A stretch of 64,000 bases of DNA from Ignavibacteriota bacterium (GTDB taxonomy: Bacteria; Bacteroidota; Ignavibacteria; Ignavibacteriales; Melioribacteraceae). The notes under the pieces are model-generated. The model did not search any database. It had not been told where the DNA came from and saw only the letters and a program-made list of their open reading frames with translations. Numbering within the stretch: position 1 is the stretch's first letter; every line of letters starts with the position of its first letter. The translations under genes were made by a program, and so were the position numbers. The DNA is taken from contig PAAX01000019.1 of NCBI GenBank assembly GCA_002698995.1, positions 1 to 64,000 on the forward strand, given 5' to 3'. Of the stretch, positions 1-64,000 are shown piece after piece.

Positions 1-201
1 AGAATAGTATTATACAGTACCACAGGGGAGAGAGTAGAGGAGATAGTAAATAAACATCAAGCCAAAGGGTATTATGAGATAAATTACAATGCAAGAAAAC
101 GAGGATTATCAAGCGGTATATATATACTAAGAATGGAAGTAAAGGATGAAAACAATATCCCAAGATATACAGATGCAGTGAAGATGATATTGGTTAAATA
201 A
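1..201 (+). CDS. C-terminal end of a T9SS-sorted secreted protein (5' truncated)
   Basis: Reading from base 1 in frame gives 66 residues ending at the TAA at 199-201. The pattern is that of a Por secretion (type IX) C-terminal sorting domain: a STTGERVEEIV strand, a GYYEINYNAR stretch, then LSSGIYILRMEV and a final TDAVKMILVK. Such domains direct export through the type IX system and are removed or anchored at the surface. The rest of the protein lies before the window, so its activity cannot be known. It is followed by a strong hairpin at 240-270. Confidence 0.85.
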   Translation, partial: RIVLYSTTGERVEEIVNKHQAKGYYEINYNARKRGLSSGIYILRMEVKDENNIPRYTDAVKMILVK

Positions 202-239
202 GTATTGAGTATTTAGTATTGAGAAAATGGAAGAACAAA

Positions 240-270
240 AACTCCCGCAATTTAAAAAATTGCGGGAGTT
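240..270 (+). terminator. Rho-independent terminator of the T9SS gene
   Basis: AACTCCCGCAATTT (240-253) pairs perfectly with AAATTGCGGGAGTT (257-270) around a 3-base loop, 39 bases after the stop of the upstream gene. The stem is the most GC-rich sequence in its surroundings. Only a short T tract follows, so some readthrough is possible. Confidence 0.7.
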
Positions 271-293
271 TATCGGTGGTCATCTACTAAAGT

Positions 294-359
294 AGATAAA
301 CTCGAACTGACGGGAAAAACGTCACTTCGAGTAAGGAACAAAGCGACGCATCGAGAAGA
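294..359 (+). repeat. 66-bp direct repeat, copy 1
   Basis: This stretch, beginning AGATAAACTCGAACTGACGG and ending GCATCGAGAAGA, is identical to 441-506. Within it CTCGAACTGACG can pair with CGTCACTTCGAG (one mismatch) across a short loop, so each copy may form a hairpin. The GTCACTTCGAG core resembles dispersed repeats that I know as common in Bacteroidota intergenic DNA. Confidence 0.8.
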
Positions 360-440
360 TACAGAATGAATCAAGATTTCTCAATCGCTGCGCTCAATCG
401 AAATGACAGAATGTTTGAATATAATATTGATAAAAAAAAG

Positions 441-506
441 AGATAAACTCGAACTGACGGGAAAAACGTCACTTCGAGTAAGGAACAAAGCGACGCATCG
501 AGAAGA
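441..506 (+). repeat. 66-bp direct repeat, copy 2
   Basis: Identical to 294-359 over 66 bases, lying 147 bases further on. Sequence identity ends abruptly at both sides, which fits a recent duplication of a mobile or replication-slippage unit. The segment at 371-413 between the copies reads like a diverged copy of the same family in the opposite direction. Confidence 0.8.
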
Positions 507-562
507 GATAAACTGAACTAACAAAGAATAACAAACAAAACAAATGCTATTACTCAATACTA

Positions 563-582
563 AGTACTGAGTACTCAGTACT
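563..582. repeat. 20-bp perfect palindrome
   Basis: AGTACTGAGTACTCAGTACT is its own reverse complement. It overlaps the right-hand terminal inverted repeat and lies about 55 bases upstream of the promoter of the PASTA gene. It could be an element end, a regulator site or just repeat debris. Confidence 0.6.
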
Positions 583-636
583 GATTATAAAAATAGTAAT
601 AGAGCAAAAATCCAATACTTTTAGTAGTTTTGCAAT

Positions 637-666
637 TTGTAATCACTCACTTAATCAATATATTTG
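637..666 (+). promoter_or_regulatory. Bacteroidota-type promoter of the PASTA gene
   Basis: TTG at 637-639, a 19-base spacer, then TATATTTG at 659-666: an exact match to the Bacteroidota -33/-7 consensus (TTG-N19-TAnnTTTG). The ATG at 672 starts only 5 bases after the -7 box, so the transcript would be leaderless or nearly so. The promoter overlaps the alternative TTG start at 630, which argues against that start. Confidence 0.65.
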
Positions 667-671
667 ACACC

Positions 672-1406
672 ATGAAAAAACTACTGATAAAACTAGCAAA
701 AATCGGGGCAGTACTATTAATATTTGTAATTGCACTTTTTTACATTATTGATTTAATAATTATGCCTTCGGTTGTTGAAAGGGACGAAGTATTGGTTCCC
801 AATGTAAAAGGAAAACATAAAGAAGAAGTTCTCAAATTATTTGAAGAATTAAATTTGGAACCGGTTTTAGAAGGACCGATATATGATGAAAATTTCAACA
901 AGGATTTTATAATTAAGCAAAATCCTGATCCCGGTTCTACAGTTAAAGTCGGCAGAAGAATTTATCTTTATGTAAGCGGAGGGGAACCGTTAATTAAAAT
1001 GCCCGATCTTGTTGGAAGAAGCATAAGAGATGCAAAAGTAACAATTGAAAGATTAGGTTTAGAAATAGATACAATTTATCAAGTTCGATCAGAATATCCT
1101 GCAGAAACTATAGTTGAACAGGATTTTGCGCCGACTGAATTAGTTCCTAAAAGTTCTCCATTAAAATTAAAAGTTAGTATTGGTCCTCAACTTGGTATGA
1201 TTAAAGTTCCTACAGTCTTAGGAAAATCATTAAAAGAAGGGGAGAAGATTTTAAGAAATAATTCACTCCGTTTAGGAAAAATAATTTATCAACCTTCACA
1301 ATCATTGCTTCCTAATACAATAATTGATCAAATACCAAGCGAAAGCAAATTGTTAAGTGTTGGCGATAGCGTTGATGTTGTAGTTACACAAAGCATATCG
1401 AGGTGA
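672..1406 (+). CDS. Membrane-anchored PASTA-domain protein
   Basis: A 244-residue protein with a short basic N-terminus, one membrane helix (about residues 7-30, GAVLLIFVIALFYII) and three consecutive PASTA domains (about 38-108, 109-176 and 179-243). PASTA domains typically bind muropeptides or help build the cell wall; here they would face the periplasm, without a kinase or penicillin-binding domain. I start it at the ATG at 672 (MKKLLIKL) rather than the in-frame TTG at 630, because a consensus promoter sits between them. The stop lies 3 bases before rpe, so the two genes form one transcript with nagA, folP and cdaA. Role in wall sensing is inferred. Confidence 0.8.
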   Translation: MKKLLIKLAKIGAVLLIFVIALFYIIDLIIMPSVVERDEVLVPNVKGKHKEEVLKLFEELNLEPVLEGPIYDENFNKDFIIKQNPDPGSTVKVGRRIYLYVSGGEPLIKMPDLVGRSIRDAKVTIERLGLEIDTIYQVRSEYPAETIVEQDFAPTELVPKSSPLKLKVSIGPQLGMIKVPTVLGKSLKEGEKILRNNSLRLGKIIYQPSQSLLPNTIIDQIPSESKLLSVGDSVDVVVTQSISR

Positions 1407-1409
1407 TTT

Positions 1410-2069
1410 ATGAAAATTATTGCTCCCTCTATTTTGTCTGCAGATTTTTCAAACTTATCTCAGCAAATAAAAGCTGTTGAATTAGGAGGAGCCGGCCTAA
1501 TTCATTGTGATGTAATGGATGGTCATTTTGTTCCTAATATTACTTTTGGTCCTTTAATTGTAAATGCAGCAAAAAAAGTCTCTTCTGTACCTTTAGATGT
1601 TCATCTTATGATTGAAAATCCGGATAATTACATTGAAGATTTTGTGAAAGCCGGAGCTGATTATCTTACTGTTCATCAAGAAGCAGCGATTCATTTAAAT
1701 AGAACAATTTCATTAATAAAGGATTTAGGATGTAAAGCGGGAGTTTCTATTAATCCTTCTACTCCGGTAGAGGCATTATCAGAGATACTTCCGTTTGTAG
1801 ATTTGGTTTTGATAATGTCAGTTAATCCCGGTTTCGGCGGACAAAAATTCATTCCCCAAACATTAACAAAAGTTGAAAAACTTTTTAACTTAAGAAAATA
1901 TAATGGATACAACTTTTTGATTGAAATTGACGGCGGGGTAAGTAGTAGTAATATCAAAGAAATTTCAAAATCCGGTGTTGATATTTTTGTCGCCGGTTCG
2001 GCTGTGTTTAATGCAGATAATATTACAGAAAAGGTAGAAGAATTAAAAAATCTTGTTTCAGGAGAATAG
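1410..2069 (+). CDS. rpe: Ribulose-phosphate 3-epimerase
   Basis: The 219-residue enzyme interconverts ribulose-5-phosphate and xylulose-5-phosphate in the pentose phosphate pathway. The family signature is complete: APSILSADF at the N-terminus, HCDVMDGHFVPN, DVHLMIENP, SVNPGFGGQ and EIDGGVS. The metal and catalytic residues are H32, D34, H65 and D174. Length is normal for the family. It lies 3 bases after the PASTA gene and 6 before nagA, in a sugar-phosphate gene pair typical of an operon. Confidence 0.95.
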   Translation: MKIIAPSILSADFSNLSQQIKAVELGGAGLIHCDVMDGHFVPNITFGPLIVNAAKKVSSVPLDVHLMIENPDNYIEDFVKAGADYLTVHQEAAIHLNRTISLIKDLGCKAGVSINPSTPVEALSEILPFVDLVLIMSVNPGFGGQKFIPQTLTKVEKLFNLRKYNGYNFLIEIDGGVSSSNIKEISKSGVDIFVAGSAVFNADNITEKVEELKNLVSGE

Positions 2070-2075
2070 ATTAAA

Positions 2076-3230
2076 ATGAGTATTGCTCTTTTAGGCGGAA
2101 ATATTGTTACTCCTTTTAGAATATTGGAGAACAGCGGCTTAATTACTAAAGAAGAAAAAATTTATGAAATTGATTTAAGAGATAATCTGAATATTCCTTC
2201 CGGTTGTGAGACTATTGATGTAGAGGGAATGTATGTAGTTCCCGGTTTTGTTGATCTGCTTGTTCATGGTGGTGGAGGTTACGGTTTTTCTGATGAAAAT
2301 GATGATTCATTCCACAAAATAAGTGAATATTTCTTTAAGCATGGTTCAACTTCAATGCTTGGAAGTCTTCATGCAAAACCTGAAAAGAATTTATTGAGTG
2401 ATCTTTCAAGATTAGCAAAATACATTAAGGATAATCCGAATTCTAATATTAAAGCAATACATATGGAAGGACCTTATTTGAATCCCGTATTAAAGGGAGC
2501 AATGAATGAGGATTATCTATGGAAACCTTCAATTGAATCATTTAATAAAATGTGGGAAGCATCGGAAGGTTTGATTAAAATAATGACGATTGCACCGGAG
2601 TTACCCGGAGCTTTGGATGTAATTAGAGAAGCTTCTTTTAGAGGTGTTGTTTGTTCTATTGGTCACTCTACTGCAGATTATGAAACAATTGATAAAGCAA
2701 TCAGCAACGGAGCCGCTCATGTAACACACATTTTTAATGCTATGAAGCAGATGCATCATCGTGAACCAAGTTTAATTACTGCTTCCTTATTAAGAGATGA
2801 ATTAAAAATAGAATTAATTGCAGATAAACTTCACGTTCATCCTGCTGTTATGGAACTTCTTCTTAAAACCAAAACATCAAAAGGAATAATTTTAATTACC
2901 GATTCAATTAGAGCCGGTGGTATGCATGACGGCGAATTTCAATTTTCAGATCAAAAAGTTATTCTTAATAATAATAAAGCTACATTAGTTGACGGCACTC
3001 TTGCCGGCAGCACTCTTACTCTTGATAATGCAATTAAAAATCTGCTTGATACTACAACAGCTTCAATTACAGATGCTGTAAGAATGGCTTCATTAAACGG
3101 TGCAAAAGTAATTGGAATTGACAGAGGTATTATTGCATCCGGTAAAACTGCAGATTTAGTAGTGCTCGATAAAAATTGGAAAGTTCAATACACAATCCTT
3201 AATGGTGAAATCCGTTATAAAAGGAAATAA
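2076..3230 (+). CDS. nagA: N-acetylglucosamine-6-phosphate deacetylase
   Basis: A 384-residue amidohydrolase that removes acetate from GlcNAc-6-phosphate, feeding amino-sugar recycling or wall synthesis. Visible motifs are VVPGFVDLLVHG (metal-site loop, although the second His of a usual HxH is not seen), HMEGPYLNP with the metal-binding glutamate, GHSTADY, HIFNAMKQMHHREPS and TDSIRAGG with the catalytic aspartate, then DGTLAGSTLTLDNA. The order and length fit NagA. No nagB or transporter is nearby, so recycling of its own murein sugars is a reasonable guess. Confidence 0.92.
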   Translation: MSIALLGGNIVTPFRILENSGLITKEEKIYEIDLRDNLNIPSGCETIDVEGMYVVPGFVDLLVHGGGGYGFSDENDDSFHKISEYFFKHGSTSMLGSLHAKPEKNLLSDLSRLAKYIKDNPNSNIKAIHMEGPYLNPVLKGAMNEDYLWKPSIESFNKMWEASEGLIKIMTIAPELPGALDVIREASFRGVVCSIGHSTADYETIDKAISNGAAHVTHIFNAMKQMHHREPSLITASLLRDELKIELIADKLHVHPAVMELLLKTKTSKGIILITDSIRAGGMHDGEFQFSDQKVILNNNKATLVDGTLAGSTLTLDNAIKNLLDTTTASITDAVRMASLNGAKVIGIDRGIIASGKTADLVVLDKNWKVQYTILNGEIRYKRK

Positions 3231-3233
3231 GAA

Positions 3234-4409
3234 TTGACTGTTCAGATTATTACTTTAAAATATCAGGATGTTTTCAAGAAATACGCATTGAAATACAAAA
3301 TATTCAGAGAGCTTTATCAATCAGATTTGTACGGACTTGAAATAAGAGATATCAACAGTAATAATCTTGAATCAATAAAAAGCATTACTCTTTCCAATAA
3401 AGAAATCTGTTACAAGTATCAAAATCATGATTCATTTGATTTACTTATAATTTCCTCTCTTTCTAAAATGGTTGAGTTGATTAATGATATTAAATCAAAC
3501 GGACCGGAAAATATCGGTCAGAAAATTCAAACTGTTTTTGATAATTATGTTAATTACGAAAAGAATAGTATAACAATCGGAAGCAGAAAATTCGATTTAA
3601 ACAAGCATTATATTTTAGGGATTTTAAATACAACACCTGATTCATTTTCTGACGGCGGTAAATATAATAAAATTGATTCTGCTGTTTCTTATTCATTCGA
3701 TATGATTAATTCAGGTGCGGATATAATTGATGTCGGTGGTGAATCCACAAGACCCAATTCCGATATAGTTGATGCAGAAGAGGAGATTAAACGGGTTAAT
3801 CCTGTTATTAAAAAAATTAAAGAACTAAAAAAAGATCAGTTAATATCTATTGATACTACAAAATCTGTAGTTGCAGAAAGTGCAATTTTAAATGGTGCAG
3901 AAATTATTAATGATATAAGCGGATTTACTTTTGATGAAAATATGTTTCAGATTGCAAAGGATTATAATGTTTGGTCAATTCTTATGCATATAAAAGGAAA
4001 TCCAAAAACAATGCAGAATAATCCTTATTATGAAGAAGTAATTTCAGAAATTATGGATTTTTTAAGCAGACAAATTGATAAAGCACTTAAATTTGGTATA
4101 AATAAAATTATTGTTGATCCCGGAATTGGTTTTGGAAAAAGAATAATTGATAATTATGAGATTATTAAAAGACTTGAAGAATTTAAAAGTTTGGGTTTTC
4201 CTATTTTAATTGGATTATCACGCAAGTCTTTTCTTGGAAAATCATTAAATTTGGATGTTGACGAAAGAGAAAATGCTACTTCTGTTTCTGAAACTATTGC
4301 AATGTTAAACGGAGCAACTTTCATTAGAACACACAACGTAAGTAAAACAAAAGAAGCTTCAAAAATTGTGAATTACTTAAATAACTTGAGCTCAATCGGT
4401 AATGTTTGA
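3234..4409 (+). CDS. folP: Dihydropteroate synthase with N-terminal extension
   Basis: Residues from about 125 on form dihydropteroate synthase, which joins p-aminobenzoate to the pterin in folate synthesis: LGILNTTPDSFSDGG, DVGGESTRPNSD, NDISGF, DPGIGFGK, LIGLSRKSF and the closing RTHNV. The first 120 residues are an extra domain without a motif I can name; long forms of about 390 residues occur in other bacteria. The start is TTG at 3234, 3 bases after nagA, with AGGAA at 3222-3226 as ribosome site. The end overlaps cdaA by 8 bases, a pairing widespread in this phylum. Confidence 0.92.
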   Translation: MTVQIITLKYQDVFKKYALKYKIFRELYQSDLYGLEIRDINSNNLESIKSITLSNKEICYKYQNHDSFDLLIISSLSKMVELINDIKSNGPENIGQKIQTVFDNYVNYEKNSITIGSRKFDLNKHYILGILNTTPDSFSDGGKYNKIDSAVSYSFDMINSGADIIDVGGESTRPNSDIVDAEEEIKRVNPVIKKIKELKKDQLISIDTTKSVVAESAILNGAEIINDISGFTFDENMFQIAKDYNVWSILMHIKGNPKTMQNNPYYEEVISEIMDFLSRQIDKALKFGINKIIVDPGIGFGKRIIDNYEIIKRLEEFKSLGFPILIGLSRKSFLGKSLNLDVDERENATSVSETIAMLNGATFIRTHNVSKTKEASKIVNYLNNLSSIGNV

Positions 4410-5220
4410 TTTATTCCAAATAGGATTTCTTCCGGTCTCTTTTGTAGATGTTATAGATATAATTCTGGTTACGGTTATTATCTATAAACTATACTCTACT
4501 ATTAGAGGAACAATTGCAGCTCAAATATTTATTGGTCTTATTTTAGTTTTACTTCTTTCTTTTATTGCTCAAGCAGCTGATTTCAAAGCATTAGGATGGT
4601 TGTTAAAGTTAATCTCCGATATTTGGGTTATAGCTTTTATAATTCTTTTTCAACCAGAAATTAGAAGACTTCTTATTCTGCTTGGTAGAAATCCGATTCT
4701 AAAAATGTTTATTAAAGGGGAAGAAAAAAATGTGGCAGATGTTTTAACCGATGCAGCATTTGAACTTGCCCAAAATCAGCATGGAGCTTTAATTGTTGTT
4801 ATAAAATCTGCTGGAATTAAAGCTGTTGTAGAATCCGGTGAAATTATAAATGCAAAGGTTACTAAAAATTTAATAAGATCAATATTTTTCCCGAGATCAC
4901 CATTGCATGACGGCGCAGTTATTATTAAAAATGATATTATAGAAGCAGCAAGATGCACACTTCCTCTTTATGCCGAAAGCAGCTTTGACGGAATTCAATT
5001 AGGTATGAGACATAGAGCAGGACTCGGAATTTCGGAACAAGCCGATGTAATCAGTATTATTGTTTCGGAAGAAACCGGCGGAATTTCAATTGCTGAAGAT
5101 GGTAAACTTTACAGAGGTCTTTCTAAAGATAAACTCAGAATTAAACTTGAAAAAACTCTAAAAATTAACAAAGAAAAAGGGTGGAAAGGCTTATTTGAAC
5201 AAATCAGAAAGAAGAAGTAA
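4402..5220 (+). CDS. cdaA: Diadenylate cyclase, membrane-bound
   Basis: This 272-residue enzyme makes cyclic di-AMP from two ATP. Three membrane helices fill residues 10-85 and the DisA_N cyclase domain follows at about 90-235. The catalytic DGA (170-172, in SPLHDGAVII) and RHR (203-205, in GMRHRAGLG) motifs are both intact, so it should be active. It overlaps folP by 8 bases and the next gene by 26. No cdaR partner is present, as is usual outside Firmicutes. c-di-AMP normally controls potassium and osmolyte transport and wall homeostasis; a possible target in the window is the RCK_C-bearing ClC protein at 16228. Confidence 0.95.
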   Translation: MFDLFQIGFLPVSFVDVIDIILVTVIIYKLYSTIRGTIAAQIFIGLILVLLLSFIAQAADFKALGWLLKLISDIWVIAFIILFQPEIRRLLILLGRNPILKMFIKGEEKNVADVLTDAAFELAQNQHGALIVVIKSAGIKAVVESGEIINAKVTKNLIRSIFFPRSPLHDGAVIIKNDIIEAARCTLPLYAESSFDGIQLGMRHRAGLGISEQADVISIIVSEETGGISIAEDGKLYRGLSKDKLRIKLEKTLKINKEKGWKGLFEQIRKKK

Positions 5221-5869
5221 AACTTGTGCTTTAATCCCAATTTATAATGAAGAAAATTTTATCTTCGAAGTAATAAATAAAACACTTCCGTTTGTAGATA
5301 AAATATTTGTTGTTAATGACGGCTCCACAGATAATTCTGTAAATATTATTAAAGACATTCAAAAAATAGAAATAATCAATCATTCTAATAACCAAGGAAA
5401 AGGGAAAGCTCTTTTTACCGGTTTATCAAGAATTATAAATGATAATTTTGATTTTGTGATTACTTTAGATGGTGATTTACAACATGATCCAAGCTATATT
5501 CCACATTTTATTAAAGCTCTGGAAAAATATGATTTTGTTATTGGAAACAGGTTAAATAATTTGAAAGATATGCCTTTACAAAGAATTGCAAGCAATAAAA
5601 TAACTTCGTTTTTAATTTCTATTAAATCAGGTAAAAAAATTCTTGACAGTCAATCAGGTTACAGAGGTTTCAAAGTAAAATATTTAGAAAAATATCTTCC
5701 CACAAAAAATGGGTACGAAGCGGAAAGTGAAATGATTTTAAAGGCAGCAAAGTTAAATCTTTCGTTTGGTTTTGTTGATATTCCCACAATTTATGGTGAA
5801 GAAAAAAGTAAAATGAGTCCTTTCAAAACAACATTTAATTTTATACGTTTGATATTAAGCAGATCATAA
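5195..5869 (+). CDS. Family 2 glycosyltransferase (dolichol-phosphate mannosyltransferase-like)
   Basis: A 224-residue GT-A enzyme with LIPIYNEE near the N-terminus, VVNDGSTDNS and the DGDLQHDP metal-binding motif, then the DSQSGYRGF acceptor-side motif typical of DPM1/DPG-synthase-like transferases. No membrane helix follows the catalytic domain, so it is probably peripheral and transfers a sugar to a lipid carrier; donor and acceptor cannot be read from sequence. The start is TTG at 5195, inside the end of cdaA; no later in-frame start precedes the first beta strand. Confidence 0.8.
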   Translation: MNKSERRSKTCALIPIYNEENFIFEVINKTLPFVDKIFVVNDGSTDNSVNIIKDIQKIEIINHSNNQGKGKALFTGLSRIINDNFDFVITLDGDLQHDPSYIPHFIKALEKYDFVIGNRLNNLKDMPLQRIASNKITSFLISIKSGKKILDSQSGYRGFKVKYLEKYLPTKNGYEAESEMILKAAKLNLSFGFVDIPTIYGEEKSKMSPFKTTFNFIRLILSRS

Positions 5870-5885
5870 AAATTAGAGGTCTACT

Positions 5886-6563
5886 ATGAAACTAAGATAT
5901 TTATCCCATTCAGCTTTTTTAATTACAACAGAAAGTGGAATTAGAATTTTAATCGATCCCTTTTTAGATGATAACCCGGTAAGTCCGGTTAAATCTGATG
6001 AAATTGATGCTGACTATATTATTTTAACTCACGGACATGGTGATCATATCGGCGATGCATTCAAAATTGCAAAAAGATGCAATCCAAAATTTATAGCAGT
6101 TAATGAACTAGCTAACTATGCAATTAATCACGGATTTAGAGCGCACAATATGCATATTGGCGGAAGCTTTAATTTTGATTTTGGTAAAGTGAAATTTACT
6201 ATTGCTCATCACGGTTCAATGACAAATGATAATTATTACGCAGGAGAACCGGCTGGAGTATTACTTTTTATTGAAGGAAAAATAATTTATCATACCGGTG
6301 ATACGGGATTATTTTACGATATGAAATTAATCGGTGAAATGAATCCAATTGATTATATGCTTTTACCAATCGGCGATAATTTTACAATGGGAATTGACGA
6401 TGCGGTTAAAGCAGTTGAATTGGCAAATCCTAATGCAGCAATTCCAATTCATTATAATACTTTTCCTCTTATTGCTGCTGATCCGGAAGAGTTTAAGAAA
6501 AAACTTTCGGAAAGAAATAAAGAATGTATAATTATGGAATTTGGAGAAGAAATAGAAATATAG
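5886..6563 (+). CDS. Metal-dependent hydrolase, UPF0173 (MBL fold)
   Basis: A 225-residue single-domain metallo-beta-lactamase fold. THGHGDHIGD supplies the zinc site, followed by AHHGSM, HTGDTG and PIHYNTFP, the last typical of the UPF0173 group. Length matches the family. The substrate is unknown for the family. RBS AGAGGT lies just before the ATG. It is the last gene of the run that starts with the PASTA protein; 52 bases separate it from parA. Confidence 0.85.
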   Translation: MKLRYLSHSAFLITTESGIRILIDPFLDDNPVSPVKSDEIDADYIILTHGHGDHIGDAFKIAKRCNPKFIAVNELANYAINHGFRAHNMHIGGSFNFDFGKVKFTIAHHGSMTNDNYYAGEPAGVLLFIEGKIIYHTGDTGLFYDMKLIGEMNPIDYMLLPIGDNFTMGIDDAVKAVELANPNAAIPIHYNTFPLIAADPEEFKKKLSERNKECIIMEFGEEIEI

Positions 6564-6615
6564 ATGTCCGTAATTATTACTATATTCACAGACTAAAATT
6601 TGGGTACTTCTTTTA

Positions 6616-7401
6616 ATGGCAAAAATTATTTCTATAGCAAATCAAAAGGGGGGAGTTGGTAAAACTTCTACTGCAATTAATTTATCTGCTTCCATTGCAG
6701 CAGCTGAGTTTAAAACTCTTTTGATTGATATTGATCCACAGGCAAATTCAACTTCCGGTTTAGGAATAGATAAAAGTGAAAGCAGCGTATATCAAGTATT
6801 AATTGGAATTGAAGAAATAACAAACAGCATTGTAAATACTTATATGCCTTATCTCGATGTACTTCCGGCAAATATAAATTTGGTTGGAGCCGAAGTTGAA
6901 ATGGTAAATATGGAAAACCGGGAGAAACTTCTTAAAGAGGCATTAAAGCCAATTCTAGATAATTATGATTATATTTTCATTGATTGTCCTCCTTCACTTG
7001 GTCTTCTTACTTTAAATTCACTTACTGCATCTGATGCTGTTATTATTCCTGTTCAATGTGAATATTTTGCTTTGGAAGGTTTAGGACAGTTGTTGAATAC
7101 TATAAACATTGTTAAAAAACATTATAATTCAGATCTTTTTATAGAAGGTGTTTTATTAACAATGTTCGATTCAAGATTAAGATTATCAAATCAGGTTGTT
7201 GAAGAAGTACAGAAATATTTTGGAGATAGAGTATTTAATACATTGATTAGAAGAAACGTAAGAATATCGGAGGCTCCTAGTCATGCAAAACCGGTAATTT
7301 TATATGATGCAATTTCTGCCGGAGCACAAGATTATATGGCATTAGCAGCAGAATTAATAAAGAATAATACAAAACAAAAAGAAGCAATGGGAGATGAGTA
7401 A
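6616..7401 (+). CDS. parA: Chromosome partitioning ATPase ParA/Soj
   Basis: A 261-residue Walker-type ATPase whose ATP-dependent DNA binding, reset by ParB, moves replication origins. The deviant Walker A KGGVGKTS is at residues 11-18 with both lysines, followed by [23 protein letters not shown] and [15 protein letters not shown]. Length and motifs match chromosomal Soj rather than plasmid ParA with an N-terminal HTH. It overlaps parB by 8 bases. I saw no parS-like 16-mer (TGTTNCACGTGAAACA) nearby. Confidence 0.95.
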
Positions 7402-8347
7402 AATTAAACCGGGATTAGGAAGAGGATTAGATGCGTTAATTAATCCGCAGGCAAAGCAAGAAGTTGAAAAACCGGTAACGGTTAGTTCAAATAATATTTC
7501 CAAAGATGACGGAAAATCTTATGATATTTTAGTTAAAATTCCGGTTAATAATATTATTCCAAATCCTTATCAGCCAAGAACCGAATTTGAACCAAATGCA
7601 TTAGATGAATTAAAAAAATCGATTCTACAGAATGGTTTGATCCAGCCGATTACAGTAAGAAGAAAAAATGAAATTACTTATGAATTGATATCAGGTGAAA
7701 GAAGATTAAGAGCATGCAAAGATATTGGTTTTAAGGAAATACCGGCATACATAATTGATGTTCAAACAAAAGAAGCAATGGTTGCCCTTGCTTTAATTGA
7801 GAATATTCAGCGCGAAAAACTTAACGCAATTGAAGTTGCTAAAGCTTATAAAAGACTTCTGGAAGAATGCAATTTATCTCAAGAAGAAATTGCTGAAAAA
7901 GTTGGCAAAGATAGATCTACAATTACTAATTCGTTAAGATTGTTAAAACTACCCGAGGAAGTTCAGGTAAGTTTGGTAAAAGATGAAATCTCAGCCGGAC
8001 ATGCAAGAGCACTAATTAATCTTCCATCAGAAAAATATCAGAAAGAGCTGCTGAAATTAATTATTAAGAATAGTCTATCTGTTAGAAAAGTTGAAGCTCT
8101 TGTAAAAGATTATATTTCCGGTAATGGAAAGCAAGTTCCGGTTAAAAAGGGAAACAGTAATAATAGTCCAGCTAAATCTGCTTCCTTAGCCGATGTAGAA
8201 AATAAACTCAGAATGATTTTCGGAACAAAAGTAGTTTGTAAACAAAAGGTTGACGGAAGCGGCGAAATATTAATTGAATTTTATTCCAACGACGAACTTG
8301 AAAGATTATTTGAATTGTTTGATCTAATTGAAAATAAATATAACTAA
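7394..8347 (+). CDS. parB: Chromosome partitioning protein ParB/Spo0J
   Basis: A 317-residue parS-binding CTP hydrolase that loads as a clamp and recruits SMC and ParA. The N-terminus has the ParA-stimulating peptide [12 protein letters not shown]. The CTP-binding nuclease-like domain shows [24 protein letters not shown] and ENIQREKLN; a helix-turn-helix ([20 protein letters not shown]) follows, and the C-terminal dimerisation part ends the protein. The scpA/scpB genes of the same segregation pathway occur at 38301-39669. Confidence 0.95.
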
Positions 8348-8834
8348 AATACTGCCTCTAATTTTTGTCTTAGTAATTTCGTTATCCGCTCAAACGGAAC
8401 AAGACACACTTACAATCGTCCAAAGTACCGATTCTTTAAATGTTTCTGAAGATTCTGTTTTTGTAATGCAGAAATCACCAACAGGAGCAATTTTAAGAAG
8501 TGCTGTAATTCCGGGTTGGGGACAAATTTATAACGAATCTTATTGGAAAGCCCCAATTGTTTGGGGAGCTTTAGGCTGGTTTGTTTACGGCTGGATTGAA
8601 AGCAACAATGATTATAAATTTTATAGAGATAAATATTTAGTAAGCGGTTTGGATTCTGATTTAAATGTACGCGAGTTTTATAAAGATCAAAGAGATTTAT
8701 TTGCTGTTTACATTGGATTAACTTATTTCCTAAATATTATTGATGCTTATGTAGATGCACATCTTTTTGATTTTGATGTAGTGATGGATAAAAATATTTC
8801 ACAGAAACAACTAAACTTTAAGATATATTTTTAA
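8328..8834 (+). CDS. DUF5683 membrane/exported protein
   Basis: A 168-residue protein with an N-terminal signal sequence ([18 protein letters not shown]) and the DUF5683 core: SPTGAILRSAVIPGWGQIYN, WGALGWFVYGWIESNNDY and a second hydrophobic stretch near residue 125. The function is unknown, but the family sits behind parB in many Bacteroidota, so its position supports the taxon and gene call. The start is TTG at 8328, 20 bases inside parB. The stop and the next start share one base (TAATG), suggesting coupled translation. Confidence 0.8.
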   Translation: MKINITKILPLIFVLVISLSAQTEQDTLTIVQSTDSLNVSEDSVFVMQKSPTGAILRSAVIPGWGQIYNESYWKAPIVWGALGWFVYGWIESNNDYKFYRDKYLVSGLDSDLNVREFYKDQRDLFAVYIGLTYFLNIIDAYVDAHLFDFDVVMDKNISQKQLNFKIYF

Positions 8835-9532
8835 TGGCAAAACAAACTAAATGCAAAAATTGCGGATTGGAAAATCCCTACTACCAACTTAAATGTAAAG
8901 ATTGTCATTCTTACATTAGAAGAAGAGTAGTAAATATTGAACTTTGGGAGAATATTGGTAAAGTAATTGAATCTCCTTCAAAAGCATTTGAGAATATTAT
9001 TTTTGCAGAACATAAAAATTTCTTAATCTTGATGGGAGTTCTATTCTCATTATCTATCCTTGCCGATCTAAATTTAGTAAGCAACATAATTAATGAAGTA
9101 AGTTTAATTTCAACGGCCTTTATTTCTTTTGGAATAATTCTGGGAAGTTCTCTTTTAAACGCCCTTATACTAAAATTTACTTTTTTATTTTTAGGATCAA
9201 GAACCAGAATTCTTGATAATTTTTATCTAACTATATTTGCTTCGGTACCTCAAATATTTTCATTCATAATTTTATTTCCGGTTCAATTAGCATTATTCGG
9301 TGAACATTGGTTTACTTTTAATCCTTCTCCAATTGCATTTAAGGAAACTCAATCTTTTATTCTACTGGGACTTGAAGGAGTACTTTTTCTTTGGAGTTTG
9401 GTACTACTGTTTTTCGCTTTTAAGGTTCAGACAGATAATTTTATTCAGGCTTTCTTAGGAGTGTTTATTTCTTTTTTTATGATTTACATTTTACCGTTAA
9501 TTATTCTTCAAAGTTTTTTCTTAACTATGTAA
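8834..9532 (+). CDS. Zinc-ribbon multi-pass membrane protein (Yip1-like)
   Basis: A 232-residue protein. The N-terminus is a zinc ribbon with two CxxC pairs (CKNCGLENPYYQLKCKDC), followed by a segment ESPSKAFENI that resembles the start of Yip1-type membrane domains, and then about five or six hydrophobic helices between residues 62 and 230. I cannot assign a function; Yip1-like membership is tentative. It ends 25 bases inside the convergent ppx gene. Confidence 0.65.
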   Translation: MAKQTKCKNCGLENPYYQLKCKDCHSYIRRRVVNIELWENIGKVIESPSKAFENIIFAEHKNFLILMGVLFSLSILADLNLVSNIINEVSLISTAFISFGIILGSSLLNALILKFTFLFLGSRTRILDNFYLTIFASVPQIFSFIILFPVQLALFGEHWFTFNPSPIAFKETQSFILLGLEGVLFLWSLVLLFFAFKVQTDNFIQAFLGVFISFFMIYILPLIILQSFFLTM

Positions 9533-10425
9533 TCCAAAACCGCACCGTACCTCAAACCTTTTGCTGATACAATTATTTCATTCAGATCAAGTTTGCTCAT
9601 TATAAAATTCAGAATTAATGCTCCGGAAAATATTACGTCGTTTCTTCCTTTTACAACTTCTCCAAATTCTTCTGTTATTTGGTTTGGATTCATATTACTC
9701 ATTTTAGTAATGATTTCAGTTAACTGGGATCTGTAAATTTTATTTCCTTCAACAAATGAATTATCATACTCTTTTTTGTTATTAATCATACAGACTATGG
9801 AAGTCGGTGTTCCAGCAACAGCTATTGCGGAAACATTTTTAGGGATGTGCTCTTCAAAATCAAAAATATTATTGAGATGATTATAAACAAGTGATTGATT
9901 TTTCTTCCCATAATCATTCATCAAGTATTTTTCAGTCAAACTAACAACTCCGGTTGAAAAACTCTTCTTATATTTTACCTTTGTAAAATTACCAAAAATC
10001 AGTTCTGTGCTTCCACCACCGATATCAATAACTAATCTATTTTGATTCTTCCTTAATTCACCAGATGCACCAATAAATGAAAGATAAGCTTCTTCATTTC
10101 CGGAAATTATTTGAATATCCAAATCGAGTTCTTTCTTAATTAAGTTCTTAATTTCAATACCATTTGATGATATTCTAAAAGCATTGGTGGCATTTATCAA
10201 AAATATTTCTGCTCCATAATTAATTGCTTTTTCCTTGTAATCTTTAAGGATGTCTATTAATTCCTTAATTTTATCATTGGAGATAAATTTATTTGATTCT
10301 GATAAACCTTTACTGATACGCGGCATTGAATAGAAATTTAGCTCCGAATTAAAATTGTTATTCTTATAATCAGTTAAAAGCATTAAAATTGTGTTTGAAC
10401 CGATATCTATTGAAGCGAATTTCAT
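9508..10425 (-). CDS. ppx: Ppx/GppA exopolyphosphatase-type phosphatase
   Basis: A 305-residue ASKHA-fold enzyme. FASIDIGSNTILMLL is the phosphate-1 loop, VIDIGGGSTELIFG the phosphate-2 loop and AVAGTPTSI the adenosine-type motif. The short form without the C-terminal HD region may act on polyphosphate or on (p)ppGpp; sequence alone does not decide. It is transcribed opposite to both neighbours and its 3' end overlaps the membrane protein gene. The 98 bases upstream are AT-rich, shared with the divergent small gene, without a clear promoter on this strand. Confidence 0.88.
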   Translation of the reverse strand: MKFASIDIGSNTILMLLTDYKNNNFNSELNFYSMPRISKGLSESNKFISNDKIKELIDILKDYKEKAINYGAEIFLINATNAFRISSNGIEIKNLIKKELDLDIQIISGNEEAYLSFIGASGELRKNQNRLVIDIGGGSTELIFGNFTKVKYKKSFSTGVVSLTEKYLMNDYGKKNQSLVYNHLNNIFDFEEHIPKNVSAIAVAGTPTSIVCMINNKKEYDNSFVEGNKIYRSQLTEIITKMSNMNPNQITEEFGEVVKGRNDVIFSGALILNFIMSKLDLNEIIVSAKGLRYGAVLDYIVKKKL

Positions 10426-10523
10426 TAAATTGACTTATATTTTGTTAGTAAGTAAAATAGGAAATAAAATTCATAAATTACTTTGTTTACTTAATTTATA
10501 AGAATAGATTAATAGAAATACTT

Positions 10524-10796
10524 ATGAAAATAAAAGAAAAAGAATTAGAAACAATACTCCAGGATTTGAAATCGTTAGCAACTGAAATGGGAGCTAAAGT
10601 TAGGTTTGAAAGGGGAGACTTTAAGGGAGGTTATTGTTTAGTTAAGGAAAGCAAAGTTGTTGTTATTAATAAACTTGCAAGTACTCAAAGGAAAGTAATT
10701 ATTCTTTCTGCAGCATTAAAAGAAATTGGGGTGGATGAAATTTATATGCCTCCAAGATTAAGAGAAGTTATTGAAGAAATGGATGAAACAAAATGA
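10524..10796 (+). CDS. Small conserved protein of unknown function
   Basis: A 90-residue soluble protein without Cys pairs, signal or membrane helix. The middle reads RFERGDFKGGYCLVKESKVVVINK, then a helix (TQRKVIILSAALKEIG) and IYMPPRLREVIEE. Similar small proteins occur in Bacteroidota and Chlorobi to my recollection, often named only as hypothetical; the G-x-C-x(n)-VVINK shape recalls the strand part of IrrE-like peptidases but no HExxH is present. It overlaps aroQ by four bases (ATGA), so the two are co-translated. Confidence 0.7.
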   Translation: MKIKEKELETILQDLKSLATEMGAKVRFERGDFKGGYCLVKESKVVVINKLASTQRKVIILSAALKEIGVDEIYMPPRLREVIEEMDETK

Positions 10797-11230
10797 AAAT
10801 CTTAGTAATTAATGGTCCGAATCTTAATTTATTAGGACAAAGAGATAAATCACATTACGGCTCTTTTACTTTAGAAGATATTGAGAATAAAATAAAAAAC
10901 TATTTCTCAAATCATAATTTTGAGTTTTTTCAGAGCAATGTAGAAGGAGAAATAATTAATCAAATTCAAAATGCTCCAGCTTATTTTGATGGTTTGATTA
11001 TAAATCCTGGTGGATATGCTCATACTTCTGTTGCAATTAGAGATGCTTTGGAAATTTGTAAAATTCCTAAGATTGAAGTTCATCTTTCAAATCTATCACA
11101 AAGAGATACAATTAGACACACTCTAATCACTGCACCTTCTTGCAACGGCTATATTTCCGGTTTTAAGGATGAAGGATACTTAGCTGCTGTTTTTTTAATT
11201 GAAAGATTAGTTGACTTAAAAATATCATAA
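10793..11230 (+). CDS. aroQ: Type II 3-dehydroquinate dehydratase
   Basis: The 145-residue enzyme dehydrates 3-dehydroquinate in the shikimate pathway. The type II signature is clear: INGPNLNLLGQRDKSHYG with the catalytic Arg and Tyr, FFQSNVEGEIINQIQ, NPGGYAHTSVAIRDAL with catalytic His, and EVHLSNLSQRD. Length is typical of the dodecameric enzyme. A short hairpin (TGTAAA / TTTACA, 11251-11269) lies 20 bases after the stop and may end the transcript weakly. Confidence 0.95.
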   Translation: MKILVINGPNLNLLGQRDKSHYGSFTLEDIENKIKNYFSNHNFEFFQSNVEGEIINQIQNAPAYFDGLIINPGGYAHTSVAIRDALEICKIPKIEVHLSNLSQRDTIRHTLITAPSCNGYISGFKDEGYLAAVFLIERLVDLKIS

Positions 11231-11293
11231 AAACTAAATTACTAAAGCACTGTAAAACATAGCTTTACAAATATTCTCTAAAGTCTATTCTTA

Positions 11294-11325
11294 TTGCATA
11301 AGTGATAAATTAATACTATATTTTG
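11294..11325 (+). promoter_or_regulatory. Putative promoter of the MerR-type regulator
   Basis: TTG at 11294-11296, a 20-base spacer, then TATATTTTG at 11317-11325, one T longer than the TAnnTTTG consensus. The ATG of the regulator is 20 bases further on. The match is imperfect but spacing equals that of the better promoters in this window. Confidence 0.4.
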
Positions 11326-11344
11326 CAAAAAGCGAAATATAAGA

Positions 11345-11800
11345 ATGAAAGATTTCGGACTAAAAAAATTATATTATTCAATTAGCGAAGTAAGTAAACT
11401 GACCGGCTTAGAACAGTATATACTTCGTTATTGGGAATCAGAATTCGAACAATTAAAACCTTCAAAAAATCGTGCCGGAAATAGGATTTACACCAATAAA
11501 GATATCCAGCTTATTCTAAAAATAAAAGAACTGCTCCGTGATAAAAAATATACTATAGAAGGAGCAAAGCAGATTATAGAAGACTCCTTAAATAAAGAAG
11601 ATTTACCTCAAACTACTCAATCTGTAAAAACAATTCATACTGCTTTAAAATCTGAAAAAATGGAAAAACCTAAGCAGCATGAAGAATTGTCCGTTAAAAA
11701 AATCAAAGAAATTCCATCAAAACCAAAAGAAGTTGTTTCCCTTAAAGAAGACCTTTCTGAAATACGCAAATTTTTATTAGATTTGTATAACATTTTATAA
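11345..11800 (+). CDS. MerR-family transcriptional regulator
   Basis: A 151-residue protein with a winged-helix MerR domain at residues 8-75: YYSISEVSKLTGLEQYILRY followed by WESEFEQLKPSKNRAGNRIY, the wing, and DIQLILKIKELLRDKKYTI. The rest is lysine- and glutamate-rich and lacks the cysteines of metal-sensing members; a short C-terminal helix (VSLKEDLSEIRKFLLDLYNIL-like, residues 130-151) probably dimerises. This short MerR form is common near tRNA or housekeeping genes in the phylum; its target is unknown. Confidence 0.85.
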   Translation: MKDFGLKKLYYSISEVSKLTGLEQYILRYWESEFEQLKPSKNRAGNRIYTNKDIQLILKIKELLRDKKYTIEGAKQIIEDSLNKEDLPQTTQSVKTIHTALKSEKMEKPKQHEELSVKKIKEIPSKPKEVVSLKEDLSEIRKFLLDLYNIL

Positions 11801-11811
11801 TAATTGAAATA

Positions 11812-11885
11812 CGGAACGTAGCGCAGTCCGGTAGCGTACTTGAATGGGGTTCAAGGGGTCGCGGGTTCAAATCCCGCCGTTCCGA
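11812..11885 (+). tRNA. tRNA-Pro (anticodon GGG)
   Basis: A complete cloverleaf of 74 bases: acceptor CGGAACG / CGTTCCG, D arm GCGC-loop-GCGT, anticodon arm CTTGA-ATGGGGT-TCAAG with anticodon GGG, and T arm GCGGG-TTCAAAT-CCCGC. The C1-G72 pair is typical of bacterial tRNA-Pro. CCA is not encoded and would be added. It lies 11 bases after the MerR-type gene and is followed by a terminator, so it may be released from a shared transcript. Confidence 0.97.
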
Positions 11886-11891
11886 CTACTT

Positions 11892-11915
11892 AAAGGGAGC
11901 TTGTTGCTCCTTTTT
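11892..11915 (+). terminator. Rho-independent terminator after tRNA-Pro
   Basis: AAAGGGAGC and GCTCCTTTT pair (one G-T) around a short TTGTT loop, followed by a T tract at 11911-11915. It starts 6 bases after the tRNA. Confidence 0.75.
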
Positions 11916-11962
11916 AATTTCGAATTTGTTTACCAAATTTTTTATTTAACCGGGAAATTAAG

Positions 11963-13441
11963 TTGAACGATTTAATAGATAAACCTACCTGCAATTGCGG
12001 TGTATTTGGAATTTTCGGCTCTTCTGATGCTGCCTTAAATACTTATTATGGATTACATTCACTTCAACATAGAGGTCAAGAAGCTGCCGGTATTGTTACT
12101 GCTAATGATACTAACGGTAAAGTATATTTTAGTATGCACAAAGGTTTCGGTTTAGTTTCCGAAGTATTTCAAGGAAGCGATGTTTTTGAAAAAAATCTTT
12201 TTGGAACTTCTGCAATTGGGCATAATAGATATTCAACAACAGGATCATCTACCTCAGTTAAAAACGTTCAGCCTTTCATGGTAAAATACCGCAATGGAAA
12301 TTTAGCTATAGCCCATAATGGTAATCTTACCAATGCCGGAAAAATTAGAGAACATCTTGTTAAAGAGGGATCAATTTTTCAAACCAGCAGCGATACGGAA
12401 GTAATTCTACATTTAATTGCAAAAAGCAGATTAGATAATCAAGTTGATCAAATTATTGAAGCACTTTCTAAAGTTGAGGGAGCATACAGTATTGTTATTT
12501 TAACTGATGATAAAGTAATTGCTGCTCGTGATCCACAAGGATTTAGACCACTCTGTATTGGAAAATTAAATGGTTCCTATATTGCCACTTCCGAAACTTG
12601 TGCATTGGATATTAACGGAGCAGAATATATTAGAGATGTTGAACCTGGTGAATTAATTGTAATTAATCAAAATACAATTGAAAAAGGGGAGATTGAGTCA
12701 TATAGAATTCCTTCAAAAAACAATTTTAAGAAGCATTGTGTTTTTGAGTATATCTATTTTTCCAGACCTGACAGCAGAATTTACGGCACAAATGTAGACA
12801 AGATGAGAAGAAAATTAGGAAAAGTATTAGCCGAAAATCACCCGGTATATGATAAAGATGGTGAAAAAGTAATAGTAATTAGTGTTCCCGATAGTTCAAA
12901 TACTGCAGCAATAGGTTACCAAAATCAACTTGAAAAACTTGGAATTCCAAGTAAATTAGAAATTGGCTTAATTAGATCGCATTATATTGGCAGGACTTTT
13001 ATTCTACCCGGACAAAAAAAACGTGAAATTGGAGTAAGAATAAAATTCAATACTGTTAAAGGTGTTTTAGAGAATAGGACTATTGTTTTAATTGATGACT
13101 CTATTGTGAGAGGTACAACTTCAAAACAACTTGTCAATTTAATTCGTGAAGCAAATCCTAAAGAAATTCATTTAAGGATTTCATCACCTCCGATTCATTA
13201 TCCATGTTTTTATGGAATGGATTTTCCTTCAAAAGGAGAATTAATTGCAAATAAATTTCCAAATAGTATAGAGGATATCGGAGCACATCTGGGAGTTGAC
13301 AGTTTAGAATATCTGACCATTGATGAAATGTTAAGTGCGATGGTGGATCATAGTAAAGATGATTTTTGTACAGCATGTTTTTCTGGTAATTATCCAATCA
13401 GTGTAAATAAAAGTTTTGATAAAGAAGAGTACGATAATTAA
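11963..13441 (+). CDS. purF: Amidophosphoribosyltransferase
   Basis: The first enzyme of purine synthesis, 492 residues, making phosphoribosylamine from PRPP and glutamine. The start is TTG at 11963, giving an 11-residue propeptide before the nucleophile C12 (CGVFGIFG). The glutaminase half has HRGQEAAGI, GHNRYSTTG and SSDTEV; the transferase half has the PRPP loop VLIDDSIVRGTTSKQ. The four cysteines that bind a 4Fe-4S cluster in the Bacillus type are present (KKHCVFEY, HYPCFYG, DDFCTAC). Its pathway partners purE and purK lie at 43285-44916, not adjacent. Confidence 0.96.
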   Translation: MNDLIDKPTCNCGVFGIFGSSDAALNTYYGLHSLQHRGQEAAGIVTANDTNGKVYFSMHKGFGLVSEVFQGSDVFEKNLFGTSAIGHNRYSTTGSSTSVKNVQPFMVKYRNGNLAIAHNGNLTNAGKIREHLVKEGSIFQTSSDTEVILHLIAKSRLDNQVDQIIEALSKVEGAYSIVILTDDKVIAARDPQGFRPLCIGKLNGSYIATSETCALDINGAEYIRDVEPGELIVINQNTIEKGEIESYRIPSKNNFKKHCVFEYIYFSRPDSRIYGTNVDKMRRKLGKVLAENHPVYDKDGEKVIVISVPDSSNTAAIGYQNQLEKLGIPSKLEIGLIRSHYIGRTFILPGQKKREIGVRIKFNTVKGVLENRTIVLIDDSIVRGTTSKQLVNLIREANPKEIHLRISSPPIHYPCFYGMDFPSKGELIANKFPNSIEDIGAHLGVDSLEYLTIDEMLSAMVDHSKDDFCTACFSGNYPISVNKSFDKEEYDN

Positions 13442-13497
13442 CTTAAAGTATATGCATTTTACAAGATATAATAAAATAAATTAGAGATAATAACTTA

Positions 13498-14073
13498 ATG
13501 TTAAATATTAATATTAAAGATGCATTTAACATTTCTAATTCATTAAGTCTTTTAAGATTATTAATGATTATTCCGTTATTCTTTTTGACTGATTTAAATG
13601 GTGAAAATCAACGACTTTATTTATTGTTAATTATGTTCGGAGCATATATAACAGATATTTTGGATGGTTTTTTTGCACGTAAATTAAATCAAATTACTGA
13701 AATGGGTAAAATTGTTGATCCTCTTGCAGATAAAGTTTTAATGGCGGGGATTGTAATTAAATTATACATGATTGGAGAACTTACTAATTTATTCTTCTGG
13801 ACTGTTGTTTTACGCGATATTTTTATTTTCCTTGGTGGAATATTTGTTTCAAAGAAAATTGGGAAAGTGCTCCCATCAAATAAACTTGGTAAAATTACTG
13901 TTTTAATTATAGGATTATTTTTAATTATTGTTGTTACTGACTTTAAACAAATATCGTTACTTACATATAAAGCATTTTATTTTGGGAGCATCGGAATGTG
14001 CTTCGTTTCTTTTGCTGGATATTTAATTCGTTCAATAGAGTATATTAAGTGGAAAAAGAATGAAACTGTTTAA
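13498..14073 (+). CDS. pgsA: CDP-diacylglycerol-glycerol-3-phosphate 3-phosphatidyltransferase
   Basis: A 191-residue integral membrane enzyme of phosphatidylglycerol synthesis. The CDP-alcohol phosphotransferase motif is complete: D53, D56-G57, A60-R61, G70, D74 and D78 (DILDGFFAR...GKIVDPLADK). Four to five more hydrophobic helices follow. The paralogous substrate cannot be wholly fixed by motif, but length and LSLLRLLMIIPLFF at the N-terminus fit PgsA. It overlaps ftsY by 14 bases, placing lipid synthesis and membrane targeting in one unit. Confidence 0.88.
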   Translation: MLNINIKDAFNISNSLSLLRLLMIIPLFFLTDLNGENQRLYLLLIMFGAYITDILDGFFARKLNQITEMGKIVDPLADKVLMAGIVIKLYMIGELTNLFFWTVVLRDIFIFLGGIFVSKKIGKVLPSNKLGKITVLIIGLFLIIVVTDFKQISLLTYKAFYFGSIGMCFVSFAGYLIRSIEYIKWKKNETV

Positions 14074-15004
14074 AAATATAAATCTTGATAAACTTAAATC
14101 CGGTTTGAATAAAACAAGAGATAGAATTTTTACTCGAATAACTGAAACTGTAACCGGAAAAGCAAAGATTGATGATGCCACATTAGAAGAAATTGAAGAT
14201 ATTTTAATAACTAGTGACATTGGTTTTGATTTAACTGAAAGAATAATTGAAAAGACAAGAAAAAATATCAAATCAAATCCAGATAGATCTGTTGACTCAA
14301 TTATTAATTCAATTAAGCAAGAATTAATTAACGCACTTAGCGAATTTGAACAGAATGATAATGAAATTGAGAAAATAAAGTCATTTGAACCTTATGTTAT
14401 TCTAATTGTTGGAGTAAATGGTGCCGGAAAAACTACTACTGTCGGAAAACTATCTCATAACTTTAAGAAGTCCGGTTTAAGTGTTGTTATTGGTTCAGCT
14501 GATACTTTTAGAGCTGCAGCAAATGAACAATTGGATGTTTGGGCAAAAAGAGCCGGTGTTGAGATATTTCAAAAGTCGCATGGAGCTGATCCTTCATCTG
14601 TTGCATTCGATACTATCCAATATGCTAAGAAAAATAATATTGATGTAGTAATAATTGATACCGCCGGAAGACTTCATACCAAAACAAATTTAATGGAAGA
14701 ATTAAAGAAAATTAAAAAAGTATTATCAAAAGTTGCTGATTATGCTCCCAATGAAACCTATTTAGTTCTTGATGGAAATACCGGACAAAATGCCATTATT
14801 CAAGCGAATGAATTTTCGAAATACACTGATTTATCCGGACTAATTATTACAAAGTTAGATGGAACAGCAAAAGGAGGAGTAATTTTCCAAATAATTGCAG
14901 ATAAGAAAATTCCGGTTAAATATATTGGAGTTGGAGAGGGAATTGAAGATCTTCAAACTTTTGATGCACAAACCTTTGTAACAGCTTTATTTCAAAATAA
15001 TTAA
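14060..15004 (+). CDS. ftsY: Signal recognition particle receptor FtsY
   Basis: A 314-residue SRP GTPase that docks ribosome-SRP complexes at the membrane. The helical N domain covers residues 1-105 and the G domain the rest: P-loop GVNGAGKTT (118-126), DTFRAAANEQL, DTAGRLHTK, and the guanine-specificity motif TKLDGTAKGG, with the closing GVGEGIEDLQ. The acidic A domain of enteric FtsY is nearly absent, the usual short form. It starts inside pgsA; 10 bases separate it from the lipid kinase gene. Confidence 0.96.
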   Translation: MKLFKNINLDKLKSGLNKTRDRIFTRITETVTGKAKIDDATLEEIEDILITSDIGFDLTERIIEKTRKNIKSNPDRSVDSIINSIKQELINALSEFEQNDNEIEKIKSFEPYVILIVGVNGAGKTTTVGKLSHNFKKSGLSVVIGSADTFRAAANEQLDVWAKRAGVEIFQKSHGADPSSVAFDTIQYAKKNNIDVVIIDTAGRLHTKTNLMEELKKIKKVLSKVADYAPNETYLVLDGNTGQNAIIQANEFSKYTDLSGLIITKLDGTAKGGVIFQIIADKKIPVKYIGVGEGIEDLQTFDAQTFVTALFQNN

Positions 15005-15014
15005 GCTAAATTAC

Positions 15015-15923
15015 TTGACAAAATATCTAATAGTAATTAATCCAATTTCCGGCTCTGGCAAAGCTAAGAAATATATAAATCAAATAGATTCTTTTTTTCT
15101 TTCAAGAAGATTAGAATACAAAATTATTTTGACCGAATATCATGGTCATGCAATTAAAATTGTACAAGATTATGAAGATTATTATGATGTAATAATTTGT
15201 GCCGGTGGTGATGGAACAGTTAATGAAATTGTTAACGGATTTAATTTCAATTTAGATAAAACTTTTGCCGTGCTCCCAATTGGTTCTGGAAATGATTATG
15301 CTTCTAATTTGAATCTTGCAAAAGAAATTAATTCTTTACTAGAACAGATATTAAATCCAAATGGAAAATTTATATATTCTGATGTCATATCCATTCGTTT
15401 TAAAGAGAATAATATTTGGAAAGAAAAATTATCATTAAATGCTGTTGGGATTGGCTTTGATGCGTATGTAGCATATTTGAATCAGCATAATAAAAGGATT
15501 AGTGGAATTATTTCCTATATATTTGCTGTGTTTAAGGGATTGAAGAATCTAAAGGCAATAAACTTTAAACTTCATATAGATAAAAGGGAAGTACAAGGTA
15601 ATTTTGTTGTTGTAACAATTGGAAATGGTAAGACTTCAGGCGGAGGTTTTTACTTAAATCCAAGGGCATCTATTAATGATGAAATATTAAATATAACTAC
15701 TATTGATAAAGTAACTAAATTAAAGTTATTAAAAGAGCTGCCGAAAGCATTAATAAATAAGTTAGATAAAGTGAAGGAAGCCTCATTTTATGAGGGGAAT
15801 TCAATTAGAATTGAATTTGATGAACCATATTTTGTACATTCAGACGGTGAGATTTTAGGAACTGAGGTAAATGAAATGGAAATAAAATTATATAATCATA
15901 AACTTAAAACTATAGTTGGATAA
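15015..15923 (+). CDS. Diacylglycerol/lipid kinase (YegS/DagK family)
   Basis: A 302-residue DAGK-catalytic protein. INPISGSGKAKK is the N-terminal loop, CAGGDGTVNEIVNG the nucleotide-binding signature and PIGSGNDYASNL the GxxNDxA-like motif; the C-terminal half is the beta-sandwich ending with the HSDGEI-type motif. It probably phosphorylates diacylglycerol or another lipid to return it to phospholipid synthesis, which fits its place behind pgsA. The start is TTG at 15015; no ATG precedes the first strand KYLIVINP. Confidence 0.88.
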   Translation: MTKYLIVINPISGSGKAKKYINQIDSFFLSRRLEYKIILTEYHGHAIKIVQDYEDYYDVIICAGGDGTVNEIVNGFNFNLDKTFAVLPIGSGNDYASNLNLAKEINSLLEQILNPNGKFIYSDVISIRFKENNIWKEKLSLNAVGIGFDAYVAYLNQHNKRISGIISYIFAVFKGLKNLKAINFKLHIDKREVQGNFVVVTIGNGKTSGGGFYLNPRASINDEILNITTIDKVTKLKLLKELPKALINKLDKVKEASFYEGNSIRIEFDEPYFVHSDGEILGTEVNEMEIKLYNHKLKTIVG

Positions 15924-16133
15924 ATGCTTTTTTTAAAGAGACCAAAACATAGATCATTTGATTATACGCCGCGATTTTATGATCCTGAAAAAGATCAAAA
16001 TGAAGAACGAAAAAAAAGATTAAAATTCAGGTATAATAGAGTTAGTAAAAGAAAAACGACATCACCAATTTTTTATTTGATTATCGTTTTAGTCATAATA
16101 TTTCTGTACATGAGATTTGGTGGTTACATTTAG
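15924..16133 (+). CDS. Small tail-anchored membrane protein, function unknown
   Basis: A 69-residue protein directly after the lipid kinase stop. Residues 1-45 are very basic (RPKHRSFDYTPRFYDPEKDQ and a KKRLKFRYNRVSKRK run) and residues 47-64 form one membrane helix (PIFYLIIVLVIIFLYM). The layout suggests an anchored protein whose positive tail faces lipid heads or nucleic acid. Similar short proteins occur in this phylum, without known function. It is the last gene of the plus-strand run; the convergent ClC gene ends 94 bases on and no strong hairpin is seen between them. Confidence 0.7.
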   Translation: MLFLKRPKHRSFDYTPRFYDPEKDQNEERKKRLKFRYNRVSKRKTTSPIFYLIIVLVIIFLYMRFGGYI

Positions 16134-16227
16134 TTAGTGGGTGAGTAATAAGTATATCAATTAGTTTACATAATATACATTATAGGACTTATTTGTTTTT
16201 ACCGATGATTCTATATTTAACAAATAA

Positions 16228-18297
16228 TTACCAATTTGCAGTTTTTTCCAGTTTATCATCACTTCCAAAAATTACTAATGTATCATCACTTTGAATTATG
16301 TAATCCGGATCAGGTACAATTAATTCCGATTCTTTCCTTGAATCATCTGCTAAAAAGGATTGTTTTTTCTTAATCATTAAAACTTCTACGCCAAACTTAT
16401 TTCTAATTCTTAATTGGCTTAAAGTTTTGCCAATAAATGAGTCGCTTATTTTTCTTTCTACAATTGAATAACCTTCAGCTACTCTAGAACTTTTATATTT
16501 ATCGATTGTTTTTAATTCACCGGCAAATCCATCTGCTAAATTGAATTTCAAACTCTCTTTGTTATATGCTTCAATTATATCATTTCTTGAAATACTTCCA
16601 ATTATTTTGCTTGAATCTGTGCTATCAATTACCGGGAGTTCGTCTAAATTTTCCTTTCCAAACAGCTTTAATACATAATCAAGATCATCATCCGCTTTTA
16701 CTGTAGTAAAATGTTTATTAGCAATATCGCTTGCCACTAAAACATCTCTGACATGTTCATATTCGGATATAATGGGTCTAATTTCAGATCCGCTGATAAT
16801 TCCTCTTAAGCTTAAGGATTCATCTACAACATAAAAAGTACTTGATGGAGATTCCATTATTTTGGATACTAAATTGGAAAGATTAGTGTTTTCTTTTATC
16901 AGCACATAATCTTTATTCATTATTTCATCAACTAAAATTGATCTTAATATACTAGTTTCTCTTCCATGTGAGATACTGTAACCTTCTTGTTCTAAATGCT
17001 TTAAGTGAACAGAACCTTTTAAAAATATTTGAACTAAAGTAGTACTTATTACTACAGCCAGCATTAAAGGAAGAATAAAAGCATATTCTTTGGTCATTTC
17101 AAAAATTATTAATATTGCAGAAATAGGAATACTATTTACTCCACCTAAAACTGCTCCCATTCCTACTAAAACAAATAAAGTATAATTTACCGGTAGATAA
17201 AAAACAGATTCCATTAAAACAGCAAATAAAAATCCAAAGCATGCTCCCATAAATAAAGATGGAGCAAACAAACCACCAAAGCCACCTGAATTTAATGTTA
17301 ACGGAACAAGGACAAACTTAAATCCCAGTAGTAATAACACAATATGCCAGCTTATTCTAGCTCCAAGAATATCATTAATTGCATTATATCCTATACCAAA
17401 TATTTCTTTATAGAAGTATCCAACAACACCGACTAAAAGACCGACTAAAGTCATTAGAACCCATTGAGGTATTCTGGTTAAAATCTTTTGTTTAATAACT
17501 TTATCTAAAGCACTTGAAAATCTTATGAAAGCTATAGAAATTAGTCCGGCTCCAATACCAAGAAAAACGTACATATAAAGATGGGAATAATCTATACCGG
17601 ATATAGCTCCAAATTCAAAAACTGAGACATTACCGAGCAGAATTCTTGAAATTGCACTTGCTGTTACTGTAGCAAGAATTAATGCAGAAAATGCCGGTGA
17701 GTTAAAATCATTTAATAGAATTACTTCTAAAGCAAAAAATATTCCACCTAAAGGAGTATTAAAGATAGCAGCAATAGCTGCTCCCGAACCGGCTGCTGTA
17801 AACATTCTACGTCTTGAATCGGAAAGAGAAATCAAATTCCCGAATTTAGATGCTACTCCCCCTCCTAATTGCGCAGCTGGACCTTCAGGACCAACAGTTC
17901 CACCAGAACCAATACTTATTACAGGAGCAATAAAATGGAAAAGTGTTGTTCTAAAAGGAATAAATCCTCCTCTTAAAGCAACAGATTTTATAACTTCCGA
18001 AACTCCTCTTTTAGAAGCAGTTTTAGGAAAGAAATAAATCATTATGCTTTGGATAAACATTCCGAGAGCAGGCATTACAATTACTGCTGCTCCACCTAAA
18101 AAGAAAAGTCCGCTTGCTGTCTGTTGAAAGAAAATATGGTTGAAAAACTCAATTGAATTATGAAAAAGAACCGCTGCTAATCCGGCAATTGCTCCGGTAA
18201 TAATTGAATATATTGAAAACAAAGTATATTCTTGTGCAGAAACCTTTGCAATTGCTCTTTGAACTAACAGTTTAATTTTAGTAAGTTTTTTAATCAT
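16228..18297 (-). CDS. ClC-family chloride channel/transporter with CBS pair and RCK_C domain
   Basis: A 689-residue protein. The ClC membrane part (about 20-440) has GSGGTVGPEGPAAQ with the gating glutamate, FNTPLGGIFFALEV, GGFGGLFAPSLFMGA and the pore tyrosine in KEYAFILP. At the site of the proton glutamate (E203 of the E. coli antiporter) it has valine, as in eukaryotic channels. A CBS pair (about 455-585) and an RCK_C/TrkA_C domain (about 605-689) follow; these bind nucleotides in relatives, and RCK_C can bind c-di-AMP. It sits 2 bases after the dehydrogenase gene, apparently by operon drift. Confidence 0.88.
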   Translation of the reverse strand: MIKKLTKIKLLVQRAIAKVSAQEYTLFSIYSIITGAIAGLAAVLFHNSIEFFNHIFFQQTASGLFFLGGAAVIVMPALGMFIQSIMIYFFPKTASKRGVSEVIKSVALRGGFIPFRTTLFHFIAPVISIGSGGTVGPEGPAAQLGGGVASKFGNLISLSDSRRRMFTAAGSGAAIAAIFNTPLGGIFFALEVILLNDFNSPAFSALILATVTASAISRILLGNVSVFEFGAISGIDYSHLYMYVFLGIGAGLISIAFIRFSSALDKVIKQKILTRIPQWVLMTLVGLLVGVVGYFYKEIFGIGYNAINDILGARISWHIVLLLLGFKFVLVPLTLNSGGFGGLFAPSLFMGACFGFLFAVLMESVFYLPVNYTLFVLVGMGAVLGGVNSIPISAILIIFEMTKEYAFILPLMLAVVISTTLVQIFLKGSVHLKHLEQEGYSISHGRETSILRSILVDEIMNKDYVLIKENTNLSNLVSKIMESPSSTFYVVDESLSLRGIISGSEIRPIISEYEHVRDVLVASDIANKHFTTVKADDDLDYVLKLFGKENLDELPVIDSTDSSKIIGSISRNDIIEAYNKESLKFNLADGFAGELKTIDKYKSSRVAEGYSIVERKISDSFIGKTLSQLRIRNKFGVEVLMIKKKQSFLADDSRKESELIVPDPDYIIQSDDTLVIFGSDDKLEKTANW

Positions 18298-18299
18298 AA

Positions 18300-19148
18300 T
18301 TAGTATTTGAAGAAGCCTTCTCCGGATTTTCTACCTAATTTTTTTGCCGCAACCATTTTCTTTAATAATGGACATGGTCTATATTTGGGATCATTAAATC
18401 CATTGTAAAGAACTTCCATAATAGCCAGACAAACATCCAAGCCTATAAAATCTGCTAAAGTCAACGGTCCCATTGGATGATTCATTCCAAGTTTCATTAC
18501 TGTATCAATATCTTCTGCAGATGCAACTCCTTCGTACAAGGAAAATATTGCTTCATTTATCATCGGCATTAAAATTCTGTTTGAAATAAAACCGGGATAA
18601 TCATGAACTCCAACCGGAGTTTTTCCTAATTTTAACGACAATTCTTTTATCAAATCATAAGTATCCTGACTAGTTGAATATCCTCTAATAATCTCTACAA
18701 GTTTCATTACTGGTACCGGATTCATAAAATGCATTCCGATAAATTTATCACTTCTGCAAACTGAAGATAATTCGGTAATTGAAATTGACGAAGTATTTGA
18801 TGCGAAGATAGAATCCTTTTTAACTATATTTTCTATTTTACTAAAAATTGCATGCTTAGCTTCTTTATTTTCAACTATAGCTTCAATAACTAAATCTGTT
18901 TGAGGATCTATATTCTCAATTCCTACAATCTTGTTTAGATTACTTAATGCAGACTCCTTCTGTTCAGAGCTGATTATTTCTTTTTTAAGCTGTCTCTCTA
19001 AATTTGAATTAATAGTAGAAATTGATTTTGATAAAACATCATCATTAATATCTATCAGATCAACCTTAAATCCGTTTAATGCAAAAACATGAGCAATTCC
19101 ATTGCCCATAGTTCCGCCCCCAATAACAGCAATTTTTTTAATCTCCAT
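18300..19148 (-). CDS. hbd: 3-hydroxybutyryl-CoA dehydrogenase
   Basis: A 282-residue NAD-dependent enzyme acting on short-chain 3-hydroxyacyl-CoA. The Rossmann motif VIGGGTMGNGIAHVFA opens it; SNTSSISITELS and HFMNPVPVMKLVEI carry the catalytic Ser/His-Glu region, and the C-terminal dimer domain shows GFISNRILMPMINEA and NHPMGPLTLADFIGLD. It follows the thiolase gene by 12 bases; the two give acetoacetyl-CoA and 3-hydroxybutyryl-CoA interconversion. Crotonase and acyl-CoA dehydrogenase genes are not in the window. Confidence 0.93.
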   Translation of the reverse strand: MEIKKIAVIGGGTMGNGIAHVFALNGFKVDLIDINDDVLSKSISTINSNLERQLKKEIISSEQKESALSNLNKIVGIENIDPQTDLVIEAIVENKEAKHAIFSKIENIVKKDSIFASNTSSISITELSSVCRSDKFIGMHFMNPVPVMKLVEIIRGYSTSQDTYDLIKELSLKLGKTPVGVHDYPGFISNRILMPMINEAIFSLYEGVASAEDIDTVMKLGMNHPMGPLTLADFIGLDVCLAIMEVLYNGFNDPKYRPCPLLKKMVAAKKLGRKSGEGFFKY

Positions 19149-19160
19149 TAAATGCTCCCC

Positions 19161-20339
19161 TTATTTGTAATTTTTAACAATAAGTGCAGAGGCTTCACCA
19201 CCGCCGATACATAATGAAGCTAAACCAAGTTCGGAATTCCTTCTTTTCATTTCATGAATTAATGTAACTAAAATTCTAGCTCCGCTGGCTCCAATCGGAT
19301 GACCTAATGCTATAGCTCCACCGTTTACATTTACATTATCACTTGATAATCCCAATAATTTATTAACCGCAAGAGACACAACAGCAAAAGCTTCATTAAT
19401 TTCATATAGATCAATATCTTTTGTTGTTAGATTTGCTTTTTTAAGAACTTTTGAAATAGCATCTGCCGGAGCTGTTGTAAATTCAATAGGAGCTTTGGCA
19501 GCAGATGATTGTGCAACAAGTTCTACCAATGGAGTAAAGCCGAGTTCATTTGCTTTTTCTTCAGACATCATAAGCAGAGCTGCAGCGCCATCATTCAATT
19601 TAGAGGCATTTGCAGCCGTTACAACACCATTTTTATCAAAAGCTGGTCTTAGTGTTGGAATTTTATCAAATTTAACATTTCCGGGTTCATCATCTTTTTC
19701 AATTACTATTTCTGATTTTCTATCTTTAACAACTACCTTAGTAATTTCAGAGGAAAACGTTCCGTCGTTTGAAGCTCTAATTGCTCTATTATATGATTCG
19801 ATTGCAAAGGCATCTAAATCTTCACGCGAAAAATTAAAATCTTTTGCACAGCTTTCAGCACAATTTCCCATGTGAATATCATTATAAACATCCCAAAGAC
19901 CATCTATAAGAATAGAATCAATAATTTTATCATGCCCCAATCTATAACCATTTCTAGCTTTATTAAGAAGATAAGGAGCATTAGACATGCTTTCCATTCC
20001 ACCGGCAATAATAATATCGGCATCGCCAAGTGCAATTGCTTGTTGGGCAAGCATCACCGCTTTCAGTCCGCTTCCGCACATTTTATTGATAGTTAAAGCT
20101 TCTGTTTTTTGAGGAAGACCTGCATAAAGAGCTGCTTGTCTTGCTGGAGCTTGACCTATTCCGGCAGAAAGAACATTTCCCATAATAACTTCATCAACAA
20201 GTTCTTTTTCTATTGAAGAATCGTTTAAAACTGCTTCAATGGCAGTTTTGCCTAATTCTGTTACATTTAGATTTGATAAACTTCCTTGGAAAGAACCAAT
20301 AGGAGTTCTCTTTGCTGAAACAATAACAACTTTTCTCAT
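19161..20339 (-). CDS. Acetyl-CoA C-acetyltransferase (thiolase)
   Basis: A 392-residue thiolase that condenses two acetyl-CoA or cleaves acetoacetyl-CoA. The acyl-accepting cysteine lies in NKMCGSGLKAVM (about residue 88), with NEAFAVV, GGAIALGHPIGASGAR and the second catalytic Cys in SLCIGGGEA. Length and the short loop pattern fit the biosynthetic/acetoacetyl type. It is the first gene of thiolase-hbd-ClC; the 72-base gap upstream to the PSP1 gene may hold a promoter, but I see no clean TAnnTTTG box there. Confidence 0.94.
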   Translation of the reverse strand: MRKVVIVSAKRTPIGSFQGSLSNLNVTELGKTAIEAVLNDSSIEKELVDEVIMGNVLSAGIGQAPARQAALYAGLPQKTEALTINKMCGSGLKAVMLAQQAIALGDADIIIAGGMESMSNAPYLLNKARNGYRLGHDKIIDSILIDGLWDVYNDIHMGNCAESCAKDFNFSREDLDAFAIESYNRAIRASNDGTFSSEITKVVVKDRKSEIVIEKDDEPGNVKFDKIPTLRPAFDKNGVVTAANASKLNDGAAALLMMSEEKANELGFTPLVELVAQSSAAKAPIEFTTAPADAISKVLKKANLTTKDIDLYEINEAFAVVSLAVNKLLGLSSDNVNVNGGAIALGHPIGASGARILVTLIHEMKRRNSELGLASLCIGGGEASALIVKNYK

Positions 20340-20411
20340 TTCATCCTCTTAATCGATTAGTATTAATGAAATGAAAATTAAGAAAATTCAAGATAAGTTT
20401 TAGCTTTTTAA

Positions 20412-21248
20412 CTAATTATTTTCCGTCTCAAATGATAAGCAGCATTTTAATTTACCGCAAGGTCCGCTTAGTTTTGACATACTAACAGCCGGATTTTGTT
20501 CATTAGCCGATTGGGATGAAATTCTCTTAAAATTATTCATGAATGAAACACAGCAGTATTCGCGTCCACAAGTACCTAAACCGCCTACTCTTTTAGCTTC
20601 ATCTCTTACACCGATTTGTCTTAGTTCAATTCTAGTTTTATACAATCCGGCTAAATCTTTTGCCAATTCTCTAAAATCAACTCTTCCTTCTGCAGTGTAA
20701 TAAAAATATATTTTTTTTCTATCGAACTGCCAATGGACATCGACAAGTTTCATATCAAGATTATGTTTTTTAATTTTTTCTTTGAATACTTCTCTCGCTT
20801 TAACTTCTTCAAACATATTTCGCTTGAACTGATTTTCATCTTCCTCTGTAAGTCTGCGTAAAAACTTTGATAAATGAAGATCTTCTTTGTCATGCGTTTG
20901 ATACAAATAATTTGCTATTTCACCATTTTCAACAACTTTCGCAATTTCTGTACAATCTTCAAATTCAACCAAAATAAAATCTCCTTTTTGAAGATTTGAT
21001 TCGGGTTGAAGAATTTTAACAAAGTGATCTCCAACTAATCCTTTACATTCAACAAACATGAAATTACCATCAACAATATTCTCAAATTTTGAGGATATTT
21101 CTTTGACATCAAAACAGTGTTCTGGATTCTTACATCCGGTTTTAATGCAGTTAATAACTTGATTATGATATTTATTGTTGTATTCTTCTTCGTGGAGAGC
21201 TTCTTCTATATTTTTTCCTTTCAGGAAGGATAAATCTATATTATACAT
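20412..21248 (-). CDS. PSP1-domain protein (RicT/YaaT-like)
   Basis: A 278-residue cytosolic protein with the PSP1 core: KGDFILVEFEDCTEIAKV, the RRLTEEDE segment and DVHWQFDRKKIYFYYTAEGR with VDFRELAKDLAG. The C-terminal cysteine cluster LGTCGREYCCVSF and GPCGKLKCCLSFE, plus N-terminal cysteines (CIKTGCKNPEHCFDV), match the Fe-S-binding RicT family. In Bacillus this protein with RicA and RicF tunes RNase Y activity; no partners are seen here. It directly follows holB by one base, an arrangement also known in Firmicutes (holB-yaaT). Confidence 0.88.
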   Translation of the reverse strand: MYNIDLSFLKGKNIEEALHEEEYNNKYHNQVINCIKTGCKNPEHCFDVKEISSKFENIVDGNFMFVECKGLVGDHFVKILQPESNLQKGDFILVEFEDCTEIAKVVENGEIANYLYQTHDKEDLHLSKFLRRLTEEDENQFKRNMFEEVKAREVFKEKIKKHNLDMKLVDVHWQFDRKKIYFYYTAEGRVDFRELAKDLAGLYKTRIELRQIGVRDEAKRVGGLGTCGREYCCVSFMNNFKRISSQSANEQNPAVSMSKLSGPCGKLKCCLSFETENN

Positions 21249-21249
21249 A

Positions 21250-22359
21250 TTATTGCCTTTTATTTAATACACTCAACTCCAATATAATATTCGTTAAAAA
21301 TAGATTCAAGTTAATATTATACCTTAGACTCGTTCTTAGTTTTTCAATACTGTTTATAACAGTTTCAGTCTGTGCATTTTTCATAACACTATTGAATTTT
21401 ATGATTCTTTCTTTTCTATTATTAAAGTAAACATGGGAATTCTTATTCACTCTTAATTTTAAGGAATCTATTAAAAATTTATTTATAAGATCCAACACCA
21501 GATCAAATGAATCATCTCCATAAATTTCCTTAAAGTTCTCTAATAATAATTTAGCAGAATCATATTTATTCATTGAGGAATTTGAAATTATATTTATAAT
21601 ATCATCTTCAAGTGAATCAATTTGATATTTTGCCAATTTTAATGCTTTGGTAACTGAACCGTCGGCAAAATTTGATAGAATCTCCGCATGATTGTTCTCT
21701 AAATTAAAATACTCTAATAGTATAGTAGTCATATCATTTTTTGAAAGTGGAGAAAATTTTACTTCAGAACAGCGAGATATTATTGTAGGGAGTAAATATT
21801 CTTTCTTATGAGTAATTATAATAAAAATTGTTCCTTCAGGAGGTTCTTCTAAACTCTTTAAAAGTGAATTTTGGGATTCTTCATTCATCAAATGAGCATC
21901 AAGAATTATAATGACTCTATAAATCAGTTCGGAATAATTTAATGAAAGGAATTTTTTTATTTCTCTGATACTGCTGATTTTAATTGAAGTTGCTTTTGTA
22001 ATTTGAATCTGATGGTAAGGATTTATAGACTTAGCTGCAATTTCAGAATAAACTTCAGCAATTTGGTTTTCATCAAACTTATCCAAAGGTCCTTCATCAC
22101 CAGTTTCATTCTTCCCTCTTGGTAAAGGAAAAATCAATTTCAAGTAAGGTTCTTGAAGTTTTTGAATTTTAGTAGATGTATTTGGATTTCCAGAAGTACT
22201 ATTAAGTAATTGAGTAAAATGAATTGCAGAAAAATATTTTCCTATTCCTTCATTACCGGAGAAAAGAAAAGCATGAGGTATTCTGCCGGAAGTATATATA
22301 TTGTAAAGGGATTTGAGAGCTTCCTCCTGCCCAAAAATCCCTTTACCAAACTCAAACAT
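21250..22359 (-). CDS. holB: DNA polymerase III delta' subunit
   Basis: A 369-residue clamp-loader subunit. GIFGQEEALKSL, PHAFLFSGNEGIGKY (modified P-loop), LLKSLEEPPEGTIFIIIT and the SRC arginine-finger motif (TIISRCSEVKF) are in the standard order. The cysteine zinc module that usually follows the P-loop is missing; the equivalent region is NSTSGNPNTSTKIQK. Delta' is normally a rigid, non-hydrolysing stator, so that loss may be tolerated. It lies 21 bases after the DUF2795 gene and 1 base before the PSP1 gene, likely co-transcribed. Confidence 0.88.
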   Translation of the reverse strand: MFEFGKGIFGQEEALKSLYNIYTSGRIPHAFLFSGNEGIGKYFSAIHFTQLLNSTSGNPNTSTKIQKLQEPYLKLIFPLPRGKNETGDEGPLDKFDENQIAEVYSEIAAKSINPYHQIQITKATSIKISSIREIKKFLSLNYSELIYRVIIILDAHLMNEESQNSLLKSLEEPPEGTIFIIITHKKEYLLPTIISRCSEVKFSPLSKNDMTTILLEYFNLENNHAEILSNFADGSVTKALKLAKYQIDSLEDDIINIISNSSMNKYDSAKLLLENFKEIYGDDSFDLVLDLINKFLIDSLKLRVNKNSHVYFNNRKERIIKFNSVMKNAQTETVINSIEKLRTSLRYNINLNLFLTNIILELSVLNKRQ

Positions 22360-22380
22360 TATTTAATTACCGTATTTAGA

Positions 22381-22602
22381 TTAGTATTCATCTTCATCAC
22401 TATAGAAGAAGTCTTCATCCGGATAATCTGGCCATAGGTCTTCAATAGATTCATAAATTTCTTCAGAATCTTCCAGTTCATTAAGATTTTCGACAACTTC
22501 TAAAGGGGCTCCAATGCGTTCAGCATAATCAATTAACTCTTCTTTTGTTGCTGGCCATGGAGCATCATCTAAATAGGAGGCTAATTCAACCGTCCAAATC
22601 AT
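22381..22602 (-). CDS. DUF2795-like small acidic protein
   Basis: A 73-residue protein reading MIWTVELASYLDDAPWPATK then ELIDYAERIGAPLEVVENL, the DUF2795 pattern (WPATKEELIDYAERIGAP), with a strongly acidic tail (DLWPDYPDEDFFYSDEDEY). No function is established. The acid tail could mimic nucleic acid or bind a basic partner, which is speculation. RBS AGGAGAT precedes the ATG. It sits between the M23 peptidase gene (20 bases) and holB (21 bases). Confidence 0.82.
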   Translation of the reverse strand: MIWTVELASYLDDAPWPATKEELIDYAERIGAPLEVVENLNELEDSEEIYESIEDLWPDYPDEDFFYSDEDEY

Positions 22603-22622
22603 ATTTTTAATCTCCTAACTGT

Positions 22623-23552
22623 TTACTCCTTTTTAACAATTTCGAAAAGTTGAACATCGTCGTAAATAAAATTTTCGGGATTAAGCGCTACGCCATTATG
22701 TTTTACCTCGTAATGTAAATGAGGTCCTGTTGATAACTTACCCGAATTTCCAGTCTTAGCGATTAGTTCCCCTCTTTCTACATATTGTCCTTGTTTAACT
22801 TCTGCTTTTGATAAATGACTATATAATGTTGTATATCCAAAACCGTGATCAATTTCTACGGTAATTCCGTAACCACCGCGTCTTCCTACAAATGAAACTT
22901 TTCCGGCACCAGGCGCATAAACCGGAGTTCCGATATTTGCAACAACATCAAGTCCGTAATGCATTCTCCTAATACCTAAAATAGGATGACTTCTCATTCC
23001 AAATCTGTCCCCTCTCATTCCTTCGGATGGAATTATAGCTGGAATAGAGGCAAACAATTTTTCATTCAGTTTCATCTGCTCTGATATTTCAGAATAACTG
23101 CTTTTTTCTAAATTTAATTTCACTTCAAGATTATTTACAAATTCATCTAAATTTAGAAGTGCTTCTTCAACTTCAGTTTCGGAATTAAAGAAAACGTCGT
23201 TGAAAATACTACCGCCAATTCCAATTTCTCTATCTTCTTTCGTTAAAGGATCAAGATTAACACTCAATCTAAGATCATTACTTTGAAGAGATAGTTCATC
23301 TAATTTATTTTCGAATTCTTGATATTTCTTAGTTAATTTTTCAACTTCTTCCACTAGTTGTCTGTTCTTCAATCGTAAAGAAGAAAGTTTAGAATCCGGA
23401 TTAATAACTTCCTTAACAATTAAATAACTTCCAAAAAGTATAAAAGATGAAATAAATCCAAAAAATAGAGAGAGAAAAAGATACTTTCGGTAAAAGTTCT
23501 TTATCTCTACAAATTTAAGTTTGTTTTTAGAAAAATAATAAAATTGTTTCAT
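22623..23552 (-). CDS. M23-family peptidase, membrane-anchored
   Basis: A 309-residue peptidoglycan endopeptidase or regulator. One membrane helix (about residues 25-46), a coiled coil (about 55-95), a linker and the LytM/M23 domain from about 180: RSHPILGIRRMHYGLDVV with the HxxxD zinc pair, GYGITVEIDHGFGYTTLYSHL, and GPHLHYEV with the HxH. All zinc ligands are present, so it may be active. I use the ATG at 23552 instead of the in-frame TTG at 23567, because a consensus promoter's -7 box covers that TTG. It probably starts the run DUF2795-holB-PSP1. Confidence 0.88.
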   Translation of the reverse strand: MKQFYYFSKNKLKFVEIKNFYRKYLFLSLFFGFISSFILFGSYLIVKEVINPDSKLSSLRLKNRQLVEEVEKLTKKYQEFENKLDELSLQSNDLRLSVNLDPLTKEDREIGIGGSIFNDVFFNSETEVEEALLNLDEFVNNLEVKLNLEKSSYSEISEQMKLNEKLFASIPAIIPSEGMRGDRFGMRSHPILGIRRMHYGLDVVANIGTPVYAPGAGKVSFVGRRGGYGITVEIDHGFGYTTLYSHLSKAEVKQGQYVERGELIAKTGNSGKLSTGPHLHYEVKHNGVALNPENFIYDDVQLFEIVKKE

Positions 23553-23564
23553 ATCAAATTGACG

Positions 23565-23595
23565 CAAAGGTAAAAAAATTAATCTCCCGAGTCAA
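23565..23595 (-). promoter_or_regulatory. Bacteroidota-type promoter of the M23 peptidase gene
   Basis: On the minus strand TTG (23593-23595), a 20-base spacer and TACCTTTG (23565-23572) match TTG-N20-TAnnTTTG. The ATG at 23552 lies 12 bases beyond the box, so the leader would be very short. It lies in the 63-base gap after hprK and separates two transcription units. Confidence 0.65.
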
Positions 23596-23615
23596 GATAA
23601 AAGTGATAAAGTTGT

Positions 23616-24626
23616 CTACTCAAAATCATGCTCAAAATAATCAACATGTCTATCGTTTCTTGAGTGATTCTTCATACTATTCAGTAATTTTTCCTGAAGT
23701 TTTTTTGCAGCATCATAACCGTAATGTCTTAGTAGATAATTCAAAGCAATTACTTCAGAAATAACAGTAACATTTTTACCGGGAACGATTGGTAATTTAA
23801 CGTAAGGAATATCGATATCCATTAAGGAAATAGTTTTGCTGTCTAAACCTGTTCTGGTATATTCGGTATTATCATCCCAAACTTCTAATTCAACAACCAA
23901 TTCTAATCTTTTTTGATATCTGATAGCTCTAACACCAAACATGCTTCTGATATCAATTATACCAATGCCTCTAACCTCCATAAAATGTTCAACTAATTTT
24001 GTACCGGAACCCATAAGAATTCCTTCCCCTTTTTTAGTAAAAATAACAACATCATCGGCAACAATACGATGACCTCTTTCTACCAAATCCAGGGCAACTT
24101 CACTTTTGCCGATACCTGATTTACCGACAAATAATATTCCAACTCCGTAAACATCAACAAAAGAACCATGCAGAGATAATCTTGGAGCAAATTGATCTTC
24201 AAGAAAATCCGAAATTAAGTAAACAATTTTAGTAGTAGAGTAATTAGAACCGAAAATCGTTATTTTATACTTATCTGCAAGTTCAATCATTTCCGGAAAC
24301 GGTTCGTGATTATTAGTAATAACAATGCATGGAATATCAAACTTAAAAAGTCTTTCAAAGGATTTTTTTCTTTGATCTTTTGAAAGGATTTTCAAGTAAC
24401 CCATTTCTGTATTACCGATAACTTGAATTCTGTTGTATGAAAATAAATCCACAAACCCGGCTAAAGCCAAACCGGGTCTGTGCAAATTCTGATCAACTAT
24501 TACTTTATTGCAATCTTGATCTTTTGTAAAGAGCTTTAGATTAAATCTATTTTTAGTTTGTTCGTAAAAAAAATCGATAGTTATATGATCTTTTCTCGTA
24601 GTATTTTTACTATCTATTTTGATCAT
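23616..24626 (-). CDS. hprK: HPr kinase/phosphorylase
   Basis: A 336-residue bifunctional enzyme acting on a serine of HPr. The N-terminal domain spans about 1-145; the kinase domain has P-loop VGKSGIGKSE (167-176), ADDVV with the catalytic Asp, and the signature EVRGIGIIDI. The C-terminal RR-rich helix is replaced by KNHSRNDRHVDYFE. HPr itself is not in the window; in groups without sugar PTS this enzyme is thought to act in regulation only. It overlaps hpf by four bases; the order xer-hpf-hprK recurs in related genomes. Confidence 0.94.
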   Translation of the reverse strand: MIKIDSKNTTRKDHITIDFFYEQTKNRFNLKLFTKDQDCNKVIVDQNLHRPGLALAGFVDLFSYNRIQVIGNTEMGYLKILSKDQRKKSFERLFKFDIPCIVITNNHEPFPEMIELADKYKITIFGSNYSTTKIVYLISDFLEDQFAPRLSLHGSFVDVYGVGILFVGKSGIGKSEVALDLVERGHRIVADDVVIFTKKGEGILMGSGTKLVEHFMEVRGIGIIDIRSMFGVRAIRYQKRLELVVELEVWDDNTEYTRTGLDSKTISLMDIDIPYVKLPIVPGKNVTVISEVIALNYLLRHYGYDAAKKLQEKLLNSMKNHSRNDRHVDYFEHDFE

Positions 24627-24925
24627 CTTTTAGCGGCAATCTTTTTTGTTTTAAGTTTTTTCAACTGTCTTTCAAGTTTTTGAACAGTTTCACTTACAGA
24701 TTTTTGAAACTCTTCAGCAGAAGATTCAGCACTTAATATTTTGCCCGGTACTTGTAAAACTATTTCAGCATTTTTAATGCTGTCTTTATTGTGCAAAAAA
24801 CTTAAAACAACATTTGCATCAATAATGGAATCGTGAAAACGTTCTAAAGATTGGACTTCGGCTGTAATAAAGTCCTTTAGGGAGTCTTTTGCTTTAAATT
24901 TTCTGGATGTAATTTGAATATTCAT
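24623..24925 (-). CDS. hpf: Ribosome hibernation promoting factor (short form)
   Basis: A 100-residue beta-alpha-beta-beta-beta-alpha protein: MNIQITSRKFKAKDSLKDFI, NAEIVLQVPGKILSAESSAE and a second helix ending in a basic tail KLKTKKIAAKR. It matches the YfiA/HPF domain without the long C-terminal dimer domain, so dimerisation of 70S ribosomes would follow the short-HPF route or be absent. A ribosome site GGAGTTAAT precedes the ATG. It is placed between the recombinase and hprK with 8-base and overlapping junctions. Confidence 0.9.
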   Translation of the reverse strand: MNIQITSRKFKAKDSLKDFITAEVQSLERFHDSIIDANVVLSFLHNKDSIKNAEIVLQVPGKILSAESSAEEFQKSVSETVQKLERQLKKLKTKKIAAKR

Positions 24926-24933
24926 ATTAACTC

Positions 24934-25839
24934 CTATGATTTTGGGTGGGCATTTTTATATGTTTTTTTTAATCTTTCAATACTAACATGAGTATAAATT
25001 TGTGTAGTAGAAAGATTTTCATGACCAAGAATTTCCTTTACTGCCAATAAATCTGCTTCATTATCAAGCATATGAGTTGCAGCTGAATGCCTTAATATGT
25101 GTGGACTTTTCTTCTTTATATCAGAAACCTGTTTAATGTATTTGTTTACAATTCGATAGACAAACCGACTGTACAACTTGTTCCCTTTTGAGTTGACCAA
25201 TAAATATTTTGATGATGTATTAGGTCTTACTAATAAATAATCGGAAATTGTTTGAATTGTTTTAGTACCAATAGGAATTATTCTTTCTTTTGATCCTTTC
25301 CCTAAAATACGGAGTGAACCGTTTTTCAAATCAATATTATTCAATTCTATAGAACAGAGTTCGGAAACTCGAAGTGCACATCCGTAAAGAAGATCAAAGA
25401 TTGTTTTGTACAAATGTGAATTCTCTTTTTCGTTTTCACCTATATTATCATAAATTTTTTCAAAAGAGTCAAGTGTCAATGTTTCAGGAAGATTTCTTTT
25501 TATTTTAGGATTTGAAATATCTTTGACCGGATTTCTTTCTATTATTTCATTTATAAATAGAAATTCATAGAAAGATCTTAAGGATGAAAGCTTTCTTGAA
25601 ATAGATGTTTTTGATAACCCTTTCTTTTTTCCGCTTTCTAATTCATTCAGGTAGATTAAAAAATATCTAAGTTTTTTTTCACTTATCTGATTAAAATGAT
25701 TGATGTCGTTTTCTTTGCAAAAATTTATAAACTGTTCAATATCCTTTTTATAGGCAGTTATAGTGCTTGATGAATATCTCCTGATACTTTCCAATTCATT
25801 AAGAAATAAGGAAACATATTTAAATTGACTTTCATCCAT
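24934..25839 (-). CDS. Tyrosine recombinase XerC/XerD
   Basis: A 301-residue site-specific recombinase resolving chromosome dimers at dif. The SAM-like N-terminal domain (1-95) and catalytic domain are complete: Arg in YGCALRVSELCS, Lys in GKGSKERIIPI, HILRHSAATHML with His/Arg, LGHENLSTTQIYTH with His and the nucleophile Tyr. Whether it is XerC or XerD cannot be told here. It begins on the base where topA ends. I did not recognise a dif site in the window. Confidence 0.92.
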   Translation of the reverse strand: MDESQFKYVSLFLNELESIRRYSSSTITAYKKDIEQFINFCKENDINHFNQISEKKLRYFLIYLNELESGKKKGLSKTSISRKLSSLRSFYEFLFINEIIERNPVKDISNPKIKRNLPETLTLDSFEKIYDNIGENEKENSHLYKTIFDLLYGCALRVSELCSIELNNIDLKNGSLRILGKGSKERIIPIGTKTIQTISDYLLVRPNTSSKYLLVNSKGNKLYSRFVYRIVNKYIKQVSDIKKKSPHILRHSAATHMLDNEADLLAVKEILGHENLSTTQIYTHVSIERLKKTYKNAHPKS

Positions 25840-28073
25840 TAAACTTCTTCGTCAATTGATTCTGATTCTTTTGCAGAGCCGTCAGGATTGGGTTTAGTCC
25901 AGCTTATAAAATCGCAATCAGGATATCTTGAGCAGCCATAAAAAGTTTTACCTCTTTTCGATCTTCTTGCAATTACTTCTCCCTCATTACATTTTGGGCA
26001 TTTAATACCTAGAGTAATTTGAGCTGTATGATCACAGTCAGGATAATTTTCGCATCCGATAAACTTACCAAACTTACCTCTCTTATAAACCGTTTTACCA
26101 CCACACTTTGGACATTTATCACCTGTAAATTCAGGTTCATTGTTATCGGTTGAATTAGCTTTTAATGACTTTATATTTTTACAATCCGGATAATTAGTAC
26201 AAGCAAGAAATTTTCCGAATCTGCCAATTTTAATATCCATATTGCTTCCGCACTTATCGCATTTCACAAACTCAATGTTCTCTTCAACCGCTTTTAACGC
26301 AGAGTCAAAAGGAATATAAAAGTCGTTTAATACTTGTAAATACTCGGCTTCACCGCTTTCTACTTGATCTAATTCTTCTTCCATTCTTGCAGTAAAATTA
26401 ACATTAAGAATCTGCGGAAAATTTTTTATTAAAACATCGTTAACTCTTTTACCTAAATCAGTTGGAATTAATTTTCTATTTTCTTGATAAATGTATTCTC
26501 TATCTTGAATAGTGCTCATAATTGAGGCATAAGTACTGGGTCTTCCTATTCCATTACTTTCCAATTCTTTTATCAAGGTACTTTCAGAAAATCTTGCCGG
26601 AGGTTTAGTAAAATGCTGATTCTTAAACAATTCATTCAAATCAAGCTTTTGCCCTTTTTCTAATCCATTTGGAAGTATGGAAGATTCACTATCGCCATTA
26701 TTGTTAGTATCTTCATCCTTTCCTTCATCATAAATTTTTAAGAAACCATCAAACTTTATTACGGTTCCGTTAGCTCTAAAAGTGTATTCATCTGCAGAAA
26801 TTGAAACTGTAGTGGTTTCAAGAATTGCGGATTCTAATTGAGAAGCAATATATCTTTTCCAAATTAGGTCATATAATTTGTACTGATCATCATTCAAGAA
26901 TTCTTTAATTGATTCAGGATCATATTGTAATGAAGTTGGTCTTATTGCCTCATGCGCATCTTGAACATTTTTTTTAGTTTTCTTATCATATTTTTTTGGA
27001 GAATTTGGGGTATATTTTTCACCGAACTTTTCCTTTAGATAAGAGTTTGTTTCATTTAAAAAATCTTCACTTAATCTAGTGGAATCAGTTCTCATATAAG
27101 TTATTAAACCGGCATAATCTTTATTGCCTAATTCAACACCTTCATAAAGACTTTGAGCAACCTGCATAGTTTTTCTCGGTCTAAAACCTAATTTACGAGA
27201 AGCTTCTGCCTGCATTGTACTTGTAATAAAAGGTGGAGAAGGATTTCTTTTCTGCTCTTTTTTTACAATATCACTTATTATGAAATTGTTTTTATTTTTT
27301 ATATCTGCAAAAATTCTTTCAGCTTCTTCTTTTGTACTAACTGCAAAGTATTTCTCATTAAAGTCTTTCCAATCAGATTCTTCCATTATAGGTTTTGGAG
27401 GAACTCTGAGAGTTTTACCATTCATTTCAAAAAGTTTAGCTGTTATTGAATCTTTTTTATCTTTTAGAAAATCACCAACTATACTCCAATACTCGGTAGC
27501 AATAAACTTTTCAATTTCTTCTTCTCGTTCACAGATTAATCTTAATGCAACGGATTGAACTCTTCCAGCTGAGAGAGAACCGCCTGAAGCTTCTAAAATT
27601 GTTCTCCAAAGTAACGGACTAATTTTGTATCCAATTATTCTATCCATCACTCTTCTGGCTCTTTGAGATGTAACTCTATTTTGATTTATAACCAGTGGAG
27701 CTTCCATTGCTTTTTTAACGGCAGATTTTGTGATTTCGTTAAAGAGAACTCTATGAATTTCCCCTTTAGAATTTTTCTCAATTTCTTCCGCAATGTCCTG
27801 GGCAATAGCTTCACCTTCACGGTCGGGGTCAGTTGCTATGTAAATGTTATCTGATTTTTTTGCAAGATCTCTTATTTTTTTAATTACATCGGATTTCCCT
27901 CTGATATTAAGAAGTTTAGGAGTAAATCCGTTTTCGATATCAATACCAAGCTGAGTTTTAGGGAGATTTTTAATATGCCCAACCGTAGCTTCTACTACAT
28001 AATTTCTACCTAAATATTTATTAATTGTCTTTGCTTTAGATGGAGATTCCACAAGCACAAGATTCTTAGCCAT
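25839..28073 (-). CDS. topA: DNA topoisomerase I
   Basis: A 744-residue type IA topoisomerase relaxing negative supercoils. The Toprim domain opens with KNLVLVESPSKAKTI and has the DPDREGEAIA metal site; the active tyrosine is Y326 in GLITYMRTDSTR. Three C-terminal four-cysteine zinc ribbons follow (CDKCGSN..., CPKCGGK..., CPKCNEGE..., each closing with YPDC). Length is normal. It is one base from the recombinase and 11 bases after the smg-like gene, linking replication and chromosome genes. Confidence 0.97.
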   Translation of the reverse strand: MAKNLVLVESPSKAKTINKYLGRNYVVEATVGHIKNLPKTQLGIDIENGFTPKLLNIRGKSDVIKKIRDLAKKSDNIYIATDPDREGEAIAQDIAEEIEKNSKGEIHRVLFNEITKSAVKKAMEAPLVINQNRVTSQRARRVMDRIIGYKISPLLWRTILEASGGSLSAGRVQSVALRLICEREEEIEKFIATEYWSIVGDFLKDKKDSITAKLFEMNGKTLRVPPKPIMEESDWKDFNEKYFAVSTKEEAERIFADIKNKNNFIISDIVKKEQKRNPSPPFITSTMQAEASRKLGFRPRKTMQVAQSLYEGVELGNKDYAGLITYMRTDSTRLSEDFLNETNSYLKEKFGEKYTPNSPKKYDKKTKKNVQDAHEAIRPTSLQYDPESIKEFLNDDQYKLYDLIWKRYIASQLESAILETTTVSISADEYTFRANGTVIKFDGFLKIYDEGKDEDTNNNGDSESSILPNGLEKGQKLDLNELFKNQHFTKPPARFSESTLIKELESNGIGRPSTYASIMSTIQDREYIYQENRKLIPTDLGKRVNDVLIKNFPQILNVNFTARMEEELDQVESGEAEYLQVLNDFYIPFDSALKAVEENIEFVKCDKCGSNMDIKIGRFGKFLACTNYPDCKNIKSLKANSTDNNEPEFTGDKCPKCGGKTVYKRGKFGKFIGCENYPDCDHTAQITLGIKCPKCNEGEVIARRSKRGKTFYGCSRYPDCDFISWTKPNPDGSAKESESIDEEV

Positions 28074-28084
28074 ATAATTCCTTT

Positions 28085-28543
28085 TTAGTTAATTGTATCT
28101 GAAGAATAAAGAAGAATTCTACTACCAGGAAGAATTTCATTGTTGAAATCAACCAGTGAGATAAGAATGATCCAATTAATATCATTTTTTGAAATTGTAT
28201 CTCTTGGAAACATTAAAAGCTGTTCCAAAATCAATTCCAGTTGATCGTTATCAATAAGACCAATGTTTAATAGATATAATAAATAATTTGAATTTTCTTT
28301 ACCGATATAAACTTTCTCTTCTTCCGAAAGCATTCTAAATTCTTTGTTCTTTTTAGCTTTTGCAGCGGCAATTCTTGAACTTAAAACTTTATCATAAATT
28401 AGACTGAACGCAACTCCCATAGTCTGTTCATCAAATGATTTATCGTTTTTCAAAGAATCGCTTACTTCTTCCAATGTATAATTATTTCGTAAACCATCAA
28501 GTATTTTAATTATAGCTTCAACAACTTTAGCCGGCATATTCAC
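28085..28543 (-). CDS. smg: DUF494/Smg family protein
   Basis: A 152-residue protein that I match to Smg (DUF494) by eye: FRMLSEEEKVYIGKENSNYL, LYLLNIGLIDNDQLELILEQ and the closing NDINWIILISLVD correspond to conserved Smg segments (RIYTPEEEAKL..., a helix with INDETRE-like spacing, and LKWVVLMVL). The role is unknown. In E. coli smg lies beside a topoisomerase zinc-finger gene, and here it directly precedes topA, which supports the call. It overlaps ybeY by 17 bases. Confidence 0.72.
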   Translation of the reverse strand: MNMPAKVVEAIIKILDGLRNNYTLEEVSDSLKNDKSFDEQTMGVAFSLIYDKVLSSRIAAAKAKKNKEFRMLSEEEKVYIGKENSNYLLYLLNIGLIDNDQLELILEQLLMFPRDTISKNDINWIILISLVDFNNEILPGSRILLYSSDTIN

Positions 28544-28982
28544 TTAACCTCAAATTTGAATTAACATTAATAATTTCAAGTAATTCGTTTTCTTTCTTTC
28601 TCATTTTCAACTGTTCTTTCTTAGTTTTATCATCAAAACCAATTAAATGAAGCATCCCATGAATAATTAATCTTTTTAATTCATCATTAAAAGAACATTT
28701 AAATCTTTTTGAATTATTTAAACAATCGTGCAAAGATATAAAAATTTCAGCATCAATCACATCCATTATTTCGGAATAATTAAAAGTAATAATATCTGTT
28801 GTATAATTATGATTTAAATGCTCGGTATTAATTTCAAGAATTTCGCTTGATGAAACAAGGTTAATTTCAAGGTAATCAACCTTAAGAGATAAATAATTTT
28901 TTATGAAATTAACAAGTTTATGAATTTGTAGTTTATTTACTGCGAAATGTTTATCTGTAACAGTTACTGAGAGATTTTTCAA
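28527..28982 (-). CDS. ybeY: Endoribonuclease YbeY
   Basis: A 151-residue zinc-dependent RNase of 16S rRNA maturation and ribosome quality control. The signature region reads HGMLHLIGFDDKT: two histidines are in place but the usual third (HGxLHLxGxDH) is aspartate. Bacteroidota YbeY proteins often have KDK there as far as I recall, so this may be a lineage variant with an altered zinc site. The N-terminus is normal and the gene is in a tight run with the MBL hydrolase (8 bases) and smg. Confidence 0.88.
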   Translation of the reverse strand: MKNLSVTVTDKHFAVNKLQIHKLVNFIKNYLSLKVDYLEINLVSSSEILEINTEHLNHNYTTDIITFNYSEIMDVIDAEIFISLHDCLNNSKRFKCSFNDELKRLIIHGMLHLIGFDDKTKKEQLKMRKKENELLEIINVNSNLRLSEYAG

Positions 28983-28990
28983 AAATTATC

Positions 28991-29878
28991 CTAAATATTT
29001 AATTCCATCTTTTCGTATGATGCAATTAAATTAATTTTTGATTCATTATTAAGCAAATAATTTTTTGTTTCTTTTATTAATTCATCAATCATTTCATCAG
29101 TATAATCCGGCTCATAATGAAAAAGTATAAGATTTTTTACATTAGCCGCCATAGCAAAAATTGCAAGTGAAATATTATTTGAATGTCCCCAGCCGATTTT
29201 TTTATCGTAATCGGAAATCTGATACATTGCATCATGAATTAAATAATCCACATCCTTGCAGAAAGAGATTAAATCTTGATTCTTCTCAATTATTTCTGCT
29301 TTTAAAGGATATTCATCTTTGTGATGCTCATATAATATTTCGTTATCAGTCATATAAACTAATTGTTTACCATTTTCAATGAACTTAAATGCCAATGTTC
29401 CTTTAGAATGATGCACTTTTATGGTTTCAATTTTAAAGTCATCAAAAGAATATGTTTTTTCCCCTTCAAGTTCCTTAAAGAATGTTTTCGTTTTTATCAC
29501 TTCTTTTGTAGCAGGAAAATAAGGGGGTGACATCAAAGTATCAAAAATATGATCTACATTCATTCCATTTGAGTTGTATGCATGAATATTAATAGTAAAA
29601 TCTTTTGAATAAAACGGTTTGAAAAATAATAAACCTTGTATATGATCCCAATGTGTATGTGAAATTAATATATTTATATCATCATGAAAATTTTCATTAC
29701 AAAGTCTATTTCCAAGCTCTCTAATGCCTGTGCCAGCATCAATAATAAAAAGTTTATTTTGGGAAGTTCTTATTTCGATACAAGGAGTATTACCGCCATA
29801 ATGCAATGTGGAAGCTCCCGGAACCGGAACTGAACCTCTTGTCCCCCAAAATTTAAACTTCATTTTCAAACTCTTCAA
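28991..29878 (-). CDS. MBL-fold metallo-hydrolase
   Basis: A 295-residue protein beginning MKFKFWGTRGSVPVPG (after a short MKSLK leader) with GGNTPCIEI, DAGTGIRELGN and the metal motif SHTHWDHIQGL, then HSKGTLAF, YMTDNE and a C-terminal FHYEPDYTD histidine. This is the RNase Z-like subgroup often found as a phosphodiesterase-type enzyme; cyclic-nucleotide or phosphonate substrates are known for relatives, none can be inferred here. Its 5' end overlaps the carbonic anhydrase-like gene by 26 bases; the second Met (MKFKFWG) could also be the start. Confidence 0.8.
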   Translation of the reverse strand: MKSLKMKFKFWGTRGSVPVPGASTLHYGGNTPCIEIRTSQNKLFIIDAGTGIRELGNRLCNENFHDDINILISHTHWDHIQGLLFFKPFYSKDFTINIHAYNSNGMNVDHIFDTLMSPPYFPATKEVIKTKTFFKELEGEKTYSFDDFKIETIKVHHSKGTLAFKFIENGKQLVYMTDNEILYEHHKDEYPLKAEIIEKNQDLISFCKDVDYLIHDAMYQISDYDKKIGWGHSNNISLAIFAMAANVKNLILFHYEPDYTDEMIDELIKETKNYLLNNESKINLIASYEKMELNI

Positions 29879-30437
29879 ATGACTTAATAGTTTCTTCTGT
29901 ATATTTTTTATAACGATAAGCTGAGGCTTCTAAATCTTCAATTTCTTCTTTTGTTAAATCACGTATAACTTTTGCCGGAATACCCGCAACAAGCTTTCCG
30001 GAAGGTACAACGAAATGAGGTTTTACAACTGCACCAGCAGCAACCATTGATTTTTCTTCAACAACTGCACCATCTAATATTACGGCTCCCATTCCAATTA
30101 ATGAAAAATCTTTAATTGTGCATCCATGCAGAGTAACACTATGACCTATAGTAACCATATTTCCAATATTTAACGGATATTTTCCATTTGTTACATGCAG
30201 CATACTTAAATCCTGTACATTTGTCATTTTTCCTATTTTTACATAATGTACATCACCTCTAATAACAGTGTTATACCAAACACTCGATCCTTCACCAATT
30301 TCAACATCACCAATAATTTTACTTCCGCTTGCTAAAAAAACATCTTCTGCTAATTTGGGAAACATTCCTTTATATGGAAATAATTTTCTTTCATTGTCAA
30401 TCATTTTATAGGTGGACTCCATTCTTTGGTTTTCCAT
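29853..30437 (-). CDS. Gamma carbonic anhydrase-family protein
   Basis: A 194-residue left-handed beta-helix protein with hexapeptide repeats. It has the gamma-class metal and active-site pattern: NTVIRGDVHYVKIG, NVQDLSMLHVT, and IGHSVTLHGCTI with the zinc histidines. Many such proteins (YrdA/CaiE/PaaY type) show weak or no anhydrase activity, so the reaction is uncertain. The reading frame starts MENQRMESTYKMIDNERK; the first 20 residues overlap the preceding gene by 37 bases, and a start at M6 or M12 is equally possible. Confidence 0.82.
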   Translation of the reverse strand: MENQRMESTYKMIDNERKLFPYKGMFPKLAEDVFLASGSKIIGDVEIGEGSSVWYNTVIRGDVHYVKIGKMTNVQDLSMLHVTNGKYPLNIGNMVTIGHSVTLHGCTIKDFSLIGMGAVILDGAVVEEKSMVAAGAVVKPHFVVPSGKLVAGIPAKVIRDLTKEEIEDLEASAYRYKKYTEETIKSFEEFENEV

Positions 30438-31195
30438 TTTATCAATTCAATATTTATTTTTCCTAGAATTACATTTAAGCTAGCTTTAATTGGAATAGCT
30501 TTTTTATCTGCTGAAAAGTAACCCTCAAATTCACCGGTCATACCAAATATACCAACAAGTTCAGTTTTACCTGATAATCTATTTGTCTTAATTTTTTCAT
30601 CAAATTCAGAAATCTCTATCAAATGATTTTTAGAGGAATAATTAATAGAAACATCTTCAAGTTTTTCTTCAATAAATGCTTTTGCAGCGATAGAAGTATC
30701 TTTACCTACTAAAAGTCTTGCAAAGTAAAATAACGAGAGTCCATCTTGATAAGTATGATTTAAATCACAAATAGAATCAGCATCAACTTTATATGGCGGA
30801 AATCTTCCCTTTTTTACATGGGTATCCTTACTTATTTCATCAAATGTATATTCAATAAAAAATGATTTATCTTTTCTCTTATCTAAACTTTTAAAATAAA
30901 CAGAATGGAAATCATCATTCTGAATTTTAGACTCTAATGTATAATGGAGATCAACAAAAGGAATTGAGCTGTATGAATCAATATTTACAATTGTTCTATA
31001 ATATGCTTTCTTGTTTTCTTCTATCTTTTCCAGTGTAGTGAATTTTATTGTGCCTAGTTTTATTAAAGAGTAACTAACTTCGTAGGTTAACTCTTCACCA
31101 ACATCCCAAAAATCATTTACTTTTTGAGAAAATATCTTAACGCAGAAAAGATGCAGCAGTATAATAAGAATTATTTTCGACCGAGTAATTTTCAA
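30401..31195 (-). CDS. DUF3108-domain exported protein
   Basis: A 264-residue protein with a signal sequence (IILIILLHLFCVKIFSQ) and the DUF3108 opening WDVGEELTYEVSYSLIKLGT, followed by beta-rich segments. The family is periplasmic with unknown role; a lipid- or polymer-binding beta-barrel is a guess from related folds. It lies 2 bases after the barrel protein gene and overlaps the next gene. Confidence 0.75.
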   Translation of the reverse strand: MKITRSKIILIILLHLFCVKIFSQKVNDFWDVGEELTYEVSYSLIKLGTIKFTTLEKIEENKKAYYRTIVNIDSYSSIPFVDLHYTLESKIQNDDFHSVYFKSLDKRKDKSFFIEYTFDEISKDTHVKKGRFPPYKVDADSICDLNHTYQDGLSLFYFARLLVGKDTSIAAKAFIEEKLEDVSINYSSKNHLIEISEFDEKIKTNRLSGKTELVGIFGMTGEFEGYFSADKKAIPIKASLNVILGKINIELIKWKTKEWSPPIK

Positions 31196-31197
31196 GA

Positions 31198-32868
31198 TTA
31201 TATCTTAAATATTATTGAAAAACTACTTAACAAGTTTTTAACGGAAGAGTTCTGTTTAGATTCACTGGTATAGTCTATTCTAAATCTTGCCAAATAATTA
31301 TTTACTATTTCATATTCGGCAATAAAGTAAATGTTTCTTGATAATTCTAAAATACCTTCTAATAATCTTGCATCCGGATTATCAAAAGTTCTATATCCTA
31401 CTAAAACGTCTCCACCATGATTAACTTTTACGCTTCCATCATTATTTAATTCATTTGCACCGTGTCTAATAAATCTAAATCCGGTTTTTAGAAATAACTT
31501 GTAATGAGGTATATATTCTGCAGAAAAATGAATCATATCACTATTCGGTTGAAGATCGGGTCCAAGTGAAGCATTTAGACTTGTAAAATTATTGTTGAAT
31601 ATTCTATGCGTATAAACATAAGGATCGATGCGTAAATATTGGAGTTCAAGTGTAATTGGTATGTATTTATAAAAATTGTTTGAGTAAATTCCCAAATCTA
31701 TAATTGCTTGATTACCGAACCAAGCAGTTCCAATTTTACCAAAATCAATATCATCTAATAGGACTGATGCGTATAAAGTTAAATTATCTATCGAATTATT
31801 TTTAAAATCAAAGAAAAGCATTGAGTTATCGCGATCTTGATTAGCATGTTCAACACTCTTATAAAAATTAAATGGATTGAGATAAGAGAAATCTAAATTT
31901 CGGTCTGAATAAACTACAATTTCACCAATGCCAAAATTAAAATGCTTTGAAAGATTTAAACCAATTCTGTGATATGCAAAATATTTATCATCTACAATAT
32001 TTCTGCTTCCTTCAGTAGAATCCCATGTCTGTGAATAATTACCAAATAGTTTTCCATGCAGATAATCGAATGAAAATGATTTGTAATTAAGGGATAATCC
32101 TATATAATCGGATTGAGGTGCATAATCTGAAATTATAGAATTAACCGAATTATAACCGATTATATTTCTGTCTCTACCTATTTTCAGATTTATAAAATCA
32201 AAATCTGCGGTTGCATAAGCTTCAGTTTCATCAAAATAATTACTACCTGCAGAAGATTCGGGAAGATTAAATTTATAATTGTATTTAAGATTGGATTTAG
32301 TAAGTGCTAAATTTTTATCGCCAAAAAAAGTACCGTTTGTGGCTTTAATTGAAAAACCAAACCAATCTTTAAATGATCCTCTTATTTGTCCTCCGTAATT
32401 AACTAGACTTGTATTTGAAGTTGAATTCAGAATTCTATCATTATTAGCAATAGTTTCGAATGATCCAATAAAATTAACAAAAAAGTTCACATTGTTAGTA
32501 TCATTATATGAGTAAAGATATTTTTCTTTTTCAGAAAAAATATAATTGAAATCAAAGTCAGGTAAAAACTGCTTTGATTGATTTAATTCTCTGTTTACAT
32601 CAAATTGAAACTCTTTTAAATATTCCTTAAGTAATAATTTATCCGTTTCATTTAATGACTTAGAATTTACTGATACTTCTATTAATTTTTCCGCTACGTC
32701 ACTTCTGGTTTTAGGAAGATGAAATTCATTATAATTTGTAATTAATTGCAAACTATTCATTCGTTTCAGAAATCTATAAACAGAATTGTCGTATTCAACA
32801 AATCCGACTTGAGCAAAGAAATTAATCTGAAATAAAAATAAAAGTAGTATGATGGAATATTTTTTCAT
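31198..32868 (-). CDS. Outer membrane beta-barrel, capsule assembly Wzi-like
   Basis: A 556-residue protein with a signal peptide (MKKYSIILLLFLFQINFFAQ) and long alternation of aromatic and polar residues up to a terminal aromatic-rich strand (SSFSIIFKI), as in outer membrane barrels. An N-terminal helical part (VYRFLKRMNSLQLI ... RSDVAEKLIEV) resembles the start of Wzi/capsule-assembly family barrels. Placement directly after a glycosyltransferase gene (zero gap) fits a surface polysaccharide role. The assignment is by general shape, so moderately sure. Confidence 0.6.
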   Translation of the reverse strand: MKKYSIILLLFLFQINFFAQVGFVEYDNSVYRFLKRMNSLQLITNYNEFHLPKTRSDVAEKLIEVSVNSKSLNETDKLLLKEYLKEFQFDVNRELNQSKQFLPDFDFNYIFSEKEKYLYSYNDTNNVNFFVNFIGSFETIANNDRILNSTSNTSLVNYGGQIRGSFKDWFGFSIKATNGTFFGDKNLALTKSNLKYNYKFNLPESSAGSNYFDETEAYATADFDFINLKIGRDRNIIGYNSVNSIISDYAPQSDYIGLSLNYKSFSFDYLHGKLFGNYSQTWDSTEGSRNIVDDKYFAYHRIGLNLSKHFNFGIGEIVVYSDRNLDFSYLNPFNFYKSVEHANQDRDNSMLFFDFKNNSIDNLTLYASVLLDDIDFGKIGTAWFGNQAIIDLGIYSNNFYKYIPITLELQYLRIDPYVYTHRIFNNNFTSLNASLGPDLQPNSDMIHFSAEYIPHYKLFLKTGFRFIRHGANELNNDGSVKVNHGGDVLVGYRTFDNPDARLLEGILELSRNIYFIAEYEIVNNYLARFRIDYTSESKQNSSVKNLLSSFSIIFKI

Positions 32869-33600
32869 TTATCTAACTTGTTCCCATTCTTTTGAAAGAG
32901 ACCTTTTAAAAAGTACTACATAAATACTATTTAATAACCATTTAAAGAATACACTTAAATGTCCGTGCTCTCTATATCTTCTTGGTGATTCAAAAATTGT
33001 GACATCATTACAGAAATATATTTTGCCTATCTTTCTTATTCTTTTGAATAAATCGAAATCTTCTCCGGCAGCAAGTTTTTCATTATAGCCGTTTACTTTA
33101 GTAAAAATATCTCTTTTAATAATGTGGATTTCACCTCTTCCCATTCCAACACCAATTATATTAAGAAAATGGAAATAAACATTGTAAAATCCTAGAAATA
33201 TTTTATCTGTTAATATTTCTTCATTGGGATGAATATCTACTCTGCATGTCATTGCAGCAAAATCTGACTTAGAAAATTTCTTAGTAATTATTTCGAAAAG
33301 TTTTTTGGGATCTGAAATTTCAATGTCGCCATTAAGAAAAATTAAAATATTACTTTCTGAGTTAGCAGCCCCAATATTTCTACCTTCACCAATATTTTGT
33401 TTTCTATTTTTATCTGAATGAACAATCACTTTATCAGAATTATTAAGAGCAAAATCAATTGTCCCATCATTACTTCCGCCGTCGGAAATAATTATTTCAT
33501 AGTTGAATAACGATTTTAATTTTTCGTCATTAATCTGATTAATAAGATTGGGTAATAATTTAATTTCATTTAACGTTGGAATAATTATAGAGAAATTCAA
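32869..33600 (-). CDS. Family 2 glycosyltransferase
   Basis: A 243-residue GT-A enzyme: FSIIIPTLNEIKLLPNLI, EIIISDGGSNDGT, NIGEGRNIGAANS, LIFLNGDIEI (DxD-like site), and GAGEDFDLFKRIRKIG-type acceptor motif (AAGEDFDLFKRIRK). A C-terminal hydrophobic stretch (FFKWLLNSIYVVLF) may attach it to the membrane. Sugar donor and acceptor are unknown. It lies 9 bases after the DUF2279 gene and immediately before the barrel protein. Confidence 0.85.
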   Translation of the reverse strand: MNFSIIIPTLNEIKLLPNLINQINDEKLKSLFNYEIIISDGGSNDGTIDFALNNSDKVIVHSDKNRKQNIGEGRNIGAANSESNILIFLNGDIEISDPKKLFEIITKKFSKSDFAAMTCRVDIHPNEEILTDKIFLGFYNVYFHFLNIIGVGMGRGEIHIIKRDIFTKVNGYNEKLAAGEDFDLFKRIRKIGKIYFCNDVTIFESPRRYREHGHLSVFFKWLLNSIYVVLFKRSLSKEWEQVR

Positions 33601-33609
33601 AAAATGACC

Positions 33610-34524
33610 TCAATAAACAATTGCAAAGAATGCTGTATTTGGAGTAATTCTAATTCCCGGCATAGGAAAATGAATGTAGTTAAGTGTATTTTTAATCCAT
33701 TGCCAAACACCGCCATAAAGCGGAATTTGTTCTGCATCAAGATCTAAAGCCAGATAAAACTCTCTGGTTCCTCCACCTTTTCCATCTAAATTCTTAACTC
33801 CCATTCCTACTGAAACCATTAAAAATGAAGGCCAATAATCTTTTATATTTTTTGGAAGAAACTCTTTAACTCTAACACCAAGCCAATATTTTTGACCTTC
33901 ATAATCATCAATAATAATTGCTTTATCATCACCACTTTTAACTTTATCTGTCGGCCAGTAACTAACTCTAGGTTGAATATGCTTAAGCACCGGGAAATAA
34001 TATTGTCCTAAGTAATAAGATGCTCCTACAACATCTGCAATAGCATCGCCCGGACTAAAGCCCCAGTTTGCTCCGTATCCATCTTCAATTTCAACATACA
34101 TTTGAAAAGCTAAGGCCAAAGAAGCAGAAACAATTGCAGAAGTTTCAGAATCCATATTTGCAGCTTCTAATCCACCGGAAAATCCATGAGCCAATAAATT
34201 AGTACCAAAAAAATGTCCGGTTTTATCAATCCATAAAGCATAATTCCAATCATTAACGACTCTAAAAGTTGGAGTCTTTTCTCTCCACCACGCATTTGCT
34301 TGATAGAGATGAACTCCAATTCCAACTCCTAACGTTACCGCTCCCATTCCAATTAAAACTGGATAATTTAGATCTGTATGCAATGGATCAACTGTTTCTA
34401 ATTCATATTGATCATTAACAAATAAATTCTGCTTGAGTTTATATATCTGCGAGTCTTTAGTAATTAAAGAATCATTGGCAAATAAACTGGTAATAAACAA
34501 TAGTGTTATAATTAGTTTTTTCAT
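33610..34524 (-). CDS. DUF2279 exported protein
   Basis: A 304-residue protein with a signal peptide (KKLIITLLFITSLFA) and the DUF2279/YfiM-like core: WWREKTPTFRVVNDWNYALW, DKTGHFFGTNLLAHG, EIEDGYGANWGFSPGDAIAD and VVGASYYLGQYYFP. The family is a predicted periplasmic or outer membrane protein of unknown role. It is the first gene of the twelve-gene minus-strand run that ends with hprK. No consensus promoter box is seen in the 78-base gap before it. Confidence 0.8.
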   Translation of the reverse strand: MKKLIITLLFITSLFANDSLITKDSQIYKLKQNLFVNDQYELETVDPLHTDLNYPVLIGMGAVTLGVGIGVHLYQANAWWREKTPTFRVVNDWNYALWIDKTGHFFGTNLLAHGFSGGLEAANMDSETSAIVSASLALAFQMYVEIEDGYGANWGFSPGDAIADVVGASYYLGQYYFPVLKHIQPRVSYWPTDKVKSGDDKAIIIDDYEGQKYWLGVRVKEFLPKNIKDYWPSFLMVSVGMGVKNLDGKGGGTREFYLALDLDAEQIPLYGGVWQWIKNTLNYIHFPMPGIRITPNTAFFAIVY

Positions 34525-34602
34525 ATAAGGAATGTTATCTAAGTTTATTTTAATATTAACTCCGGCAGAAAATATTTATTTAATACCGAAGCTAATTAAT
34601 AA

Positions 34603-36111
34603 TTATTTTCCAGGACGCATATGCGGGAATAGTATAACATCTCTAATTGAAGGCTGATTAGTTAATAACATAACCAAACGATCAATTCCAACACCAAGTC
34701 CGGCTGTAGGAGGCATTCCATATTCTAAAGCTCTAACAAAATCTTCATCAATTTGATGAGCTTCATCATCCCCTTCTTCTCTCATTTTTGATTGAGAAGT
34801 AAATCTTTCCTTTTGATCAATAGGATCATTCAATTCACTAAATGCGTTACATATTTCTCTTCCAATAACAAATCCCTCAAAGCGTTCAACTAATCCTTCT
34901 TTTGTACGATGTTTTTTAGCTAATGGTGAAAGTTCAACCGGATAATCCACAACAAATGTAGGTTGAATTAATTCATCTTGAACTGTAACTTCAAATAGTT
35001 CATCAATCAATTTACCTTTACTGGCTCCTTTTTCAGGCGCACCGCCGTATTTTTTAACTAATTCGTATAATTCATTTTTAGAAGCTGTTAGAACATCAAC
35101 TCCGGTTTTATTTTTCAATTCATCAACCATTGAAATTCTATTCCAAGGAGATTTGAAATTTATTTTCTTACCTTCAACTTCAAATTCTGTTGTACCGAAT
35201 ACCTTGAGACAAATATTATTAATCATCTCTTCAACAAAATTCATCATCCATTCATAATCTTTGTAAGCCACATATAATTCCATCATAGTAAATTCTGGAT
35301 TATGAGTTCTATCGATTCCTTCATTTCTAAAATCTTTAGATATTTCATAAACTCCGTCAAATCCACCAACTATTAATCTCTTTAGATAAAGTTCATCTGC
35401 AATTCTTAAATATAATTCCATATCCAAAGCATTATGATGAGTTACAAAAGGACGTGCTGCCGCACCTCCGTATAAAGGCTGCAGTATTGGTGTTTCTACT
35501 TCTATTAAACCGTTTTCGTCTAAGAATCTTCTCAGTTCTGTGATTATTTTTGATCTTTTTATAAAAGTATCCTTCACTTCTGGATTAACAATTAAGTCAA
35601 CATATCTTTGTCTGTATCTTAATTCTTTATCCGCAAATTGATCATAAACAGTTTTATTTCCTTCTTCATCAACAACTTCTTTTGCAATTGGAATTGGTCT
35701 AATTGATTTTGCAAGCAGTTCCATTGATTTTCCATGAACTGATATTTCACCGGTTTTTGTTTTAAATACATAACCTTCAACACCAATAATATCACCAATA
35801 TCCATAAGCTTAAAAGCTTGGTAAGAATTTTCACCAATGTCATCTTTTCTCAAATAGACTTGAATTTTACCATGCTTATCCATTATATGTGCAAAAGATG
35901 CTTTTCCCATTCTTCTTATTGCCATTATTCTACCGGCAATTTTAACATCCTTCTGTTCTAATTCTTCATAATTATCTTTTATATTTTTTGAATAATTATT
36001 TACATCATAACTGTATGCATATGCCGGAATATTAATTTTCTGCAATTCATCAAGTTCATCTAATCTTCTCTTGATAAGTACATTAATATCTTCATGAATA
36101 TTATTTTCCAA
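34603..36111 (-). CDS. lysS: Lysyl-tRNA synthetase, class II
   Basis: A 502-residue class IIb synthetase. The OB-fold anticodon domain (about 60-150) has [20 protein letters not shown]; class II motif 1 is [15 protein letters not shown], motif 2 is [22 protein letters not shown] and motif 3 is [11 protein letters not shown]. The lysine-specific ending [13 protein letters not shown] and [15 protein letters not shown] is normal. It sits 15 bases after the PBP4-like gene. Confidence 0.97.
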
Positions 36112-36126
36112 GTTACATCTCCTAAA

Positions 36127-37623
36127 TTATTTTCTTGAAAAGTTTGCTAATCTTAAACAAATATTATCTTGTATATAGTTTACTAAATTTGAAGGGACTA
36201 TAAAATTATTCACTATAATTGAAAAAGCTAAAAGTTCATTGTCTTGTGTCTGAACATAACCGCTCAACGATTTAACATTTTCCATAAAACCAGGTTTTGC
36301 TCTTACTTTTTTTTGAACATTAGTTTTTTTCATTCTATCAGCCATTGTACCATCGTAACCAGCAATTGGCAGACTGTTATAAAAATTATCAAATTGGTCT
36401 GACTTAAACATATAAATTAACAAATTAACAATCTGTTTTGGAGTTACTAAATTATACATGGATAAACCTGAACCGTCAACAATTTTAACACCGTTTTCAT
36501 TGATTCCCATTTTATTGAATAGCTGATAAAGAGCTTTTATTCCGTTTTCACCGCTGCCATAATTATATATTTCAAGTCCAATAGTTCTCAAAATTTGTTC
36601 AGCGTAAAAGTTATTGCTGTTTTTATTAGTTTCCCAAATTATTTCTTTTAATACGGGTGAAGTATGGGTAAATAAAGGTATATAATCTTGATAGAACAAT
36701 TCATTTTCAATAGTTTCCGAATCAGCAATATAACCTTCAACTTGAATATTATTCTTAACAAGAACATCATTAAAAACAGAAATAAAGTATAATGATGGCG
36801 AATCCACTGATGCGTACACTTTTACAGAGTCATCATCTTCTGATATATTTCCAATCAAGTTGATAATATTGGTACCAGATTTTCTTGATAACTCAATATT
36901 AGTGGGTTCAAATTTACTATTCTCAATCCTATTTATAATTGTAACGTAATTAGTTTCAGGATCAGTTTTGTAAATAATATTACCTTTATTGTTTCTAAAA
37001 ATTGTAATAGCAATCGAATTGTTATTAAAACTTAATGCGCAAGGTTTTGCCGAATACCAATAACTTTCATGTTCCCAGCTCCATCCTTTCCCCAATTTAC
37101 TTTCTTCAAATTCAGTTGCATCACCAATTAAATTGCCGTCAATAGTTTCTATACCTAAATTCTTTAAATCAACTGCCCATTTATTTAGAATAACATCAGA
37201 TTTTCCGTTCTCAAATCTGTTTGATATCGTAGGATCGCCGCTCCCTTTAACTATTAAGTTCCCGGTAATTTTGTTTTCTGAAATTTCTCCGGATGCATAC
37301 AAAGTTGTTTCATATTTGTAATTAGGACCTAAATAAAGAAGAGCTGCGGCTGTTGTAAATAATTTAACAGCAGATGCAGGAACAAATAATTTATCTTGAT
37401 TCCTTTTATAAAGAACTTCACCATTTTTTATTGACTTAACATAAACTCCCATTACCGCATTGCTAAAATTGGGATCGCTTAATATATCGTCAATTTCGTT
37501 TCGAAGCAGCAAAAGTTTATCATTACTTTTTTGTAATTCTGCTTTAGTTGAATCAATTCTTAAAGCCGGTAAAGTAATTTGCAAAATCAAAATAAAAAAA
37601 ATTATTTTGTTAATATTTTTCAC
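36127..37623 (-). CDS. dacB: D-alanyl-D-alanine carboxypeptidase/endopeptidase, PBP4-like (variant KTG motif)
   Basis: A 498-residue class C penicillin-binding protein with a signal sequence. The serine-lysine dyad S84-x-x-K87 lies in PASAVKLFTTAAAL, SNN in KNSNNFYAEQ, but the third motif reads AKPGFMENVKSLSGY where KTGT is expected; the rest of that block is conserved. The enzyme would trim or cleave peptide crosslinks in the periplasm. Whether the KPG variant retains activity is open. It starts 14 bases inside the pseudouridine synthase gene. Confidence 0.87.
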   Translation of the reverse strand: MKNINKIIFFILILQITLPALRIDSTKAELQKSNDKLLLLRNEIDDILSDPNFSNAVMGVYVKSIKNGEVLYKRNQDKLFVPASAVKLFTTAAALLYLGPNYKYETTLYASGEISENKITGNLIVKGSGDPTISNRFENGKSDVILNKWAVDLKNLGIETIDGNLIGDATEFEESKLGKGWSWEHESYWYSAKPCALSFNNNSIAITIFRNNKGNIIYKTDPETNYVTIINRIENSKFEPTNIELSRKSGTNIINLIGNISEDDDSVKVYASVDSPSLYFISVFNDVLVKNNIQVEGYIADSETIENELFYQDYIPLFTHTSPVLKEIIWETNKNSNNFYAEQILRTIGLEIYNYGSGENGIKALYQLFNKMGINENGVKIVDGSGLSMYNLVTPKQIVNLLIYMFKSDQFDNFYNSLPIAGYDGTMADRMKKTNVQKKVRAKPGFMENVKSLSGYVQTQDNELLAFSIIVNNFIVPSNLVNYIQDNICLRLANFSRK

Positions 37624-38314
37624 CTAAAAACTTATTAATATCTTTTTGTGATAATTGAACGTAATTACCTTTTGGAATTCCATTACATGTAAAATTTCCA
37701 AAACTAATTCTTTCCAATTCTTTAACCGTATATCCTAAAGTTAAAAACATTCTTTTTACGAAATGATTTCTACCTTCAACTGTAGTTACCAATACTACTT
37801 TACGTGATGATATTTTATCGAATTCAATTTTTGTAAATCTGCTTTTTCTATCATCAAGCTGAATTCCTTTTGACAAGATTTGTATATGCTCATCACTCAA
37901 GTCGCTATCTAATTTAGCTTTGTAAGTTCTCTCAATTTTATTTTTGGGATGAAGAACCTTATTAGTAAAATCTCCATCATTTGTAATTAATAAAACTCCA
38001 GTTGTGTTATAATCTAATCTGCCAACCGGAAATATTTTCTCTTTTGTTTGAATTAAATCGGTAACGGATTTTCTTCCTTTTTCATCTTTGGTAGTTGTAA
38101 TAACTCCTTTAGGTTTATTTAAAAGGAAATATAATTTTTTCTGCTGTTTTAATTTTTCGCCGTCTACAGCAACGGTATCATTTTCAGGATCGACTATTGT
38201 TGCTAATTTTGTAATTACTTTTCCGTTAATTGATACTCTTCCCTGTTCAATCAATTCTTCAGCTTTTCTTCTTGAAGCAATTCCGGATTCTGCTATATAT
38301 TTATTCAATCTCAT
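37610..38314 (-). CDS. RsuA/RluB-family pseudouridine synthase
   Basis: A 234-residue rRNA modifying enzyme. An S4 RNA-binding domain (MRLNKYIAESGIASRRKAEE, residues 1-60) precedes the synthase domain with the catalytic Asp in VGRLDYNTTGVLLITNDG, then GRNHFVKRMF and LERISFGNF. RluB, RluE and RluF cannot be separated by eye. I use the ATG at 38314 (MRLNKY); an in-frame ATG at 38326 would add MTAI. It overlaps scpB by 14 bases. Confidence 0.9.
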   Translation of the reverse strand: MRLNKYIAESGIASRRKAEELIEQGRVSINGKVITKLATIVDPENDTVAVDGEKLKQQKKLYFLLNKPKGVITTTKDEKGRKSVTDLIQTKEKIFPVGRLDYNTTGVLLITNDGDFTNKVLHPKNKIERTYKAKLDSDLSDEHIQILSKGIQLDDRKSRFTKIEFDKISSRKVVLVTTVEGRNHFVKRMFLTLGYTVKELERISFGNFTCNGIPKGNYVQLSQKDINKFLGEKY

Positions 38315-38951
38315 TATCGCTGTCACCTATGTCAGTTTCGTTTTCTGCCATTTCTTCTATTTGATTCATCATTATTTTATTTTTTTGATCAATAAAATCT
38401 TGATCTTTCATTATTTCTTCAATTTCTCGCGGTTTTGGTAAATCAGTAATATTATTCAACCCAAAATATTTTAGAAATTCTTCCGTAGTTCCGTATAGAA
38501 GTGGTCTTCCTATTGTTTCCGATCTTCCTTTAATTGTAATCAAGTTTTTTTCAAGCAAAGTGTTTAGAATATAATCTGAATTAACTCCTCTAATCATTTC
38601 AATTTCCGGTTTTGTAATAGGCTGCTTATAAGCAATAATAGCAAGGGTTTCTAAAGCAGCTTGACTCAATCTTCTTTTACTTTTCTCAGTTGAAAGATAA
38701 CCGACATATTTTGCAAATTCCTGTTTAGTACCAAATATATAACCATTTGCAATTCTCAATATTCTAAATGAGCTTTCAATGGATTCATATTTTTTATTTA
38801 GTTCATCAATAGTTGCTTCAATATCGGATGGAGTAATTTTTATATCTTCCCCGTCAAGATCTTTTATAGTTTTAACAATTTCAGATGCCGGAATTGGTTC
38901 ATCCGAAGCGAATATTAAAGCCTCTATAACTGTTAAATATATTTTATCCAT
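38301..38951 (-). CDS. scpB: Segregation and condensation protein ScpB
   Basis: A 216-residue kleisin-interacting protein of two winged helices. IEALIFASDEPIPASEI and LSQAALETLAIIAYKQPITK with PEIEMIRGVNSDYILNTLLE and GRPLLYGTTEEFLKYFG are the family signatures. An acidic tail (EEMAENETDIGDSDNEIE) follows. Works with ScpA and SMC in chromosome compaction; SMC is not in the window. It overlaps scpA by 8 bases. Confidence 0.95.
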   Translation of the reverse strand: MDKIYLTVIEALIFASDEPIPASEIVKTIKDLDGEDIKITPSDIEATIDELNKKYESIESSFRILRIANGYIFGTKQEFAKYVGYLSTEKSKRRLSQAALETLAIIAYKQPITKPEIEMIRGVNSDYILNTLLEKNLITIKGRSETIGRPLLYGTTEEFLKYFGLNNITDLPKPREIEEIMKDQDFIDQKNKIMMNQIEEMAENETDIGDSDNEIE

Positions 38952-39669
38952 TGGTTTCTTCTAATCGGTAAATTTCAAATTGATTAAATTCCGGAGCTTC
39001 TCTTAATCCTATTTTTTCCATTTTAACTAATTCAAGCAGAGCAATAAATGTAACAATAATTCTCAATTTCTCAGTCATAAACTCGGCTAATTCTATAAAA
39101 TTAATTGAAGCTTTGTGTTCAAGCTTTGCTAATATATATTCTATTTGTTCGTCAATAGTTACGTTAAACTTTTTAATTTGATGAACAGCTTCCTTAGGCT
39201 TTTCCATCATAGCCTTTTGAAAAGCTTTTATTAAATCATAGATTGAAATATTTTTAAGAAGTGATTCCATGTCATGCGGAGCTTCTTTTTCATCTGCTGC
39301 AAAATTTCCTCTGTATGTAATTTTTCTTTGAGTAGATTCCATAAAAGAAAGTTCATCAGACATTTCTTTGTATCTTTTGTATTCAAGCAATGCGTTAACT
39401 AAATCCTGCCGCGGATCAATCTCTTCTCCTTTTTCATCAATCTCTTTGGGAAGAAGCATTTTTACTTTAATCTGCATTAAAGTTGCAGCCATCAAAATAA
39501 AATCACCCGCTATTTCAAGATCAAGTTTTTCAAGCAAATGGAGATAAGACATAAATTCTTTTGTGATATACGCAATCGGTATATCATAAATATCCAATTC
39601 ATCTCTCTTTATAAAAAATAAGAGTAGATCTAAAGGACCTTCAAAAGTATTTAGTTTTACTTTATACAT
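38944..39669 (-). CDS. scpA: Segregation and condensation protein ScpA
   Basis: A 241-residue kleisin bridging the SMC dimer. The N-terminal signature KLNTFEGPLDLLLFFIKRDE and IAYITKEFMSYLHLLEKLDL are present, then LVNALLEYKRYKE and the C-terminal winged helix (FIELAEFMTEKLRIIVTFIA then LLELVKMEKIGL). It begins one base after trpS ends and overlaps scpB, a classic scpA-scpB pair. Confidence 0.96.
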   Translation of the reverse strand: MYKVKLNTFEGPLDLLLFFIKRDELDIYDIPIAYITKEFMSYLHLLEKLDLEIAGDFILMAATLMQIKVKMLLPKEIDEKGEEIDPRQDLVNALLEYKRYKEMSDELSFMESTQRKITYRGNFAADEKEAPHDMESLLKNISIYDLIKAFQKAMMEKPKEAVHQIKKFNVTIDEQIEYILAKLEHKASINFIELAEFMTEKLRIIVTFIALLELVKMEKIGLREAPEFNQFEIYRLEETNG

Positions 39670-40650
39670 TTATCCTAACTGCATTTTTTCTCTTACTTCG
39701 GACATGGTTTTATCAGCAATAAGTTTTGCTTTACCTTCACCATCTGCCAAAACGTCTTTAACATAATTCATATTATTTTCAAGTTCATGTCTTTTATCTC
39801 TAATTGGAGATAAAAATTTATTAATTCCATCGGTACATTTCATTTTACAGTCAACACAACCTAATGCACCTGATCGGCATCCATCTGCAATTTCATCAAC
39901 ATCTTCTGGATTAAATTTATTATGATATGTAAAAACTAAACATACTTCAGGTCTACCCGGATCATTCTTTCTTAATTTTTGTGGATCGGTTACTGCTTTT
40001 CTTAATTTACCTTTTATTGTTTCTTCATCATCACTTAATAAAATAGCATTATTTAATGATTTACTCATTTTAGCATTACCATCTAACCCTGGTAATCTGG
40101 CAAATTTTGTCAGCTTTGGTTCCGGTTCAGGAAATACTTCTCCCCATTGCTGATTGAACCTTCTGGCAATTTCTCTTGATATTTCAACATGAGGAACTTG
40201 ATCTTCACCAACAGGAACAGCATCGCCTTTGTATAATAGAATATCTGAAGTCTGCAGAACAGGATAACCAAGATGACCATAAGTTATATTTTGAATATTA
40301 AGATCACGAACCTGATCTTTTACAGTAGGATTTCTTTCAAGTCTTGCAGCAGTTATTAACATAGAAAAAATAAGATAAAGCTCAGTATGTTCTTTTATTT
40401 GTGATTGTCTGAACATTGGACTTTTTTGCGGATCTAATCCAGCAGCAAGCCAATCGATTAACATATCTATACTATCATTGTAAATTTCTGATGTATCAAG
40501 TTTTGTTGTTAAAACATGATAATCAGCAATTAAATGAAAGCTTTCATATTCGTTTTGAAGTTGAATCCAATTTTCTAAAGCGCCGACATAATGACCAAGA
40601 TGCAATTTCCCGGTAGGACGCATTCCGCTTAATATTCTTTTTTTTGCCAT
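39670..40650 (-). CDS. trpS: Tryptophanyl-tRNA synthetase
   Basis: A 326-residue class Ic enzyme. MRPTGKLHLGHYVGAL contains the HIGH-type motif and NAKMSKSLNNAI the KMSKS loop; LGYPVLQTSDILLYK and GEDQVPHVEISREIARRFN bind tryptophan and tRNA. Length is normal. The 105-base gap to pgeF on its 5' side holds an AT-rich hairpin (ATCTTT / AAAGAT) but no convincing promoter box. Confidence 0.97.
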   Translation of the reverse strand: MAKKRILSGMRPTGKLHLGHYVGALENWIQLQNEYESFHLIADYHVLTTKLDTSEIYNDSIDMLIDWLAAGLDPQKSPMFRQSQIKEHTELYLIFSMLITAARLERNPTVKDQVRDLNIQNITYGHLGYPVLQTSDILLYKGDAVPVGEDQVPHVEISREIARRFNQQWGEVFPEPEPKLTKFARLPGLDGNAKMSKSLNNAILLSDDEETIKGKLRKAVTDPQKLRKNDPGRPEVCLVFTYHNKFNPEDVDEIADGCRSGALGCVDCKMKCTDGINKFLSPIRDKRHELENNMNYVKDVLADGEGKAKLIADKTMSEVREKMQLG

Positions 40651-40755
40651 TTTTCTCTGGATTTATTAGAAATAATTTAACCAATAAAGATAATGAAATT
40701 TAGTCTATCTTTTTTAGAAAGATTATTTTTTTGTGTACTACTACAGAATGGAATT

Positions 40756-41487
40756 TTATTTTAATGCAATTATTCCAAAAGCTCTACCGGATTTCAGACC
40801 GTCTCTTCTGTATGAATGAAGGTATTCTTCTTGAAATGAGCAGAGATTGGAAACTTCGATTTGAGATTCGGGAATTCCGAAATTTATTAGCATATCATAA
40901 TTAGCTTGTTTTACATCCAGCTTAAATTTACCGTTTTGAGGGAGTAAATATTTGATATTAAAAATATTTTTGAATTCTTTTCCCACTTCATAATTCTTTT
41001 GTGAAATAGAAGGACCTATATAAACTATGAGATTTTGCGAATTACAATTAAAATTTTCTTGAAGTGCAATTAATGTCTCTTCAACAATTTTTTGCGATGT
41101 TCCTTTCCACCCCGAATGTATGCCCGCAATAACTTTCTTTTCTTTATCGTAAATAAAAACCGGTGCACAATCGGCAGATGAAACTGCCAAACCAATTCCC
41201 TTTTTATTTGTAATTAAAGCATCACCTTCGCCATGCAAACCTGGAGAATTAACAATTTTTACTGTTTTACTATGTATCTGTTTTTGATAAGCTATTTGAT
41301 CTGATTGTAAATTTAATTCTCTGAAGAACGCATTCCTATTTTCATTAACAATCTTTTCATCATCTTCAACTGACTTTGACATATTAAAATAAAAAGGATG
41401 ATTTCTTCCCAGACCTATTTTTGTAGAAAACCCAAAAGTTACTTCGGAATAATTTTCGAATAATCTGCTTTTAATGATTTTTATCAT
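40756..41487 (-). CDS. pgeF: Peptidoglycan editing factor / purine nucleoside phosphorylase (YfiH family)
   Basis: A 243-residue multicopper-oxidase-like domain protein, now known as a purine nucleoside phosphorylase or peptidoglycan editing factor. The zinc ligands lie in YQKQIHSKTV (His), SSADCAPVFIYD (Cys) and AGIHSGWKGTSQKIV (His), with YIGPSISQKNYEVG and SYRRDGLKSGR later. Length is normal. It starts 3 bases after a small exported protein gene. Confidence 0.92.
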   Translation of the reverse strand: MIKIIKSRLFENYSEVTFGFSTKIGLGRNHPFYFNMSKSVEDDEKIVNENRNAFFRELNLQSDQIAYQKQIHSKTVKIVNSPGLHGEGDALITNKKGIGLAVSSADCAPVFIYDKEKKVIAGIHSGWKGTSQKIVEETLIALQENFNCNSQNLIVYIGPSISQKNYEVGKEFKNIFNIKYLLPQNGKFKLDVKQANYDMLINFGIPESQIEVSNLCSFQEEYLHSYRRDGLKSGRAFGIIALK

Positions 41488-41490
41488 GAA

Positions 41491-41886
41491 TTATCTAGAA
41501 AATCTGGTTTGAGGTGGTTTGTAATTATTCAAATATCTTGATATTTCCGGTTTAATAAATATAGTGCCGGTGGAATCATGATCTAAGAAATCATAGAAAT
41601 AAATATTAGGAGCAATTTCATAATTTAGATTTGACCAATCCTTTGGATCAATAATCGGAATAATTTTTATCTGTTTAGTATTAACTACTGTATTTGGATT
41701 TGTAATTGTAGAATCATTGTAAATCACTTGGTAATACTTTAGATAGGCATCATCATCTGTTTTAATTAAACCATTTTCAGTTATCAAAAACTTTGATTCA
41801 CCATTATCAATCAATCCTAGAACTTTTGAATCTTGCGCTGAAATGCAAAATATTATCAAAAAAAATAATAGAATTATTCTTTTCAT
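41491..41886 (-). CDS. Small exported protein of unknown function
   Basis: A 131-residue protein beginning MKRIILLFFLIIFCISAQDS, a signal peptide with likely cleavage after CISA, followed by VLGLIDNGESKFLITENGLI and a strand-rich remainder ending in a proline- and tyrosine-rich stretch NNYKPPQTRFSR. I recognise no family. The ATG at 41886 is chosen; the in-frame ATG at 41916 would place ten residues before the signal and its bases form the hairpin of the preceding gene. Three bases separate it from pgeF. Confidence 0.6.
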   Translation of the reverse strand: MKRIILLFFLIIFCISAQDSKVLGLIDNGESKFLITENGLIKTDDDAYLKYYQVIYNDSTITNPNTVVNTKQIKIIPIIDPKDWSNLNYEIAPNIYFYDFLDHDSTGTIFIKPEISRYLNNYKPPQTRFSR

Positions 41887-41902
41887 TAAAATCCTATATA
41901 AA

Positions 41903-41930
41903 GGAGCTGTCCACAAAATGGACAGCCTTT
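41903..41930 (-). terminator. Terminator after the Cys/Met PLP enzyme gene
   Basis: GCTGTCCA (41906-41913) and TGGACAGC (41919-41926) form a perfect stem with a 5-base loop, 8 bases after the PLP-enzyme stop on the minus strand. The better T tract (CCTTTTT) is on the plus strand, so it may work in both directions; the minus side has only CCTTTATAT. It lies between two same-strand genes, so it likely separates transcripts. Confidence 0.55.
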
Positions 41931-41937
41931 TTAATTA

Positions 41938-43263
41938 TTAAATTATTTTTAACGCTTCATCTAAATCTAAAAGAATATCATCTGCATTTTCAATTCCAAT
42001 TGCTAATCTTACACCACCTGGATGCAGACCTCTTTCAAACAATTTTTCCGGTGGAACAACAGAATGAGTCATTGATGCAGGATGTTCAATTAAAGTTCTT
42101 GTATGACCTAGACTTACAGCTAATGTCATAGTATAAGATTTGGTAGCAATAAAATCCATAAATTTAATACCAATTTCTTTTTGCTCAGCAGCAGTTGATC
42201 CTTTAAGTGCAAAATAAATTAAACTACCCGGAGCAAAATTACCACTAAAATCAATCATTTGTTTTTTTGCTAATTCATGATATTTAAATGATGGCAAACC
42301 TGGATAATTAACAAACTCAATTTTAGGATGCGAATCTAAAAATTCGGCAATCCTTGTTGCTGTTTTGATCTGCTGTTTTTGTCTAATCCCAAGTGTCGGT
42401 AATCCATATGTCATTATAGCCCAAGCACTTTTAGTATTTAAAACTGCACCAAAATCTTTTCTGTAAAGAAGAAGCATATCGCGATATTTCTTTTTACCAA
42501 TAACCGCTCCTCCCATATCTGTTCCAAATCCCCCAATTCCTTTAGTTAAAGAATGAACTACAAAATCGGCACCTAATTCTAATGGTCTTTGACAGAATGG
42601 AGTGGCAAATGTATTATCAATTACAATTGATATTTTGCTCTCTTCATTTCTCGATTTGTTTAATTCATCTACTAATTTTCTTAGTTCAAAAAGATCAATA
42701 ATATCTAGATTTGGATTTGCGGGACTTTCAAAATAAATGACTTTTGTATTATCAGATATAAAATTGGAGAGATTATTCAAATCGGTTAAATCTGCAGTAA
42801 CAGCTTTAATATTATACCTTGGATACCAGTTGTTAAATAATGAAATAGTGCAGCCATACAAAGTATTGTGAGTAATTATTTCATCACCGCTTTTTGTTAA
42901 TATTCCTAAGACTGCACTGATTGCCCCCATTCCGCTTGCAAAACTTACTGCCATTTCTCCTTTTTCAACGTAAGCTAAGTTTTCTTCCAACATATCTTTG
43001 TTAGGTTCACCTAGTCTGTCATAAATAAAAATAGGAGTCGGTTCTTCACCTTCTTCCGGAGTATGAGCAAACTGCATAAAACCCTGTGCTCCTCTTTCAA
43101 CGGAATCTAATCTAAATGTAGAAGAAGATGAAATTGGTGCAGTCACATGATGAGAATAATCCCACTTTTCAGAAAAATCTTTACCATAAATTAAATGCGT
43201 ATCCATTGAATATTTTGTATCATTAACCTTTTCTTTTGATGATTTTTTTTCTTCGATTTCCAT
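41938..43263 (-). CDS. Cys/Met metabolism PLP enzyme (cystathionine gamma-synthase / methionine gamma-lyase family)
   Basis: A 441-residue PLP enzyme of the trans-sulfuration family, somewhat longer than the usual 390 because of a charged 30-residue N-terminus. PLP lysine is in HSLTKGIGGFGTDMGGAVIG, with SGMGAISAVLGIL, NTLYGCTISLF (Tyr and Cys of methionine gamma-lyase type), YFESPANPN and IVIDNTFATPFCQRPLELGA. The reaction (synthase, lyase or sulfhydrylase) cannot be set by motif alone; no met biosynthetic neighbours are seen. A terminator-like hairpin follows. Confidence 0.88.
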   Translation of the reverse strand: MEIEEKKSSKEKVNDTKYSMDTHLIYGKDFSEKWDYSHHVTAPISSSSTFRLDSVERGAQGFMQFAHTPEEGEEPTPIFIYDRLGEPNKDMLEENLAYVEKGEMAVSFASGMGAISAVLGILTKSGDEIITHNTLYGCTISLFNNWYPRYNIKAVTADLTDLNNLSNFISDNTKVIYFESPANPNLDIIDLFELRKLVDELNKSRNEESKISIVIDNTFATPFCQRPLELGADFVVHSLTKGIGGFGTDMGGAVIGKKKYRDMLLLYRKDFGAVLNTKSAWAIMTYGLPTLGIRQKQQIKTATRIAEFLDSHPKIEFVNYPGLPSFKYHELAKKQMIDFSGNFAPGSLIYFALKGSTAAEQKEIGIKFMDFIATKSYTMTLAVSLGHTRTLIEHPASMTHSVVPPEKLFERGLHPGGVRLAIGIENADDILLDLDEALKII

Positions 43264-43284
43264 TTGTCACCTCAGTTTATTGAA

Positions 43285-43773
43285 TCAAAAATCTATATTA
43301 TTATTTTTATTCATCGATTCATTTTTCATCAAATTTACATATTCATCCAGTTTCGAAGAAAGTTCATTATCATTTAATGCCAGAATTCTAATTGCCAATA
43401 ATCCGGCATTTTTAGATTGACCGATAGCTACTGTTGCAACCGGAATTCCTCCGGGCATTTGAACAATAGAAAGCAGCGAATCTAATCCATTTAATGATTT
43501 GCTTTGCACAGGAACACCAATTACCGGTATAGTTGTATGCGATGCTGTCATTCCGGGTAGATGTGCTGCTCCCCCTGCACCGGCAATTATTATTTGAATT
43601 CCTCTTTCCTTTGCTGATTTTGCATATTCTGCCATATAATCCGGAGTTCTATGAGCAGAAACTATTTTTACTTCAAAATTAACATTAAAATCTTTGCATA
43701 TATCAATTGCGCCTTGCATTGATGACAAATCAGAATCACTTCCCATAATAATTCCAATAACAGGATTATTCAT
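43285..43773 (-). CDS. purE: N5-carboxyaminoimidazole ribonucleotide mutase
   Basis: A 162-residue class I PurE moving the carboxylate to C4 of the imidazole in purine synthesis. [41 protein letters not shown] and [20 protein letters not shown] are diagnostic. It lies 9 bases after purK; the two work in sequence. purF is separated from them by 30 kb. Confidence 0.97.
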
Positions 43774-43782
43774 TATTTCTCC

Positions 43783-44916
43783 TTAGATTAAAATTTGTTT
43801 CTCAATTTTCTTTGCTTCTCTTAAAATTTTCTTTTTATCTTTTCCCAACAAAGTTATATGTCCCATTTTTCTTCCCAATCGTGATTCTTGCTTTCCGTAA
43901 ATATGCAGATGAATATCGGGATTATTCAATGCGCTATCATAGTTTTCTACTACTCCTTCACCTTCTTTTTTCCCAAGCAAATTAATCATTACTGCAGATG
44001 GTTTTATCATTTTAGTAGAACCTAACGGTAAATTTAAAACCGATCTAATATGATTTTCAAATTGAGAAGTAACACATGCTTCAATTGTGTAATGCCCCGA
44101 ATTGTGTGGACGAGGAGCCATTTCATTTACTAATATTTCATTATCTATCGTCAAAAACAATTCAATTCCAAATAAGCCAAATCCTTCAACTGCTTTTACT
44201 GATTTAATTGCAATTTCCTTAACTTTTTTCTCAATCTTTTTTGATATATCAGCTTTTGCAATAACAGTGTGACAAATATGATCTTTCTGGATTGTTTCAA
44301 CAACAGGATAAGTTTTGATTTCCTTTTCTGTTCTAACAACCATAATTGCAAGTTCTTTTGAGAACTTTATAAATTTTTCAGCTAATAATGAATTATGTCT
44401 TTTACTCAATTTTTTTACTGCTTCAACAAATTGTTTCTTATTATATACTGCGGCATTGCCATATCCGTCATAACCAAGTTTTTTTGATTTTAGGATAAAC
44501 TTTTTACCTAAATATTTTGAAATTTCTTTGTAGGTCATTTCTTCAGTAACTTCAAGAAATTGAGGAACCGGAATTTTATATTCCGATAAAGTTTTCTTCT
44601 GAATAAATTTATCTTGAATTAAGGATATTGTTTTTGGTGAAGGAATTACTTTCTTACCAAATTTTTCTATTAACTCTAGTTTTTCAAAATCAATAAATTC
44701 ATTTTCAAGTGTAACAATATCACAAGATTCTGCAAAATTTTTGATGATATTTTCATTATCAATCCAGCCAATAAATTCATTTTTCGTTAAAGAACCGGCA
44801 GGAGAATATTCATTTTTTTCTAAAATTGAAACATTTAATCCAAGTTTATATGCTTGAAAAGCTGACATTCTTGCTAATTGACCACCGCCAAGAATTCCAA
44901 TTGTGATAGGTTTCAA
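43783..44916 (-). CDS. purK: N5-carboxyaminoimidazole ribonucleotide synthase
   Basis: A 377-residue ATP-grasp enzyme: IGILGGGQLARMSAFQAYKL at the N-terminus, ETVQKDHICHTVIAKAD-type segment (VVETIQKDHICHTV), GLFGIELFLTIDNEILVNEM and APRPHNSGHYTIEAC. The start is TTG at 44916 with upstream AGGATA as ribosome site. Purine route with purE. A good hairpin just before it (44974-45005) ends the preceding transcript, so purK starts its own. Confidence 0.95.
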   Translation of the reverse strand: MKPITIGILGGGQLARMSAFQAYKLGLNVSILEKNEYSPAGSLTKNEFIGWIDNENIIKNFAESCDIVTLENEFIDFEKLELIEKFGKKVIPSPKTISLIQDKFIQKKTLSEYKIPVPQFLEVTEEMTYKEISKYLGKKFILKSKKLGYDGYGNAAVYNKKQFVEAVKKLSKRHNSLLAEKFIKFSKELAIMVVRTEKEIKTYPVVETIQKDHICHTVIAKADISKKIEKKVKEIAIKSVKAVEGFGLFGIELFLTIDNEILVNEMAPRPHNSGHYTIEACVTSQFENHIRSVLNLPLGSTKMIKPSAVMINLLGKKEGEGVVENYDSALNNPDIHLHIYGKQESRLGRKMGHITLLGKDKKKILREAKKIEKQILI

Positions 44917-44973
44917 GAGAGTATCCTTTTTGTTTTTAAAATTACAAAAAGATATTCGGAAGTTTAAAATAAA

Positions 44974-45005
44974 AAAGCGGAACCGCTGCTATTCGATTCC
45001 GCTTT
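44974..45005 (-). terminator. Rho-independent terminator of the GIN lipoprotein gene
   Basis: AAAGCGGAA (44974-44982) and TTCCGCTTT (44997-45005) form a perfect 9-base stem with a 14-base loop; on the minus strand it is followed by TTTTT-rich sequence (CTTTTTTATTTT). It lies 20 bases after the stop of the GIN-domain gene. Confidence 0.8.
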
Positions 45006-45024
45006 AATGGAGTTGCTATGTATA

Positions 45025-45675
45025 TTATCTTGAAGAAACTTTACCTAAACCACTAATATCAGAATAAATATTTTCCGGTGATCCGTCATAGATCACTTTT
45101 CCCACACCTGAAATATCAGATTTCAAAATTCCGCTGCAATAAACTTCTGCTTTACTTGCACCGCTTACATCCAAATCAACATTCTTACATTTAAAATCAA
45201 AAGCATCTAAATCTGCCGCACCCGAAATATCAGCATTAAGTTTTTCTGCTGTACCAACCAACTTAACTTTACCGGCACCGCTTACCGAAAGTCTGAAATC
45301 TTCACTGTTAATATTCTCAACAAAATATTTACTTGCGCCTGAAGATTCTACTCTATTTAATTCAGGTACAGTTACATAGACAGTTATATGTTCTCTTGGG
45401 TTTAAATTTTTTCTTTGATCTAAAATTAAAGTTGAACCGCTTACTCTTGTTTCAATGTACTGTAGCAGGTTTTCTTCTGCTTCAATTTTTAATGTAGGTT
45501 CTGATCCGACTTCAACGTAAACTCTGAAAATTCCACCTGCTTCAATTGCATTAAAATCATCAACTTTTCTGGTTTCTTCTTGCAATTCGCCGTTCCCTCT
45601 TATTCCGGAATGACTGCATGCTGATACTCCTACTAACGATAATAAAACAAAAATGCTTAATAATATTCTTTTCAT
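45025..45675 (-). CDS. GIN-domain (DUF2807) lipoprotein
   Basis: A 216-residue protein with a lipobox (SLVGVSAC, cysteine about 20) and a right-handed beta-helix-like DUF2807 domain: RKVDDFNAIEAGGIFRVYVE, LKIEAEENLLQYIETRVSG, ITVYVTVPELNRVESSGAS and repeated DISGAADLDAF / DVSGASKAEVYCSG units. Such head-GIN proteins are abundant in this phylum, without a settled role. It diverges from the triple-AAA+ gene (147 bases between starts) and ends in a strong terminator. Confidence 0.87.
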   Translation of the reverse strand: MKRILLSIFVLLSLVGVSACSHSGIRGNGELQEETRKVDDFNAIEAGGIFRVYVEVGSEPTLKIEAEENLLQYIETRVSGSTLILDQRKNLNPREHITVYVTVPELNRVESSGASKYFVENINSEDFRLSVSGAGKVKLVGTAEKLNADISGAADLDAFDFKCKNVDLDVSGASKAEVYCSGILKSDISGVGKVIYDGSPENIYSDISGLGKVSSR

Positions 45676-45822
45676 GTTCCCCTCATTTATTTAATAATTT
45701 AGACGAAAATAATTCTGTAATGTTACATGTCAGTTAAAAATAAATTAAATTTCGCTTCAGCATAAAACTTATAACTGTTTAGACTATTTCACTTTCAAAA
45801 AGTTGTAGTAACTGTAACTAAT

Positions 45823-48800
45823 ATGGAAAAGAATACAAACCATCTTCAAGAAGCTTATGACCATTTATGGAATGGTAGATTTCGTCTTGCTTTACAATCT
45901 GCCAAAAAAGCTTATGATGAAAATCCAATAAAAAGTGATTCATTAATTTGTTATGCCTGGGCATTATTAGAAAATGGAAATCCCGCTAAAGCAATTGAAA
46001 ATGCAAATCTTGCTGTTGAAGTTGATCCGATGAATTCGAATGCAAGAATGATTAGAGGATTTTTATTAGTAAGAATGGGAATCTTTGAAGGAGCTATTTC
46101 TGATTTAGATTATGCGATGGAAGAAAATAAAAAGCTAATTGCACAAGGATATATTGCAAAAGCCAAAGCATATGCAAGTGTTAGTAAATTTAATGAAGCA
46201 TTAATAGCAAATGAACTTGGAATTACTTTATCCGGGAAAAATAATAATTCAAAATATTTTTTAGAATTAGCTCAAAAAATAACTGAGTCGAAAAATAAAA
46301 TATCTTCTAAAACTGCAGAGAAATTAATTGTTCAAATTAAAGAGTCATTAAAACAGAATGAATCTTGGTTTGCCCTTTTTGTATCAAGAAGGTTATTAGA
46401 TGACAAAGATCTAAAAAAGGAATTTAAGGAAATTGAACTTCTTGAAATTGAAGCAATGATAAAGATGTTTCAATTCAAACCAGCTGAAAAAAAACTAAAT
46501 CAAATTGAAAATGATTTTATTGATGATAGTAAGTTCAAAGAATTAAAAGACTATGTTGATAAATGCTTAAAAACTGATGAAAACGAAGATGAACAAATTG
46601 AATTCAAATCCAGAAAAACAATAACAAAAGATTTACTTGAAGATAAGATTGGGGTTACAAAAAAAACTAACTTGGTTATTTATCCAAACAATTGGATGGA
46701 AATATTTTCTGCCAAATTATTTGATGTATTTGAAGATAAAAATTTTGGCGTAAGAAGATATTATAACCAAGTCAGTATTAAAAAAATTAGAGAAGTTGGT
46801 TTAGAAGTAATTTACATAAATCCATACTATGAACTTGAGAATAAAATTCTTGATTGCGAAATAATTTGGTATTTAAATGATTTCCAAATCTTTAAAAATA
46901 AATTTCAGATAAAATCTCCATCAGATTGGGATACAGTAATTTTTGCTCAAACTTGCGGTGATTTTGAAAAGAAAGTATGGACAGTTAAAGGTCAGGCTAA
47001 GATTGATCTTTATGTAGATAATTTCAGAGTTCTTGAAAAATATTTCTACATAGATGAAGATGATGTTTTTGATGAAGAAGATGAAGTTAAAAAGTCCAAA
47101 GAGAATAAAACATCAACCAAAATTGAAAACGAAACAAAAGGTAAGAGTAAAAAAGAGGAATCAACCTTAACAATCAAAGAACCGGACAAAACAAAAACCT
47201 TGGAAGAGATTCTTAAAGAACTTAATACTTTTATCGGATTAGATCCTTTAAAAAAATCTATTTACAGATTTATTGACTATCTGAAATTTATTGAAGAAAG
47301 AAAAAAACAAGGATTAAAAGCTAGCGATAATATTTCACTTCATGCAGTATTTCTAGGAAATCCCGGAACCGGAAAAACTACTATTGCCCGCCTCTTTGGA
47401 GATATTTACAGAGCAATGGGAATTTTAGAAAAAGGTCATGTGGTTGAAGTTGACAGATCATCTTTAGTTGGACAATATGTTGGTGAAACCGCACAAAAAA
47501 CTGAGAAAGCAGTTAAGGAAGCCATCGGCGGTGTTTTATTTATTGATGAAGCTTATACACTTATTAAAAAAGGCGCTTCCAATGATTTCGGTCAAGAAGC
47601 AATTGATGTAATTCTAAAAAGAATGGAAGATTTAAAGGGACAATTTATTGTTGTTGCTGCTGGTTATCCTGAAGAAATGAAATCATTTATTGGTTCTAAT
47701 CCTGGACTTCAATCGAGGTTTACAAATGAATTTATTTTTGATGATTATACTCCATCCGAATTAATTAAAATATTTGATCTTCAGTTAAACAATGAAGAAT
47801 ATAAAATTGCAGATGACGCAAAAATTATTCTTGAGAAAAAAATAACAGAACTTTATCGCAAAAGAGACAGCTCTTTTGGCAATGCAAGATTAATAAAACG
47901 AATATTTGAGCAGGCAAAAATAAATCTTGGTAAAAGATTTTCTGAACTAAAAGAAGAAGAAAGATCAAAAGATAATTTAGTACTCATCAATAATGATGAT
48001 ATTACATCAATATTTGAAATTGATAAAAAATCAGAAATTGATCTGCCAATAAATGAAGAACTTCTTGAAGAAGGTTTATACGAATTAAATAGTCTAACCG
48101 GATTAACTGAAGTAAAAAAAGAAATTAATGAAATGGTTAAACTGGTTAAGCATTATAAAAATTCTGATGAAGATATAAGCAGTAAATATGTATCGCATAT
48201 TTTATTTACCGGAAATCCGGGTACAGGAAAAACTACTGTTGCTAGAATATTCAGCAAAATATTTTCAGCATTAGGTGTTCTAAAGAAGGGACATTTAATC
48301 GAAACTGATAGACAAGGATTGGTTGCAAATTATGTTGGTCAAACAGCAACTCAAACTAATGCCGTAATTGATAAAGCATTTGGCGGTACACTTTTTATAG
48401 ATGAAGCTTATACTTTGATAAAGCAAGGAAGTACAAGCGATTTTGGAATTGAAGCAGTTGAGACATTACTTAAAAGGATGGAAGATGATAAAGGAAAGTT
48501 CATTTGTATTGCAGCAGGTTATTCAGAAGAAATGAAAATATTTGTTGAATCTAATCCTGGATTAAAATCAAGATTTACAAAAACAATTTACTTTGAAGAT
48601 TATAATCCAAAAGAATTACTGACAATTTCAGAAAATCTTGCAGCATCAAAAAAACTTTCTTTCAAAGAAGAAACACGAGATAATCTTCTTAAACATTTTA
48701 ATGAAATTTATCGAACAAGAGATAAACATTTTGGTAATGCAAGAATTGTAAGAAATCTATTTGAAGAAGCTGAAAGAAATAGGTTATTACGAATAGCAGA

Positions 48801-49707
48801 AAATTCAGATTCAGCAAAAGAGTTACTTTTCGAAGATTTCAAATCAATCAGCACTAAAAGAATTAAAGAAAAATATAAAGTATCAATAGATTATGAAAAG
48901 ATGAATAATCTTATTGATGAATTGAATAATCTTACAGGATTACAAAATGTTAAAGATGGAGTCAATAAGCTTGTAAGCAGCTTAAAAGTTTCTATTTTAC
49001 GAAAGGAACGCGGATTAAAAATAATTGATAAAAGTCTTCATTCAGTTTTTATGGGAAATCCAGGCACGGGAAAAACAACGGTAGCAAGGCTTTACAGTAA
49101 AATTCTTAAAGAAATGGGACTTTTAGAAAAAGGTCATTTAGTTGAAGTTGATCGATCAGCATTAGTTGCAGGTTATCAAGGACAAACAGCAGCTAAAACA
49201 GATAAGATTATTGAATCTGCAATAGGTGGAACATTATTTATTGATGAAGCTTACACTTTATCCAGAGGTGCTAATGATTTTGGACAGGAAGCAATTGATA
49301 CACTGTTAAAAAGAATGGAAGATTACCAAAATCAATTCGTTGTAATAACGGCTGGTTATCCCAATGAAATGAAAAAGTTTATAAATTCTAATCCCGGATT
49401 ACTTTCAAGATTTACCAACATATTTAATTTTGAAGATTATAATCCTCGTCAACTTCTCGAAATAGCTTACCAAATTTCAAAACAAAGCGGATATAAGCTT
49501 GACGAAGGTGCACTGCAAATGCTTCTTGAAATTTTCAATGAAATATATGCTAAACGAGATCTTAACTTTGGAAATGCAAGAACAGCTAAAAATATTTTAT
49601 ATAAAGCTATCAGTAATCAAGAAGCCAGAATAGCTCAACTGTTAAATCCGTCTAATGAAGAATTAGTCTTATTAACTTACCAGGATTTTGAGAATATAAA
49701 TATTTAG
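45823..49707 (+). CDS. TPR protein with three tandem CbbX/SpoVK-type AAA+ modules
   Basis: A 1294-residue protein. Residues 6-150 are TPR-like helical pairs; 283-413 form a beta-rich domain (NLVIYPNNWMEIFSAKL... EKYFYIDEDD); an acidic/lysine linker runs to about 455. Three AAA+ modules start near 460, 750 and 1028. Each has Walker A GNPGTGKT (512-519, 797-804, 1078-1085), Walker B LFIDEA (D575, D860, D1141), an SRF arginine-finger block (NPGLxSRF) and FGNAR sensor 2. Pore loops differ: YVGETA, YVGQTA, YQGQTA. The layout recalls EccA and SpoVK chaperones, but target and pathway are unknown. It stands alone, divergent from a lipoprotein and convergent with an SDR. Confidence 0.85.
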   Translation: MEKNTNHLQEAYDHLWNGRFRLALQSAKKAYDENPIKSDSLICYAWALLENGNPAKAIENANLAVEVDPMNSNARMIRGFLLVRMGIFEGAISDLDYAMEENKKLIAQGYIAKAKAYASVSKFNEALIANELGITLSGKNNNSKYFLELAQKITESKNKISSKTAEKLIVQIKESLKQNESWFALFVSRRLLDDKDLKKEFKEIELLEIEAMIKMFQFKPAEKKLNQIENDFIDDSKFKELKDYVDKCLKTDENEDEQIEFKSRKTITKDLLEDKIGVTKKTNLVIYPNNWMEIFSAKLFDVFEDKNFGVRRYYNQVSIKKIREVGLEVIYINPYYELENKILDCEIIWYLNDFQIFKNKFQIKSPSDWDTVIFAQTCGDFEKKVWTVKGQAKIDLYVDNFRVLEKYFYIDEDDVFDEEDEVKKSKENKTSTKIENETKGKSKKEESTLTIKEPDKTKTLEEILKELNTFIGLDPLKKSIYRFIDYLKFIEERKKQGLKASDNISLHAVFLGNPGTGKTTIARLFGDIYRAMGILEKGHVVEVDRSSLVGQYVGETAQKTEKAVKEAIGGVLFIDEAYTLIKKGASNDFGQEAIDVILKRMEDLKGQFIVVAAGYPEEMKSFIGSNPGLQSRFTNEFIFDDYTPSELIKIFDLQLNNEEYKIADDAKIILEKKITELYRKRDSSFGNARLIKRIFEQAKINLGKRFSELKEEERSKDNLVLINNDDITSIFEIDKKSEIDLPINEELLEEGLYELNSLTGLTEVKKEINEMVKLVKHYKNSDEDISSKYVSHILFTGNPGTGKTTVARIFSKIFSALGVLKKGHLIETDRQGLVANYVGQTATQTNAVIDKAFGGTLFIDEAYTLIKQGSTSDFGIEAVETLLKRMEDDKGKFICIAAGYSEEMKIFVESNPGLKSRFTKTIYFEDYNPKELLTISENLAASKKLSFKEETRDNLLKHFNEIYRTRDKHFGNARIVRNLFEEAERNRLLRIAENSDSAKELLFEDFKSISTKRIKEKYKVSIDYEKMNNLIDELNNLTGLQNVKDGVNKLVSSLKVSILRKERGLKIIDKSLHSVFMGNPGTGKTTVARLYSKILKEMGLLEKGHLVEVDRSALVAGYQGQTAAKTDKIIESAIGGTLFIDEAYTLSRGANDFGQEAIDTLLKRMEDYQNQFVVITAGYPNEMKKFINSNPGLLSRFTNIFNFEDYNPRQLLEIAYQISKQSGYKLDEGALQMLLEIFNEIYAKRDLNFGNARTAKNILYKAISNQEARIAQLLNPSNEELVLLTYQDFENINI

Positions 49708-50495
49708 CTATTCCCTTTTTTATAAATAGTTTCAACAACTTTACCTGTTAGATTTAGTACTAATTTTTTAGGAAGAATTTTAGATAACAATAAAGTTGTT
49801 TTGTTTGGAAATCCATCAATAACAGATGGTTTTTTACCAAGTGCGTTTAATGCAGTTTCAACAACTTGTTCAGGTCTTCTTGCAAAAGGACCTGTAGTTA
49901 CATTTGCAACTCTTTGAAATTCTGTCACAGTTCCACCAGGATTTACATTAAGAACGTCAACATTATATCTTTTCATTTCGTACCAAAGTGATTCACCTAA
50001 ATATGCATTGAAAACTTTTGTTGCAGAATATGTACTCATTAATGGTGTTGGCTGCACTGCTACAACTGAACCTAAGAATATTACTGCCCCTTTTCTTTTT
50101 TCAACCATTGGTCTAATAAAATGATGAGTTAAAATTGTTGGAACTACACAGTTTAGTTTTACCATCTGAGCTTCATTTTTGGGATTATTAGAATGGAAAT
50201 ATCCGGTTGAACCATAACCGGCATTGTTAACTAATATACCAATCTCAATGTTCTCAATATGCTTCGAAATCTTTTCTATAATATTTTCTTCAGTTAAATC
50301 TAATTCTATATTTATAATATCAACATTATACTTTGATTGAATCTCTCTCTTTAAATTATCAAGTCTCTCTTTCCTTCTAGCAATTAAGACCAAATTCATT
50401 CCAAGTTCTGCAAGTCTTCTTGCAAAAGATTCACCAATTCCGGATGAAGCTCCGGTAATCAGAGCATAATCACCATATTTATTTTTTAAGTTCAT
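49704..50495 (-). CDS. Short-chain dehydrogenase/reductase
   Basis: A 263-residue NAD(P)-dependent oxidoreductase. The cofactor loop is ALITGASSGIGESFARRLAE and RRKERLDNL suggests NADP preference; ILVNNAGYGSTG, GSVVAVQPTPLMSTYSATK with the catalytic Ser-Tyr-Lys, and NVNPGGTVTEF follow. A C-terminal hydrophobic segment (KTTLLLSKILPKKLVLNLTG) may touch the membrane, as in DltE/HSD-type SDRs. Substrate unknown. Its end overlaps the convergent AAA+ gene by 4 bases. Confidence 0.88.
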   Translation of the reverse strand: MNLKNKYGDYALITGASSGIGESFARRLAELGMNLVLIARRKERLDNLKREIQSKYNVDIINIELDLTEENIIEKISKHIENIEIGILVNNAGYGSTGYFHSNNPKNEAQMVKLNCVVPTILTHHFIRPMVEKRKGAVIFLGSVVAVQPTPLMSTYSATKVFNAYLGESLWYEMKRYNVDVLNVNPGGTVTEFQRVANVTTGPFARRPEQVVETALNALGKKPSVIDGFPNKTTLLLSKILPKKLVLNLTGKVVETIYKKGNS

Positions 50496-50551
50496 TAGTT
50501 CCCTTTCTTATGATTCTACAACAGAGAAGTTTATTTATGAGTTCAATAATT

Positions 50552-51841
50552 CTATTTGAGAATAGAGGAAGAATCTAAAAGAAGTGTTTTGAATATTTGA
50601 TAATCATTTTCGATTATAATACTTCTCTTTTCTTTGTTCATCAAGGTAGAAAGTTGATTCGGCAGTTCAATTTTTATATTAAGACCATCCTCGATTATTT
50701 CTTTAAACTTAGCCGGATGAGCAGTTGATAATATAATTGAGTTATCAAATTTTTCTTTCTCATATTGTGATGCTTGATAACCAACGGCTGTATGAGGATC
50801 AATAATATAATTATGTCTTTCATAAATATATTTTATGCTGTTAATAGTCTGATGATTATTTATGCTATATGATTTTATATTATTTCTTATGTCTTGAATG
50901 TTATTATGAAAAAGTGTTTTAACTCTCTTCAAGTTGTTAGGAAATCCAACATCCATTGCGTTTGAATAAGTTTTTATGGTATTAAGCTTATCTTCTTTTT
51001 CTTCATCAAGAAACATTTTAAAGAATTTGTTTTCGTTAACAGCCGATACAAAACCGTTAATTTTTTGTCCCATTAGCTTAGCTAATAAACCAGCGGTTAG
51101 GTTCCCTAGATTTCCAGAAGGAACAGTAATTAAATTTTTACCGGAAAGATTCAATTGACGCAATGCTTCAAAGTAATAAATTGTCTGCGGTAATAATCTG
51201 GCAATATTGATAGAATTGGCTGTCGTCAATTTTAATTGTTCTTTTAAGGATTCATCACTTAAAGCTTTTTTTAATAATGACTGGCAATCATCAAAAGAAC
51301 CTTTAACTTCTAATGCAATTATATTTTTATCAAAAGTTGCTATTTGCTTTTCTTGAATTTCAGAAACTCCCTTTGATGGATAAAGTACAATTACATTTAC
51401 TCCCTCTTTGCCATAAAAAGCATTCGCAACTGCACTGCCTGTATCACCAGAAGTTGCTACAAGCACATTTAATTTAGTCGATTCATCTTTATTGAATTCT
51501 TCGATTAAATTTGCTAAAAATCTAGCTCCAAAATCCTTAAATGCTAAAGTAGGACCATGAAACAATTCTAGAAAATGCTCATTATTAAATGAGGTTATTT
51601 TAACCGGGAAATTAAAGGTATCTTTTACAATTCTTTCCAAAACTGAATTGTTTATATCTTCATTAACAAAAGGATGCAGAATTTCGAAAGCCATTTCATG
51701 ATAGGAAATATTTGTGAATTCTTTTAAAAATAAAGGAAGAGTTACAGGTAAAAATAGTCCTTCATTCTTTCCTGTTCCCTTTAATACTGCTTCTTTTATA
51801 GATACAAATTCATTTTTATTTGATGTGCTGTAATATTTCAT
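50552..51841 (-). CDS. thrC: Threonine synthase
   Basis: A 429-residue PLP enzyme converting O-phosphohomoserine to threonine. FHGPTLAFKDFGARFL holds the PLP lysine, then LVATSGDTGSAVANAFY, VLYPSKGVSEIQEKQI, TANSINIARLLPQ and VPSGNLGNLTAGLLA. N-terminal YYSTSNKNEFVSIKEAVLKG is typical for the long class. It begins at the base where thrB ends, so the two are coupled. A weak hairpin (ATTCT/AGAAT) lies just after the stop. Confidence 0.96.
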   Translation of the reverse strand: MKYYSTSNKNEFVSIKEAVLKGTGKNEGLFLPVTLPLFLKEFTNISYHEMAFEILHPFVNEDINNSVLERIVKDTFNFPVKITSFNNEHFLELFHGPTLAFKDFGARFLANLIEEFNKDESTKLNVLVATSGDTGSAVANAFYGKEGVNVIVLYPSKGVSEIQEKQIATFDKNIIALEVKGSFDDCQSLLKKALSDESLKEQLKLTTANSINIARLLPQTIYYFEALRQLNLSGKNLITVPSGNLGNLTAGLLAKLMGQKINGFVSAVNENKFFKMFLDEEKEDKLNTIKTYSNAMDVGFPNNLKRVKTLFHNNIQDIRNNIKSYSINNHQTINSIKYIYERHNYIIDPHTAVGYQASQYEKEKFDNSIILSTAHPAKFKEIIEDGLNIKIELPNQLSTLMNKEKRSIIIENDYQIFKTLLLDSSSILK

Positions 51842-52782
51842 TACGCGATAACCTTGGGTCCAATATTATTTATAGATGAAACAAAATAATCTGCCTTAAT
51901 ATTATTGTTATTGTAAAATTCCACAGATGCAAGTCCTGAAGCATGAGCCTTATTATAATCATTAAAGAAAGCAAAAAGTGTTGGACCAGAACCTGAAATT
52001 GAAAAACCGTAACAATCATTTACATTCACAATATCTTTTATCTCATCATAAAAAGGAATTAATCTTTTTCTGTAAGGTTCTGCAACATTATCCTTTATTG
52101 ATTTTTTAATAAGATCATAATCGCTGTTCATTAAACCAATAGTTAATGATGCAATATTAACACTTTGTTCTATCAATATATTTCTAGGGAAATTATTGGG
52201 AATCACTTCCCTTGCTTTCTTTGTTTCTATAATTACATCAGGTTTTATTACAAGACAAACTAAGTCTTGGGGATATTGAATTTTAGAATAATCAACTAAT
52301 TCTGCAGAACGAACAAGAACAAATCCTCCTACCATACAAGGAATAACATTATCACCGTGAATTGACCCGCTTGCAATTTCTTCACCGCTCAATGCAAATC
52401 TAATTAAATCATTTTTACCAAAAGGTTTATCTAAAATTTCATTAAGAGCAAAAACTGAGCCTACAGCACTGGCAGCACTTGACCCTAACCCAGTTCCAAT
52501 TCCAAGTTCTTTTATTATTTTAATATTGATCCCAAAATCATAATCAATTTCTTTCATCATATTAAATAATGCTTTGCCGGCAGTATTATTATTAATCTCC
52601 TTAGAAATACCAAGTTCAGAAGGAAGTATTTCGGTAATTATAATATCAGAATTATCTTTATTTACCGATAATTCAATAGTATCACTAATTACATCAAGTG
52701 GAAATCCTAAAATATCAAAACCAGGACCAACATTAGAAACAGATGCCGGTGCAGTTACAGTAATTTTATTTTTTTTTATCAT
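51841..52782 (-). CDS. thrB: Homoserine kinase
   Basis: A 313-residue GHMP kinase phosphorylating homoserine. VTAPASVSNVGPGFDILGF is the N-terminal motif, GLGSSAASAVGSVFALNEIL the ATP loop, and YGFSISGSGPTLFAFF the third GHMP motif. Coupled to thrC. The 64-base gap from the BMC gene contains an 8-base hairpin overlapping that gene's stop, so a separate start is possible. Confidence 0.95.
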   Translation of the reverse strand: MIKKNKITVTAPASVSNVGPGFDILGFPLDVISDTIELSVNKDNSDIIITEILPSELGISKEINNNTAGKALFNMMKEIDYDFGINIKIIKELGIGTGLGSSAASAVGSVFALNEILDKPFGKNDLIRFALSGEEIASGSIHGDNVIPCMVGGFVLVRSAELVDYSKIQYPQDLVCLVIKPDVIIETKKAREVIPNNFPRNILIEQSVNIASLTIGLMNSDYDLIKKSIKDNVAEPYRKRLIPFYDEIKDIVNVNDCYGFSISGSGPTLFAFFNDYNKAHASGLASVEFYNNNNIKADYFVSSINNIGPKVIA

Positions 52783-52834
52783 TATATGAAGATAATTTTA
52801 TTATGAAATTAGTTGTGAATGGATACATCTATGA

Positions 52835-52857
52835 AAATGATAAAAGTTATATCATTT
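52835..52857 (-). terminator. Possible hairpin at the end of the BMC gene
   Basis: AAATGATA (52835-52842) and TATCATTT (52850-52857) are a perfect 8-base inverted repeat with a 7-base loop, overlapping the BMC stop codon. It is AT-only and lacks a clear T tract on the minus strand, so it is at best a weak terminator or stability element. Confidence 0.3.
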
Positions 52858-53392
52858 CACTCAATAATTCTTGTCTTGGTTGAGCAATAACAACTTTATT
52901 AACAAGAAGCCCTTTGTCAGCAATTACTTTTGCGCCCGAATCAACTGCACTAGTAACAGCAGCAACTTCACCTGTTAAAGTACAGAAAGCTTTTCCACCT
53001 AATGCCATAGCTAACCGAATTTCAATAATTTTTACATTAGAAGATTTAACAGCCGCATCTGCTCCTTCAATTAATGATGCAACAGAAAAGGATTCTAAAA
53101 TACCTAATGCTTCTAAAGTCTGCACACCTGTATGTCCGGCAAGAGCTGGAAAAATATCTGGGTGAACATTAGGAATTACAAAAGTATCTATAACTGCAAA
53201 ATCAATTTGATTTGCAGCAGCATCAACAGCGGTTTGAACTTCCGCAACATCACCACCGATTAATACCATATATTTACCGGAACAAATTGTTCTTGATAAA
53301 ACCAATTCAACTTGAGATGTTTTAAGCATTATATCAGCCGCCTGCATTCCTGCTGCTATACTTGTCATTTCAATTAGTCCAAGTGAATTCAT
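52847..53392 (-). CDS. pduT: PduT-like tandem-BMC shell protein with Fe-S cysteine
   Basis: A 181-residue bacterial microcompartment shell protein with two BMC domains (residues 4-90 and 96-178). The first carries LVLSRTICSGKYMVLIGGDV, in which C37 corresponds to the pore cysteine that binds a 4Fe-4S cluster in PduT. Trimers would form a pseudohexameric tile with a redox centre in the pore. The gene starts 21 bases after the PduS-like gene ends, with AGAGG as ribosome site. No other shell or core enzyme genes are nearby, so the tile must join a compartment encoded elsewhere. Confidence 0.87.
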   Translation of the reverse strand: MNSLGLIEMTSIAAGMQAADIMLKTSQVELVLSRTICSGKYMVLIGGDVAEVQTAVDAAANQIDFAVIDTFVIPNVHPDIFPALAGHTGVQTLEALGILESFSVASLIEGADAAVKSSNVKIIEIRLAMALGGKAFCTLTGEVAAVTSAVDSGAKVIADKGLLVNKVVIAQPRQELLSEMI

Positions 53393-53413
53393 TTATTAAA
53401 CCTCTTATTTTTC

Positions 53414-54727
53414 TTAGTTTGTAATTCTAATAAACTCTTCTGAAACATGGGATACTTTACCAGAAATTGAAGCATGAATATTTGCACCCATTTTTCCATC
53501 CTTTATTTCAGCAATTAGATCTCCTACATTTACCATATCTCCAATTTTAACAATAGATTCAGCCGAAGCACCAACGTGCTGCTTTAAATAAATTTTAACA
53601 GTTTTAGGATCAATTTCATCTTTTGTAAAAGGAGTTTTTCTTTCATATTTAAGAAGATCAAGTCTTTTCATCAATTGTTTGAGCGGAACTCTTCTTCCCT
53701 CTTTAATAGGATGTACTTTAACCGGTTTAGGCTGTTCGTATCTTTGTCCGGTTTTTCTTAATTCTTCTTTTCCCTGAACGCATGCTTCTCTTGGATATAA
53801 ATCTTCCGGACAAGCATACAAAGAACATAAGCCGCAAGCGCAACACAAATCTGCGTACTGGTTCCAGACAGCTTCACCGGTCTTAGTAAATCCCAATGAT
53901 CTCATAACTTTATGAGGTTGTACATCATAACCCAATAAATATCTAGGACAAAATTCGGTACAGTAACTGCATTGATCACAAGCAGATTTCCCTATTCTAT
54001 TCATATCCTTTATTTCTCTGTTCATTCTGGAAATGAGATAATGATCTTTCGGTAAAATAATTATTCCGGCAGTAGTTTTTGTTACAACTTCAGAAGTATC
54101 AAATGAAAGCTTGCCCATTAATATTCCGCTTACAAATATTCCATAATCAGAAGTAGTAGTTCCACCGGCAAATTCAATTATTTCCTTAAACGAAGTTCCA
54201 ATCGGTACAAAAAAACTTTTTGGTTCTTTTACCATTCCAGTTACACAAACAAATTTTTGTGTTACCGGTTTTCCAATACTTGCATTATGTACGTTATAAA
54301 AAGTTTCAACATTATTAACAAGGCATCCAACATCAAGAGGAATTCCATGAGGAGGAATTAATCTTTTTGTTCCGGCATATACCAACTCATATTCATCACC
54401 ACTTGGATAAAAATCACCAAGAATACACATATCGATGTTAGTTTCATCTGTAAATTTTTGAATAGCTTCTATTGCTAAATGATTTTTATCCTTTATTCCG
54501 AAAACACCTTTTTTTGCTTTAGTGTTATTCATCATTAACTGCATACCGTTAACAATTTCTTCAGGATAATTAACCATAATTTCATAATCTTTGTGAAGCA
54601 AAGGTTCACATTCTGCACCGTTAGCAAGAACAAATTCAACTTCGGATTTTGCTTTAATATGTGTTGGAAAACCTGCTCCACCGGCTCCAACAACTCCTGC
54701 TTTAAATATTTGATCTGCTAAACTCAT
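53414..54727 (-). CDS. pduS: PduS-like flavin/Fe-S electron transfer protein (RnfC family)
   Basis: A 437-residue protein. The N-terminal flavin-binding fold has GAGGAGFPTHIKA and NGAECEPLLHKDYE; a soluble-ligand-binding-beta-grasp part precedes two 4Fe-4S sites with eight cysteines (CDQCSYCTEFCP and CCACGLCSLYACP), then a barrel-sandwich region to the end. In 1,2-propanediol compartments PduS reduces cobalamin and passes electrons to PduT. Here the same pair occurs alone, so a general electron exit from a compartment is likely. It overlaps the phosphatase gene by 4 bases. Confidence 0.88.
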   Translation of the reverse strand: MSLADQIFKAGVVGAGGAGFPTHIKAKSEVEFVLANGAECEPLLHKDYEIMVNYPEEIVNGMQLMMNNTKAKKGVFGIKDKNHLAIEAIQKFTDETNIDMCILGDFYPSGDEYELVYAGTKRLIPPHGIPLDVGCLVNNVETFYNVHNASIGKPVTQKFVCVTGMVKEPKSFFVPIGTSFKEIIEFAGGTTTSDYGIFVSGILMGKLSFDTSEVVTKTTAGIIILPKDHYLISRMNREIKDMNRIGKSACDQCSYCTEFCPRYLLGYDVQPHKVMRSLGFTKTGEAVWNQYADLCCACGLCSLYACPEDLYPREACVQGKEELRKTGQRYEQPKPVKVHPIKEGRRVPLKQLMKRLDLLKYERKTPFTKDEIDPKTVKIYLKQHVGASAESIVKIGDMVNVGDLIAEIKDGKMGANIHASISGKVSHVSEEFIRITN

Positions 54728-55962
54728 TTATTATTCCTTTTAATGATAACCAAAGTTTTATCATCTTGATATTTTGGTCTTGATGTAGAAAATTGATTAA
54801 CATCATCTAAAATAGTTAGTGCAATTTCTTTTGGAGTTTTATGGAAATTATTTGAAATAACTTTTTCCAATCTCTCTTCCTCATAAAATTCAAATTTAGA
54901 ATTAGCAGCTTCAACAATTCCATCGGTATAGATTACCAATACATCACCGTTTTTAAAGTTTATACTGTCGGTTTCAAATCTTGAATTTGGAGCCGGTCCC
55001 AGTAATGGTCCGGTGGGATTTAATCTTGTAATCTTTTTTGTTTCGGAACTTATAAAAATCGGCGGATTATGACCTGCATTAGCATATAATGAAAGACCTT
55101 TTTTATCATCTGATAATTCACAATAAAAAAGTGATGTAAACTTATCATCAGCAAATATTTTATTAATTAATTGATTAGTCATTCTCATTAATGGAGATAT
55201 TTTTATTTGAAAATTAGCAGCCATTCTAACAGCACCAGAAATATACATAGCCTCAGCAGCAGCAGCTAATCCTTTAGATGCTGCATCACCAACTACTATT
55301 CCCAATCTATCTTCATCTTCACCTATTTTCAGATAGTCAAAAAAGTCTCCGCCAACTATTTCAGCCGGAATGGTCACACCAAATAAATCATAATTATGAA
55401 ATTCATATTCATGTTCCGGAATTATGCTTTTTAAAAGCTGTTTTGCTTTATCTAAATCTTCAATCAGATTTTTTCTTTGATCGTAAATTCTTCTTTCTTT
55501 CAATTTAGAAGTAAGAATTGTAGCAACAATATTCAAAGTGTATCTTAATTCATCATCTATATTACTACTGTTAACAGCTAATAAGTATTGATAAAAATAC
55601 TTCCCTTTTATTTTTATTTTTCTTCCAACACCAGAAGCAGAGTATTTAAATATTCCTTTACTGATCAGCACTTTATCAGTTTCATCAGCAAGAATAGTTC
55701 TTTCTTTACTTATTAGTTCAAATATCGGATAATCAGAAATTTTTAATGGGAATCCATTTTCAATTTTTTGAACATTACCATTCTGAAGCATTAATTTATA
55801 TGACATTTCATCTTCATCAAAACGCCATATTCTTGCTCCCGTAACATCAATTTGTTCGTTATCTACTAACTGATTTATAACTTCTTTAAAAAGGTCTTTG
55901 TCCGTTTCAAAATACTTTGACGTAACAGTTTCTATTGTGCGGTAAATTTTTTTCTGTTCCAT
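54724..55962 (-). CDS. GAF-PP2C (RsbU-type) serine phosphatase
   Basis: A 412-residue cytosolic protein. A GAF-like sensor fills about 1-165 (VTGARIWRFDEDEMSYKLML... YLLAVNSS); a coiled linker leads to a SpoIIE/PP2C domain from 190: VGGDFFDYLKIGEDEDRLGI, VVGDAASKGLAAA, YTDGIVEAAN and YQDDKTLVI, with metal-binding Asp residues. Such proteins dephosphorylate anti-sigma antagonists. It is translated before and overlaps the PduS-like gene, so it may regulate that module; that link is inferred. No anti-sigma or antagonist genes are adjacent. Confidence 0.87.
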   Translation of the reverse strand: MEQKKIYRTIETVTSKYFETDKDLFKEVINQLVDNEQIDVTGARIWRFDEDEMSYKLMLQNGNVQKIENGFPLKISDYPIFELISKERTILADETDKVLISKGIFKYSASGVGRKIKIKGKYFYQYLLAVNSSNIDDELRYTLNIVATILTSKLKERRIYDQRKNLIEDLDKAKQLLKSIIPEHEYEFHNYDLFGVTIPAEIVGGDFFDYLKIGEDEDRLGIVVGDAASKGLAAAAEAMYISGAVRMAANFQIKISPLMRMTNQLINKIFADDKFTSLFYCELSDDKKGLSLYANAGHNPPIFISSETKKITRLNPTGPLLGPAPNSRFETDSINFKNGDVLVIYTDGIVEAANSKFEFYEEERLEKVISNNFHKTPKEIALTILDDVNQFSTSRPKYQDDKTLVIIKRNNK

Positions 55963-56043
55963 AAAACCATATTATGTGATTTGAATTCCGAAATTTACAG
56001 AATTTAGAGTAAGGAAGGAATTTATTATTAGGCAGAATTAAAA

Positions 56044-57306
56044 TTAATGTATATAAAAATTCAGAACTTTTTTCACTGCCGATTCACAAACGGAGCAATA
56101 TACTTGATTAGCAAGTGTTCTCATTAAACAGTTCTGATAAGGTCTGTATATGCCTTTAGCTGCATATCCAGCTCCCTCAAATGCTCCAATTGTGTCTAAA
56201 TACTTTTTTGTAGTAGGAGTTGGAATTGGAGTGTTAACTGAAACTTGATTTCTCCATTTACTTTCAAATTCTACAAGAGTTGTTATATTTTCTTCCCATG
56301 GTTCATAATTTAAGTCATAATAATCGTTATATGTTTGTGTATCAACATATTCATCAGCCAACGCAGCTACACCATGACCAAGTTCATGGATAAATACTTT
56401 TTCATCGGAATGATTTCTTGTAATAAATGTAGAATAGAAATTATAAATTGCTCCCCCTCCATACTTGTTAGAGTTAATTAAAATAACTATTTGATCATAC
56501 GGTGCATTGGAAGCAACATTTTTTACTTGATGATAGTTATAAGTCATAAGATATCTTTCACTATCAAATGTGTAAAAAGTTGAATTAAGAATTGTATTTT
56601 TCCAAACAGAATCAGCCGGAATATCAGCACCATTATCTTTAGAAAATGAATTGATTCCCCATACGTTAATATTATTCTTTAGTGAAGCGTAGGGTTCATA
56701 CTTGAATAAATATTCTGTGTATTTTTTACAATCTTCGATAAATAATAATGAATCATTTTTAGTATAACCTTCAGGAATAAATACAAAATCGTAAGCATTA
56801 TTAATTGGAGCAGAATAATAAATTGTATCTATTTCATATTTATGATTAGATACCGGTTGAATAAAATAATTTTTCGGATCAATTGATAATTCAAATTTTT
56901 CAAGAAATTCATTTTTACTGTTTCTTACAAAAAACTTGACTATTACTTTCTGTTTGGGATATGGTATAGATATGGATTCTTCAAATGTTTTTGTAGTTAA
57001 TTTTGCTTCATCTGTTTTCTGCCATTCTAAAAATAGAGATGAATAATTTTTAGCAAATATCAAATTATCACTTAAGTCATATACCTCAACTCTATTGTAA
57101 CCATAATTTAGATCATCAATTAAATTAGTTTTTGAACCGGAGAAATATTTCTCTCTGAAATATTCTTTCAGAGAATAAATATCTTTTTCAAAATTGCCTG
57201 TTCTGTAATAATCTATTCTTAATGAACCGTTTGAAAAATAATCATCATAATTAATCTGTGAAATTAATGAAGACGATAAAAACAAAATCAGAAAAATATA
57301 TTTCAC
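56044..57306 (-). CDS. M64-family secreted metallopeptidase
   Basis: A 420-residue protein with a signal peptide ([17 protein letters not shown]) and a peptidase M64 core: [20 protein letters not shown] then ALADEYVD, with zinc ligands H307 and H311, E308 as base and the DEY at 318-320. [12 protein letters not shown] and [19 protein letters not shown] are typical M64 segments. Related to IgA peptidase-like proteins. It ends the clpC operon, coupled to pyrE by a 4-base overlap, which is an odd place for a secreted protease. Confidence 0.85.
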
Positions 57307-57884
57307 TTTTTAAAATTCCTCGATCCTGGTTTTACTAATTCAATTTTTCCTTCATTGCATAATGGACAATTATCTTTTTCGTATGTAATCACTTCCAGAG
57401 CCAAAGTACTTATTTGATTTACTCCAAAATTAACTTTGCCGTTGCTTCTATCTACAATCATTCCAACACCAACAATATTAGAGTTGTTTTCTTTAACCAA
57501 ATCAATAACTTCAAAAACAGAACCACCGGTTGTAACTACATCTTCGCAAACAAGAATATTTTCATTAGGAGAAATAGTAAATCCTCTTCTTAAAGACATT
57601 TTACCGTCCTGTCTTTCAGCAAAAATAAATCTCTTGTTTAATTGTCTAGCAACTTCTTGTCCAACAACTATACCTCCAATAGCCGGAGAGATAACTGTAT
57701 CGATATATTCATTCTTAAAATGTCCGGCAATAATCTTACAAATTGCTTGAAGATGTTCTGGATACTGCAATACTTTTGCACATTGAAAATATTGATTGCT
57801 ATGTTTACCGGAAGTCAATAAAAAATGCCCTTCCAAAAGGGCATTTGTTTTTTTGAATATTTCTAAAATTTGTGAATGTTCCAT
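57303..57884 (-). CDS. pyrE: Orotate phosphoribosyltransferase
   Basis: A 193-residue enzyme of pyrimidine synthesis transferring PRPP to orotate. [20 protein letters not shown] is the N-terminal signature, [19 protein letters not shown] and [15 protein letters not shown] carry orotate-binding residues, and [20 protein letters not shown] is the PRPP loop. A perfect hairpin followed by a T run lies inside codons 11-21 (see 57823-57846). It follows phhB by 1 base. Confidence 0.95.
57823..57846 (-). terminator. Intragenic terminator-like hairpin in pyrE
   Basis: On the minus strand AAATGCCC-TTTTGGAA-GGGCATTT is followed by a T-rich TTTATTG, the shape of a rho-independent terminator, within the start of the pyrE coding region. 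The bases encode the conserved NALLEGHF peptide, so it could be by codon choice. On the plus strand a run of seven T follows the same stem. Confidence 0.5.
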
Positions 57885-57885
57885 A

Positions 57886-58167
57886 TTATTTTATTTCATC
57901 AATTAATTTTGCAAGAGAGAAATCGTTTTCAGTAACTCCTCCTTTGCTGTGGGTTGATATATTAATTTTTACTTTATTCCAACTGTGAATTAAAATATCG
58001 GGATGATGATCTAATTTTTCAGCTTGTATACCAACTTTAACAACAAAAGAAAGTGCATCGGAAAAATCTTTCAATTCAAATTCCTTTTTGATTGAATTGC
58101 TTTCATAATCCCAATTGTTAATTCCATCTAATTTATTTTTAATATCATCATTACTAAGTAAACTCAT
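57886..58167 (-). CDS. phhB: Pterin-4a-carbinolamine dehydratase
   Basis: A 93-residue enzyme recycling tetrahydrobiopterin-type cofactors. The family signature [20 protein letters not shown] then [19 protein letters not shown] is complete with the His pair, and the N-terminal helix precedes it. Molybdopterin-linked roles are also known. It sits 12 bases after clpC and 1 base before pyrE; no aromatic amino acid hydroxylase is in the window. Confidence 0.92.
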
Positions 58168-58179
58168 AAAATCCTTTCA

Positions 58180-60696
58180 CTAATTTTCTTGATTGTCTTC
58201 TTCATTTGTTACTTCTTCAGAAGAATCACTCTTTTTTGAATTATCCTCTTCCTTTGGAATAAAATATAATTCATCCTTTTGATTATTATGTTTTACCACA
58301 ATTACTTGTCCCTCTTTAACATGTCCAACTAAAAGTTCTTCAGCTAACGGATCTTCTAAATATTTCTGAATTGCTCTTTTTAATGGTCTTGCTCCAAATT
58401 TAGGATCAAATCCTTTATCGGCCAGAAATTCTTCTGCAGTTTCATCAAGTTCTAACTGCATATGATGTTCTTTCATGTTTTTGAGAAGTTCTTTTAATTC
58501 AATTTTGATGATCTGTTTTATATCATCTTTATCAAGATTTCTAAAGACAATTGTTTCATCAATTCTGTTAAGGAATTCAGGATTAAATAATTTTCTCATT
58601 GCATCTTCAACAGTGTTTTTAAGATTTGAATATCTATCAATTTCTTCATCACCGCTGAAACCAATACCGCCGGTAGCTTTAATATCTTTCGTACCAACGT
58701 TAGATGTCATAATAATTATTGTATTTTTGAAATCAACTTTTCTTCCTAAACTGTCGGTTAATTGACCGTCATCAAGCATTTGAAGAAGTATGTTAAAAAC
58801 ATCCGGATGAGCTTTTTCAATTTCATCAAAAAGAACTACCGAATAAGGTTTTCTTCTAACACGTTCTGTTAGTTGTCCGCCTTCTTCATAACCAACATAT
58901 CCCGGAGGTGCTCCAACCAATCTTGATACGGCAAATTTTTCCATGTATTCGCTCATATCAATTCTTATTAAAGCATCTTCTGAATCAAATAAATATTTAG
59001 CAAGAACTTTTGCTAATTCAGTTTTACCAACACCAGTAGGACCTAAGAAAATAAAACTTCCAATCGGTTTATTCGGATTCTTTAATCCGGCTCTTGTTCT
59101 TCTAATTGCTTTAGTAAGTTTAACAACAGCTTCATCTTGACCGACAATTTTACCTTTAAGAGCATCTTCCATTTTCATTAATTTTTCGGATTCAGCTTGA
59201 ACTACTCTTGTTACAGGAATTCCGGTCATCATGCTTACAACAGTTGCAATATCATCTTCGGTAACATCATACACTTGATCATTTATTTTCGCTTCCCATT
59301 CACGCTTAGCTACTTCAAGGTCTGATTGCAATCTTCTTTCTTGATCACGTAATCTTGCTGCTTCTTCGTAATCCTGCTGTTTAACGACTTTTATTTTCTG
59401 CTGTTTAATATCTTCAATCTGTTCTTCAAGCTTTAATACTTCATCGGAAACAGTAAAATTACCCATGTGCACTCTAGAACCGGCTTCATCAATTACATCA
59501 ATAGCTTTATCCGGCAGATATCTATCGGTAATATATCTATCACTCATTTTTACAGCGGTTTCGATTGCCTGCTTATCATATTTTACATGATGATGTTCTT
59601 CATACTTGAATTTAATTTTCTCAAGAATTTCAATTGTTTGATCGACACTTGGCGGATCAACCATTACTTTTTGAAATCTTCTATCTAATGCACCGTCAGT
59701 TTCAATATATTTTCGGTATTCATCTAAAGTTGTTGCACCAATACATTGTATATCGCCTCTGGCAAGTGCAGGTTTGAACATGTTTGAAGCATCAAGAGAT
59801 CCGGAAGCTCCGCCGGCACCTACAATTGTATGAAGCTCATCAATGAAAAGAATAACATCATCGGCTTTTTCTAGTTCATTCATTAATGCTTTCATTCGTT
59901 CTTCAAATTGACCGCGATATTTTGTTCCGGCAACCAAACCTGCTAAATCTAATGTTACAACTCTTTTATCTTGTAAAATTCTTGGTACTTTTCTCTGAAT
60001 AATTCTTAACGCTAAACCTTCTGCAATAGCAGTTTTACCAACTCCAGGTTCACCAATTAATACCGGATTATTTTTCTTCCTTCTTGAAAGTACTTGTGCA
60101 ACTCTTTCGATTTCCTTTTCTCTTCCTATAACAGGATCAAGTTTATCTTCAGTTGCTAATTTTGTTAAATCTCTTCCAAAATTATCAAGAACAGGAGTTT
60201 TAGTTCTTTCAACTTTTTTCTGCGGCTGTGGTTGAGTTCCTTCAACTTTTTGAGGATCTTTATTACTTAAGAGATTATTCAGCTCAGCTCTTGCACTATC
60301 GTAAGTAACATTAAACTGATGAAGAATTTGAGTTGCAATATTATCTTCATCTCTAAGTAAAGAGAGTAGAATATGTTCAGTTCCAATAACATTTGATTTA
60401 TAAATCTTTGATTCTATCTGAGTTATTTTAAGAACTTTTTCGGCTTGTTTAGTAAGAGGAATATTCCCAATAGTTAATGTACCGCCGGCAGTTCTTACTG
60501 TATCTTCAATCGCTTTTTTTAATTTTACTAAATCTACATCAAGATTTCTTAAAATCTTTACTGCTACACCTTGTCCTTCTCTAATAATTCCTAAAAGAAG
60601 ATGTTCGGTGCCAATATAGTCGTGTCCTAGTCTTAAGGCTTCTTCTCTGCTAAGTCTTATTACTTCCTGCACTCTTTCAGAAAAATTTCCATCCAT
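58180..60696 (-). CDS. clpC: ATP-dependent Clp protease ATPase ClpC
   Basis: An 838-residue Hsp100 unfoldase. Two Clp_N repeats (about 1-145: [52 protein letters not shown]), D1 with [15 protein letters not shown] (about 214), an M-domain/UVR-like [17 protein letters not shown] segment, D2 with [19 protein letters not shown] (about 551), and an acidic tail. The ClpP-binding loop is of the ClpC kind (IGFSGDEE). It leads the operon clpC-phhB-pyrE-M64; a consensus promoter is 60 bases upstream. Confidence 0.97.
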
Positions 60697-60755
60697 AATA
60701 ATAATTCCTTGCTTTTATTCTCTTAAACAGCATAATCGCTTAAAAAGGTTTCAAT

Positions 60756-60786
60756 CAAATATAAAGATTGAGTAATGGTTTATCAA
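60756..60786 (-). promoter_or_regulatory. Bacteroidota-type promoter of clpC
   Basis: On the minus strand TTG (60784-60786), a 20-base spacer and TATATTTG (60756-60763) match the TTG-N20-TAnnTTTG consensus. The clpC ATG lies about 60 bases downstream. No CtsR or HrcA-type operator is visible. The rest of the 281-base gap to the FG-GAP gene (60787-60977) is AT-rich without notable features. Confidence 0.65.
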
Positions 60787-60977
60787 GAATTGACTGAAGC
60801 TAAATTTCTAAATTTGCAGTGTTTTCCTTCTAACAATCAAATTGATTACTTTTCTTCTTAATAAATACTTTTTTTTTACAGTTAAAAAGCAAATATGATC
60901 GTTTTATCTAACCACGGAAGTTATTAATAATATCAAAATTTAATTTCCTCTATCTATCATACACCAACAATACTGCA

Positions 60978-62570
60978 CTATCGTATAAGAATCATTTTTT
61001 TTGTTTGAATAAAATTTCCAGCAGTAATTTTATAAAAATAAACTCCACTTGATAGATTACTGGCATCAAATATTACAGAATAACTTCCCGCTGGTTTTTG
61101 TTCGTTAACCAAAGTTGCAACTTCAATTCCAAGAATGTCAAATACTTTTAATTTAACACCAACAACGTCATTGTGAGACGATGTTGAAGTTATTTCATTA
61201 GATTGGGATGCTGCTAAACTTGAAGACGAGTTCCTTGAAACAATTGCATTATATGGAATTGTGTATTTTATTGTTGTTGTTGGGTTAAACGGATTTGGAT
61301 AATTTTGGCAGAGTTCAAATGATGTAGGATTTATCTCTTCCTTGTTTACGCTTGTTATTGTTTTCGGGTAAATATACACTGCTCCTTTACGATTGTAGTT
61401 TGGGGCACCAATTGCCACATATTTTTCATTTACTGCTATTTCTTCTCCATAATAACTATATGTTACTAAATCTTCAGGATAATATATTTTTTCAGTTATT
61501 CTCCATTCTCCAAGATTATCTTTGATATATACAAATACTGCTCCTGTCGAAGAATCTGGTTCTAATACGCTAAAACCTGGGGCTCCTATATATAGTTTAT
61601 CTTCGTATCTTACTAATGCACTACCGAACCTGTCATTTGCTACTAAATTTTCTTGACGTAAAAATTGCTTTTTTTCCCACAAGTCATTTTTTCTTTCATA
61701 GATATACACACCCCCTCCTTCACTTTGATCTAAACCGTAGGATATTGTCCCGGGTTCTGATACAAATAATTCATTTTCATAAAGCAGTACTTTTGAACCA
61801 AACGCCCCATAATAATACATGTGATCTGATGAAAGTGTTCCTTCATACTCCCACATGCCTTCTTTTGTATAATTAAATGTATAAGCTATCCCTTCATCAA
61901 ATTCTCCTTTCTCAGGAGCTCCTATTATCAGATATTTTCCATTAAAATCTAATGAATATCCAAAATTTTCACGCTTTTCCGGTTCTATAGGAAGTAGCCT
62001 TTGCCTTTGTTTCCACGTTCCTTCAATCTTTTCAAAATAAAATGCAGATCCAACATCAATCATATTATAATTATCCATAAGTAAATCTGCTCCAGGGGCA
62101 CCAACAACCATCTTTTCATTTTCCTTTTTAAATACATGACCAAATGCCCCAGCATCTAAGGTATCTTCCGCATTTAATGTATCAACTTTTTGCCATGAAT
62201 TTTCTATGTTTTTATAATGATATACTAGTCCGCTATTATTCACAACTGGTGCTCCAACAGTTATTGTATCTGAATACCACTGAATTTCCCAACCAAATCC
62301 ATCATAAGTCGAGCCTGTATTTAAAAATTGGAATTCATTTATCCATTTATTACTCAAAGAATCAAATTTGTAAATAAGCGCAGTTCCTGATCGATGATAA
62401 CCACTAAAACCTAATGGAGCACTAATAAGAATTTTATCTCCGTTTAATCTTACTTTTTGCCCAAATAGTTCGCTATTATCTCTTAATTCAGAAATAATCT
62501 TATAATATGTCTGTCCGTTTAATAATGTTGAAAAGCTAATTATAATTAGAAATAAAATATCTTTTCTCAT
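60978..62570 (-). CDS. Secreted FG-GAP beta-propeller protein with T9SS sorting domain
   Basis: A 530-residue protein. After a signal peptide (LFLIIISFSTLLNG) about seven repeats of the FG-GAP type occur: FG-x(n)-VGAP motifs (ILISAPLGFSGYH, TVGAPVVNNSG, VVGAPGADLL, IIGAPEKGEF, YIGAPGFSVL, AIGAPNYNRKG). The end has YPNPFNPTTTIKYTIP, then a 30-residue insertion, then VKLKVFDILGIEVATLVNEQ, the Por/T9SS C-terminal domain. It should be exported and surface-attached or released. Ligand unknown. No promoter consensus seen upstream. Confidence 0.85.
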   Translation of the reverse strand: MRKDILFLIIISFSTLLNGQTYYKIISELRDNSELFGQKVRLNGDKILISAPLGFSGYHRSGTALIYKFDSLSNKWINEFQFLNTGSTYDGFGWEIQWYSDTITVGAPVVNNSGLVYHYKNIENSWQKVDTLNAEDTLDAGAFGHVFKKENEKMVVGAPGADLLMDNYNMIDVGSAFYFEKIEGTWKQRQRLLPIEPEKRENFGYSLDFNGKYLIIGAPEKGEFDEGIAYTFNYTKEGMWEYEGTLSSDHMYYYGAFGSKVLLYENELFVSEPGTISYGLDQSEGGGVYIYERKNDLWEKKQFLRQENLVANDRFGSALVRYEDKLYIGAPGFSVLEPDSSTGAVFVYIKDNLGEWRITEKIYYPEDLVTYSYYGEEIAVNEKYVAIGAPNYNRKGAVYIYPKTITSVNKEEINPTSFELCQNYPNPFNPTTTIKYTIPYNAIVSRNSSSSLAASQSNEITSTSSHNDVVGVKLKVFDILGIEVATLVNEQKPAGSYSVIFDASNLSSGVYFYKITAGNFIQTKKMILIR

Positions 62571-62811
62571 AATTATTTCACTAATAATAGTTTTTGGGTT
62601 TTTATCATTCTACTTTTAGAATAAATGAAGTAATGAATGAATGCGATAAGATTTTGTCACGATTATATCCTTATAAATATTATTAATAACACTATCAAAG
62701 ATTAATTATTAATATAAATAATGTTTTTTACAAAAAAACATTAAAATGTTTGTACTACAAAATCAAAACTCTGGTTCGGTAGTTATTTTTAATTAACTGT
62801 GTTCCATTTAT

Positions 62812-62841
62812 TTGTAATAATAAACCAAAAAGATTAATTTG
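62812..62841 (+). promoter_or_regulatory. Putative promoter of floA
   Basis: TTG (62812-62814), 20 bases, then TAATTTG (62835-62841), one base short of TAnnTTTG. The start ATG is 25 bases further. The surrounding 296-base gap (62571-62866) is AT-rich; it also has an 11-base-stem AT hairpin at 62719-62743 and little else. Confidence 0.35.
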
Positions 62842-62854
62842 AGTTGTTGATTAA

Positions 62855-62860
62855 AAGGAG
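62855..62860 (+). promoter_or_regulatory. Strong ribosome binding site of floA
   Basis: AAGGAG lies 6 bases before the ATG at 62867, the best Shine-Dalgarno in the window. Most genes here lack one, so this suggests strong translation of floA. Confidence 0.7.
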
Positions 62861-62866
62861 TTAAAA

Positions 62867-63868
62867 ATGGATGCATTAACCGGGTTTTCGGTTCTTATAA
62901 TTGTTGGTGTTGTAGTTTTATTATTTTTGTTTACTTATTTCATTCCAATTGGTTTATTTATAACAGCATATTTTTCCGGTGTAAAAGTAAAGATATTTAA
63001 AGATCTAGTTGGTATGAGACTTCGTAAAGTTCCACCTGTTATAATTATCAGAAGTCAAATTACAGCTACGAAAGCTGGATTAAATATTCCATTAGGTTTA
63101 TTAGAAGCCCATTATTTAGCAGGCGGAAATGTTATTAAAGTAGTAAATGCTTTAATCTCTGCAAATAAGGCTAATCTTGATCTATCATTCGAAAGAGCTA
63201 CAGCCATTGACCTTGCAGGAAGAGACGTTCTTGAAGCAGTAAAAATGTCAGTTCTTCCAAAAGTAATTGAAACACCATTAGTTGCTGCAGTTGCAAAGGA
63301 TGGTATCCAATTAAAAGCTACAGCAAGAATTACAGTAAGAGCAAACATCGAAAGATTAGTTGGTGGTGCTGGAGAAGCTACAATTCTTGCAAGAGTTGGT
63401 GAAGGTATTGTATCAACAATCGGTTCAAGCGGAACTCATAAACAAGTTCTCGAAAATCCAGATTCTATTTCAAAAGTTGTTTTATCTAAAGGATTGGATG
63501 CCGGTACTGCATTTGAAATTCTATCAATTGATATTGCTGATGTTGATGTAGGTACAAATATTGGTGCTATTTTACAAACCGATCAAGCAGAAGCAGATTT
63601 AAAAGTAGCTAGAGCCAAAGCTGAAGAAAGAAGAGCTGCTGCAGTTGCTTTAGAACAGGAAATGAAAGCGGAAGTTCAAAAAATGCGTGCTAAAGTTGTT
63701 GAAGCAGAAGCAGAAATTCCAAAAGCTATTGCTGGTGCATTTAATAGTGGTAATCTTGGAGTTATGGATTATTATAGATTAAAAAATATTGAATCCGATA
63801 CAAATATGAGAAACACTATAGCTGATCCGGGTGAAGAAAAACCAACAAAGGATCCTAATGGACAGTAA
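62867..63868 (+). CDS. floA: Flotillin-like protein FloA
   Basis: A 333-residue UPF0365/FloA scaffold of membrane microdomains. A hairpin membrane segment (residues 7-33, [18 protein letters not shown]) is followed by a PHB-like domain ([27 protein letters not shown]-like core, VEAARAGEA-type helix seen here as [20 protein letters not shown]). The C-terminal coiled coil has the repeated [19 protein letters not shown]. Length matches. It overlaps the next gene by 11 bases, the usual small-partner arrangement of the family. Confidence 0.94.
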
Positions 63869-64000
63869 TATTGAAATATTATTTTTCATTTTATTTGTTG
63901 CTTTTAGTATTCTAAGTTCTATTCTTGATAAGAAAAAGAAACAAAAGAGAAAAGAACAATCACAGAATATACCTAAACCGGGTCAAGTAAAGGCTAAAAA
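63858..64000 (+). CDS. Small membrane protein, 3' truncated
   Basis: An open frame from ATG at 63858 runs to the window end without a stop: [20 protein letters not shown], then [18 protein letters not shown] and further. It is one N-terminal membrane helix followed by a strongly basic tail. It overlaps floA by 11 bases, so is coupled to it. Family cannot be named from 47 residues. Confidence 0.7.

Follow-up and report, generated by a model that had tools for sequence, protein, structure and literature searches.

Within the window, by which I mean the whole 64,000-nucleotide stretch of Ignavibacteriota bacterium DNA analysed here, one long gene encodes a protein that I tentatively read as an AAA+ remodelling chaperone of the SpoVK/CbbX/EccA type, probably a stacked hexamer, which would stem from an ancestral ABC-exporter operon and would likely have its client at the cell envelope. 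This triple-AAA protein probably helps to fold or activate a partner protein. Its domain order (Table 1), its family, its intact sites and the gene order in its relatives are established from sequence; the literature that was searched contained no study devoted to the triple-AAA family, while PMC10659427 deals with the clade at large, and no bacterial triple-AAA protein was met there apart from SpoVK, called 'triple AAA+' in a figure title of that paper.

Table 1. The triple-AAA gene, its parts and its two flanking genes (positions in the window)
Feature	Positions	Strand	Details
Whole gene	45823..49707	+	1294 aa; TPR-type region - Ig-like beta domain - AAA+ x3; orthologues found
Helical TPR-type region, residues 1-262	45823..46608	+	Pfam, structure model, Foldseek
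Ig-like beta-sandwich domain, residues 283-413	46669..47061	+	Structure model; no Pfam family
AAA+ module 1, residues 462-735	47206..48027	+	Walker A 512, Walker B 572, FGNAR 685, pore loop YVGETA
AAA+ module 2, residues 745-1018	48055..48876	+	Walker A 797, Walker B 857, FGNAR 970, pore loop YVGQTA
AAA+ module 3, residues 1028-1294	48904..49704	+	Walker A 1078, Walker B 1138, FGNAR 1249, pore loop YQGQTA
Divergent neighbour, DUF2807 head-GIN protein	45025..45675	-	Homologue likewise divergent in 25/48 loci, this one counted
Convergent short-chain dehydrogenase	49704..50495	-	Overlaps the AAA gene by 4 bases

The original prediction placed three complete AAA+ modules about 285 residues apart on one polypeptide, and this holds: the open reading frame is exact, Walker A, Walker B, the SRF arginine-finger block (at 631, 916 and 1195 in modules 1, 2 and 3) and FGNAR were located in each module, and the Walker A motifs are spaced by 285 (module 1 to 2) and 281 residues (module 2 to 3). 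No module has lost the Walker A K/T, the Walker B D/E or the arginine finger, so a check for a disabled ATP site found none, and FGNAR supplies the sensor-2 arginine each time. The Pfam search gave three AAA and three AAA_lid_6 stretches, both families scoring above their cut-offs over the whole protein, with an AAA core followed by AAA_lid_6 in every module, a feature of the SpoVK/CbbX/EccA clade; the SpoVK, EccA and CbbX models match as well, bearing out the AAA+ type proposed earlier. The sensor-1 GY tyrosine, a clade signature according to PMC10659427, is present (Y615, Y900, Y1179), in a column conserved in 48/48, 43/48 and 36/48 orthologues for modules 1, 2 and 3, respectively, and a conserved Asn (N626, N911, N1190) lies six residues before the Arg of SRF, not four, in all three modules. 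The pore loops, noted earlier as non-identical, do differ as read in the sequence (Table 1). The usual AAA+ pore-loop motif is aromatic-hydrophobic-Gly; modules 1 and 2 of the window protein are of this type and module 3 reads Tyr-Gln-Gly. The aromatic position of module 2 is His in 11 of the 48 orthologues, which counts against the favoured remodelling reading.

In front of the modules, the suggested TPR-type N-terminus is supported by weak TPR_16/TPR_19 matches within residues 8-76 (Pfam), by helices from 2 to 262 in a model of the N-terminal 440 residues (mean pLDDT 90) and by TPR proteins among its Foldseek matches. The beta-rich stretch that follows was rightly seen as separate, since residues 283-413 model as their own Ig-like sandwich (pLDDT 94, pTM 0.87), and rightly called unmatched: the domain search returned no Pfam family for it, and nothing consistent came from Pfam, PHROGs and PDB sequence profiles together. 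By fold, Foldseek listed UNC119 first and PDE6-delta lower (TM 0.4-0.5), and the VIA fold search gave a xylosyltransferase, Wzt, AlkC, GH2 enzymes and others (Z 8.5-10.4 among the matches listed); because so many folds tie, no function is drawn from these searches.

The triple-AAA protein belongs to a conserved, real family. Of 58 related genomes, 48 (the own one counted) have a match to its N-terminal 439 residues at E <= 1e-5, which is not chance; excluding the own gene, the matches are 22-43% identical and lie in frames mostly of about 1300 aa, and 10 of the 58 genomes are without the AAA gene. The 48 orthologous proteins comprise that of the window and those of 47 loci, from 45 genomes, three matched genomes (G021, G026, G029) being left out; 45 are full-length once the short forms L089, L093 and L096 are set aside, and set A2 comprises 47, all of the 48 except L093. 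In the module tree, 23 of the 48 orthologues, of which L050, L056, L057 and L081 have a decayed module 3, are combined with 14 double-beta, six four-module and 13 other proteins and a five-module paralogue. Beyond the orthologues, the best 80 of 527 confirmed loci were taken with a three-module query, which is no census and biases the set towards proteins with several modules. Among these 80, 32 double-beta proteins carry the same beta domain by profile; these come from Bacteroidota, measure about 870 aa (e.g., L124, L131), pair two beta domains with two AAA+ modules and, for all their related modules, lack the TPR region and the third module. Their module 2 groups with module 2 of the triple family (support 1.0) and their module 1, weakly, with module 1 (support 0.37), and no neighbour is common to more than five of their loci among the best 80 of 527.

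It had been claimed that none of the modules has decayed and that this is unusual for tandem AAA+ proteins. The first part is true of the window protein and fails for the family, in which the catalytic residues are complete in 44/45 (module 1), 43/45 (module 2) and 35/45 (module 3) full-length orthologues and lost in 1/45, 2/45 and 10/45, respectively. The second part is not supported as stated, since most of the query-biased best 80 of 527 loci encode proteins that carry two, three or four Walker A motifs, and the genome of the window itself also holds the five-module paralogue. The arginine finger is lost from the same module in 12/12 modules with a Walker lesion, against 1/123 without (kinship ignored); the 12 modules sit in 11 proteins, and both other modules are intact in 10 of these 11, L084 having two dead modules.

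Because all 12 lesioned modules lost their own finger, the pattern speaks, at the level of sequence, for homotypic rings in a stack rather than for a ring like that of dynein. In dynein or midasin, one chain alone makes an in-plane six-module ring, and two triple-AAA chains could likewise give six modules, three dividing six evenly and the modules being distinct (mutually 45-52% identical), each keeping its identity over the order in the module tree. However, in such a ring a dead module's arginine finger would still serve its neighbour, yet it is gone in every lesioned module, and there are also members built of two, four and five modules, so that I regard the single in-plane ring as very unlikely. 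A decaying module that loses everything together could also account for the co-loss, and in 4 of 8 four-module proteins examined (L100, L101, L109, L151), as by eye in the five-module paralogue, module 1 keeps the Arg of NxxxxxRF despite an altered Walker B.

The favoured chaperone would be cytosolic, with six chains probably stacked so that each module meets its own kind and three homotypic rings result. A specific partner may be recruited by the TPR-type region together with the Ig-like domain, and the rings would pull on or rearrange it via the central pore, perhaps by threading; module 3 has been switched off in several lineages. PMC10659427 describes the members of the SpoVK/CbbX/EccA clade as dedicated chaperones whose N-termini vary and probably recruit the substrate. 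The boldest form of this reading, namely a single prokaryotic polypeptide with three stacked rings, all catalytically complete, a new Ig-like substrate-binding domain, a dispensable ring 3 that regulates or gates with its own pore loop, and ancestral service to an ABC exporter, is as a whole somewhat unlikely.

As to the partner, the gene was said to stand alone with no client gene, which describes the window and not the family. The survey of orthologous neighbourhoods yields a candidate: in 17/48 loci (family f1, 11; family f3, 6), the next genes downstream, on the same strand, encode an ABC ATPase and a permease, while the upstream flanks differ. The AAA gene was probably the first in an ancestral AAA - ABC ATPase - PF16949 permease operon, which makes the exporter, or something that the exporter handles at the cell envelope, the likeliest client. 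In L050, L056 and L061, the ABC pair sits between the AAA gene and the short-chain dehydrogenase, and so the junction in the window marks a probable loss: the window genome, in which the permease has no match, seems to have lost the pair and kept the AAA gene, if I infer the direction correctly. Exporter and chaperone are not obligate partners, since the AAA gene occurs without the permease in 25/48 genomes (that of the window included) and the permease was kept in 2/10 genomes without the AAA gene; an exporter as obligate client is weakened accordingly. At the locus itself there is no RNA family, and neither promoter-like (11 vs a shuffled mean of 21.3) nor terminator-like sites (1 vs 1.4) are in excess.

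Other neighbours invite other readings. In 6/48 loci (L084, L085, L087, L091, L092, L093), the AAA gene is preceded on the same strand by a groEL-like gene (named by eye), at 110-152 bp except in L087, which has another gene in between. This also fits the favoured chaperone; with the spread of the AAA gene over the order (48/58 genomes), it could suit a general proteostasis helper downstream of or beside GroEL/GroES with no single dedicated client. I consider such a helper unlikely, as the linkage was seen in family f3 alone, the place after groEL holds a truncated AAA gene in G035 and none in G039 and G048, the AAA gene is missing from 10/58 genomes, and the clade members described in PMC10659427 act on narrow targets. 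Rather unlikely, too, is a phosphorylation-controlled assembly scaffold, in which multi-module CbbX-like ATPases would serve Ser/Thr phospho-switch systems. Kinase, FHA-type and PP2C-type genes lie with the own-genome five-module paralogue, a four-module protein is followed, at 15 of the best 80 of 527 loci, by a PP2C-like and a zinc-ribbon/FHA-like gene (by eye), and L082, a paralogue of the triple family, adjoins SiaB- and SiaC-type genes; yet the nine scanned window neighbours include no kinase, phosphatase or FHA protein (a GHMP kinase apart), and among neighbours common to at least 4/48 loci no phospho-switch family is prominent except response-regulator (7) and sensor-like (6) genes. The four- and five-module CbbX-like proteins (L009, L097, L100; one the own-genome paralogue) share the AAA+ type in tandem but have an altered first module and this other gene cluster, and the five-module protein, unlike the triple-AAA protein, has a zinc-ribbon-like start (by eye).

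EccA and SpoVK are one-module proteins, p97/Cdc48 has two modules and a different N-domain, and the anti-phage ATPase IetA has an adjoining protease partner. That the triple-AAA protein is a plain CbbX, EccA or SpoVK doing its known job is hardly credible, even though the NCBIfam scores, summed over three modules, exceed the three equivalog cut-offs. CbbX (RuBisCO activase, PDB 3zuh, 3syk) is the best PDB sequence match and shares the AAA+ core (E 4e-52), but is a chain of about 300 aa with one module and none of the TPR-type region, Ig-like domain and three modules seen here; its orthology was rejected, because the RuBisCO large subunit (PF00016) had no match in the window genome, G000 (5/14 controls matched). 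For SpoVK, the MurG chaperone in sporulation and the same AAA+ clade by profile, TIGR02881 gives 278.5, 276.5 and 259.3 bits per module and 786 summed, and orthology was rejected since no single module reaches the cut-off of 422.95. EccA of type VII secretion (PDB 9lur, 1e-49) shares the AAA+ type and TPRs in front, and identity with it is unlikely. The genome test by the ATPase EccC, for which there was no positive control, gave weak matches: the top TIGR03925 score in G000, in an 839-aa frame that may be FtsK-like, was 31.4 bits against a cut-off of 346.55, which no control genome passed. IetA was likewise rejected (NF042959 58.5 bits against a cut-off of 510; no protease family match among the nine scanned neighbours), the PADLOC match (8e-22) reflecting AAA-type similarity only. 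A single alignment joins residues 509-868 to residues 220-563 of a Cdc48, nearly equal in length (360 here vs 344); by domain borders I take the Cdc48 stretch to span both of its modules, and this spacing, like the finger co-loss, lends p97-like stacked rings indirect support. PMC10659427 places p97/Cdc48 in another AAA+ clade, gives EccA a front of TPRs and a beta-helix, where an Ig-like sandwich and three modules stand here, and presents SpoVK as the model for a dedicated chaperone, with a short N-terminal domain and described as occurring only in sporulating Firmicutes.

These observations provide a Pfam-less Ig-like domain that recurs ahead of the AAA+ modules in two- and three-module proteins, within a clade whose described members have narrow clients, and a natural variation between genera in the number of active AAA+ rings, a series in which the role of each ring can be asked; with the ABC exporter, the operon also points to a partner of the triple-AAA protein that can be tested.

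On sequence grounds, the window protein is a member of a known AAA+ clade, that of SpoVK, CbbX and EccA: the Pfam scan gives AAA and AAA_lid_6 matches in three stretches each, the NCBIfam models for SpoVK, EccA and CbbX each score in three stretches, and the modules, 45-52% identical in pairs, carry the motifs GNPGTGKT, LFIDEAY, SRF and FGNAR with the pore loops YVGETA, YVGQTA and YQGQTA. N-terminal to the modules, weak Pfam TPR matches lie inside residues 8-76; residues 283-413 coincide with no family among the 25 shown of the 40 matched by the whole protein, and residues 275-421, scanned separately, match no Pfam family at E <= 1. An AlphaFold2 model from 47 sequences has helices at residues 2-262 and then a beta domain at 284-411, with a mean pLDDT of 90 and a pTM of 0.57 that makes the relative placement of the two parts uncertain; modelled separately from 40 sequences, no Pfam family matching more than one of them, the beta domain reached a pLDDT of 94 and a pTM of 0.87. 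With this model Foldseek returned UNC119 at the top (E 1.5e-5, TM 0.47) and PDE6-delta further down, and VIA-align gave Z scores up to 10.4 across varied proteins, many having Ig-like domains. I call the domain a predicted Ig-like sandwich, for which the fold matches give no ligand.

Features discussed in the text, with coordinates in the window or in the locus (L) named
Feature	Location	Strand	Length	Remark
Whole AAA+ ORF	45823-49707	+	1294 aa	
Shell protein with two BMC domains	52847-53392			
RnfC/PduS-like protein	53414-54727			adjoins the shell protein
Five-module paralogue	L009:9075-13253		1392 aa	window genome, contig C15
Double-beta protein without AAA+	L177:6526-7362			same family as window genome
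Double-beta protein without AAA+	L178:37-873			same family as window genome
Double-beta protein without AAA+	L179:6418-7338			
SiaB-type kinase, SiaC-type phosphoprotein and an unassigned 85-aa gene	L082:11457-12646			triple-AAA paralogue directly downstream

By sequence comparison, proteins of this TPR-type/Ig-like/triple AAA+ layout are a conserved family: the N-terminal 439 residues, taken without the AAA+ modules, have matches in 48 of 58 related genomes, the window genome included, at E <= 1e-5 (28/34, 5/5 and 15/19 in the families f1, f2 and f3), with shorter forms of the protein at L089, L096 and L093. Some match to the N-terminal region was present in 131 of 149 genomes sampled from the class, and among the matches listed the full-span ones all fall within the family and order of the window genome, the remainder being TPR-only or beta-only stretches. 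Among the best 80 of 527 confirmed loci, chosen with a three-module query, TPR region, beta domain and AAA follow in that order only at L098, from an Ignavibacteriales bacterium, which suggests that the window DNA derives from this order as well. The beta domain profile matches 33 of the 80: L098, and 32 others in which the domain is present twice and which are about 870-920 residues long if complete. Complete double-beta N-termini occur in six of 296 genomes of a phylum sample (G072, G220, G240, G302, G311 and G326), and any match to them at 1e-10 in 17. The three double-beta proteins without AAA+ modules have a hydrophobic leader by eye and are perhaps exported. Literature searches did not find the architecture of a TPR-type region, an Ig-like domain and three modules predicted to be active.

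In a tree of 155 modules, with 23 orthologues and 14 Bacteroidota-type double-beta proteins (two beta domains, two AAA+ modules) among the sources, modules 1, 2 and 3 of the orthologues each form their own clade (support 0.998, 0.994 and 1.0). Of the double-beta modules, the second joins module 2 at support 1.0, and the first joins module 1 at only 0.37. The simplest reading is a common beta-AAA-AAA core, to which the TPR region and module 3 would have been added within this bacterial order. Four Walker A motifs were counted in 17 proteins among the best 80 of 527 loci, and in 15 of these 80 loci, Prevotella, Treponema and Spirochaetia among them, PP2C-like and zinc-ribbon/FHA-like genes (by eye) follow four-module proteins. 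The five-module paralogue has a zinc-ribbon-like start (by eye) and LFIDN, not LFIDE, in its first module, and its cluster encodes double zinc-ribbon, SMI1/KNR4-like, large kinase-like, FHA-type and PP2C-type proteins.

Among 45 full-length members the checked catalytic residues are complete in 44, 43 and 35 copies of modules 1, 2 and 3, module-3 decay needing at least six changes on the tree of the proteins; mean identity to the window protein (n = 44) is highest for module 3, at 63% with decayed copies taken in, and 58% and 57% for the other two. The second pore-loop position is Ile or Val in 48/48 orthologues in module 1 and 43/48 in module 2, and Gln in 35/48 in module 3; at its aromatic position, module 2 has Tyr or Phe in 33 of 48 and His in 11. 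Across the 135 modules of the 45 proteins, all 12 with a Walker lesion (in 11 proteins) have also lost their own arginine finger, versus one of 123 without a lesion (Fisher 2.8e-16, a statistic that ignores shared ancestry), and the other two modules are intact in 10 of the 11 proteins. Since a dead module's finger would still complete its neighbour's site in a mixed in-plane ring, the co-loss fits rings of like modules, stacked in the manner of p97, with which residues 509-868 form one unbroken alignment. The argument remains indirect: four of eight separate four-module proteins examined keep the NxxxxxRF arginine of the first module despite an altered Walker B.

The neighbourhood of the gene was surveyed in 48 loci, the window and 47 others: a divergent DUF2807-type gene lies upstream in 25, purE is near in 24, and in 17 (11 f1, 6 f3) an ABC ATPase starts 3-130 bp downstream (overlapping by 40 in one, with the chosen start codon), followed by a permease, which is PF16949 in both examples scanned. 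All 11 f1 loci with the pair have the DUF2807-type gene upstream, and the f3 flanks covered have a groEL-like gene by eye (L085, L087, L093) or another gene (L073); the pair's presence in two families with differing upstream flanks suggests that the order has long had an AAA-ABC-permease operon. In the window genome nothing matches the permease, and the AAA gene of the window directly adjoins a convergent dehydrogenase gene which at L050, L056 and L061 comes after the permease, so the pair was probably lost from the window genome. The permease occurs in 25 of the 58 genomes, 17 times next to the AAA gene, six times at another site of a genome carrying that gene and twice in a genome lacking it, so the link to the exporter is not obligate. 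In the latter two (G039, G048) the pair directly follows the groEL-like gene, and in some f3 genomes the AAA gene sits between them. An erosion series is seen after the groEL-like gene, with two dead modules at L084, a truncated AAA gene plus the pair at L093, and the pair without the AAA gene at L191 and L192. The BMC shell gene (microcompartment) of the window has threonine synthase and GHMP kinase genes nearby, and its homologues lie near the AAA gene in eight of 48 loci, window included. For the double-beta Bacteroidota proteins no neighbour was common to more than five loci examined; at L180, L181 and L182 such a protein lies near Pst-, PhoU- and Pit-like phosphate transport genes (by eye), directly followed by a small protein that has a single hydrophobic stretch.

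The SpoVK paper (PMC10659427), which covers the wider AAA+ clade, describes the clade's members as dedicated chaperones whose N-terminal domains vary and probably serve to recruit substrates, and following this description I propose that the window protein may be a dedicated remodelling chaperone. Its modules would assemble as stacked rings, its N-terminal part would bind the client and the rings would thread it, the best lead for the client being the ABC exporter or the cargo of that exporter.
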